Shown: positions 1 to 34,170 of the stretch, in pieces
Numbering within the stretch: position 1 is the stretch's first letter
Layout of the letters: the number at the start of each line of letters is the position of its first letter
DNA from: a virus
Virus record (IMG/VR): IMGVR_UViG_3300034019_000097
Span: 1 to 34,170 of that record
Strand: one strand, 5' to 3'
Length of the DNA: 34,170 nt
Translations under genes and position numbers: made by a program
The notes under the pieces: model-generated
The model's database searches: none
The model's input: only the letters and a program-made list of their open reading frames with translations
Told to the model about the DNA's origin: nothing

Positions 1-2
1 AT

Positions 3-110
3 GCGCCAGAGTGCCAGAAGCCAAAGTGTCTATTCACTCAGCAATGTCCAGAGTACCTGGTCGCACCCATACTGGAGAAAAAAGTTGATGAAGTTAAACC
101 TAACAACTGA
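3..110 (+). CDS. Small lipoprotein, 3' fragment (cut by window start)
   Basis: This is the last 35 codons of the cysteine-rich lipoprotein found complete at 32884-33075. It reads APECQKPKCL at its start, exactly as in the complete copy, and ends at TGA 108-110. The first 28 codons, including the signal peptide and lipobox, are missing because the window begins here. It overlaps the next gene (start 88) by 23 bases, as in the complete copy. Function is unknown; the position before holin-like and spanin genes suggests a role in lysis or in the envelope. Confidence 0.7.
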   Translation, partial: APECQKPKCLFTQQCPEYLVAPILEKKVDEVKPNN

Positions 111-597
111 AGAGATCGAGGTCAGGGTCTGGGGCTTTGTGGTCATTGCGGTGACTTGCATTCTCTGCTTCATTGTGGTGGCGCTTTTGTACTCAGTGAC
201 CTTTGTCACCCAGCCCATCAAATCAATGGCCCCCATTGACCAGGCATATACAAAGATGCTGAACGATATCGTTCTATTGATTGTGGGTGGCATTGGCGCG
301 GTTATGGGTAAGAAGGCTGTGGGGACTGCCGCCAAGGCTTTTGGTGGCCAACAATCCATGCAGCCGATGTGTCAGCCAATGCAAGGCTACGGCCAGTATG
401 GCTACAGCAACAATCACGGCTTTAACGCAAGCACCAATGGCATCCCCAATCAGCCATTTGGTGCAATGCCCAAGTGGACCAACCCAGAGCTTGACGAGTC
501 TTGGACCCCTGGCCCACCACCCACAACGCCACCAGAGCATCTTGAGGATGACCATGAGCGCGAGCAATTGGCAGCGGCCAGACAGGAGACTGATTGA
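88..597 (+). CDS. Holin-like membrane protein (left copy)
   Basis: This encodes 169 residues. I place the start at ATG 88 because GGAG at 74-77 sits 10 bases upstream; the frame stays open to base 1, but that stretch is the upstream lipoprotein gene read in another frame. Two hydrophobic segments are visible, about residues 15-38 and 59-74, followed by KK and a hydrophilic Gly/Gln/Pro-rich tail with a charged end. Two membrane spans next to spanin and endolysin genes fit a holin that permeabilises the inner membrane, but I recognise no specific holin family. TGA 595-597 overlaps the Rz start by one base. The right copy at 33053-33565 is one residue longer, and the tails differ most. Confidence 0.6.
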   Translation: MKLNLTTEEIEVRVWGFVVIAVTCILCFIVVALLYSVTFVTQPIKSMAPIDQAYTKMLNDIVLLIVGGIGAVMGKKAVGTAAKAFGGQQSMQPMCQPMQGYGQYGYSNNHGFNASTNGIPNQPFGAMPKWTNPELDESWTPGPPPTTPPEHLEDDHEREQLAAARQETD

Positions 598-1073
598 TGT
601 TACCAATACCCTTACCCTGGCTCATTGTTGGCGTCTTGGTCTCATTATTCGGTACATACCGAGTGGGCCACCACTACGGGTGGCTAGAGCGAGACAATGA
701 CATGAAGATTGCCATTGCCAAAAAGAACGATGAGGCCAGAGCCAAAGAGGCAGAGCTTGGCACTAAGTTGATTGACCAGGAAACGAAACTCAGAAAGGCC
801 CAAGATGATGTCAAGAAAAAACAGTCTGCTATGCATGAGCTTGCTAGGACTGGCCGGCTGCGCCTCCCAGCCCCAAGTTGTCCACAAGTCAGTCCAAGTG
901 CCACCATTGCCACTGGAAATCCACAACCCAGCCAGCCCGATGAAAGCGAACTTGAGCGACAGACTATTGCAACTCTTATCGACCTCGCAGCCGAAGGAGA
1001 CAAAGCCATTACCAAGCTCAACGCCTGCGTCAGCGCCTACGAAGAAGTAAGGAGAATTGTCAATGGTCAATAG
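597..1073 (+). CDS. Rz: Rz-like i-spanin (inner-membrane spanin subunit)
   Basis: This encodes 158 residues. It begins with a membrane anchor (about residues 4-20), then a long charged, Lys/Glu/Ala-rich helix (about 30-85) typical of the periplasmic coiled coil of Rz-type spanins, and a C-terminal helical region with one Cys. The start is ATG 597, with AGGAG at 584-588. In family terms it would pair with the outer-membrane lipoprotein Rz1 to fuse inner and outer membranes in the last step of Gram-negative lysis. The Rz1 partner is encoded inside this gene in another frame (805-1050). The end overlaps the endolysin start by 11 bases. The function call rests on architecture and context. Confidence 0.85.
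   Translation: MLPIPLPWLIVGVLVSLFGTYRVGHHYGWLERDNDMKIAIAKKNDEARAKEAELGTKLIDQETKLRKAQDDVKKKQSAMHELARTGRLRLPAPSCPQVSPSATIATGNPQPSQPDESELERQTIATLIDLAAEGDKAITKLNACVSAYEEVRRIVNGQ
805..1050 (+). CDS. Rz1: Rz1-like o-spanin lipoprotein nested inside Rz
   Basis: This 81-residue frame lies wholly inside the Rz gene in a different phase. It starts at ATG 805 (or 808), six bases after AAAGG at 794-798. The N-terminus is a short signal with lipobox LAGC (Cys about residue 19), followed by a mature part rich in Pro, Ser and Gln (for example VPPLPLEIHNP). A small Pro-rich lipoprotein embedded in Rz is the classical Rz/Rz1 arrangement. The frame is intact in the diverged right copy (33773-34018), where four residues change and the lipobox becomes LVGC. 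Conservation there is much higher than in the single-coding part of Rz. Confidence 0.85.
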   Translation: MMSRKNSLLCMSLLGLAGCASQPQVVHKSVQVPPLPLEIHNPASPMKANLSDRLLQLLSTSQPKETKPLPSSTPASAPTKK

Positions 1074-1659
1074 TCAGCAGCTCCAGCAACTGCACATTGG
1101 CCCCGAGTGGGTCGATGCGCTCAATGAGACTTTCCAGCGCTTTGACATTTCAACGCCACTGCGCCAGGCTGCCTTTATTGGCCAGTGTGGCCATGAGTGT
1201 GGCAATTTCAAGGTGCTTCAAGAGAACTTGAATTACAGAGCAGAAGCATTGCAAAAGCTCTGGCCCAAGCGCTTTGACGCTGCCAAGGCCCAAGCCTGCG
1301 CCAGAAATCCAAAGCTCATTGCCACAGTCGTTTACTCAAACCGGATGGGCAACCGAGATGAGGCAAGTGGGGATGCCTGGCGGTTCATTGGCCGAGGCTG
1401 CATCCAGCTCACAGGCTCTGCGAACTACCACCACGCAGGCAAAGCGCTTGGCGTGGACCTGATCATGCAGCCAGAGCTAGTGGCCACGCCCCAGTATGCT
1501 GCGCTGACTGCCGGATGGTTTTGGGACACCCACAAGCTCAACCAGTATGCAGACAGCCAAGACTATAAGACCATGACCAAAAAGATCAATGGTGGGTTCA
1601 TCGGCCTAGATGACCGAATCCACCACATTGAAAAAGCAATCAAAGTCCTGACGTCTTAA
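1063..1659 (+). CDS. Endolysin, GH19 chitinase-like muramidase
   Basis: This encodes 198 residues. ATG 1063 is chosen because AAGGAG at 1049-1054 is 8 bases upstream; an in-frame TTG at 1057 would be only 2 bases away. The protein carries GHECGNF (Glu45, a candidate catalytic acid) and GRGCIQLTGSANY (about 111-123), the signature of glycoside hydrolase family 19 enzymes used by phages to cleave peptidoglycan glycan strands. No signal peptide is seen, so release should need the holin. It overlaps Rz by 11 bases. Its TAA is followed directly by the stop of the convergent RecT gene, with no spacer. A truncated second copy ends the window (34031-34170). Confidence 0.9.
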   Translation: MVNSQQLQQLHIGPEWVDALNETFQRFDISTPLRQAAFIGQCGHECGNFKVLQENLNYRAEALQKLWPKRFDAAKAQACARNPKLIATVVYSNRMGNRDEASGDAWRFIGRGCIQLTGSANYHHAGKALGVDLIMQPELVATPQYAALTAGWFWDTHKLNQYADSQDYKTMTKKINGGFIGLDDRIHHIEKAIKVLTS

Positions 1660-2646
1660 TCACTGAGCTGCGCCAAGCGCGTTGATGCGCTTCTGGTAAT
1701 TAGCCGTGTGCCTGACACGTTTCATGGTGTCTATGCGGCCAAGCGTTTCAGCGTTGCATTCTTTTAACTCTTTCAAGATTGTCATGCGCTCTCTGGCCGG
1801 GCGCTTGCCTGCCTTCGCGGTCTTCTCAGCCAGCTCTTCGTACGCATCTGCCCAGTCTTCCAGGGTGTCATGCACGCTGTAAGGCTGCTCTTTTCCTGGC
1901 ACGCGCACAGCAAATCCGATGGGAGCCACCTCTTCGCCCAGGTCATTAATGTCATCAGGCCGTTGGTCGACTAAGGTCTGGAGCTCAACGTGCTCGACCA
2001 CCTCGGCTTGCTCTAGCACCTCTGGCTCAGCTAGCGCTGCCAACTCCACCGGCTTGGCCACTAGGTCAAGGGGGTTTGCAGGGGCTTGGCGGGGCGCTGG
2101 AGCGCTTTTCTGTTCAGCAGGGTAGTCGTGGGCCTCCTCGGCTGTGATCAGCCCTGTGAGAACGTCTGCAAAGGCATCGCGCAGCGCAAACCCACGGGCA
2201 CGCATCTGCATCATGCGCTTGGGGTATGCCGTCCATGGGCCGGCCTTGCCCCACAATAGGGCTCGCTTTGCCTCTTCGACAGAGAATTTAAATACCACCG
2301 GGGTGCGTCCCTTGCGCTTGGCCACGCAAACAGCCACAGGATTGGGCGTGCCTTCGTTCTCAAAGTATTCCTCGATGTTCTCGCACATGGGACTGGCCTG
2401 CACCAAAGCCATGAGCGAGTCGCCATACATACTGGGCCTGCCATTAATTACAGCAATGTTCTGCAGCGCTTGCATGGGTGCCATACCCATTTCATAACCC
2501 CACTGCAAGCAGACCAGCACATCATTGGGTTTACCCTGATATGCTTTGGGCACCATGCTGGAGCTGGCCAGCATCTCGCTGAATTGGATAGCCTCTGTGA
2601 GGGTGGTTGGCGCGAAGCCGCGCTGGTTAGTGGTTGTCAGTTGCAT
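1660..2646 (-). CDS. RecT-family single-strand DNA annealing protein
   Basis: This 328-residue protein is last in the leftward operon. The N-terminal two thirds resemble phage RecT-type recombinases: a segment starting TLTEAIQFSEML, then GKPNDVLVCLQWGYEMGM and a region around VINGRPSMYGD. The C-terminal third is acidic and variable. RecT proteins coat and anneal single-stranded DNA produced by a partner 5'-3' exonuclease, and the partner is encoded just upstream (2806-3762). Two ATGs occur, at 2649 and 2646; the second is better spaced from GAGG. The 60-aa gene overlaps its start by about 20 bases, suggesting coupled translation. Family call from recalled similarity. Confidence 0.85.
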   Translation of the reverse strand: MQLTTTNQRGFAPTTLTEAIQFSEMLASSSMVPKAYQGKPNDVLVCLQWGYEMGMAPMQALQNIAVINGRPSMYGDSLMALVQASPMCENIEEYFENEGTPNPVAVCVAKRKGRTPVVFKFSVEEAKRALLWGKAGPWTAYPKRMMQMRARGFALRDAFADVLTGLITAEEAHDYPAEQKSAPAPRQAPANPLDLVAKPVELAALAEPEVLEQAEVVEHVELQTLVDQRPDDINDLGEEVAPIGFAVRVPGKEQPYSVHDTLEDWADAYEELAEKTAKAGKRPARERMTILKELKECNAETLGRIDTMKRVRHTANYQKRINALGAAQ

Positions 2647-2809
2647 CATTTTCCTCTTCGATGTAAGTTTGCATGGTTGTAAAAATTAGATTGGCCATTG
2701 CGTCAATAAACGCTTCGGCTTCTTCTTCTGTTGCGTTTGTTGCGTTTAGCATGGCAGTGACAGCTTGCTCATAGGCATGCATAATTGCCGGGTAGTTTGG
2801 CAAATTCAA
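2627..2809 (-). CDS. Small acidic hypothetical protein between exonuclease and RecT genes
   Basis: This encodes 60 residues, strongly acidic in the C-terminal half (ATEEEAEAF, IEEENDATD). It probably starts at TTG 2809, which overlaps the exonuclease TGA and sits 5 bases after AAGGAG; an in-frame ATG at 2782 would give 51 residues. Its end overlaps the RecT start. I do not recognise a family. Lying between the two subunits of a recombination pair, it could modulate them or simply be a small accessory protein; nothing in the sequence decides this. Confidence 0.6.
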   Translation of the reverse strand: MNLPNYPAIMHAYEQAVTAMLNATNATEEEAEAFIDAMANLIFTTMQTYIEEENDATDNH

Positions 2810-3762
2810 GACAGCTCCTTAATGATGATTGATGATTGCCGGACGTTGTAAGCAGGTTTGGCAGCAACCAGGCGCTCAGCCGTGGCTTTGTAGTTGCGCA
2901 TGGGCCAGCTGATAACGTACTGCCCTGCCCGGCCCTTCTCTGCCTGGCCAAGTTGCGCCTTGATCAGCTTCTCTGCGTCCTCGATGCTGGCCTCGGCTGC
3001 CCTGATAGCTGCCTTGTTTTCCAGGATGCCTTTGGCCAAGTCGGTCACGCTGCCTGGCAGCTCTATCTCTTCTTTGCTGGCAACCTGTGGGTAAATACGA
3101 TCCAACTCTTTGCTGCTGTACGGTGAATACCAGTCGATCTCAGCACTGCTGCGATATTTACCTAACTTGTTTTCAAACTCAAGCACGGCTTTGACGATCT
3201 CTTTTTGGGTGTCGTAATGAGGCCCAAACAGGAACACGCGCAGCTCTATGCCTTGGTACAGCACGCACACAGCGCCCCATTTGTGGCCAGTGATCAGCAT
3301 CTGGCCTTGCAGCTGGATGGGGCCACGCGCCAGGTGAGGCACGTCCTCTGGCATGGTCTTGGTCAGCTTGGCTTCCAGCACGCCGGGGCCATCCAGCACA
3401 ATAGAGTCCTGGCCAACCACGAAGATGCCCTTGTCGGGATCGTTATGGATCTCCTGGCCAACACCAAAGCCAACGCCATCCAGGCTGCAGCTGAGCGGCA
3501 CGACCTCATGCGTAAATGCTTTGTCGATCTGAGTGTCAAACTGCTCAATGCCCAGGCGCTTGGCTGCCTGCTCCAGGATCACCGGCTCCAGGGTATTGCC
3601 CCAGCCCATGGCTTCGTTGCCAATGTCTGGGCGCTCCTTGCCATCGATGGCGTTAATGCTGAACTGCAGCTCATCATTGGGCGTGCTGTACTTGCTAAAG
3701 CCCATCAAGCCCGGCAATCTGCTGGCGCTCATTGACTTGTCATCGGTTAATTTTCCGGCCAT
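2806..3762 (-). CDS. YqaJ-like viral recombinase (lambda exonuclease family)
   Basis: This 318-residue protein shows a PD-(D/E)XK nuclease core in YqaJ/lambda-exonuclease order: Glu59 in GNTLEP, Asp95 in CSLDGVG, Glu130 and Lys132 in VLEAKLT, and a glutamine motif at 150-154 (QLQGQ). Such enzymes degrade the 5' strand of linear duplex DNA, leaving 3' single strands for the annealing protein encoded two genes downstream. The length is ordinary for phage members. It starts at ATG 3762 with AAAGG upstream and lies 3 bases from the previous gene. With RecT it forms a Red-like system that can repair or concatenate replicating genomes before packaging. Confidence 0.9.
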   Translation of the reverse strand: MAGKLTDDKSMSASRLPGLMGFSKYSTPNDELQFSINAIDGKERPDIGNEAMGWGNTLEPVILEQAAKRLGIEQFDTQIDKAFTHEVVPLSCSLDGVGFGVGQEIHNDPDKGIFVVGQDSIVLDGPGVLEAKLTKTMPEDVPHLARGPIQLQGQMLITGHKWGAVCVLYQGIELRVFLFGPHYDTQKEIVKAVLEFENKLGKYRSSAEIDWYSPYSSKELDRIYPQVASKEEIELPGSVTDLAKGILENKAAIRAAEASIEDAEKLIKAQLGQAEKGRAGQYVISWPMRNYKATAERLVAAKPAYNVRQSSIIIKELS

Positions 3763-3765
3763 GGT

Positions 3766-4062
3766 TTAATCCTTTGTTGTTGCGAGAGAATACACACGCA
3801 CAATACGCGCATGTGCTTGAGGATGGACAGCTTCAGTAAAGCCGACCGTTGTAAATTGTTTGGTTCTAAATACGGCACCAAGCACCGATGGATGGACGCC
3901 TGATGGCACTTCGATGAATTGCCTGATGTCGTTGATGGAAACTTGGCCCTTCTGCTTGCACAGAACCACGGCCAGCGCCCTGCACCGTTCTAAGAACTGG
4001 TGGTCACGCTGCTCAAAAATGTCGAGCTGGCGCTGCTTAATGTCGCGGCCAGTTGCCTTCAT
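3766..4062 (-). CDS. Hypothetical 98-aa protein, possible winged helix
   Basis: This encodes 98 residues. The N-terminus is basic and helical (MKATGRDIKQRQ, then RDHQFLERCRALA), followed by SINDIRQFIEVPSGVHPSVL and a beta-rich end (FTTVGF, RIVRVYSLA). That pattern could be a small winged-helix fold, but no motif proves it. The ATG overlaps the stop of the upstream 52-aa gene as ATGA, and no good ribosome-binding site is seen, so translation is probably coupled. It stands directly before the exonuclease gene in the same operon. A DNA-binding accessory role in recombination is only inference. Confidence 0.7.
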   Translation of the reverse strand: MKATGRDIKQRQLDIFEQRDHQFLERCRALAVVLCKQKGQVSINDIRQFIEVPSGVHPSVLGAVFRTKQFTTVGFTEAVHPQAHARIVRVYSLATTKD

Positions 4063-4217
4063 AATTGAATTTTTTCAATCTGTTTAGCCATCAACCAATT
4101 GTCACCAAGCCGGCGAACAGATCGCACCCACTGGCGTTGATAAGAGCGGATCGTGGCAGGCGGTGCATCGTAACCAGCAAAGATGCGGCGAACGTGAGTC
4201 AAAAATCTAGTATTCAT
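4059..4217 (-). CDS. Small basic hypothetical protein (52 aa)
   Basis: Reading the minus strand from ATG 4217 gives 52 codons to TGA 4059-4061. GGAGG lies about 8 bases upstream, and the stop overlaps the next start as ATGA, so both ends fit a real gene. The product is very basic, with VRRIFAGY near the start and VRSVRRLGDNWLMAKQ near the end, and has no hydrophobic segment. A small nucleic-acid-binding protein is plausible by charge alone. I do not recognise a family. Confidence 0.65.
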   Translation of the reverse strand: MNTRFLTHVRRIFAGYDAPPATIRSYQRQWVRSVRRLGDNWLMAKQIEKIQL

Positions 4218-4219
4218 AA

Positions 4220-4309
4220 TCAACCCCTCCACGCCAGCAATACACCCCAGCCACCGAAGACTAGGAACGTGCCCACAACGTAGGCTGCATCGATTAATTT
4301 TTCTTTCAT
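4220..4309 (-). CDS. 29-aa single-pass membrane microprotein
   Basis: From ATG 4309 the minus strand encodes 29 residues: a short charged head (MKEKLID), one hydrophobic span (about residues 9-26, including YVVGTFLVFGGWGV) and an RG end. A GGG-containing ribosome-binding site lies just upstream, and the recombinase stop is 15 bases before the start. The TGA sits next to the start of the 52-aa gene, and its last codons carry that gene's GGAGG. Such tiny membrane proteins are common in phage early operons. The function is unknown. Confidence 0.55.
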   Translation of the reverse strand: MKEKLIDAAYVVGTFLVFGGWGVLLAWRG

Positions 4310-4323
4310 GCTTTTCCCTTTAA

Positions 4324-4986
4324 TTAAGCTCTTGCGAGCAAGTTAGAAACCTGGCTTGCGTGCCAGACTGTGCCGCCCCTGGCGGTCTCAATGCCGCGAG
4401 ATGTGAGCTCGGCAGCAATGTCTCTGAGGGTGGCTGCACCCAGGCGTGCCTGGATGTCGCGCACCATTGGCAGCATGCGTGCTGCATAGGCGTCTGCCTT
4501 GGTTTTGATGCTGGCCACGCCAGCTGCGCTGCCAACTGCAGGGGTTGGGCAACCCAAGCGTGTGCCACGGGCCTTGGCTTGTGCAAGGGCAGCCTTTGTG
4601 CGCTCGCTGATCTTACGTGCTTCCCACTCAGCAAACACTGCAGACATTTGCAAAAAGGTGCGGTCAGCTTCTGGCATGTCAGCACAGACAAAAGGTACGC
4701 CAGACTCAAGCAGGCCGGATATGAAGTGAACATTGCGTGCCAGGCGATCAAGTTTGGCAATCACCAGGACGGACTTTGTACGCTTGGCAAGGCTCATAGC
4801 CTGAGCCAGCTGCACACGATCTGTCTTGCGACCAGATTCGATCTCTGTAAACTCAGCAACCAACTCTTGGTCACCGACGTGTTGAGCAACAGCCTGGCGC
4901 TGTGCATCTAAGCCAAGACCTGACTGGCCCTGGCGGTCGGTGGAGACCCGGAAGTAGGCGACGAATTTGCCGGTGTGTGTAGTCAT
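4324..4986 (-). CDS. Serine recombinase (resolvase/invertase family)
   Basis: This encodes 220 residues. ATG 4986 is preferred because GGGAG is 7 bases upstream. The catalytic domain starts AYFRVSTDRQGQSG with nucleophile Ser15, continues through an arginine-bearing segment (KLDRLARN) and a long helix (EWEARKISERTKAAL). The C-terminal part (about 165-220) looks like a helix-turn-helix DNA-binding domain with LRDIAAELTSRGIETARGG. The size is that of resolvases and invertases, not large serine integrases. It could resolve genome multimers, invert a segment, or integrate the phage; no target site is proven, though the adjacent intergenic region is rich in inverted repeats. Confidence 0.9.
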   Translation of the reverse strand: MTTHTGKFVAYFRVSTDRQGQSGLGLDAQRQAVAQHVGDQELVAEFTEIESGRKTDRVQLAQAMSLAKRTKSVLVIAKLDRLARNVHFISGLLESGVPFVCADMPEADRTFLQMSAVFAEWEARKISERTKAALAQAKARGTRLGCPTPAVGSAAGVASIKTKADAYAARMLPMVRDIQARLGAATLRDIAAELTSRGIETARGGTVWHASQVSNLLARA

Positions 4987-4988
4987 GA

Positions 4989-5189
4989 TCAAGCTCCCAC
5001 TAGTGCGTTGATGGCGGCACGCTTGGTGTCAAACGCAGCGTAGAACTCAGGGCCGTGGCCGTAGGTCTTGGTCAGTACCCAGCCCTCGCTGGCCTTGAGA
5101 ACGCTGTATTGAACGAGGTTGCCAGCGACCCAGCCGGTGGCGTAATACAGGCCAGCGTGGAAGCGAGTGATAGTTGGTTTGTTTGTCAT
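4989..5189 (-). CDS. Hypothetical 66-aa protein, first gene of leftward operon
   Basis: ATG 5189 is chosen because AAGGAG is 6 bases upstream; an in-frame ATG at 5225 falls at the predicted transcription start. The protein is compact with aromatic, beta-like stretches (RFHAGLYYATGWVAGN, EFYAAFDTKRAAINAL). No known domain is recognised. It ends just before the serine recombinase start, so the two are probably co-translated. As first gene of the recombination operon it could be an early regulatory or accessory protein, but nothing confirms this. Confidence 0.7.
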   Translation of the reverse strand: MTNKPTITRFHAGLYYATGWVAGNLVQYSVLKASEGWVLTKTYGHGPEFYAAFDTKRAAINALVGA

Positions 5190-5231
5190 GTTGAACTCCT
5201 TGCACGTCATCTGTGCGTTGAACATGGAAGG

Positions 5232-5261
5232 ATTATAAACACAAAGCGATATCGGTGTACA
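5232..5261 (-). promoter_or_regulatory. Leftward promoter candidate with operator between -35 and -10
   Basis: On the minus strand a perfect TATAAT (5232-5237) is preceded, 18 bases upstream, by TGTACA (5256-5261), a 4/6 match to the sigma-70 -35 box. Transcription would start near 5225, giving a leader of about 36 bases before the 66-aa gene. The palindrome CGATATCG (5247-5254) sits between the two boxes, where a bound repressor would block polymerase. The -10 is strong evidence; the -35 is weaker. Confidence 0.6.
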
Positions 5262-5351
5262 ACCCCCAAAAGGTGACTATTTTCTAGGGACTTACCCTAA
5301 TTCAGCAAAAAATCAGTCACTTAGGTGTTCTGTCCAATATCGGAGCGATAT
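5247..5351. promoter_or_regulatory. Symmetric set of inverted repeats in the divergent control region
   Basis: Four inverted repeats lie in about 100 bases between the divergent operons: CGATATCG at 5247-5254; GTGACT (5273-5278) with AGTCAC (5315-5320); TAGGG-ACTTA-CCCTA at 5285-5299; and ATATCG-gag-CGATAT at 5337-5351. The two outer elements share the half-site CGATAT and sit nearly symmetrically about position 5297. This fits an operator array controlling both directions, possibly bound by the adjacent ribbon-helix-helix protein, or a recombination site for the nearby serine recombinase. The repeats are directly visible; their role is inference. Confidence 0.55.
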
Positions 5352-5364
5352 ACACTAATGCTCC

Positions 5365-5556
5365 ATGGACAACACACTCAAACCCTTCCTCACCAGGCTG
5401 CGCCCTGAGACTCGATTGCTGCTTGACAAGGCAGCCGAAGACCAGCGCCGCTCTATCTCATCCCTGATCGATCAGTGCGTGCGAGACCAGCTGCAGCCCC
5501 GCTACGGGCAGCTGAGCCCTCGCCTGGAGCGCTTCCTGTCGGGGGTGAAGCAATGA
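5365..5556 (+). CDS. Ribbon-helix-helix (Arc/CopG-like) DNA-binding protein
   Basis: This 63-residue protein fits the ribbon-helix-helix pattern: a short strand (KPFLTRLRPE), helix A (TRLLLDKAAEDQ), a turn with RRSISS, and helix B (LIDQCVRDQLQ), followed by a short tail. Such proteins dimerise and bind operators through the N-terminal strand. It is the first rightward gene beside the palindromic control region and could regulate both operons, including itself. No good ribosome-binding site precedes ATG 5365, while a possible -10 (TACACT, 5351-5356) would start transcription at about the ATG, so the message may be leaderless. Fold call from sequence pattern; target unproven. Confidence 0.75.
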   Translation: MDNTLKPFLTRLRPETRLLLDKAAEDQRRSISSLIDQCVRDQLQPRYGQLSPRLERFLSGVKQ

Positions 5557-5729
5557 ACCACGACGAAGCCACCAAGATTTTGGACATGGCCAAGGACGGC
5601 CAGCCAATACCCGAGGACGTATTGACCGAGGCGCTCTTTATGACGGGTGACGCTGGCTGCTGGCGCGACATCCCTTGCCCTGACGTGCTGCAGTTTGTGC
5701 AAGACATGCGACAGGCCGGGCTGCTATGA
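5553..5729 (+). CDS. Hypothetical 58-aa acidic protein
   Basis: This starts at ATG 5553, overlapping the stop of the ribbon-helix-helix gene as ATGA, with GGGGG at 5541-5545 as ribosome-binding site. The protein is acidic and likely helical (EATKILDMAKDGQPIPEDVL) with two Cys in DAGCWRDIPCPDVL. No family is recognised. Its stop overlaps the RusA start as ATGA. The tight coupling shows it is a real member of the early operon; the function is unknown. Confidence 0.7.
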   Translation: MNHDEATKILDMAKDGQPIPEDVLTEALFMTGDAGCWRDIPCPDVLQFVQDMRQAGLL

Positions 5730-6151
5730 GCGCGGCCCTGTACTTTGTGGTGCCTGGCAACCCGGTTGGCAAGGGCCGGCCACGGGCCAGCACCAGAGGC
5801 GGCTTTGTGCGCATGTACACCGACGCAAAGACTGTGACGTATGAGCAGGCCATCGCGCACCAGGCGACCTTTGCGATGTCGGTGTGGTCGGTGTTTGAGA
5901 CAGCGATCAGCCTGCGCGTGGTGGCCTTCTACGGCATCCCACCGAGCTGGCCAAAGCGCAAGCAGCTGCAGGCACTACATGGCGAGCTCATACCCGGCAA
6001 GCCAGACCTGGACAACGTGGCCAAGGCCGTGCTCGATGCGCTCAACGGCGTTGTGTATGTGGACGACAAGCAAGTAGTCAAGCTGGTCGCTGAGAAGAGA
6101 TATTCGTACGACCCCAGGATCGAGGTCTATGTGCATGAGGTATGTGAATGA
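5726..6151 (+). CDS. rusA: RusA-family Holliday junction resolvase
   Basis: This encodes 141 residues, a usual RusA length. It opens with VVPGNPVGKGRPR and carries the diagnostic KPDLDNVAK (92-100) and VLDALNGVVYVDDKQV: Asp94, Asp96 and Asp113/114 are the expected metal-binding acids and Lys100 the conserved lysine. RusA enzymes are small dimeric endonucleases that cut Holliday junctions. Together with the exonuclease/RecT pair it would resolve recombination or replication intermediates so that DNA can be packaged. It overlaps both neighbours by four bases (ATGA) and sits in the early operon just before the initiator module. Confidence 0.92.
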   Translation: MSAALYFVVPGNPVGKGRPRASTRGGFVRMYTDAKTVTYEQAIAHQATFAMSVWSVFETAISLRVVAFYGIPPSWPKRKQLQALHGELIPGKPDLDNVAKAVLDALNGVVYVDDKQVVKLVAEKRYSYDPRIEVYVHEVCE

Positions 6152-6321
6152 GTTTTGCAAGACACCAGGTCAGCCTTAAGGGCAGCAGCGTCAATGGCCA
6201 GCCGTTCAAGCTGTGCCACAAATGTGAAGAAAAGAAGCCACCTGAGGGCGGCGTGCAAACCAGCCCGCGTCGGTGGTATTGCGCTGTCTGCTGGGTGGAC
6301 AAGATGAAGGGCAAGCGATGA
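6148..6321 (+). CDS. Small zinc-ribbon-like protein (57 aa)
   Basis: ATG 6148 overlaps the RusA stop, and the TGA at 6319-6321 overlaps the next start, both as ATGA. The 57-residue product has two CxxC pairs, LCHKCEE and WYCAVCW, about 20 residues apart, which is a zinc-ribbon spacing, and it is rich in Lys and Arg. It is probably a small zinc-stabilised nucleic-acid- or protein-binding factor. Similar tiny zinc proteins are frequent in phage replication operons. The specific role is unknown. Confidence 0.75.
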   Translation: MSFARHQVSLKGSSVNGQPFKLCHKCEEKKPPEGGVQTSPRRWYCAVCWVDKMKGKR

Positions 6322-6542
6322 ACACGCTACCCAACAAGCTGCGCCAGCTGCTGAAGGGCCACGACGGCATGACAACCAAGCAGCTGTCGCAATTGGTGGA
6401 CTCATGCCCACGGGACATCACCAGGTCGCTCAAGACCATGCCCGATGCATACGTTGACCGCTGGACAGGCCCAGAGCGCGGCCAGTGGGCGGCAGTGTGG
6501 TGCGTGGTCGATGTGCCCGAAGACTGCCCCAAGCCAGAATGA
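6318..6542 (+). CDS. Small winged-helix-like protein (74 aa)
   Basis: This starts at ATG 6318 in an ATGA overlap. Residues about 5-40 form a likely helix-turn-helix (LRQLLKGHDGMTTKQLSQLV, then CPRDITRSLKTM), followed by a strand pair (AYVDRWTG, WAAVWCVV) that could be the wing. This suggests a small DNA-binding protein. It is encoded between the zinc-ribbon gene and the initiator module, so a part in replication or early regulation is reasonable but unproven. The stop overlaps the next gene as ATGA. Confidence 0.72.
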   Translation: MNTLPNKLRQLLKGHDGMTTKQLSQLVDSCPRDITRSLKTMPDAYVDRWTGPERGQWAAVWCVVDVPEDCPKPE

Positions 6543-6769
6543 AGCGGCCATGGAAGCCACACTACCCCAAACACACGGGCCCACTGCCCGAGCGCGCTGT
6601 GCTGGAGCGTGCGGCGGCCAGAGAGCTGCTGACAACGTGGGAGCTCACCAAGGACAAAGCCCTGGTGGACAGGCACCTGGCAGCAACCGAGAAGGTCTAC
6701 GGCAAGGGCGCAGAGCAGCGCATCAGGCAGCACATGCGAGAGGTGGCCAGGAATGAACGCTGTGGCTGA
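6539..6769 (+). CDS. Hypothetical 76-aa basic helical protein
   Basis: ATG 6539 overlaps the previous stop as ATGA. The N-terminus is basic and Pro-rich (MKRPWKPHYPKH); the rest is probably one or two long charged helices (ERAVLERAAARELLTTWEL, RQHMREVARNER). It overlaps the replication initiator gene by 17 bases. No family is recognised. The position directly before the initiator and the charge pattern would suit a DNA-associated accessory protein, but that is inference only. Confidence 0.7.
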   Translation: MKRPWKPHYPKHTGPLPERAVLERAAARELLTTWELTKDKALVDRHLAATEKVYGKGAEQRIRQHMREVARNERCG

Positions 6770-7709
6770 ACCGATTGCATTTGCGTTGCCCAAGCGGCCA
6801 CGCATCAAAGAGAAGGACGCACCGCCAGACCAGCGCAAGGTCTGCGTGCTGCCCATCAGAGCTGTGTTTGACAAGCGCATGAGTCACGGCGCGCTGCAAG
6901 CTCTGGCAGCTCTGTGCGCGTACTGCAACCGTGCCGGCATCACATGGGTCAGCCAGACCAGGCTGGCGCAAGAGCTCGGCATCAGCCAGCAAGCGGTGGC
7001 CAAGCAGTTCAAGCAGCTCAGAGAGCTGGGCTACCTGGAGACCGTTCGCAAAGGGTTCAAGGGCGAGCGCACCGACACCCTGCGCGTTGTGTTCGATCCC
7101 AGCATCACAGCAGAGGAAGCCATCACCATGACATCAAACAAGGAGGACACACGGCCACCGGCAATCATCCAGGAGCAGGCCAGACAGGCCGAGGAGATCG
7201 ACAGAGAGGGCCAAGCAAGGATCGCCAGGCTCATCAGCAAAGCACTCAAGCAACCACTGAAACAGGAGAAAACCATGCCCGCATCAGGACAGACTAGGAC
7301 GGTCAAGAAGATGAAGGAAGACATCCAAAAGGCAGCTGCCAAACGCTCACCAGGTACAACCAAACCTGTGGATAAGCATGTGGACAAGCATGCTCACATT
7401 CACAACCCACAGGTTGTAATTGAAGAGGGTCTACATTCACAACCTAATCACAACCTGGAGGTTGTAGATAACACAAGAGAACACATAAGAGAGAACATAT
7501 ATAAGGTTAATACTTTAAATACAATAAGAGATAACCGGTTAGTTCTGCACAACCAAACGATTAAGCAGCTGCTCGACTTCGGCATGACCGAGCAGGACAT
7601 CGAGGACGGCCTGACAACCCTGTTGGCGATCTACCGAGCCGAGGGTTTGACCCCGAAAGAGCCCCAGCTGGTTGAGGGACTGATGCAGATGCACAGGGAT
7701 GCTAGGTGA
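6753..7709 (+). CDS. Replication initiator-like protein (lambda O-type organisation)
   Basis: This encodes 318 residues. Residues about 42-115 form a winged helix-turn-helix: THGALQALAAL-type helix, then WVSQTRLAQELGISQQ with recognition helix AVAKQFKQLRELGYLE and a basic wing. A charged linker follows, and the C-terminal part (about 255-318) is helical. N-terminal winged-helix DNA binding plus a variable linker resembles phage O-like initiators. The segment encoding residues about 200-268 holds a DnaA box, repeated ACAACC sites and an A+T-rich stretch, so the gene probably contains the origin it acts on. No helicase or primase gene is found, so it would recruit host DnaB or another host loader. 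Confidence 0.7.
   Translation: MNAVAEPIAFALPKRPRIKEKDAPPDQRKVCVLPIRAVFDKRMSHGALQALAALCAYCNRAGITWVSQTRLAQELGISQQAVAKQFKQLRELGYLETVRKGFKGERTDTLRVVFDPSITAEEAITMTSNKEDTRPPAIIQEQARQAEEIDREGQARIARLISKALKQPLKQEKTMPASGQTRTVKKMKEDIQKAAAKRSPGTTKPVDKHVDKHAHIHNPQVVIEEGLHSQPNHNLEVVDNTREHIRENIYKVNTLNTIRDNRLVLHNQTIKQLLDFGMTEQDIEDGLTTLLAIYRAEGLTPKEPQLVEGLMQMHRDAR
7356..7554. other. Putative replication origin inside the initiator gene
   Basis: In about 200 bases there is a perfect DnaA-box sequence TGTGGATAA (7367-7375), a near-tandem 12-base repeat beginning there (TGTGGATAAGCA then TGTGGACAAGCA), and seven ACAACC/GGTTGT half-sites: 7356, 7402, 7412, 7439, 7450, 7460 and 7549. Two form inverted repeats (7402-7417 and 7450-7465), and ACATTCACAACC recurs at 7396 and 7433. 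An A+T-rich stretch (about 7466-7531) follows, then the palindrome TAACCGGTTA (7532-7541). Iterons next to an A+T-rich unwinding region inside an initiator gene match the lambda ori/O plan. Confidence 0.65.
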
Positions 7710-8053
7710 TCGAAGGCACCGCCAAGGCATCTAGATCGATCCATACGGCGCGATCACAGGCTGGTTGGTACATGGGTAGCATTGCCTACTTCCAATCGCT
7801 TGTAGGCCGTTTAATTGATTCTGTACAAGCCTCAAACGAACGTATGGGTTTTGTACAACCAGGGGGGATGCTGCGACGTGTGCCCTTGGAAGCGATCGCA
7901 AAGCATATGCGCAGGCATGACACGCGCAATACCGGGCGCGTTGACGGGCGCGTAGAAAAACGACCCTTCCCCCCTCCCCCTCACCGTAGCGATAGGGGGA
8001 CTTCCCCCAATTTTTCCCAGCATTCCGCTGGAATTTGTACACTCGCCATTTGA
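7706..8053 (+). CDS. Doubtful open frame after the initiator gene (115 codons)
   Basis: A frame opens at GTG 7706, overlapping the initiator stop as GTGA with AGGGA 6 bases upstream, which is how neighbouring genes are coupled. However, its second half runs through C-rich low-complexity DNA and across a terminator-like hairpin (7995-8015), giving an implausible tail (PFPPPP, then SPNFSQHSAG). The first about 70 residues (GWYMGSIAYFQSLVGRLI and on) look more protein-like. It could be a real gene with a degenerate end, or chance openness of a regulatory region. No family is recognised. Confidence 0.3.
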   Translation: MIEGTAKASRSIHTARSQAGWYMGSIAYFQSLVGRLIDSVQASNERMGFVQPGGMLRRVPLEAIAKHMRRHDTRNTGRVDGRVEKRPFPPPPHRSDRGTSPNFSQHSAGICTLAI

Positions 8054-8065
8054 AAGGATTGATTT
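7710..8065. promoter_or_regulatory. Early-to-late transition region
   Basis: These 356 bases separate the early operon from the late operon. They contain TGTACAA motifs at 7822-7828 and 7852-7858, exactly 30 bases apart, TTGTACA at 8035-8041, palindromic GCGATCGC and GCATATGC near 7893-7910, a direct repeat CGGGCGCGT, a pyrimidine-rich run and a terminator. I find no convincing sigma-70 promoter, though late transcription would be expected to start or be controlled here. The only protein-coding candidate is the doubtful frame 7706-8053. Confidence 0.45.
7995..8015 (+). terminator. Rho-independent terminator candidate
   Basis: The sequence GGGGG-ACTT-CCCCC (7995-8008) is followed by AA and five T (8011-8015). 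This is a short but very GC-rich hairpin with a T-run, placed at the end of the early rightward operon. A second small hairpin, CCAGC-ATTCC-GCTGG, follows at about 8017-8031 without a T-run. Confidence 0.55.
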
Positions 8066-8317
8066 ATGGCATACGAACTGAAGCCTGGACAGGGCAAAGC
8101 ATTTGTGAACAAGACGAAGACCGAGGACTGGCACGCGCCGTACTCTGGTGAGGTGATCTTGCCTGATGGGTCGCTGCATTACTTGGAGATCACGCCTGGC
8201 AAGACGCAGGCTGGTGAGTGGTGGTTCCGGGTAAAGGTGGGTAAGCCTAAAGCTGCTAAGCCTGCTGAAGTGTCAGCGCCTGTGATGGCCACTGACGACA
8301 ACGACATACCGTTCTGA
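8066..8317 (+). CDS. Small protein with SSB-like acidic C-terminal tail
   Basis: This encodes 83 residues with AAAGGA upstream of ATG 8066. The body is compact and beta-rich (FVNKTKTEDWHAPYSGEV, SLHYLEITPG, GEWWFRVKVG) with a basic Lys/Pro linker. It ends in ATDDNDIPF, very close to the acidic DDDIPF tip that bacterial and phage SSB proteins use to recruit partners. It is shorter than a standard OB-fold SSB, and I cannot confirm an OB fold. It may be a minimal single-strand-binding protein or a decoy that docks on host SSB partners. It is first in the late operon and overlaps the TerS start by one base. Confidence 0.7.
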   Translation: MAYELKPGQGKAFVNKTKTEDWHAPYSGEVILPDGSLHYLEITPGKTQAGEWWFRVKVGKPKAAKPAEVSAPVMATDDNDIPF

Positions 8318-8751
8318 TGGCAAGCCGTAAGCAGCCTACGCAGATACCCAGTGTGGCTGGCTGGGGTGGCACCAGGTCGATTGAGCGCAGGCTTGAGAGA
8401 TCTGCCACCTTGGCGGGCAACCGGGAGGCGGTGGCGTATGCGCTCTTGTGCATGGCCAACACCAAGATCAGCGACATCATGACTTGGGATGAGGCTGGGA
8501 ATGTGACAGTTAAGGCTGCGCACCAGATACCCGAGCATGCGCTCACAGCCATTAAGTCAATTAAGCAGAAGGTTGACCGGGATGGCAACTCAACGCTTGA
8601 GATTGAGCTGTATGACAAGGTCGGGGTGCTGCGCATTCTGGCCAAGGCTTCTGGATTGCTGGACAACCCGGATGAATCTGACAAGCCTTCGGTGATCGGA
8701 ATCAATATCAAGTCACCGATCAATGACATTGTTGACGTAAAGGGAGATTGA
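8317..8751 (+). CDS. terS: Terminase small subunit-like protein
   Basis: This encodes 144 residues. The N-terminal half has basic helical segments (GTRSIERRLERSATLAG, NREAVAYALLCMAN), and the C-terminal half contains strands and a helix (STLEIELYDKVGVLRILAKA) and an acidic end. The position one small gene upstream of the large terminase, and recalled similarity to phage small terminases, support TerS, which recognises the packaging site and regulates TerL. There is no strong sequence motif, so the call leans on context. It overlaps the upstream stop as TGATG. Confidence 0.65.
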   Translation: MASRKQPTQIPSVAGWGGTRSIERRLERSATLAGNREAVAYALLCMANTKISDIMTWDEAGNVTVKAAHQIPEHALTAIKSIKQKVDRDGNSTLEIELYDKVGVLRILAKASGLLDNPDESDKPSVIGINIKSPINDIVDVKGD

Positions 8752-8752
8752 C

Positions 8753-8908
8753 ATGGACGAAAAGTTTATTAACCGGATCATTGCCGTGCTGATGCTTGAG
8801 CTTGATACCGATCTGGATGACCAGGCGTGGGAAGACATCTGCGATGACAAGTTGGACTTGTTGATTGAGCTACGCGAAATGAAAAAAGGATTACATGAGC
8901 CGGACTAA
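8753..8908 (+). CDS. Small acidic protein between terminase genes (51 aa)
   Basis: ATG 8753 follows the TerS stop after one base, with AGGGAG as ribosome-binding site within the end of the TerS gene. The 51-residue product is strongly acidic and helical (MLELDTDLDDQAWEDICDD, then KLDLLIELREMKK). It overlaps the start of the large terminase by 14 bases. No family is recognised; a packaging accessory role is only suggested by position. Confidence 0.65.
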   Translation: MDEKFINRIIAVLMLELDTDLDDQAWEDICDDKLDLLIELREMKKGLHEPD

Positions 8909-10448
8909 AGAACAAAGCGGCAAGCAGATGCCCACAACGGGGCTGAACCTGGACTTCAGCGAAAGCCCACAGGTGTGGGAGTTCTTGCGCTCCAACGCAT
9001 TCGTGCGCGGCATGATGGGGCCGGTGGGGTCTGGCAAGTCCTACGCATGCGCTGCCGAGATCATGATGCGTGCTGTCAAGCAAAAACCCTCGCCCATTGA
9101 CGGCATCAGGTATTCGCGGTTTGCCATTGTGCGAAACAGCTACCCCATGCTCAAGACCACCACGATCAAAACGTGGATCGATCTCTTTCCTGAGTCAACC
9201 TTTGGGCCACTGCTGTGGACACCGCCTATCACGCACCACATTAAGCTGCCCAGCCGTGGGGACGCAGCCGGCATTGACTGTGAGGTGATCTTTTTAGCCC
9301 TTGACCAACCCAAAGACGTGAGGAAGCTCCTGTCATTGGAGTTGACTGGTGCCTGGGTGAATGAGGCACGCGAGCTGCCCAAGGCCGTGATCGATGGATT
9401 GACTCACCGTGTTGGCCGTTACCCCACCAAGCGCGATGGCGGGGCGACCTGGTCGGGAATCTGGATGGACACCAACCCGATGGATGATGACCACTGGTGG
9501 TACAAGCTGGCCGAGAAGGAAAAGCTCACCGGCCAGTTTGCCTGGAAGTTCTTCAAGCAGCCTGGTGGCGTGGTGCCGGTTGATTCTGAAGACCTGCCCG
9601 AGATGCCCGAGGCCAACGATCACATTTTTGCTGCAGCCAAGTGGTGGAAAGTAAACCCCAAGGCTGAGAACCGCAACAACTTACCACCTGGTTACTACCT
9701 ACAGATGCTTGGCGGCAAGACGCTTGACTGGATACGCTGCTATGCGGGGGGTGAATACGTCTACGTTCAAGAGGGTAGATCTGTCTGGCCAGAGTATGAC
9801 GACTCGACAATGTCTGGCGATACCGACATTGACCCTAATGTGCCCATCCAAGTCGGCCTAGACTTCGGTTTAACGCCTGCAGCCACCATTGGCCAGCGTC
9901 TACCCAATGGGCGGTGGGTGATACACCAGGAAATTGTCACCTTCGACATGGGCCTGGAGCGCTTTGGCACACAGCTGCTGGCTGAATTAAACGCTCGATA
10001 CCCAAACCACCAGGTATTGATCTGGGGCGACCCCGCTGGTATGGCCAGAGATGCCATCTATGAGGTCACTGCCTTCGACTTCTTGCGCACGCTGGGTCTA
10101 AAAGCGCAGCCAACTGCGTCAAATGACTTCAAAGTGCGTCGTGAAGCGTCGGCTGCCCCCATGATGCGGCTGGTGATGGGCAAACCTGGCCTGATTGTCA
10201 ACAGAGAGTGCAAGCTGCTGCGCAAAGCCCTGGCCGGCGGATACCACTTCAAGCGTGTTGCGGTCGGCGCCGGGCATGAGCGCTTCAAAGACGCGCCAAA
10301 CAAGAACGAACACTCGCACATTGGTGACTCATTCGGCTACCTGATGCTGGGCGGTGGTGAGTACAACCGCATGACCCGCACGCACCAGCTGGGAGGCCGC
10401 GCTCCTGGTATGGCCACAGCTGCTTTGGACTTCGATATCTTCTCATGA
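8895..10448 (+). CDS. terL: Terminase large subunit
   Basis: This encodes 517 residues. The ATPase domain has Walker A GPVGSGKS (42-49) and a Walker B-like LELTGAWVNEAR (148-159) with catalytic Glu157; MDTNPMDDDHWW (191-202) fits the coupling region. The nuclease domain has VGLDFGL (Asp323) and IWGDPAG (Asp379), acids of the RNase H-like fold. The protein pumps DNA into the prohead and cuts concatemers. Length and motif spacing fit T7 gp19-like enzymes. It starts at ATG 8895 after AAAAAAGGA and its stop overlaps the gp13-like gene as ATGA. Confidence 0.93.
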   Translation: MSRTKEQSGKQMPTTGLNLDFSESPQVWEFLRSNAFVRGMMGPVGSGKSYACAAEIMMRAVKQKPSPIDGIRYSRFAIVRNSYPMLKTTTIKTWIDLFPESTFGPLLWTPPITHHIKLPSRGDAAGIDCEVIFLALDQPKDVRKLLSLELTGAWVNEARELPKAVIDGLTHRVGRYPTKRDGGATWSGIWMDTNPMDDDHWWYKLAEKEKLTGQFAWKFFKQPGGVVPVDSEDLPEMPEANDHIFAAAKWWKVNPKAENRNNLPPGYYLQMLGGKTLDWIRCYAGGEYVYVQEGRSVWPEYDDSTMSGDTDIDPNVPIQVGLDFGLTPAATIGQRLPNGRWVIHQEIVTFDMGLERFGTQLLAELNARYPNHQVLIWGDPAGMARDAIYEVTAFDFLRTLGLKAQPTASNDFKVRREASAAPMMRLVMGKPGLIVNRECKLLRKALAGGYHFKRVAVGAGHERFKDAPNKNEHSHIGDSFGYLMLGGGEYNRMTRTHQLGGRAPGMATAALDFDIFS

Positions 10449-10933
10449 CAGACCTGATCGACACCGTCAACGAAAAGCTGGCTTGCACCGGCTGCTATTT
10501 TGAGCCGATCACCGATTGGCACATCGAGCGCCTGGCCAAATGGCATCAATCATTTGGGCCTGTCGATGTAAAAGACACAGTGCAGTTCAATATGGAATGC
10601 GGGCCCAGTGGCGCTCTGTATTACAACGGAAAACTGCTAGGAATCATTGGGGTGATCACGTTGCGGCCACATGTTGGTGAGGTGTGGACGATCATCGATG
10701 ACAGCGTCAAGCACAAGTTCAAGCGCCCGCTGGTTGTGGGTGTCAGAACTGCGCTCGATATCGCTCAGATATCACTCAGTTTGACCCGTGTACAAGTAGC
10801 AATAGAATCTGATGCAGATTATTCGCAGAGCTGGCCGCTGGCGCTGGGCTTCACGCTTGAGGGTGTGATGCGCTGCTTCGGATCGGACGGTTCTGATTAC
10901 TTACTGTATGGGAGAATCAAACCATGGGACTAG
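10445..10933 (+). CDS. T7 gp13-like protein with GNAT-type fold
   Basis: This 162-residue protein has an acetyltransferase-like order: an N-terminal helix (HIERLAKWHQSFGPVD), central strands (GALYYNGKLLGIIGVITL, VGEVWTIIDD), and a C-terminal GFTLEGVMRCFGSDGSDYLL resembling the final strands of GNAT enzymes. Small proteins of this type near structural genes are commonly annotated as T7 gp13-like internal or host-range proteins. Catalytic activity is not implied; I see no clear acetyl-CoA P-loop. It sits between TerL and an Ala-rich gene, overlapping both. Confidence 0.6.
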   Translation: MTDLIDTVNEKLACTGCYFEPITDWHIERLAKWHQSFGPVDVKDTVQFNMECGPSGALYYNGKLLGIIGVITLRPHVGEVWTIIDDSVKHKFKRPLVVGVRTALDIAQISLSLTRVQVAIESDADYSQSWPLALGFTLEGVMRCFGSDGSDYLLYGRIKPWD

Positions 10934-11595
10934 AAACCGCAATCGTCGCGTCTTTGATCGGAGCGGGTACTACAGCCTACGCTGTGAACCGTTCACAAAG
11001 CGCAGCAAACAAAGCCAGAACACAAGCCGCAGAAGCGTCAGCCGCAGCCATTGCCAGCGCAACCAAAGCGCGTGAAGAAGCAGCCGCACAAGCTAAAGCA
11101 GCGCGTGATTTAGCCGCAGCAGAGGCCGAGAAAAATCGTCTTTCTGCTGCAGAGACAGCAAAGTTGACGCGAGAGCAGCAAGCCGCCATTGCTGCTCAGC
11201 AAAGTCAACTGACCAAAGATCAAATTGCAGCGCAACAAGCAAGCGCTTCATCTTCATTGGCAGCCGCTCAATTAACTGCGGCAGAACAAGCCAAGTTAAT
11301 GCAAGGGCTTACAGCTCAACAAGGCGCGGCTGCCGAAGCTGCCAAGGCACAGCTCTTCCAACAACAAGCTCAATACGCTGAGCAAAAAGCATTGATGGAA
11401 AAGCAAGCCCGTGACCAGACGGCTGCGCTTGATGCTGAACGTCGCAAGATTGCAGAGCGTGAATCTGGTCAGATGACTGCACGACGCAGGGCTGGTAAAC
11501 GCTCGTTGCTTTCTGCCGCCAGAATAAATCCAGAGCTTGGCTTGCCGCCAGCAGCCAACGATGAAAATCAATTGAAGACTTTGTTAGGCGGTTGA
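10924..11595 (+). CDS. Ala-rich coiled-coil virion-type protein A
   Basis: This encodes 223 residues. It begins with a hydrophobic glycine-containing segment (IVASLIGAGTTAYAV, about 7-21) that could insert into a membrane, followed by about 150 residues of Ala/Gln/Lys/Glu-rich helix, almost certainly coiled coil. The C-terminus has a basic patch, RRRAGKRSLLSAARI, and a short acidic end. A related basic motif ends the next gene's helix. Low complexity prevents a family call. Position in the structural region suggests a minor virion or ejection component. GGGAG precedes ATG 10924. Confidence 0.6.
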   Translation: MGLETAIVASLIGAGTTAYAVNRSQSAANKARTQAAEASAAAIASATKAREEAAAQAKAARDLAAAEAEKNRLSAAETAKLTREQQAAIAAQQSQLTKDQIAAQQASASSSLAAAQLTAAEQAKLMQGLTAQQGAAAEAAKAQLFQQQAQYAEQKALMEKQARDQTAALDAERRKIAERESGQMTARRRAGKRSLLSAARINPELGLPPAANDENQLKTLLGG

Positions 11596-11596
11596 T

Positions 11597-12184
11597 GTGG
11601 GTGAAAACGAAGTAAATATAGAAGATGAATTTGCTGCTCAACTTGCAGCAGATGAAGTTGCTGCAGCGGCCAAGATTGCAGCAGATGATGCGGCATTTAA
11701 AGCTGAACAAGATGCCCTTGATCTAGCACTAAAGACGCAACTGGATCTTCAATCTAAAGCTGATGCCGATGCGTTTGCAAAAGCACAAGTTGATATTCAG
11801 TTGATGGTTGACACTCAAATGGCAACTTTGCAAAAGCAAAAAGATGAATACGCAGCGCAGCAAGCATCGGCACAAGCGGCTGCAGCACAAACAGCCCGAG
11901 AGGCACAAGCTGCTCAAGCTGAAATTGCTAAGCAACTGGTTGAAACGCAACGTCTAACTGCAGCATCAGCCGCTAAGACCAAGTCAGAAATGGAAGCCAT
12001 GCAAAGAACTTCTGCGGCCAAGATTTCTGGCAGCAGGCGTGCTGGTCGCTCAGTGTCTAACAGATCAATTCTTGCTGGCTACGCCCCCGAAGCTGGCGGC
12101 CCACCATCATTAGGTGGCGGTGGCGGATTAGGCGGCTTTGGAGCTGGCCTCGGTACAACTCAAACACTAGGAGTAGGCGGATGA
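11597..12184 (+). CDS. Ala-rich coiled-coil virion-type protein B
   Basis: This encodes 195 residues starting at GTG 11597, one base after the previous stop. An acidic head (ENEVNIEDEFAAQLAADEV) leads into a long Ala/Gln-rich coiled coil, then a basic motif SGSRRAGRSVSNRSILAG and a Gly-rich tail (SLGGGGGLGGFGAGLG). Architecture and the shared RRAG motif make it a likely partner or paralogue of the preceding protein. The Gly-rich end is flexible and may fill space in the virion. No enzyme motif is seen. Confidence 0.6.
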   Translation: MGENEVNIEDEFAAQLAADEVAAAAKIAADDAAFKAEQDALDLALKTQLDLQSKADADAFAKAQVDIQLMVDTQMATLQKQKDEYAAQQASAQAAAAQTAREAQAAQAEIAKQLVETQRLTAASAAKTKSEMEAMQRTSAAKISGSRRAGRSVSNRSILAGYAPEAGGPPSLGGGGGLGGFGAGLGTTQTLGVGG

Positions 12185-12345
12185 AAACCAAAGAAGTATG
12201 GGACAAACCAAGACCCAAAGATTTACCTAAGTCCGAGGCGCTGTCGTCTGCTGAGAAGCGCATGGCGATGCGTCGTGCTGCCAAAGCAGGCAGGCCATAC
12301 CCCAACCTGGTTGACAACATGGCGGCTGCACGCGATAAAAAATGA
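12181..12345 (+). CDS. Small basic protein (54 aa)
   Basis: ATG 12181 overlaps the upstream stop as ATGA, with GGAG and AGGCGG close upstream, and TGA 12343-12345 overlaps the next start. The 54-residue product is basic, with a charged head (EVWDKPRPKDLPK) and a helix (AEKRMAMRRAAKAGRPYPN). The KAGRPYPN segment recalls small phage structural-region proteins I cannot name. Coupled overlaps on both sides make it a confident gene of unknown function. Confidence 0.7.
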   Translation: MKTKEVWDKPRPKDLPKSEALSSAEKRMAMRRAAKAGRPYPNLVDNMAAARDKK

Positions 12346-12665
12346 GCAAGTACAAAGACCCCGAAGGCGGTCTGACTGAGGCCGGCAGGCGTAAGTTTGA
12401 ATCGTCTGGCGAGAGTAAGAACCTCAAGCCAGGCGTGAAAGACAGCGCGCCAGACGGTGAACGTGCTAAGCGCAAGGGGTCTTTTTTGACCAGGTTCTAC
12501 ACCAACCCAAGTGGGCCGCTGGTTAACGACAAGGGCGAGCCAACCAGGCTTGCTTTGGCGGCTAACGCATGGGGCGAAACTCCCCCGCGCACAGCTGGAG
12601 CTGCAGCACGATTGGCCGCTAAGGGTCGCAATTTGCTTGAAAAGTACAAGCTAGAAAAGGAATGA
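12342..12665 (+). CDS. DUF6321-like protein
   Basis: This 107-residue basic protein carries GGLTEAGRRKF, KNLKPGVKDSAPDGERAKRK, GSFLTRFYTN, GPLVNDKGEPTRLALAANAW and AAARLAAKGRNLLEKY. From memory this pattern matches the phage/metagenomic family DUF6321, often near portal genes; that label is recalled, not searched. The high charge and lack of hydrophobic core elements suggest a small nucleic-acid- or DNA-packaging-associated protein. It overlaps both neighbours by four bases or about so, as ATGA. Confidence 0.7.
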   Translation: MSKYKDPEGGLTEAGRRKFESSGESKNLKPGVKDSAPDGERAKRKGSFLTRFYTNPSGPLVNDKGEPTRLALAANAWGETPPRTAGAAARLAAKGRNLLEKYKLEKE

Positions 12666-12667
12666 AA

Positions 12668-14287
12668 ATGGAATACGGCACAAACCAAAAGGGCGGCATG
12701 CGTTTAACGCCTGAGCAGATCATTAAGCGCCAAGCAGTCGCCCAGACAAAGAAGGATGAGTTTCAGCAGCTCTACCAGGATGCTTATGAGTTCGCCCTGC
12801 CCCAGCGCCAGCTGTATGGCGTGTGGGAAGGCGGCAGCACTGGCTCCAAAAAGATGCAACGAGTTTTCGATAGTACAGCAATCAATAGCACCCAAAGGTT
12901 TGCGAACAGATTGCAGTCTGTAGTTTTTCCACCGCAGCGTCGCTGGTGCCGTCTTGAGCCTGGTCTTGATATTCCCATGGATCGCAAGCCACAGGCCCAG
13001 GCCATCCTTGAGTTGTATGGCGAGAAGATGTTTGCGCTGCTTCGTCAGTCCAACTTTGACATTGCCATGGGTGAGTTCTTACTTGACCTGGCAGTGGGCA
13101 CGTCTTGCATGATGGTGCAGCCTGGTGACGATACCAACCCGCTTAACTTTATCCCCGTGCCATTGTTCCTGGTCAGCTACGAAGAAGGCGCGAATGGCCA
13201 AGTGGACAACGTCTACAGACGCATGCGCTTAAAGGGTGAGAGCATTCAACGCCAATGGCCTGATGCACAAATACCAGAAGAGATGCAGCGTCGCATTGGT
13301 GAAAAGCCAACAGATGACATTGAGCTGCTTGAGGCAACCATCTATGACGCAAACCGTGGTGACTACTGCTACCACGTCATTGACAAGCACAGCAAGGCCG
13401 AGCTGGTCTACCGTAGACGCAAGGTCTCACCCTGGGTGATCTCGCGCTACATGAAGGTGGCCGGTGAGATCTATGGCCGTGGCCCGTTGATGACTGCCCT
13501 GCCGGACATCAAGACGCTAAACAAGACCATCGAACTGTTACTTAAGAACGCATCACTTGCAGTCTCTGGCGTGTATACGGCTGCAGACGATGGCGTGCTT
13601 AACCCTAACACGGTCAAGATTGTTCCTGGTGGGATTATTCCTGTGGCCCGTAATGGTGGCCCACAAGGCCCATCGCTCATGGCCCTGCCCCGCTCTGGCG
13701 ACTTCAACGTGTCGCAGCTGGTGATCAACGATCTGCGCGGAAACGTCAAACGCATATTGCTAGACGAATCATTGCCACCAGAGAACATGAGCGCCCGTTC
13801 TGCCACAGAGATTGTTGAGCGCATGAAGGAGCTGTCTCAGAACCTGGGCAGCGCATTTGGCCGACTGATCAACGAGACCATGATCCCTGTGGTGACCAAG
13901 ATCCTGGAAGTCATGGATGAGCGAGGCTTGATTGACTTGCCACTGCGTGTTAATGGACTAGAGGTTAAGGTCTCCCCAACTTCACCACTGGCCAATGCTC
14001 AAGCAATGGATGAAGTTAACGCAGCTTTGCAGTTCGCCCAGATCACTCAGCAGATGGGTGCCGAGGGACAGGTGGCCGTCAAGTTTGGCGACATGATTGA
14101 CTACCTGGGCGACAAGCTGGGTGTGCCTGCATCCCTGCGCAACAGCGCTGCAGAACGTGGGTTTGCCATTGAGCAGCAACAAGCCCAGCAAGCTCAGGCC
14201 ATGGCAGCTCAGATGGCCATGCAGCAGCAAGGCATGGCACCGCCTGGTCAACCAGCACTGCCGGCACCGATGGGAGCTCCAGCATGA
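12668..14287 (+). CDS. Portal / head-to-tail connector protein
   Basis: This encodes 539 residues from ATG 12668; AAAAGG at 12655-12660 is 7 bases from this ATG but only 1 base from ATG 12662. The N-terminus (KRQAVAQTKKDEFQQLYQ, EFALPQR) and STAINSTQRFANRLQSVVFP are typical of T7 gp8-like connectors, as is IYGRGPLMTALPDIKTLN. The C-terminal 60 residues are Gln/Ala/Met/Pro-rich. The protein forms the dodecameric portal at one capsid vertex through which DNA enters and exits. It is followed directly by Bbp19-like and scaffold genes, the normal order. Confidence 0.93.
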   Translation: MEYGTNQKGGMRLTPEQIIKRQAVAQTKKDEFQQLYQDAYEFALPQRQLYGVWEGGSTGSKKMQRVFDSTAINSTQRFANRLQSVVFPPQRRWCRLEPGLDIPMDRKPQAQAILELYGEKMFALLRQSNFDIAMGEFLLDLAVGTSCMMVQPGDDTNPLNFIPVPLFLVSYEEGANGQVDNVYRRMRLKGESIQRQWPDAQIPEEMQRRIGEKPTDDIELLEATIYDANRGDYCYHVIDKHSKAELVYRRRKVSPWVISRYMKVAGEIYGRGPLMTALPDIKTLNKTIELLLKNASLAVSGVYTAADDGVLNPNTVKIVPGGIIPVARNGGPQGPSLMALPRSGDFNVSQLVINDLRGNVKRILLDESLPPENMSARSATEIVERMKELSQNLGSAFGRLINETMIPVVTKILEVMDERGLIDLPLRVNGLEVKVSPTSPLANAQAMDEVNAALQFAQITQQMGAEGQVAVKFGDMIDYLGDKLGVPASLRNSAAERGFAIEQQQAQQAQAMAAQMAMQQQGMAPPGQPALPAPMGAPA

Positions 14288-14547
14288 GCTGGGACGAACT
14301 AGATGCCATTGGCCAAACACCAGACATACGCGAAGTTACTCAGCAACGAGATGACTTGGCGCGGTTAACCCTGCGTGTCTTTGGCTCTGAAGAAGGCCAA
14401 AAGCTGCTGCAGTGGCTGCGAGATGTGTATGTGAATGTGCCTATAGCCGTGCCAGGCACAGACCCGGCCCATGCTTTCTTTGCTGAAGGGCAGAGAAACG
14501 TGGTTCGGGACATCGAGGCGCGGATCAATCAAGCAAGGAAACTATGA
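14284..14547 (+). CDS. Bbp19-like phage protein
   Basis: This 87-residue protein contains LARLTLRVFGSEEGQKLLQW, and a second half HAFFAEGQRNVVRDIEARIN. This arrangement (a small helical protein with VFG.EGQ..L and a later GQRNVV) matches the Bbp19-type family named after Bordetella phage BPP-1, from memory. Members sit between portal and scaffold genes and have no firmly known function. It overlaps the portal stop as ATGA and the scaffold start likewise. Confidence 0.75.
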   Translation: MSWDELDAIGQTPDIREVTQQRDDLARLTLRVFGSEEGQKLLQWLRDVYVNVPIAVPGTDPAHAFFAEGQRNVVRDIEARINQARKL

Positions 14548-15332
14548 CCCAAGAAACCGAAACCAATGTCGAGCCCAGCACTGGCTTACTCGATAGTGTC
14601 CAGGTGGCAGACGAAAGTAAGGCAGAAAACTCACAAGCTGTTGAGATTAACCACAAGGCAAGTACAGCAACAGAGCTGACACCAGGTAGTCCTGGCACGC
14701 CAAAAGATCGCCCAGACTGGCTGCCGGAGAACTTCTGGAACCAGGACAAGGGTGAAGCTAACCTCGAAGCTATGGCCAAGTCTTATGGCGATCTACGCAA
14801 AGTGGTCAGCCAGGGCAAGCACAAAGCCCCAGAAGATGGCAAATACGACACCAGCGTATTTAAAACACAAGACGTTGAAAACGACCCACTGGCCAAAACC
14901 TATGTTGGCTGGGCACAAAAGTACGGCATAAGCCAGGCGGCTTTTGATGAGTTGGCACAGAACGTCAACCAGATGGCCGATGACATGGCCGGCCCACCCA
15001 TAGACACACAAGCAGAGATGAAGTCTCTCGGCCCCAATGCCAACGCTGTGGTAAATGGCATGGTGGACTGGGCGCGTGGCTTGGTAAACAAGGGCGTGTG
15101 GAGCAAAGACGACTTTGAAGAGTTCAAGATTATGGGCGGTACAGCCAAAGGTCTGAGCGCTTTGATGAAAGTTCGCTCTGCCTATGAAGGCCGAGTGCCA
15201 ATTGAAGTTGCCCCCATGGAAGGCGCTCCCAGTAAGGAAGAGCTTTACCAAATGGTTGGTGATCCCAAATACAAAACCGATGCTGCGTACCGCCAAAAGG
15301 TGGAGCGAATGTTCCAGCAGCATCTTTCCTGA
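14544..15332 (+). CDS. Capsid assembly scaffolding protein
   Basis: This encodes 262 residues. A disordered acidic N-terminus (about 1-50) is followed by DRPDWLPENFWNQDKGE and NLEAMAKSYGDLRK, a pattern common to T7 gp9-like scaffolds (WLPEKFK..E.LAKSY.ELEK). A helical middle and a C-terminus (AAYRQKVERMFQQHLS) that could bind capsid complete it. The scaffold directs prohead assembly and is released before maturation. It is followed by a perfect terminator and a long leader before the capsid gene. Confidence 0.88.
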   Translation: MTQETETNVEPSTGLLDSVQVADESKAENSQAVEINHKASTATELTPGSPGTPKDRPDWLPENFWNQDKGEANLEAMAKSYGDLRKVVSQGKHKAPEDGKYDTSVFKTQDVENDPLAKTYVGWAQKYGISQAAFDELAQNVNQMADDMAGPPIDTQAEMKSLGPNANAVVNGMVDWARGLVNKGVWSKDDFEEFKIMGGTAKGLSALMKVRSAYEGRVPIEVAPMEGAPSKEELYQMVGDPKYKTDAAYRQKVERMFQQHLS

Positions 15333-15353
15333 TCTCCCTGTAGTTGCCATTTT

Positions 15354-15380
15354 GACCCAGCTTCGGCTGGGTCTTTTTTT
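15354..15380 (+). terminator. Strong Rho-independent terminator after the scaffold gene
   Basis: A perfect 8-base-pair stem GACCCAGC/GCTGGGTC closed by a TTCG tetraloop (15354-15373) is followed by seven T residues (15374-15380). It would reduce readthrough from the packaging/portal genes, so capsid expression probably needs its own promoter downstream or partial readthrough. Confidence 0.92.
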
Positions 15381-15565
15381 ATTTGTTAAGTACCATTTGC
15401 ATTTTGTACAAATACTCATACAATCGCGCACAAGGCATACCAGGCAACTGGCCCTTACCGCAGTGGATACTGACGAATGGCTGACGTAAACAGCAAGCTT
15501 TCGGCCCTCGCAAAAGGCTAACCGTCGCGACAAACCCTGATCAACAACCGAATGAGGTAAATCAA
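15381..15565 (+). promoter_or_regulatory. Promoter and leader of the major capsid gene
   Basis: The 185 bases between terminator and capsid start hold a candidate promoter, TTGCAT (15397-15402) and TACAAT (15419-15424) with a 16-base spacer; TTGTACAA (15404-15411) lies between the boxes. The transcript would have a long leader with a CCAG-GCAA-CTGG hairpin (15440-15451), a 14-codon frame (15477-15521, MADVNSKLSALAKG) and the palindrome GTCGCGAC (15524-15531). GAGG lies 8 bases before ATG 15566. The -35 is weak. The leader may be structured, but I could not derive a convincing fold. Confidence 0.5.
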
Positions 15566-16420
15566 ATGAGCGTTTCTCTATCAAACGCCTTTGTGACGCT
15601 ATTCGACGCAGAGGTCAAGCAGGCTTACCAAGGCAAAGCAATGCTGGTAGGTGCTGTACGTCAGCGTCGTGGTGTCGAAGGCTCCACTGTTAAATTCCCT
15701 AAAGTCGGTCGAGGCGTAGCTACTGCTCGCGTTTCTCAGACTGATGTCACCCCGATGAATGTCGGATTTTCAACCGTTACTTGCACGATGAGTGATTTCA
15801 ACGCTGCTGAGTATTCGGACATCTTCTCTCAGCAGAAGGTCAACTTTGACGAGCGTTCAGAGCTTGTGCAAGTGGTTGGCAATGCGATTGGCCGTCGTCA
15901 AGATCAGTTGATCTTGGATGCGCTTATTGCTGCATCTGGCACCGGCACCGTGGCAAATTCAATTGGTGGTTCAAACACCAACATGAATATTTCCAAGCTG
16001 CGCGAAGCTGCGAAAATCTTGAACACCAAGAACGTGCCTTCCGATGGCCGCAACATCATCATTCATGCCAACTCTTTGGCATCGATGTTGGAGCAGACTT
16101 CGGTAACCAGCTCGGACTTCAACACCGTTAAGGCGTTGGTTCAAGGCGAGATCAACCAGTTCATGGGCTTTACGTTCCATGTGTTGGGTGATCGCACTGA
16201 AGGTGGCTTGCCCATCGACGGTTCTAGCGACCGCACCCTGTTTGCCTTCCACCGCGATGCCATTGGCTACGCAGAAGGCATTGCTCCTCGCACCGAAATT
16301 AACTATGTCCCTGAGAAAACAAGCTACCTTGTGAATGCTTTGTTCTCTGCTGGTGCCATAGCGATCGATGCTGAGGGTATCGTCAAAATCACTGCACGCG
16401 ATACAGCGGCTGCAGCTTAA
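15566..16420 (+). CDS. Major capsid protein
   Basis: This 284-residue protein lies directly after the scaffold gene. Features fit an HK97-like capsid protein of podoviruses: an N-terminal helix (SNAFVTLFDAEVKQAYQ), the segment GSTVKFPKVGRGVATAR, NAIGRRQDQLILDAL as spine helix, and a C-terminal strand region (SAGAIAIDAEGIVKI). The length is short but within the range for phages of this group. No protease gene is found, as in T7. It has its own promoter-like region and a strong ribosome-binding site, matching very high expression. Confidence 0.88.
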   Translation: MSVSLSNAFVTLFDAEVKQAYQGKAMLVGAVRQRRGVEGSTVKFPKVGRGVATARVSQTDVTPMNVGFSTVTCTMSDFNAAEYSDIFSQQKVNFDERSELVQVVGNAIGRRQDQLILDALIAASGTGTVANSIGGSNTNMNISKLREAAKILNTKNVPSDGRNIIIHANSLASMLEQTSVTSSDFNTVKALVQGEINQFMGFTFHVLGDRTEGGLPIDGSSDRTLFAFHRDAIGYAEGIAPRTEINYVPEKTSYLVNALFSAGAIAIDAEGIVKITARDTAAAA

Positions 16421-16435
16421 TAGGAGGGTCACAAA

Positions 16436-16717
16436 ATGGCTTTCTCATCTGCTGGTTTTAATACCGTTGGCGGCCAGTCAAAAGCTGGTAATGCACCTGC
16501 CATCTACACTTACGCATCTACTGACGCACAGTCGGTGATTCGTGCGTCTGGGTACTTTGATTCAGTTTCATCAATTCTCAAAGTTGGTGACCTGATTTTC
16601 TGCTACTCGGCAACGGGTGGCACTCCAGTAATGTCCACCGCTTATGTGGTCAGCAACGCCTCTGGCGTGGTTGATATCACTGACGGTGTGACCGTAACTG
16701 CAACTGATACCGACTAA
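16436..16717 (+). CDS. Small virion-type protein after the capsid gene
   Basis: This encodes 93 residues with AGGAGG 8 bases upstream. The product is rich in Ser, Ala, Thr, Val and Gly, with beta-like repeats (AIYTYASTDAQSVIRASGYF, LIFCYSATGGTPVMSTAYVV). No transmembrane segment is evident. The place between major capsid and tail tube genes, followed by its own hairpin, suggests an abundant decoration or cement protein. I do not recognise a named family, so the role is inference. Confidence 0.65.
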   Translation: MAFSSAGFNTVGGQSKAGNAPAIYTYASTDAQSVIRASGYFDSVSSILKVGDLIFCYSATGGTPVMSTAYVVSNASGVVDITDGVTVTATDTD

Positions 16718-16736
16718 TCGGATCAGGTAAAACGAC

Positions 16737-16768
16737 GGGCCAACTTCTGATCATTCGGAGGTTGGCCC
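16737..16768 (+). terminator. Hairpin after the capsid cluster, weak terminator
   Basis: GGGCCAACTTC (16737-16747) pairs with GAGGTTGGCCC (16758-16768) over 11 pairs with one G-U wobble and a 10-base loop. It is followed only by TTCTT, so termination may be partial. It would leave capsid messages more abundant than downstream tail genes, and may protect the 3' end. Confidence 0.6.
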
Positions 16769-16789
16769 TTCTTACATTGAGAGGTTCAC

Positions 16790-17404
16790 ATGGCTGCTGG
16801 CGATACTGGAGTTTCAATCTGCTCTGATGCCCTGCTGATGCTGGGTGCAAAGTCAATCACGTCATTTAATGATGGCACCGATGCGGCCAGCGTATGCGAC
16901 CGCCTATACCCTGACATTCGTGACTCAGTGTTGACCACTTACCCGTGGACATTCAACACCAAAAAGGTTCAGCTGGCTCAGCTGATTACCACCCCAAATT
17001 CAATCTGGCGCTATGAGTATCAGCTGCCAGGTGATCGGCTCGGCACCGTTCGTGCAGCCTACGCAAGCGCAGCGCAAAACTCCTACCCAAACAAAGACTG
17101 GGAAATCCAGGGCGACAAGCTGCTTACAAATTTGCCTGCTGTTTACCTGGACTACCAGTACAGCTTAGGCGAGTTTGCAATGCCGCAATACTTTGTTCAG
17201 CTTCTCAAGTACATGATGGCTTGGCACTTGGCCATGCCGATCACCGAGCAAAGCGACCGTGCTGGGTACTGGCAAGGCGTTGCTGTTGGCGGCCCTGCTG
17301 AAAATGGCCGTGGTGGCTACATGCGTACAGCCATGAATATTGATGGCCAGGGCACGCCTACTCGCGTGATTGAAGACTTCAGCCTTATCGCAGTGAGGGG
17401 CTGA
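16790..17404 (+). CDS. Tail tubular protein A (T7 gp11-like)
   Basis: This 204-residue protein has SICSDALLMLGAKSITSF, CDRLYPDIRDSVLTTYPWTF and WRYEYQLPGDRLGTVRA, all typical of gp11-like tail tubular A proteins, which form the ring between portal and nozzle. The WxF/YP motif near residue 50 is characteristic. It is the first gene of the tail section after the hairpin, and its stop overlaps the tubular B start as TGATG. The call is well supported by motif and gene order. Confidence 0.9.
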   Translation: MAAGDTGVSICSDALLMLGAKSITSFNDGTDAASVCDRLYPDIRDSVLTTYPWTFNTKKVQLAQLITTPNSIWRYEYQLPGDRLGTVRAAYASAAQNSYPNKDWEIQGDKLLTNLPAVYLDYQYSLGEFAMPQYFVQLLKYMMAWHLAMPITEQSDRAGYWQGVAVGGPAENGRGGYMRTAMNIDGQGTPTRVIEDFSLIAVRG

Positions 17405-19611
17405 TGCCACGCTTTGTTGACATCCAAACCAACTTCAGCACTGGTGAGCTTGACCCCTTGCTGCGTTCGCGCATTGATTTGGCTCAGTACAACAACGCGC
17501 TGGCCAAGGCCACCAATGTGCTAGTGCAGCCACAAGGTGGCATTCGACGCCGTCCTGGTCTAAAGCATATCGCTGAGCTGCCAAGCTCGGCAGCTGATGG
17601 CGTTCGCCTAGTGCCGTTTGAGTTTAGTGTTGACGACAGCTACATGCTTTGCTTTGTTAACGAACGCATGTATGTATTCAAAGACGGCGTGCAGATCACA
17701 GCCATTAACGGTGGTGCCAACCCATACCTGACGACTAGCATTACCAGCGCAATGCTCAACCAGCTCAATTGGACTCAGTCGGCTGACACTATGTTTATCG
17801 TTCATCCTGACTTGGCTCCTGCCAAACTAGTGCGTGGTGGTTCTGATGCGAGCTGGACAATAAGCACAGTCATATTTGACAACGTCCCTAAGTACGCTTT
17901 TAATTTAGACTCGCACACCAACAACTCAGAAACGCTGACCCCGTCAGCTGTTAGCGGAAATATCACGCTGACCACCACCAGTTCCAAACACGACACCGGC
18001 ACGGCCCAAGCTGGAGCTAGTACCACAATTACCCTCAAGTCGGCATCCAGCTCTACAGACGATTACTACAACGGCCTGTATATCACCATCACTGGTGGCA
18101 CCGGCACCGGCCAGATTCGAATTATTGAGGACTATGTTGGCTCGACCAAGGTGGCCACCGTTGACAGGGTCTGGACGACAACGCCCGACAGCACCAGCAC
18201 ATACAGCATCAACAGCTTTACAACTGAATCGGTCAACCAGTACATCAACGCGCAACCCCAGGGCCGCGCCCGCATTGTGCGGTATGTTTCTGCCACGGTG
18301 GTTGAGGCCGTGACTGAGTACCCGTTCTTTAGCTCCGCAGCAATTGGCGCGACGCGATGGGAAATTGAACATGGATACGAGGATGCATGGTCAAGCACGA
18401 AAGGCTGGCCGCGCACAGTGACATTCCACGAAGGCCGCCTGTACTTTGGCGGCAGCAAGTCTAGGCCCAGCACTATCTGGGGCAGCAAGATCGGCATCTT
18501 TGATGCGTTTTTGCCAACCGAGGCATTTGATGACGATGCTGTTGAGGCGACTCTGGACACCAGTTCACTCAACGTGATTGTGGACATGATCTCTGGCCGT
18601 GATTTACAAGTGTTTACAACGGGCGCTGAGTTCTATGTGCCGCAGGCTGGTACAGAACCGATCACACCGCTGACGCTAACATTTAAGGGCGTGAGCCGCA
18701 ACGGAACCAAGAGCGGAACCCGCGTGCAATCTCTGGAGTCTGGCACGGTTTACATTCAGCGCCAGGGCAAATCAATCAATGAGTTCTTATTCTCTGACAC
18801 GCAGCTGACGTATGTGACGCAGCGCATCTCATTGCTGTCTGGTCACCTGCTCAAATCACCGACTAGGATGGCTTTGCGCCGTGCAACCAGCACAGACGAA
18901 GGCGATCTGCTCCTGATGGTCAATGACACCGACGGCACAATGGCTGCTTTCAGCATTATGCGTTCGCAGCAGATCACGGCGCCGTCCGAGTTTATTACTG
19001 ATGGATTATTTAAGGATGTCAGCGTCGATGTGACCGACATCTATGCGGTTGTAAGACGCACATTTAACAGTACAAACAAATTTTTTGTAGAGCTTTTTAG
19101 CTTTGATCGGTTTACTGATTGCGCATTTATTGGCGGCTCTGCAGGCGGTGTCGGATCTGGACTTCCGCACATCGGCAAGTCACTTAATGTGATTTGCGAT
19201 GGCGTGCCGCAGGGCAACGAGACTGTGAGTGGCGGTGGAGCTGTTACTTTTGACCGCGAGTCTACGACCAGTTATGAGGTCGGCCTGCCGTTTACCGTGT
19301 TTGCTAAGACCATGCCGGTAGAGGTCAAGTTGCAAACAGGCACCAGGATTGGTTTTAAAAAGCGCATTGTCGAGATCAATGCTTTGGTAGACAACACGCA
19401 GCACTTGGCGCTAAATCAAAACCCTGTGCCTTTTCGCACATTTGACAATGCATTGTTAGATTTGCCTGAGCCTACCTTTACTGGCAGCAAGCGCGTCAAT
19501 GGCGTACTTGGTTACAGCCGTGAAGCAAGTATAGAAATTTCACAGAGCTTGCCGCTCAAGATGACCCTGCTTGGTCTTGAGTACAAGATCGCAGTGACTG
19601 GAGGTACATGA
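17404..19611 (+). CDS. Tail tubular protein B-like nozzle protein (T7 gp12-like)
   Basis: This encodes 735 residues. The N-terminus FVDIQTNFSTGELDPLLRSRID and LVQPQGGIRRRPGLKHIAEL is typical of podoviral nozzle proteins; a central VTFHEGRLYFGGSKSRPSTIWGS and GTVYIQRQGKSINEF follow. The middle (about 180-310) has Thr/Ser-rich beta segments. The protein would form the tail tip around the DNA channel. It sits directly after tubular A and before the ejection proteins, as in T7-like phages, and is close to T7 gp12 in length. Confidence 0.88.
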   Translation: MPRFVDIQTNFSTGELDPLLRSRIDLAQYNNALAKATNVLVQPQGGIRRRPGLKHIAELPSSAADGVRLVPFEFSVDDSYMLCFVNERMYVFKDGVQITAINGGANPYLTTSITSAMLNQLNWTQSADTMFIVHPDLAPAKLVRGGSDASWTISTVIFDNVPKYAFNLDSHTNNSETLTPSAVSGNITLTTTSSKHDTGTAQAGASTTITLKSASSSTDDYYNGLYITITGGTGTGQIRIIEDYVGSTKVATVDRVWTTTPDSTSTYSINSFTTESVNQYINAQPQGRARIVRYVSATVVEAVTEYPFFSSAAIGATRWEIEHGYEDAWSSTKGWPRTVTFHEGRLYFGGSKSRPSTIWGSKIGIFDAFLPTEAFDDDAVEATLDTSSLNVIVDMISGRDLQVFTTGAEFYVPQAGTEPITPLTLTFKGVSRNGTKSGTRVQSLESGTVYIQRQGKSINEFLFSDTQLTYVTQRISLLSGHLLKSPTRMALRRATSTDEGDLLLMVNDTDGTMAAFSIMRSQQITAPSEFITDGLFKDVSVDVTDIYAVVRRTFNSTNKFFVELFSFDRFTDCAFIGGSAGGVGSGLPHIGKSLNVICDGVPQGNETVSGGGAVTFDRESTTSYEVGLPFTVFAKTMPVEVKLQTGTRIGFKKRIVEINALVDNTQHLALNQNPVPFRTFDNALLDLPEPTFTGSKRVNGVLGYSREASIEISQSLPLKMTLLGLEYKIAVTGGT

Positions 19612-20414
19612 TGGGAGAAGGCTTTACTTTTACTGATGGTGCGTTTCTTGGAGAGAATGTCCAGTCTGGAATTTCTTCTTGGGACACGGCTTTCACAAAC
19701 GCAGGTGGGGTGTTTGACACTAGTTTTAATAGCACTGACTGGGCCAGCATTATCAATGCTGGAAGCAAAGTAGCAAGCGTGGCTAGTTCAGCATTCACCG
19801 GTTTGCAAACTGGTCTAAATGCAGCCGCCCCATACTTGCAATTTGCTTCGGCCATTACAGCAGCTGGCGCTCAAAAGACTGCTGCCATATATCAGCAGGG
19901 TTTGTACGAGGTACAGGCTCTAGACACATTACGTTTGGCACAGCTTCGTACTGATCAGGATCAAAAGTATGCGGCTATCCAGGCTGGTCGCAAGCTGCTC
20001 TCTGCCGAGCGCCAGGCGCTTAATTACACAATTCAAGGCAACACCCTGCTGCGAGGCATGGAGCGCTCTAATGCGGCTGTGCGTGCCCGTGCTGCAGCCA
20101 ATGGCATTGTGTACAACGAAGGCTCTGCTGCTGGTGTCCAGCTTGCCAACGTGGGGGCTACTTACCGCGACGTAGGCATGTCAAACCTTAATGCATTGAC
20201 AGCTCGAATCTTAGGGTTCGAGGATGCTGGGGCAATGATCTTGGCATCTAAAGAACAGGCTGAATTGACAATGAGTGCAGCAGAAGCTCAAGCCAGCCAG
20301 ATGCGTTTGGCCGGCAAATACGCTGTGGAAAGTGGTGGCGTACTCTCAGGTGCAACACTACTGCAAGGTGGTCTGAACTTTGCTCAGACTGTTAGAAACC
20401 CATTTACAAGTTAA
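19611..20414 (+). CDS. Internal virion protein, gp14-like
   Basis: This encodes 267 residues from ATG 19611; GGAGG at 19600-19604 is 6 bases away, compared with 3 from the overlapping ATG 19608. A small N-terminal region is followed by long helices with GRKLLSAERQALNYTIQ, LLRGMERSNAAVRARAAANG and a C-terminal Ala/Gly-rich part. This resembles the gp14-type ejection protein, which is injected first and forms the outer-membrane part of the DNA conduit. Position after tubular B supports this. Confidence 0.78.
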   Translation: MGEGFTFTDGAFLGENVQSGISSWDTAFTNAGGVFDTSFNSTDWASIINAGSKVASVASSAFTGLQTGLNAAAPYLQFASAITAAGAQKTAAIYQQGLYEVQALDTLRLAQLRTDQDQKYAAIQAGRKLLSAERQALNYTIQGNTLLRGMERSNAAVRARAAANGIVYNEGSAAGVQLANVGATYRDVGMSNLNALTARILGFEDAGAMILASKEQAELTMSAAEAQASQMRLAGKYAVESGGVLSGATLLQGGLNFAQTVRNPFTS

Positions 20415-20417
20415 ACC

Positions 20418-22154
20418 ATGGCAGACCTACCACTCCTTCAGTCCGGCAGAGTCGAAGCAGCAGGCATCCCTGGTGCTGTATTGCCAACGGTCAATGCACC
20501 GCAAGTTGACTATGTGGGCCTAAAGGCTGCAGCTCAATACCAAGGTACTGTGGCTCAGACTTTGGATCGACTAAGCAACCAGCTGTTTGGCATTGCCAAG
20601 ACGGCAGCCAGCGAGGCTGGGTTGCAGTACGCTGCCGACAACCCTCTGACGGATGAGCAGCTGCAGGCGGCAAAGATGGGCGACCTGGGCGCAATGAAGT
20701 CTGGTGGCGCTCTGAACATTTTTGACCAGGCGGTGCGCAAAGCCAGATCATTTGAGCTGTCCAGTACGTTTGAGATGGAAGCTCGAAGCCAGATGACCGG
20801 CATGCTTACCGCAGTGGAAATGGGTAAGGCTACTACCGAGCAAGTGCAAAACAAGCTGACCACCATGATGGATGGATTTAGCCGCAGCTTGTCCCAGATT
20901 GACCCAGAAGCTTCACTTAAGTTTAGAGCCACCAGTGCCACCATGGGCAACACCGTGCTGGCCAAGGCAGCTGAGTTTGAGATGAAGCGAGAGAAAGCGC
21001 AGCGCCTGGCTAAGTTTGATGCTGACTTTGACAACAGCACACGATTGCTCGAAGCAGCTGTGTCGCAAGGTTTCTGGGTTGATCCAAAGACACAGCAAAA
21101 GCGCAGCATTGAGGATTTGGCTGATGTGTATCGGTCAACAATTACCACCAGTGCTTTGCTCCTCGGTGATGTTCAAGTACAAAAACAATACAGCGACAAG
21201 TTTGAAGCAGCTCTTAAAGGAGCCAAGATCAATGCTGTAACTAAGTTTCTTCTTACAGACGAGACGGCAATGGCCGACACCGAGGCCACACTTAAAAACA
21301 TTCAAGTTGGCAATGTGGGCCGGATGAGCGACTTGGTCAAGGGCATGTTGGTGTCAGACTATGGCAGCATAGAAAAAGTTTCTGCCAATTACATGGTGGC
21401 TGTCAATGCGCGTAACTCGGCCATCAACACGAAGATTGCAGCTGACAAACGTGCAGCCGTCCTAGAGTTTGTGCCGCTGTATGAGAAGGCTGTTGCAGCC
21501 CCAGAAGGCAGCCCAACGCGCAAACAATTTGCCAACGATATTGCAGCACTTGCAAGAAGATCACCAGAGGCTGTGCCGCTAGGTGTACTTAAAGACTTGC
21601 TAGAACCCAGCAAAGAGGGCAACCCGCTTGCTGAGTTCAACATATTGAACGGCATCTTCAATGGCACCGTGACCAGCCCTGAGCAAATTATGGGCAACAA
21701 CACATTAAACGCCAAGCAAAAAGTTGGAGCGCTTAAGTTCTTCATGGGCGAAGACCGACGCGACGGGCAAGAGCTGAATACGGGGCTGGCCAGATTGGCT
21801 GGCATTCCAACCACGCCTGGTGCCGTCACTATCATCGACCCAAAGGGGCAAGAGTTCCAACGCCTGCAGCAGCTCAAGTCAAAGGCTCAGGCAATCCAGT
21901 CACAAGCCACAGCCGAAGGCAAGTTCTTGCAGCCCAAGGCAATTCTTGACCAGATCTCAAAAGAGGTTGAAACCAGCCGGAACACTGAGCAGGCCAAGGC
22001 TGCCCAGCGCACGCTTGAGACCGTCTGGGAAAAGAAGGCTGGGGGCAAGATCACACGCGATACCCTGCCTGCTTTAGAGCAGAGCAAAAAGCTCAAGCCA
22101 CAAGAAATCACACAAATTAAGCGTCTGCTTGACCAGGCAGAAGGGAATCTGTAA
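20418..22154 (+). CDS. Internal virion protein, gp15-like
   Basis: This encodes 578 residues, almost entirely helical and charged, with LDRLSNQLFGIAKTAASEAG near the start and long amphipathic stretches. No enzyme motif is visible. T7 gp15-type core proteins are long helical rods that form the periplasmic tunnel during DNA ejection; gene order (after a gp14-like protein, before two giant ejection proteins) supports the assignment. There is no clear ribosome-binding site at ATG 20418, only 3 bases past the upstream stop, so translation may be coupled. Its own stop overlaps the next start as TAATG. Confidence 0.7.
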   Translation: MADLPLLQSGRVEAAGIPGAVLPTVNAPQVDYVGLKAAAQYQGTVAQTLDRLSNQLFGIAKTAASEAGLQYAADNPLTDEQLQAAKMGDLGAMKSGGALNIFDQAVRKARSFELSSTFEMEARSQMTGMLTAVEMGKATTEQVQNKLTTMMDGFSRSLSQIDPEASLKFRATSATMGNTVLAKAAEFEMKREKAQRLAKFDADFDNSTRLLEAAVSQGFWVDPKTQQKRSIEDLADVYRSTITTSALLLGDVQVQKQYSDKFEAALKGAKINAVTKFLLTDETAMADTEATLKNIQVGNVGRMSDLVKGMLVSDYGSIEKVSANYMVAVNARNSAINTKIAADKRAAVLEFVPLYEKAVAAPEGSPTRKQFANDIAALARRSPEAVPLGVLKDLLEPSKEGNPLAEFNILNGIFNGTVTSPEQIMGNNTLNAKQKVGALKFFMGEDRRDGQELNTGLARLAGIPTTPGAVTIIDPKGQEFQRLQQLKSKAQAIQSQATAEGKFLQPKAILDQISKEVETSRNTEQAKAAQRTLETVWEKKAGGKITRDTLPALEQSKKLKPQEITQIKRLLDQAEGNL

Positions 22155-24952
22155 TGGCCTTCAATGCAATTGAAAACAAATATTTGTCGGCTTTGACCGC
22201 AGTACAGTTTCCAACAGAACCGATGGAGCCTGACAGACCAATGGCACCCGGCCAGCGGCCTGGCGACATCTTGGTAGCCGAGGTCGGATCTAGGGGTTTA
22301 CCGGACAGTGCTTACAGTGGACGCTCGCCTGACACGATGAAAGAGTACGACCCTACGGTGCGCGAGCGCTTAGCCAGCTTTTTACAGGCTGGTTTTGAAG
22401 GCATGGGCGTGGATCGATTTAAAGCCCGTCAGAACGCGCAAACCCTTTTAGGCGGCCCTAGTAGCAACCTACCTTTAAACCTTGGTTTTGCAGACGTTGT
22501 GCCCTTTCTAGGCACTGGATTGCAAACACAGGAATCTGTGCGCATGGGAGAGGATGCAATCACATCTGCGCAGCAAGGCAACTACGGCACAGCTGCAATG
22601 CAGGCTGGTGGTGCGGTCATAGGCTTGGTGCCTGGTGTGGCCAGCACCGTTAAAGCTGCCAAGCCACTAATTCCAAAAGCAGCCGAGATGACCATGAATG
22701 CGCTGGAAAAAAGCGGCATGCCTGCCCGAGGTTTAGGCATTGTTGAGTCTGGCCCAGGCAGCATGCAAGCCCCAGTTTTAAACCGACAAGAAAAAGCAAT
22801 TATCAGCAGCGGTGCTGGCCGCAAACAAGGTGTTAAGCAAGAAGCCACTGATGTGGCAACAAACCTTAAATCAAACTATCTAGAGGCTGATGGCTGGGCC
22901 CCAATTGAAATCAATAAAGTACAGCCAAAATTTGACAAAGCAGGCAAATACATAAAAGTCGAAGTTGAGCCAAAAGCAATACCGTATGACTTCCATACAC
23001 CGCCAGCAGATGTGCCAGTTGAAGCATGGCAAGCAACAATGTCGTCGCGTGTTTTAGATGAAGTGCAGACCGTTGTTGACCGTGCGGGTGCCGGAGATAA
23101 GGCTGCGCTGGATATCTTGGCAGAAGCCAGCTGGTACAGGACTATGCGCGACAGATTGCGCTCTGAGTTTGGCGGCATTGGTGATGTGTTTGCAGATGTC
23201 CTGGGTACAACCTCAGCACAAACAGACGTTCGCCAAAACTTTAAAAACGCTGTAACAGTTCTCACTAAATTTAGCCGAGGTGATTACGATCAAACGCTAG
23301 CAGCACTTGAGCAAAGGATTGCCAAAGGTCAGCCAGTAGATCCCGAAACTTTGACAGCTTTAGACAAAGCCGGTGATTTTGAATTGATCAAGAGTGATGC
23401 CGGCAAACTGTTTAATACAAACAGCCCGGCAACCATGGGCGCTTTGCTTGACATGTTCCGCACAATCAAAGCTGGTGATTCACCAAAAACACCAAACTTT
23501 ACAGGCAATTTAATTGGCTTGACTAGTGAGGCAACCATTGATGTCTGGGCAGCCAGGATGCTGCGCAGATTAGCTGACTTGCCAAGGATCCCACCGCCAG
23601 CAGAAAAAGGTGTGGGTGGCGCTCACTCTAAAGGTTCAACTTTATTTGATCCAAAAGTTAGTGGCGAGTTTGGTTTTGGCCAAGACGTATTCCGAGAAGC
23701 AGCAGACGAAATAAACAAAAGCGGGATTATTAAAAATGTTGCTCCAGACATTGGAGATCTTGGCCCAGATGATCTGCAAGCAGTTGCCTGGTTTATTGAA
23801 AAAGAAAAGTGGACAAACAACAACTGGACAACCAAAGCCGGTGAAGGTGGCTCGCTTGATTATGAAATGTCTCTTGCTGGTGCCACAGATCAGTCAAGAG
23901 TAAATGAATTACGCAAAGGTATCAACGCATCATTCCAGCCGCCCGGCAGGCGAAAGGGTGAAACGGTTATGGGCGAACAAGCGTATGAGTACCGAGTCAG
24001 TCCATTGCGGGAACAGGATCTTGCAAACAAAGAGGCCATGCGAAAAGAGCTGATGGCATCCAAGGCCAATGTTGATCGGTATGCCCTGGGTGTATCTGGT
24101 GAGCGCCCTGGTAAACCCATGAGCAATTACGCGCAAGCCGAGTTGGCCGCGGAGTTTGATGATGTTGTGCGCAACGATAAGAGCGTGGTTACATACAACC
24201 TGGCTAACACATACGGCTCATTTATGGGCCAGACCGAGCGAGCTTTGAATGCTGAGTTTGTGGCCAGACAGGACTTTAACCCTGCTGCGCTTGAGCGTCG
24301 CTTGGTTGAGCAAGGCAAGTCCTACGACCAAGACGCTGTGTTTATTTCCAAGGTTATGAACAGCGGCACCGGCCCCAACAGCAGACCAGGCGTTGAAATC
24401 TATTTTAAACAAAAAATTACCCCAGCCGAAATGGCTGCAGTTACGGCCAAGCTGCGGGAATATGGCGTTGATGGGTTTACCTATGTGACAGACATGAGGT
24501 TTGGCGACCGCATCAACGTGCAGGCAAAGTCTGGTGGTGCAGAGACTGCAGGGCTAAATGGCTTGCGTTTCCAATATATCCCTGAGTTTGATGATGCGTA
24601 TACCGTGGGCAACAGGGCCGCAATAATGGCTGAAAAACAAAGGTTGTTTGATAAAGTAGTTACAGATATAATTGATAATGGAAACGTATCAGATGCCAGA
24701 GTGCTGTGGTACGACACCAAAGTCTATTTTAGGAGTGACTACGATGCTTACCTTGGAAGAAATGTTGAAGGAACGGGAACAGCGCCTGGGCAGCAATCAC
24801 CCAGCGGTGCAAATGTTGCGCAACCAAATACAAGCCGGGAAGTCAAGCCAAAGTCTAGAGGGCTTATATCTGACCGGCTCAGTCAAGAAGACTCAGGAAC
24901 AAGCAAACAAGTAACCGGGGGCCGTCGCGCTCCGCAGTCTGGAGCTAAGTGA
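22154..24952 (+). CDS. Large putative ejection protein with an unassigned central domain
   Basis: This encodes 932 residues. The N-terminus is Pro-rich; a hydrophobic, glycine-containing segment (AAMQAGGAVIGLVPGVASTV, about 147-166) could span membrane. The central half (about 300-600) looks like a folded domain, with WYRTMRDRLRSEFGGIGDVF, AQTDVRQNFKNAVTVLTKF, TPNFTGNLIGLTSEATIDVW and LQAVAWFIEKEKW. A second folded part follows (VEIYFKQKITPAEMAAVTAK). I recall similar segments in podoviral virion proteins of unknown function but do not assign an activity. It probably travels into the cell with the DNA. Its last 60 codons overlap another frame (24744-24914). Confidence 0.7.
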   Translation: MAFNAIENKYLSALTAVQFPTEPMEPDRPMAPGQRPGDILVAEVGSRGLPDSAYSGRSPDTMKEYDPTVRERLASFLQAGFEGMGVDRFKARQNAQTLLGGPSSNLPLNLGFADVVPFLGTGLQTQESVRMGEDAITSAQQGNYGTAAMQAGGAVIGLVPGVASTVKAAKPLIPKAAEMTMNALEKSGMPARGLGIVESGPGSMQAPVLNRQEKAIISSGAGRKQGVKQEATDVATNLKSNYLEADGWAPIEINKVQPKFDKAGKYIKVEVEPKAIPYDFHTPPADVPVEAWQATMSSRVLDEVQTVVDRAGAGDKAALDILAEASWYRTMRDRLRSEFGGIGDVFADVLGTTSAQTDVRQNFKNAVTVLTKFSRGDYDQTLAALEQRIAKGQPVDPETLTALDKAGDFELIKSDAGKLFNTNSPATMGALLDMFRTIKAGDSPKTPNFTGNLIGLTSEATIDVWAARMLRRLADLPRIPPPAEKGVGGAHSKGSTLFDPKVSGEFGFGQDVFREAADEINKSGIIKNVAPDIGDLGPDDLQAVAWFIEKEKWTNNNWTTKAGEGGSLDYEMSLAGATDQSRVNELRKGINASFQPPGRRKGETVMGEQAYEYRVSPLREQDLANKEAMRKELMASKANVDRYALGVSGERPGKPMSNYAQAELAAEFDDVVRNDKSVVTYNLANTYGSFMGQTERALNAEFVARQDFNPAALERRLVEQGKSYDQDAVFISKVMNSGTGPNSRPGVEIYFKQKITPAEMAAVTAKLREYGVDGFTYVTDMRFGDRINVQAKSGGAETAGLNGLRFQYIPEFDDAYTVGNRAAIMAEKQRLFDKVVTDIIDNGNVSDARVLWYDTKVYFRSDYDAYLGRNVEGTGTAPGQQSPSGANVAQPNTSREVKPKSRGLISDRLSQEDSGTSKQVTGGRRAPQSGAK
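24744..24914 (+). CDS. Possible nested gene in alternative frame (56 aa)
   Basis: Inside the 3' end of the large ejection gene, a different frame opens at ATG 24744 with AGGAG at 24731-24735, an ideal 8-base gap. It encodes 56 residues that look like a real small helical protein: LTLEEMLKEREQRLGSNHPA, VQMLRNQIQAGK, then a charged end. In contrast, the host-frame residues here (about 864-920) are low-complexity Gly/Ser/Pro/Thr. It stops at 24914, before the large gene ends. It could be a genuine overlapping gene; comparison with relatives is needed to prove it. Confidence 0.5.
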   Translation: MLTLEEMLKEREQRLGSNHPAVQMLRNQIQAGKSSQSLEGLYLTGSVKKTQEQANK

Positions 24953-27795
24953 TGGCCATTCAACCACTTGATCAACGCCTAAGCAGCATCTTGCCTGCCG
25001 CTGCAGCAGCTGCAGCACCAGCCGATCCAACCAAGCTGGAACCCATGCCTGCCGACCCGGCACAAATGGACACCGAGATTCTTACCGCTGACAAGCCTGG
25101 TACACCCAGCATGACTGAAGGCATCCAGGTTGCTGGCCCCATGGATGCAGCCATTCGCAAACTGGTTACACGCCAAGGCACCAAAGCCGAGCGCAACCTG
25201 GTGCCAGAAGCTGCGCGTGCAGCCGAAGGCACGCTGCCAGAAGCGTCAAAGGCTGGCCGTTACAAACTCATCCCAGAAGCAGATCAAACACTGACAGACA
25301 CTGTCGGTGCAGCTGTCAGTCGCAGACAAACATTTGGGATTACTCAGGGTAAACCCGGTGGTTCACCTGATGAGCCTTTTAACTTGTCACGCTACCAGAC
25401 CGAGGACGCTGCCGGCATAGTGGCTGGTGTGGCCGATGCACTGAACATCAGAACCAAGGCTGTGACGTTTGATGAGATCAAAGCCAAGGCTGCGGAGTCC
25501 GGCATTGGCGAATCGTTTTTAACTAGGTTGATTGGCGCTGACGGCAAGATGATGGCCAACGCTGTCGAGACCTATAAAGCTTTGGAAGTTCTGGAGTCGA
25601 GCGCCAAGGAGCTAGACAAGCTGTTCAAGCTGGTCAACTCTGGCATGGCCACCGACGCTGACAAGCTCATGCTGCGTCAGCAAGTGGCATTTCATGGCCT
25701 GATCCAAAAGGGTGTCAAGGGTATTCAGACCGAGACAGCTCGATCTTTAGCAGTGTTTCGCATACCCCGCGACGGCAACGCCCAGGTCATTCGTCAAGTC
25801 TTGGATGAGTATGGTGGTGAAGGTGCCTTGCAAGACATGGCCAAAAGCTACTTGTCGCTGGAGTCTCGCGCTGCCCAGAATGCCATGATTGAAAAGTCAA
25901 TGATGTCGGGCTTAAAGGATGTCTGGTTTACCACCTATATCAACGGGCTGTTGTCTTCGGGTGTATCGCATGCCAAAAACATTGTGTCCAATACACTGTT
26001 TGGTGCCTATCAAATACCAGAGCGTATGGTGGCGGCCATGTACGGCAACGTGCTGCCACCTGGTGTGCGAAGTTTTAGGGCATTAGTGCCAGGCACTGAG
26101 GCTGAGAAGATTGGCATGGACGAAGCTTTGACCATGGTGCAGTCTTTGCGCAATGGCATTGTTGAGGGCATGCAGCTGGCCAGCACTGCCTGGAAGAACA
26201 ACGCGCCCAGTGATCTGATGAGCAAGATTGAGATGCAGCGTGGTGGTAATGAACCCACGATCAGCTCTGGCGCTTTTGGCATCGAGCAAGACAAGTGGTT
26301 TGCCAAGGCCATAGATTACTACGGCACAGCGGTAACCATTCCTGGTCGAGCGCTGCTAACAGAAGATGAGTTCTTCAAGGGTGTGCTGTACCGCATGGAG
26401 CTGAACACCCAGATCACACGCAGGGGTAAGGTTGTCTACCGCGAAGGCGTTGAGTCCGGCTTGTCTGAGACAGATGCTATGGCTAAAGCATCCCTTGAAG
26501 TTGAGGGTTTGTTTATGAACCCACCGCGAGATCTGGACGAAGCGGCCATGCTGTTTGCCCAAAAAGGCACATTTACTGCTGAGCTGCCACCAGCGCTAAA
26601 AGCTTTGCAAGAGGTGTTCAGCCACCCATTGCTAAAAATTGTGGTGCCATTCTTTAAGACACCAGCCAACATCGGCCTGCAAGTACTTGAGCGCACACCC
26701 TTTGCCCCGCTGTCATCACAGTGGCGTGAAGAGGTCGCCAAGGGGGGCATCTACCGCGACATGGCTTTGGCCAAAGTCACGCTGGGATCGGCCTTTGTGG
26801 CCACCTACGCAGCCTTGGCAGCAGAGGGTCAGATCACTGGTCGCGGCCCTGAGCGCCAAGCAGACCGTGAGGCTTTAATGCGTGACGGCTGGATGCCCTA
26901 CTCCATCAAAGTTGGCGACACTTACTACAGCTACCAGGGCATGGAGCCAGTCTCCGCTTTGATGGCCATTGCTGCCGACTACGCTGAATATGCCAAGTAC
27001 GAGCCCGATGCCAGCAAAGTGGAAGAGGTGTTTCTGGGCGCGACCTATGGCCTGTACGAATACATCAAAGAGCAGCCCTATCTGCAGGGTGTGGCTGACG
27101 TGGCCAAGCTGATCGGCACCAACCAGCAAGGCGCTGTTGATGGCAAGAAGATTGTCGATGGCCTGGTCAAACAGTTTGGTGGCTTCGTCATAGGCGGCTC
27201 ACCGGCTGGCGTTTACAGCTCTTTGGTGGCTGGTATATCGCGTCTGTCTGATCCAACCAGGAAAGACACACGCGCAGATCCTGAGCTGCCGATGGGTGTG
27301 CGTGGGTTTGTTGAAGCGTTTAACAAATACAAAGCACGCCTGCCCTACTTCAACTCGGATCTGCCAGAGGCATTAAACCTTTGGGGTGACCCAGTGCTGA
27401 CAAGCCGTGGCAACCCCATGGAGCTGGTGCTGCCGACCCGTGTAAGTCCTGCCCAGTTCAGCCTGGTTGATGATGCCCTGGTGCGCATTGGCTCACCCGT
27501 TGGCATGCCTGACAAAAAGATTGACGGTGTCGAGATGACGGCTGAGCAATACAACCGATTGCTCACAATCTACGGCAAAGAGCTGCCATCTAAGCAAGGC
27601 ATCATGGATGTCATGCTGTCGCCTGGTTTCACAATGTTGTCATTAGATGACCAACAGAAGACAGTGCAGTCTGTTCACAGTAAATACATGCAGGCAGCTC
27701 AAGGCCAGCTCAAGCAAGAAGACCCTGCGCTGCAGGCAAGAATTGCTGAAATGGTTGAGCTGCGCAAGGCCAATGGCCTCTATTACAAACCTTAG
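24952..27795 (+). CDS. Large internal virion (ejection) protein, gp16-like position
   Basis: This encodes 947 residues from ATG 24952, with GGAG 7 bases upstream; the GTG three bases earlier is too close. An Ala/Pro-rich disordered start (about 1-60) leads into helical domains with WFTTYINGLLSSGVSHAKNI and SNTLFGAYQIPERMVAAMYG, then VVPFFKTPANIGLQVLERTP and a hydrophobic stretch TLGSAFVATYAALAAEG. I recall these segments from large podoviral inner-core proteins. No lysozyme or transglycosylase motif is apparent, unlike T7 gp16. The likely role is the innermost ejection component that threads DNA across the membrane. Confidence 0.75.
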   Translation: MAIQPLDQRLSSILPAAAAAAAPADPTKLEPMPADPAQMDTEILTADKPGTPSMTEGIQVAGPMDAAIRKLVTRQGTKAERNLVPEAARAAEGTLPEASKAGRYKLIPEADQTLTDTVGAAVSRRQTFGITQGKPGGSPDEPFNLSRYQTEDAAGIVAGVADALNIRTKAVTFDEIKAKAAESGIGESFLTRLIGADGKMMANAVETYKALEVLESSAKELDKLFKLVNSGMATDADKLMLRQQVAFHGLIQKGVKGIQTETARSLAVFRIPRDGNAQVIRQVLDEYGGEGALQDMAKSYLSLESRAAQNAMIEKSMMSGLKDVWFTTYINGLLSSGVSHAKNIVSNTLFGAYQIPERMVAAMYGNVLPPGVRSFRALVPGTEAEKIGMDEALTMVQSLRNGIVEGMQLASTAWKNNAPSDLMSKIEMQRGGNEPTISSGAFGIEQDKWFAKAIDYYGTAVTIPGRALLTEDEFFKGVLYRMELNTQITRRGKVVYREGVESGLSETDAMAKASLEVEGLFMNPPRDLDEAAMLFAQKGTFTAELPPALKALQEVFSHPLLKIVVPFFKTPANIGLQVLERTPFAPLSSQWREEVAKGGIYRDMALAKVTLGSAFVATYAALAAEGQITGRGPERQADREALMRDGWMPYSIKVGDTYYSYQGMEPVSALMAIAADYAEYAKYEPDASKVEEVFLGATYGLYEYIKEQPYLQGVADVAKLIGTNQQGAVDGKKIVDGLVKQFGGFVIGGSPAGVYSSLVAGISRLSDPTRKDTRADPELPMGVRGFVEAFNKYKARLPYFNSDLPEALNLWGDPVLTSRGNPMELVLPTRVSPAQFSLVDDALVRIGSPVGMPDKKIDGVEMTAEQYNRLLTIYGKELPSKQGIMDVMLSPGFTMLSLDDQQKTVQSVHSKYMQAAQGQLKQEDPALQARIAEMVELRKANGLYYKP

Positions 27796-27831
27796 AAAAA
27801 TCGTACAATTTCCATTAGGAAGGATTGAGTT

Positions 27832-29379
27832 ATGCCGATTACAATTTCCAACGTAACCCGTCGAGTTGTTTACTCGGCCAGTGGCACTGGCCCGTATGCG
27901 TTCACCTTTGAGATTCTGGCAAACACTGACATTGCTGTTTTTAAAGACGACACGCTGCTGACGTTGACCACCGACTACACGGTAACCATTGCGTCAAACG
28001 GCACAGGCTCAATCACCCTGGTGGCTGCACCAACTGGTGCGACACAAATTGCTATTGTGGGCAACAGAAACATACAGCGCACCACAGACTTTGTAACTGG
28101 TGGCGACTTCTTTGCTAACACGGTCAATGATGAGATGGATCAGCAGACTATCTTTGCGCAACAGAATGCCGAAGGTTTGCAGCGTGCATTGAGCGCACCA
28201 CAGACTGACCCTACGTCAATCAACATGACGTTGCCACGGGCAAGCTTGCGTGCCAACAAGGCGCTAGGCTTTGATGCTAACGGCAACCCAGCCATTGCTG
28301 ACACCCTGGGCACCAACCGTGGCAACTGGGCCGCAACCACGTTGTACTACGTCCGAGACATCATTAAGGACACGACCAACAATAATATCTGGCAAGCAAC
28401 AGTCCAGCACACTTCGAGCGGCTCGCTACCAATTGGCACCAACACTGACTCTGCTAAGTGGACACTGCTTGTTGACGCAGCTGCTGCCAGCACAAGTGCA
28501 ACAAACGCAGCGACATCTGCCTCGGCTGCCTCGACCAGTGCGTCTGCTGCTTCCAGCTCTGCATCTGCTGCTTCTAGTAGCGCGTCAACTGCAAGCACAC
28601 AAGCATCAAACGCATCTACCTCGGCAACAAATGCAGCAACAGCACAGACTGCTGCAGAGTCAGCACGCGACGCAACACTGGCCGCATACGATTCATTTGA
28701 TGACCGCTACCTGGGTGCAAAGACAAGCGACCCATCCGTTGACAATGATGGCAATGCATTGGTTGCTGGCGCTTTGTATTTTGATAGCGCTAATGCTGTT
28801 ATGAAACTCTACACGGGTAGCGCATGGGTAGCTGCCTATGTGTCTGGCGGCAGCTTTCTTTCCGCTGCAAACAACTTGTCTGATGTTGCGAGTACATCTA
28901 CAGCCAGGACAAACTTAGGTCTGGCCATTGGCACTAACGTACAAGCCTATGCTGCCAACTTAACTACCTGGGCAGGCACAACGGCACCATCAGGTACTGT
29001 TGTCGGGACTACAGATACACAGACGCTTACTAACAAGACCCTGACAAACCCAACTGTCACCAACTATGTAGAGACTCCATTTACAGCCAATAGTTCTACA
29101 GCTATTACTATTGATTTAGCCAACGGCACAGTCCAAATCATTACCCTGACAGGCAATGCGACTATCACAATGCCAACGGCAACAAGTGGCAAGTCTTTCA
29201 TTATGTTCTTGAAGCAAGATGGAACAGGCTCACGCACAGTCACTTGGTCAACAGTTAAGTGGCCTGGCGGTACAAACCCAACAATCACAGCCACTGCAAG
29301 CAGACAAGATATTTATTCTTTCTTTGCTGATGGCACAAACTGGTATGGCGTTACAGTTGGTCAGAACTACACACCATAA
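27832..29379 (+). CDS. Tail fibre protein with T7 gp17-type N-terminus
   Basis: This encodes 515 residues with GGAAGGA upstream. Residues 1-120 match the T7 fibre attachment domain: VVYSASGTGPYAFTFEIL, TLTTDYTV, IQRTTDF and DEMDQQTIFAQQNAEGLQRAL. A central Ala/Ser/Thr-rich repeat (about 212-285) with many ASSSASAA units is a probable trimeric coiled coil. The C-terminal half has beta-rich shaft or tip segments (DTQTLTNKTLTNPTV). It attaches to the tail and presents receptor-binding parts, possibly together with the next protein. The low-complexity repeat is prone to length change. Confidence 0.9.
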   Translation: MPITISNVTRRVVYSASGTGPYAFTFEILANTDIAVFKDDTLLTLTTDYTVTIASNGTGSITLVAAPTGATQIAIVGNRNIQRTTDFVTGGDFFANTVNDEMDQQTIFAQQNAEGLQRALSAPQTDPTSINMTLPRASLRANKALGFDANGNPAIADTLGTNRGNWAATTLYYVRDIIKDTTNNNIWQATVQHTSSGSLPIGTNTDSAKWTLLVDAAAASTSATNAATSASAASTSASAASSSASAASSSASTASTQASNASTSATNAATAQTAAESARDATLAAYDSFDDRYLGAKTSDPSVDNDGNALVAGALYFDSANAVMKLYTGSAWVAAYVSGGSFLSAANNLSDVASTSTARTNLGLAIGTNVQAYAANLTTWAGTTAPSGTVVGTTDTQTLTNKTLTNPTVTNYVETPFTANSSTAITIDLANGTVQIITLTGNATITMPTATSGKSFIMFLKQDGTGSRTVTWSTVKWPGGTNPTITATASRQDIYSFFADGTNWYGVTVGQNYTP

Positions 29380-29389
29380 GGACTGATAA

Positions 29390-31327
29390 ATGTTTGCAGC
29401 ATCTAAAACAGCAGCAGTCTCTGGCGCAGGGCCAGATGCACAGTTTAATTACGTCACTATGCTCTTGCATGGCGATGGGACTAATGGCGCACAGAACAAT
29501 ACATTCCTAGATAGCAGTACAAACAATTTCACGATTACCCGCAATGGCAATACAACCCAAGGTTCTTTCTCGCCTTATGGGTCTAATTGGTCTAATTACT
29601 TTGATGGGTCTGGTGATTATTTAACAACATCGTCAAGTCAAATAATTCCGACTGGCTCATTTACTGTTGAATGTTTTGCTTTTGTAACTGGCTCTGGAAA
29701 CAATCAAAAGTTTGTGGCTCAAGGCACATCAGGTACAGCAGGGCGTTTTTCTTTAGGAATTGAAGGTGGTAATTGGTGGGTTCAAATTGGTAGCGATGCA
29801 ATTCAAACAGGCACACCAGTAAGGAATCAATGGAACTATGTTGCGGTTACATATAACGGCTCGACAATAACTTTGTATGTCAACGGCACTTCCATTGGAA
29901 CTGTATCTAGTTCGGCAAACGCACAAAACACAACTTTAACGATTGGGCAAGACTGGAACAGCTACATTACGACTGGCTACATTTCCAATGTGCGTGTGTC
30001 CAACACAGTTAGAACAGTAACGACAACACCGACTGCACCATTCACATCGGATGGAAACACAAGGCTACTTGCTTGCCAAGCAAACCGATTTTTGGACTCA
30101 TCAGCTAACGCATTTGCTTTAACAGTAAACGGCAACCCAAGCGTTCAACGTTTCAACCCATTTGGTACTTCTACCGCCTACTCCACAAGCGTGATTGGTG
30201 GGTCAGGGTACTTTGATGGTAGTGGAGATTATTTGGTTTCTCCTGCTTCTAGTTCATATCAGTTTGCAGGTGATTTCACAATTGAGTATTGGGCAAATTT
30301 TTCAGCCATTGATGGCGTTATGCCTATTGGTCAAACATACACAGGCAACAATTTCCAAATCTATTATTCCGCAGATGGAAGCATTGAATTTGGTGGTTTA
30401 AACCTTGGGCTGGTTTCTACATCTGCTGGTGTAATTGTTAAAAATAGTTGGCATCATGGTGCTTTGGTTAGAAGTGGCTCAACAGTTACGCTATACATCA
30501 ATGGTGTTTCTAGAGGCACAATTACTTCATCGTCAACAGTAGGAAACAACGCTGACATTGGTATTGGTGCTAGACCAAACAATGCTTACAACTGCACAGG
30601 CTACATTTCAAATGTGCGTTTAGTTTCATCTGCTGTTTACACAACAACTTTCACACCACCTACCACACCATTTACTGCAATTAGTGGAACAGTATTATTG
30701 CTATCCACAACCAACGCAGCAATCTTTGACAACGCCATGATGAACGACTTAGAAACTGTGGGTAACGCACAGATTTCTACAAGTGTTAAGAAGTATGGAA
30801 CAGGGTCTTTGGCATTTGATGGTACTGGTGATTATTTGGCTAGTAATTCTGCGGGTACAAATGTTTCTTATGCTTTTGGTACTGGAAATTTCACAATCGA
30901 ATTGTGGTTGTACTTAAATACAGTATCAGGTGGCCCATATTTTATTTATGATGGTAGGCCACTAACAACGCAAGGTGCATATCCATGCTTGTTTATGGAT
31001 AATGCAACACTTACATATCAAGTTAATTCGGGTGATTTGTTTTACGCAACTTTAGCCACAGGAACTTGGTATCACATTGCCGTTTGTAGAAGTGGGACAA
31101 CAAATAAACTTTTTGTTAATGGAACACAACAAGGTTCTGCAACAGATTCAACAAATTATTTAAGTGGTGGTGCAGGTCGGCCTGGAATTGGCGGTGGTGG
31201 CTATGCCACAAATGCCTATTTTCTTAATGGCTACATAGATGACCTACGCATTACCAAAGGCTTTGCCAGATACACCGCAAACTTCACACCGCCAACTGCG
31301 GCATTTTCAGATACAGGCCCATATTAA
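29390..31327 (+). CDS. Triple LamG/concanavalin-like adhesin (receptor-binding candidate)
   Basis: This encodes 645 residues. Three repeats of a jelly-roll domain are visible, marked by YFDGSGDYL (70-78), YFDGSGDYL (about 274-282) and AFDGTGDYL (about 475-483), each followed by a FTVE/FTIE strand, a W.H/Y..V strand, and a closing YISNVR or YIDDLR segment. This is the LamG-3/concanavalin A-like pattern used to bind glycans. A short N-terminal 20 residues may dock to the fibre. The gene is visibly more A+T-rich than its neighbours, hinting at recent acquisition. It is probably the host-range determinant; binding target unknown. Confidence 0.85.
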   Translation: MFAASKTAAVSGAGPDAQFNYVTMLLHGDGTNGAQNNTFLDSSTNNFTITRNGNTTQGSFSPYGSNWSNYFDGSGDYLTTSSSQIIPTGSFTVECFAFVTGSGNNQKFVAQGTSGTAGRFSLGIEGGNWWVQIGSDAIQTGTPVRNQWNYVAVTYNGSTITLYVNGTSIGTVSSSANAQNTTLTIGQDWNSYITTGYISNVRVSNTVRTVTTTPTAPFTSDGNTRLLACQANRFLDSSANAFALTVNGNPSVQRFNPFGTSTAYSTSVIGGSGYFDGSGDYLVSPASSSYQFAGDFTIEYWANFSAIDGVMPIGQTYTGNNFQIYYSADGSIEFGGLNLGLVSTSAGVIVKNSWHHGALVRSGSTVTLYINGVSRGTITSSSTVGNNADIGIGARPNNAYNCTGYISNVRLVSSAVYTTTFTPPTTPFTAISGTVLLLSTTNAAIFDNAMMNDLETVGNAQISTSVKKYGTGSLAFDGTGDYLASNSAGTNVSYAFGTGNFTIELWLYLNTVSGGPYFIYDGRPLTTQGAYPCLFMDNATLTYQVNSGDLFYATLATGTWYHIAVCRSGTTNKLFVNGTQQGSATDSTNYLSGGAGRPGIGGGGYATNAYFLNGYIDDLRITKGFARYTANFTPPTAAFSDTGPY

Positions 31328-31335
31328 GGAACATC

Positions 31336-31797
31336 ATGCAAATTGCAATCTTAACTAGCCCCATTACAGTTGGCGATTATCGTGAACTGTTTAGCAATAC
31401 ATCATTTAACTCAAGTGGCCCAAGTGATGAATTCTTAACTGCCAACAATGCCAAGAAGGTCAATGCCTTTAAAGCGCATGACAGTCTGACTCAGAAGTTG
31501 GTTTCATGCTCTGCCTATGACGATGGTGCATTTGTTTCTGTCGTTCAAGTGGCTGACATGAGTGCTGAAGAAATCCAAGCAGCCAAGGATTCTGCAATGT
31601 CTCAACTGAGAGCCACACGCAATGCTTTATTGCTTGCTTGTGATTGGACTCAGATTGCTGATTGCACCATTCCTAAGAAGACTGAGTGGGCAACATATCG
31701 CCAGACACTAAGAGACTTTCCATCGACTGTTTCCGATGCAAGAGTAAGTATTGATTGGCCACATAACCCTGATTGGGTTGAGCCTTCTGGTATTTAA
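31336..31797 (+). CDS. Tail assembly chaperone-like protein
   Basis: This encodes 153 residues. The C-terminal half reads LRATRNALLLACDWTQIADC, followed by WATYRQTLRDFPS and SIDWPHNPDW, the pattern of phage tail-assembly chaperone proteins often encoded directly after fibres (family recalled as Phage_tail_APC). The N-terminal half is variable. Such proteins help fold or attach fibres. The start follows AGGAA 5 bases upstream. It lies right after the adhesin, so it may serve that protein. Confidence 0.8.
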   Translation: MQIAILTSPITVGDYRELFSNTSFNSSGPSDEFLTANNAKKVNAFKAHDSLTQKLVSCSAYDDGAFVSVVQVADMSAEEIQAAKDSAMSQLRATRNALLLACDWTQIADCTIPKKTEWATYRQTLRDFPSTVSDARVSIDWPHNPDWVEPSGI

Positions 31798-31832
31798 AAT
31801 GTACAAAATCCATAACTTACTATTGGGTAATC

Positions 31833-32030
31833 ATGGACTCTGATGTTGATAAAAGGCTTGCCGTGCATGAAGCTATTTGTGCCGAGCGATACAGCGCCAT
31901 TGCTTCATCTTTAAAGGATGGGGATAAACGCATGACAAAGATTGAGTACTTGCTTTATGCGGTGATGCTTGCTGTGCTGCTTGGCCCAGGGGTGGCTGCC
32001 GAATTCGTTAAGAAGATTTTCGGGCTATGA
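31833..32030 (+). CDS. Small XhlA-like protein with C-terminal membrane anchor
   Basis: This encodes 65 residues: a soluble N-terminus with DKRLAVHEAICAERYSAIA and a C-terminal hydrophobic span (about 40-58, EYLLYAVMLAVLLGPGVAA) followed by a KK-containing end. The layout resembles small XhlA-type holin-associated proteins. A weak ribosome-binding site precedes ATG 31833. TGATG-like overlap leads into the next membrane microprotein. It may take part in lysis control or be a simple membrane accessory; the sequence does not decide. Confidence 0.65.
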   Translation: MDSDVDKRLAVHEAICAERYSAIASSLKDGDKRMTKIEYLLYAVMLAVLLGPGVAAEFVKKIFGL

Positions 32031-32119
32031 GAGACTGGGCCGTGGCATTGATTGCTGCGGCTCTTTTGAGCGCCACCATTGCCTGGTGCTTTTTTGTCAT
32101 CATTTTGTTTTGGCCATGA
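32027..32119 (+). CDS. 30-aa membrane microprotein
   Basis: ATG 32027 overlaps the previous stop as ATGA, and TGA 32117-32119 overlaps the next start as ATGA. The 30 residues are nearly all hydrophobic after a charged MRDW head (ALIAAALLSATIAWCFFVII). The coupling on both sides argues that it is real. It is probably a single-span membrane protein in the lysis-side gene run; the function is unknown. Confidence 0.6.
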   Translation: MRDWAVALIAAALLSATIAWCFFVIILFWP

Positions 32120-32241
32120 TTTATGCTCTAGTCTTATTAGCAGCCGTTGCCGAATATAGATGCATCAGGTGGTCATGGACCGGTGATGTCTACAATAGGA
32201 GGGTTGTTTGCCTTGAGTGGAAAAAGGTAGAAAAGAAATGA
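32116..32241 (+). CDS. 41-aa membrane-anchored phage protein
   Basis: ATG 32116 overlaps the stop of the 30-aa gene and TGA 32239-32241 overlaps the next start. The product has a hydrophobic start (MIYALVLLAAVAEYRC) and then WTGDVYNRRVVCLEWKK. I recall small phage proteins with the WTGDVYNR...CLEW pattern, without a known function. The two Cys and aromatic residues suggest a folded small domain after a signal-anchor segment. Confidence 0.7.
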   Translation: MIYALVLLAAVAEYRCIRWSWTGDVYNRRVVCLEWKKVEKK

Positions 32242-32735
32242 TCGATCCAATCACAGCCCTGGCGGGTATTCAATCAGCCATCAGCATGGTCAAAAAGGCA
32301 GCGGGTGTTGCCCAAGACCTTTCATCGCTGGCTCCAATGATTGGCAAACTTTTCGATGCCAAGTCTGTGGCCACCAAGGCCATGCTGCAAGCCAAGCAGT
32401 CCGGCAAAGGCTCAAACATGGGAACGGCCTTGCAGATCGAGATGGCCTTGGAACAGGCCAGAGCATTTGAGGAAGAGCTAAAAATGCTTTTCATGCAGAC
32501 TGGCAAGATTGATGTCTGGAACAAGATTAAAGCTAGGCAGGCCGAGATGGACCTAGCAGATGCCAAAGAATTGAGCGCATTAAAGAAGGCCGAGAAAGAA
32601 GCCAAAGCCAAAGAAGATGAAATGAATGAGCTGGCCATGATCATTGGCGGCTGCGCATTTGTTTTGTTCTTGGTGTTTATTGGCGTGAATGAATTGATGA
32701 CATTCTGCGAGACAACAAGAAGGTGCGGTCGGTGA
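32238..32735 (+). CDS. Helical protein with C-terminal membrane span (165 aa)
   Basis: ATG 32238 overlaps the upstream stop as ATGA. The N-terminus (DPITALAGIQSAISMVKKAA) and middle are helical, with a strongly charged coiled-coil part (DLADAKELSALKKAEKEAKA) and a hydrophobic span near the end (about 133-153, LAMIIGGCAFVLFLVFIGV). Tail-anchored helical proteins of this sort are common next to lysis genes in podoviruses. It could assist lysis or be a minor virion component; no family is named with confidence. Confidence 0.65.
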   Translation: MIDPITALAGIQSAISMVKKAAGVAQDLSSLAPMIGKLFDAKSVATKAMLQAKQSGKGSNMGTALQIEMALEQARAFEEELKMLFMQTGKIDVWNKIKARQAEMDLADAKELSALKKAEKEAKAKEDEMNELAMIIGGCAFVLFLVFIGVNELMTFCETTRRCGR

Positions 32736-32887
32736 ATGAGTACCAGAAGACCTTTGACCTATGCCTCAAGATATTCGTTTACGGATGTGTGGCTTTATAC
32801 GCCCTTGGCTTCCTCAAATTTTTGCCAGATGACTTATCGGACCGGATCGTTAACCTACTGCTGGGTAGAATAGGATTAGGCAAATGA
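32732..32887 (+). CDS. Small membrane protein (51 aa, GTG start)
   Basis: GTG 32732 overlaps the upstream stop as GTGA, with AAGGTG 6 bases upstream, and TGA 32885-32887 overlaps the lipoprotein start as ATGA. The 51 residues have one hydrophobic span (about 12-30, LKIFVYGCVALYALGFLKF) and an amphipathic C-terminal helix (DLSDRIVNLLLGRIG). It is a possible holin or antiholin by size and position, but no motif proves it. Confidence 0.6.
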   Translation: MNEYQKTFDLCLKIFVYGCVALYALGFLKFLPDDLSDRIVNLLLGRIGLGK

Positions 32888-33075
32888 GATATTTATTGCT
32901 TCTTTTACTGCTAACTGGCTGCGAAGATCGTTATCGATACAAGTGCCAGAATCCTGACCATTTCCATGCCCCAGAGTGTCAGAAGCCAAAGTGTCTATTC
33001 ACTCAGCAATGTCCAGAGTACCTGGTCGCACCCATACTGGAGAAAAAAGTTGATGAAGTTAAACCTAACAACTGA
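32884..33075 (+). CDS. Small cysteine-rich lipoprotein
   Basis: This encodes 63 residues. The N-terminus MRYLLLLLLLTGC is a signal peptide with lipobox LTGC (Cys13). The mature part is only 51 residues with four more Cys (YKCQNP, PECQKPKC, QQCPEY), which suggests disulfides in the periplasm. It overlaps the holin-like gene by 23 bases. It is distinct from the nested Rz1 lipoprotein. It may be an envelope or superinfection-exclusion factor, or part of lysis; the role is unknown. The left terminal repeat carries only its 3' end. Confidence 0.75.
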   Translation: MRYLLLLLLLTGCEDRYRYKCQNPDHFHAPECQKPKCLFTQQCPEYLVAPILEKKVDEVKPNN

Positions 33076-33565
33076 AGAGATCGAGGTCAGGGTTTGGGGC
33101 TTTGTGGTCATTGCGGTGACTTGCATTCTCTGCTTCATTGTGGTCGCGCTTTTGTACTCAGTGACCTTTGTGACTCAGCCCATAAAATCCATGGCCCCAA
33201 TAGATCAGGCTTATACAAAGATGCTGAACGACATTGTGCTTTTGATTGTTGGCGGAATTGGCGCGGTGATGGGCAAGAAGGCTGTGGGGACTGCCGCCAA
33301 GGCTTTTGGTGGCCAGCAATCCATGCAGCCCATGTGCCAGCCCATGCAAGGCTATGGCCAGCAGTATGGGTACAGCAACAATCACGGGTTTAATGCCACA
33401 ACCAACGGCATCCCAAGCCAGCCATTTGGCGCCATGCCCACTTGGACCAACCCACAACTAGACGAGTCTTGGACACCTGGTCCACCACCAGACACGCCAC
33501 CGGACCATCTTGAGGATGACCATGAGCGCGAACAGCTGGCGCAGGCCAGAGAAGAGGCAGAGTAA
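33053..33565 (+). CDS. Holin-like membrane protein (right copy)
   Basis: This encodes 170 residues. ATG 33053 lies 10 bases after GGAG (33039-33042) and overlaps the lipoprotein gene. Two membrane segments are at about residues 15-38 and 59-74, identical in sequence to the left copy; the many DNA changes there are silent. The Gly/Gln/Pro-rich tail differs by several residues and has one extra Gln. Preserved membrane parts and a drifting tail are what purifying selection on a membrane-active protein would give. The stop overlaps the Rz start by one base. Confidence 0.6.
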   Translation: MKLNLTTEEIEVRVWGFVVIAVTCILCFIVVALLYSVTFVTQPIKSMAPIDQAYTKMLNDIVLLIVGGIGAVMGKKAVGTAAKAFGGQQSMQPMCQPMQGYGQQYGYSNNHGFNATTNGIPSQPFGAMPTWTNPQLDESWTPGPPPDTPPDHLEDDHEREQLAQAREEAE

Positions 33566-34041
33566 TGTTACCAATACCCTTACCCTGGCTCATTGTTGGT
33601 GTCTTGGTCTCATTATTTGGCACATACCGAGTGGGCCACCACTACGGGTGGCTGGAGCGCGACAATGACATGAAGATTGCCATTGCCCAAAAGAATGATG
33701 AAGCCAGAGCCAAGGAGAAAGAGCTTGGCGAGAAACTGCAAGATCAGGAAACGAAACTCAGAAAGGCCCAAGATGATGTCAAGAAAAAGCAGTCTGCTAT
33801 GCATGAGCTTGCTAGGACTGGTCGGCTGCGCCTCCCAGCCCCAAGTTGTCCACAAGTCAATGCAAGTGCCACCATTGCCACTGGAAATACACAACCCAGC
33901 CAGCCCGATGAAAGCGAACTTGAGCGACAGACTATTGCAACTCTTATCGACCTCGCAGCCGAAGGAGACAAAGCCATCACCAAGCTCAACGCCTGCGTCA
34001 GCGCCTACGAAGAAGTAAGGAGAATTGTCAATGGTCAATAG
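33565..34041 (+). CDS. Rz: Rz-like i-spanin (right copy)
   Basis: This encodes 158 residues, the same length as the left copy. The N-terminal anchor is unchanged. Most amino-acid differences fall in the coiled coil at about residues 46-58, where KAKEAELGTKLID-like sequence becomes EKELGEKLQDQ. From about residue 70 on, where the Rz1 frame is nested, only three residues differ. Confidence 0.85.
   Translation: MLPIPLPWLIVGVLVSLFGTYRVGHHYGWLERDNDMKIAIAQKNDEARAKEKELGEKLQDQETKLRKAQDDVKKKQSAMHELARTGRLRLPAPSCPQVNASATIATGNTQPSQPDESELERQTIATLIDLAAEGDKAITKLNACVSAYEEVRRIVNGQ
33773..34018 (+). CDS. Rz1: Rz1-like o-spanin nested inside Rz (right copy)
   Basis: This encodes 81 residues, starting at ATG 33773 (or 33776) with AAAGG 6 bases upstream, in a different frame within Rz. 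The lipobox is LVGC. Compared with the left copy, four residues differ (N to S, A to V, V to M, L to S) and no stop has appeared, which supports selection on this frame. Confidence 0.82.
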   Translation: MMSRKSSLLCMSLLGLVGCASQPQVVHKSMQVPPLPLEIHNPASPMKANLSDRLLQLLSTSQPKETKPSPSSTPASAPTKK

Positions 34042-34170
34042 TCAGCAGCTCCAGCAACTGCACATTGGCCCCGAGTGGGTCGATGCGCTTAACGAGACTT
34101 TCCAGCGCTTTGACATTTCAACGCCACTGCGCCAGGCTGCCTTTATTGGCCAGTGTGGCCATGAGTGTGG
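34031..34170 (+). CDS. Endolysin, 5' fragment (cut by window end)
   Basis: These are the first 46 codons plus two bases of the GH19-type endolysin, matching the complete gene at 1063-1659 in protein sequence over this stretch, including GQCGHE. The window ends inside the gene, so it is truncated by the sequence boundary and not by mutation. AAGGAG lies 8 bases before ATG 34031. Confidence 0.85.
   Translation, partial: MVNSQQLQQLHIGPEWVDALNETFQRFDISTPLRQAAFIGQCGHEC

Follow-up and report, generated by a model that had tools for sequence, protein, structure and literature searches.

A candidate replication origin within the initiator gene of a podovirus-like phage, and covariation of its repeats with the initiator recognition helix

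The initiator gene and its genomic setting

The window analysed here is the entire 34,170-base virus record IMGVR_UViG_3300034019_000097, the first 1.2 kb of which recurs at the end with 92 % identity. The match between 1–1202 and 32966–34170 is inexact, and the contig seems to be wrapped around a genome of ~33 kb with two strain variants. Because the ends repeat at 92 % identity, the record is probably a complete genome of this size assembled out of two variants. The window codes for tail, head and terminase proteins, a RusA resolvase, a RecT-like annealing protein and a YqaJ-type exonuclease. PHROG searches of the larger ORFs found no polymerase, helicase or primase, and Rfam and tRNA scans were empty. 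In the Pfam and PHROG searches the sole protein to match replication initiators was the product of the ORF at 6753–7709, which contains the following features.

6753–7709, + strand: initiator gene, 318 aa (PF13730 HTH_36, E 2.1e-7; PHROG 345/678/391, 'replication initiation O-like')
6843–7127, + strand: winged-helix DNA-binding domain, aa 31–125 (AlphaFold pLDDT about 84–94 over aa 31–100, then 75 and 87)
6987–7028, + strand: predicted recognition helix, aa 79–92 (AlphaFold helix 79–92; residues 79 and 84 covary with repeat class)
6987–6989 and 7002–7004, + strand: codons of Q79 and K84 in the recognition helix
7344–7529, + strand: predicted disordered linker, aa 198–259 (pLDDT <50), whose codons hold most of the candidate origin
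7356–7361, + strand: lone ACAACC half-site preceding the DnaA boxes (some relatives do not keep its position)
7367–7375, − strand: perfect DnaA box, TGTGGATAA as read on the + strand and TTATCCACA on the − strand
7379–7387, − strand: DnaA-box-like 9-mer with one mismatch (TTGTCCACA)
7402–7417, no strand: palindrome 1, ACAACC-CACA-GGTTGT
7439–7444, + strand: lone half-site in the interval separating palindromes 1 and 2, inside ACATTCACAACC (ACATTCACAACC also at 7396–7407)
7450–7465, no strand: palindrome 2, ACAACC-TGGA-GGTTGT
7466–7548, no strand: AT-rich segment (30 % GC), the presumed unwinding element
7549–7554, + strand: distal half-site past the AT-rich segment (same class as the others in most relatives)
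7551–7706, + strand: C-terminal three-helix domain, aa 267–318 (helices 267–275, 280–296 and 303–317, pLDDT about 91)

The match to phrog_345 had an E value of 1.3e-8, and the support from phrog_345, phrog_678 and phrog_391 was confined to the N-terminal region. A Pfam scan of the protein returned HTH_36 and other HTH families, with RepA_N (PF06970) absent. The fold matched RepA initiator structures at marginal E values. The nearest solved folds were the initiator N-terminal domains 4pql and 4pt7 (best E 1.4e-3), with 5kbj, a Rep–DNA complex, slightly lower; all three were marginal and intermixed with transcription regulators. 4PT7 is the RepA of a Staphylococcus aureus plasmid (PMC7145576). 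By analogy, the C-terminal domain is presumed to recruit host replication proteins.

Half-sites start at 7356, 7402, 7439, 7450 and 7549 on the + strand and at 7412 and 7460 on the − strand. These seven in 199 bases compare with 0.11 expected from dinucleotide shuffles (19.28 per 34,170 bases), in agreement with the count of seven against about 0.1 given in the initial annotation. The perfect DnaA box, the two inverted repeats and the A+T-rich segment which it had reported were likewise present, all within the HTH_36 and PHROG O-like ORF that it had called a winged-helix initiator gene. The inverted repeats are the only exact ACAACC-N4-GGTTGT palindromes in the window (16 bp each, 48 bp apart), and no 80-base stretch of the window is lower in GC than those beginning at 7462 and 7465. 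A tandem 12-base repeat, TGTGGATAAGCA/TGTGGACAAGCA at 7367–7390, is also there, but its best interpretation is a pair of DnaA-box-like 9-mers of which the second has a single mismatch. The proposal of a lambda-ori-like origin with a different iteron held for the in-gene layout but not for the unit. The sites are built from a 7-base half-site (CACAACC) that forms two palindromes and also stands singly, and they do not make up a simple direct-repeat iteron.

The cumulative GC skew reaches its minimum at ~5–5.5 kb, near the candidate origin, but is confounded by gene direction and was set aside as evidence on that account. Elsewhere in the window, the motif TTGTACA/TGTACAA was found at 5256, 7822, 7851, 8035, 15404 and 31800 (and at 10789 and 20110), mostly in intergenic DNA, with three of the copies lying downstream of the initiator gene; it is possibly a phage regulatory site. 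One-mismatch DnaA-box-like 9-mers were clustered at 30701–31927 in an AT-rich tail-gene region, which is probably a compositional effect.

Repeat classes and the recognition helix in relatives

Protein searches of viral contigs identified 239 genes including that of the window, 114 of them distinct. Most relatives carry a comparable set at the corresponding place in the gene: a pair of palindromes (in many cases 48 bp apart), isolated half-sites and an AT-rich segment, often joined by a distal half-site. Averaged over the family, GC content is 33 % in the AT-rich segment and 58 % in the gene's upstream portion. Some relatives lack ACAACC and have GGACAC, GCAACC or GATAAC instead, in a similar layout. 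The aligned half-sites are CACAACC, GGACAC(T/C), GGCAACC and GATAAC(C/A); the first three have a CAT upstream in common. The distal half-site belongs to the class of the gene in 21 of 23 ACAACC genes and eight of nine GCAACC genes, and clearly so in only four of 11 GGACAC genes. Within the ACAACC class, palindrome 2 and the distal half-site are frequently 71, 83, 95, 107 or 119 bases apart, distances that grow in 12-base steps. Two relatives have an extra ACAACC palindrome (L067:1530–1545 and L077:1181–1196) located 2.1–2.5 kb upstream of the sites in the initiator gene, and one (L081) has just one exact half-site.

Residues 79 and 84 predicted which repeat the gene contains for every one of the 110 classifiable genes among the 114, with Q79/K84 accompanying ACAACC (60 genes), R79/N84 accompanying GGACAC (23 genes), R79 with K or R at 84 accompanying GCAACC (25 genes) and Q79/R84 accompanying GATAAC (two genes). 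The other four genes could not be classified, and none of the classified genes disagreed. Winged-helix columns 45, 83, 87 and 108 likewise track the repeat class, so that residues 79 and 84 are not isolated as the determinants and the deciding residues are inferred. An A-type site for Gln and a G-type site for Arg are in line with common protein–DNA contacts. The pattern supports the view that the recognition helix reads the half-site, residue 79 corresponding to the first two bases (A-type or G-type) and residue 84 to the next two. The suggestion that the initiator reads the ACAACC units is thus supported by an exceptionless covariation between repeat and helix.

Two of the relatives (L231 and L232) have R79/N84 with serine at position 83 (helix SRQAISNQ) and no known repeat class. 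A recurring CATTGGTCAGCCTAC stretch may represent a further origin type. In L109 (R79/K84), a GCAACC palindrome and an ACAACC palindrome occur together at gene positions 541–700, perhaps marking a transitional origin.

The repeat class changed six times on a winged-helix tree from which the recognition helix had been left out, compared with 18 times on a tree of residues 126–195, the stretch physically separating the helix from the sites, and 19–20 times on trees of other gene parts; shuffled labels need about 43 changes. Simple hitch-hiking of the sites with the gene was rejected, since the intervening segment is less well linked to the class than is the winged helix (18 changes against six). 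The segment of residues 126–195 is short and its tree less resolved, which inflates its count, and single pairs were therefore inspected. L044 and L056 share the same N-terminus and 96 % identical DNA between helix and sites, with both the winged helix and the repeats exchanged. L136 and L161 are 87 % identical over the winged-helix DNA, with the differences concentrated in the recognition helix, and their sites differ (SRQAITNQ with GGACAC vs TQQAISKH with ACAACC). Among independent pairs on the tree of the intervening segment, six of six supported pairs agreed (P=0.03).

The family was also approached from the DNA side by searching for paired palindromes across 2.9 million viral contigs. This gave 83 and 10 hits, 92 of 93 in such initiator genes: 86 fell within ORFs clearly matching the family, and six were cut by a contig end and showed the linker or C-terminal part of such a protein. 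The lone hit outside the family (L329) was a tandem array of another kind. Because many hits were relatives already found, the scan gauges specificity more than discovery. It also yielded two remote groups (L274/L308 and L297; E 1e-12 to 1e-19) that have another C-terminal domain and again a Q..K helix (SQQAVHKH and SQQSVSKH).

A scan of 84,980 prokaryote genomes returned one distant homologue only, L241, on a Chloroflexi MAG contig. Annotated phages yielded one distant homologue (MEP301) by protein search and none by DNA search, an L142-type query gave three more, weaker matches, and the protein of the remote relative L274 matched none. In both MEP301 (L335:113–718) and L241 (603–1250), the linker is short or missing. 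The MEP301 homologue has no visible repeats in the gene or just after it, and GCCCCACAATT-like repeats are found close to the gene end in L241.

Selection on the sites and their probable function

Codon-preserving shuffles of 44 representative genes were used to separate DNA signal from protein coding. Half-sites numbered 244 versus 73 in the shuffles and palindromes 70 versus 4.1, with 40 of 44 genes listed at P<0.05 for half-sites. For the window gene alone, the probabilities were P=0.0002 for half-sites, P=0.013 for palindromes and P=0.09 for the perfect DnaA box. A purely coding origin of the repeats, as a by-product of linker amino acids with no role in the DNA, could draw on the fact that the linker is coded there, that its residues are common to related sequences and that the shuffles alone keep 73 of the 244 half-sites. 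This is highly improbable given the 3-fold excess of half-sites and 17-fold excess of palindromes, the occurrence of half-sites in all three reading frames and the predicted disorder of the linker. The sequence evidence supports selection on the sites themselves and also conservation of their layout. Joined with the covariation, it lends strong support to the view that the DNA sites are selected and that the initiator is the protein that reads them.

Perfect DnaA boxes were also in excess across the 44 representatives (22 versus 1.8 expected), in reverse orientation too. A box or a one-base variant occurred in 30 of the 44. The help from host DnaA that had been proposed is therefore plausible in many members but likely not universal, because 14 of the 44 have neither.

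The segment at 7356–7554 is interpreted as the replication origin of a podovirus-like phage of ~33 kb, lying in the gene of its own initiator, with a probability of about 0.88. Initiator dimers would bind the two palindromes and the single half-sites through the winged helix, the dimer and any higher-order assembly being proposed by analogy, and host DnaA may join at the boxes at 7367–7387. The complex would then, as in comparable systems, melt the AT-rich segment at 7466–7548, and the C-terminal domain would bring in the host helicase machinery. The segment is best read as a theta-type origin within the initiator gene, comparable to lambda O and to RepA_N plasmids, that is accompanied by DnaA boxes in many of the relatives. 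Its purpose as an origin is well supported by context but unproven.

The covariation indicates binding by this winged-helix protein and not what the binding is for. The sites could accordingly be operators for a transcriptional regulator that binds in its own gene and controls itself or its neighbours, a notion consistent with the resemblance of the winged helix to MarR/GntR-type regulators and with the additional upstream palindrome in two relatives. It is nevertheless unlikely, as DnaA boxes and an extreme AT-rich segment adjoin the sites over much of the family, no promoter-like site was found near them, the PHROG and fold matches include initiators and the searches brought up no other initiator candidate. 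A packaging (pac) site read by a small terminase would suit the position next to a Terminase_2-like ORF (8317–8751, below Pfam's cut-off), the likely terminase gene 0.6 kb downstream, but has very little probability, as the initiator's recognition helix goes with the type of repeat in every one of the 110 classifiable genes.

With the origin reading preferred, the family may hold a natural recognition code of at least four types, largely set by residues 79 (Gln/Arg) and 84 (Lys/Arg or Asn), in which phages would change type time and again through joint replacement of the helix and the matching sites, possibly escaping competition with related phages or satellites sharing an origin. This generalisation is tentative, and we put it at somewhat under even odds. 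The covariation over more than 100 relatives, drawn from sequence comparison, points to the DNA site that each protein reads. What began as a conjecture on a single site becomes a testable helix-to-origin rule for more than 100 phages without a close cultured relative, and the rule lets the origins of uncultivated viruses be predicted from protein sequence. The pairs L136/L161 and L044/L056 are natural matched material for studying how origin specificity changes without loss of function, a long-standing issue with lambdoid phages and in plasmid incompatibility.

Comparison with known replicons

The in-gene origin architecture is already known, and a limited literature search found no description of the phage family or of the residue-to-site correspondence. 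Iteron plasmids combine initiator sites, DnaA boxes and an AT-rich segment, with arrays usually outside the initiator gene. The window has the same three elements, but within the gene and with an initiator of another family.

Lambda O consists of an N-terminal DNA-binding domain, a linker and a C-terminal partner domain, with inverted-repeat sites and an AT-rich region in its gene (PMC6022878, PMC7466680). The window initiator shares this plan and has O-like PHROG matches. However, it has two short palindromes plus single half-sites and not the four tandem 18–19-bp iterons of ori-lambda; a half-site past the AT-rich segment is a further difference, as are DnaA boxes at the site array in many members. 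Unlike lambda, the window also has no recognised P-like gene: no helicase loader of this kind was found among the PHROG-annotated ORFs, several other ORFs having no annotation.

The Rep protein of pSK41 (319 aa) has a winged-helix N-terminal domain that binds boxes in the middle of its gene and a separate C-terminal domain, and the residues coded by the box region are dispensable for replication (PMC5703833). RepA_N plasmid initiators of this type, which are among the best fold matches, resemble the window initiator in their winged-helix N-terminus, central in-gene sites and separate C-terminal domain. They differ in that the window family is HTH_36 with another C-terminal domain, and pSK41 has four Rep boxes. 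In the hybrid initiators of pPR9 and pUSA03, an HTH_36 (PF13730) N-terminal domain and the origin have been exchanged together while the C-terminal domain stayed constant (PMC5703833). This joint exchange of HTH_36 domain and origin is the one also seen in the phage family. The plasmids represent one documented exchange type, whereas in the phages the class changes about 18 times when traced on protein parts that do not bind DNA, with covariation at the level of single residues.
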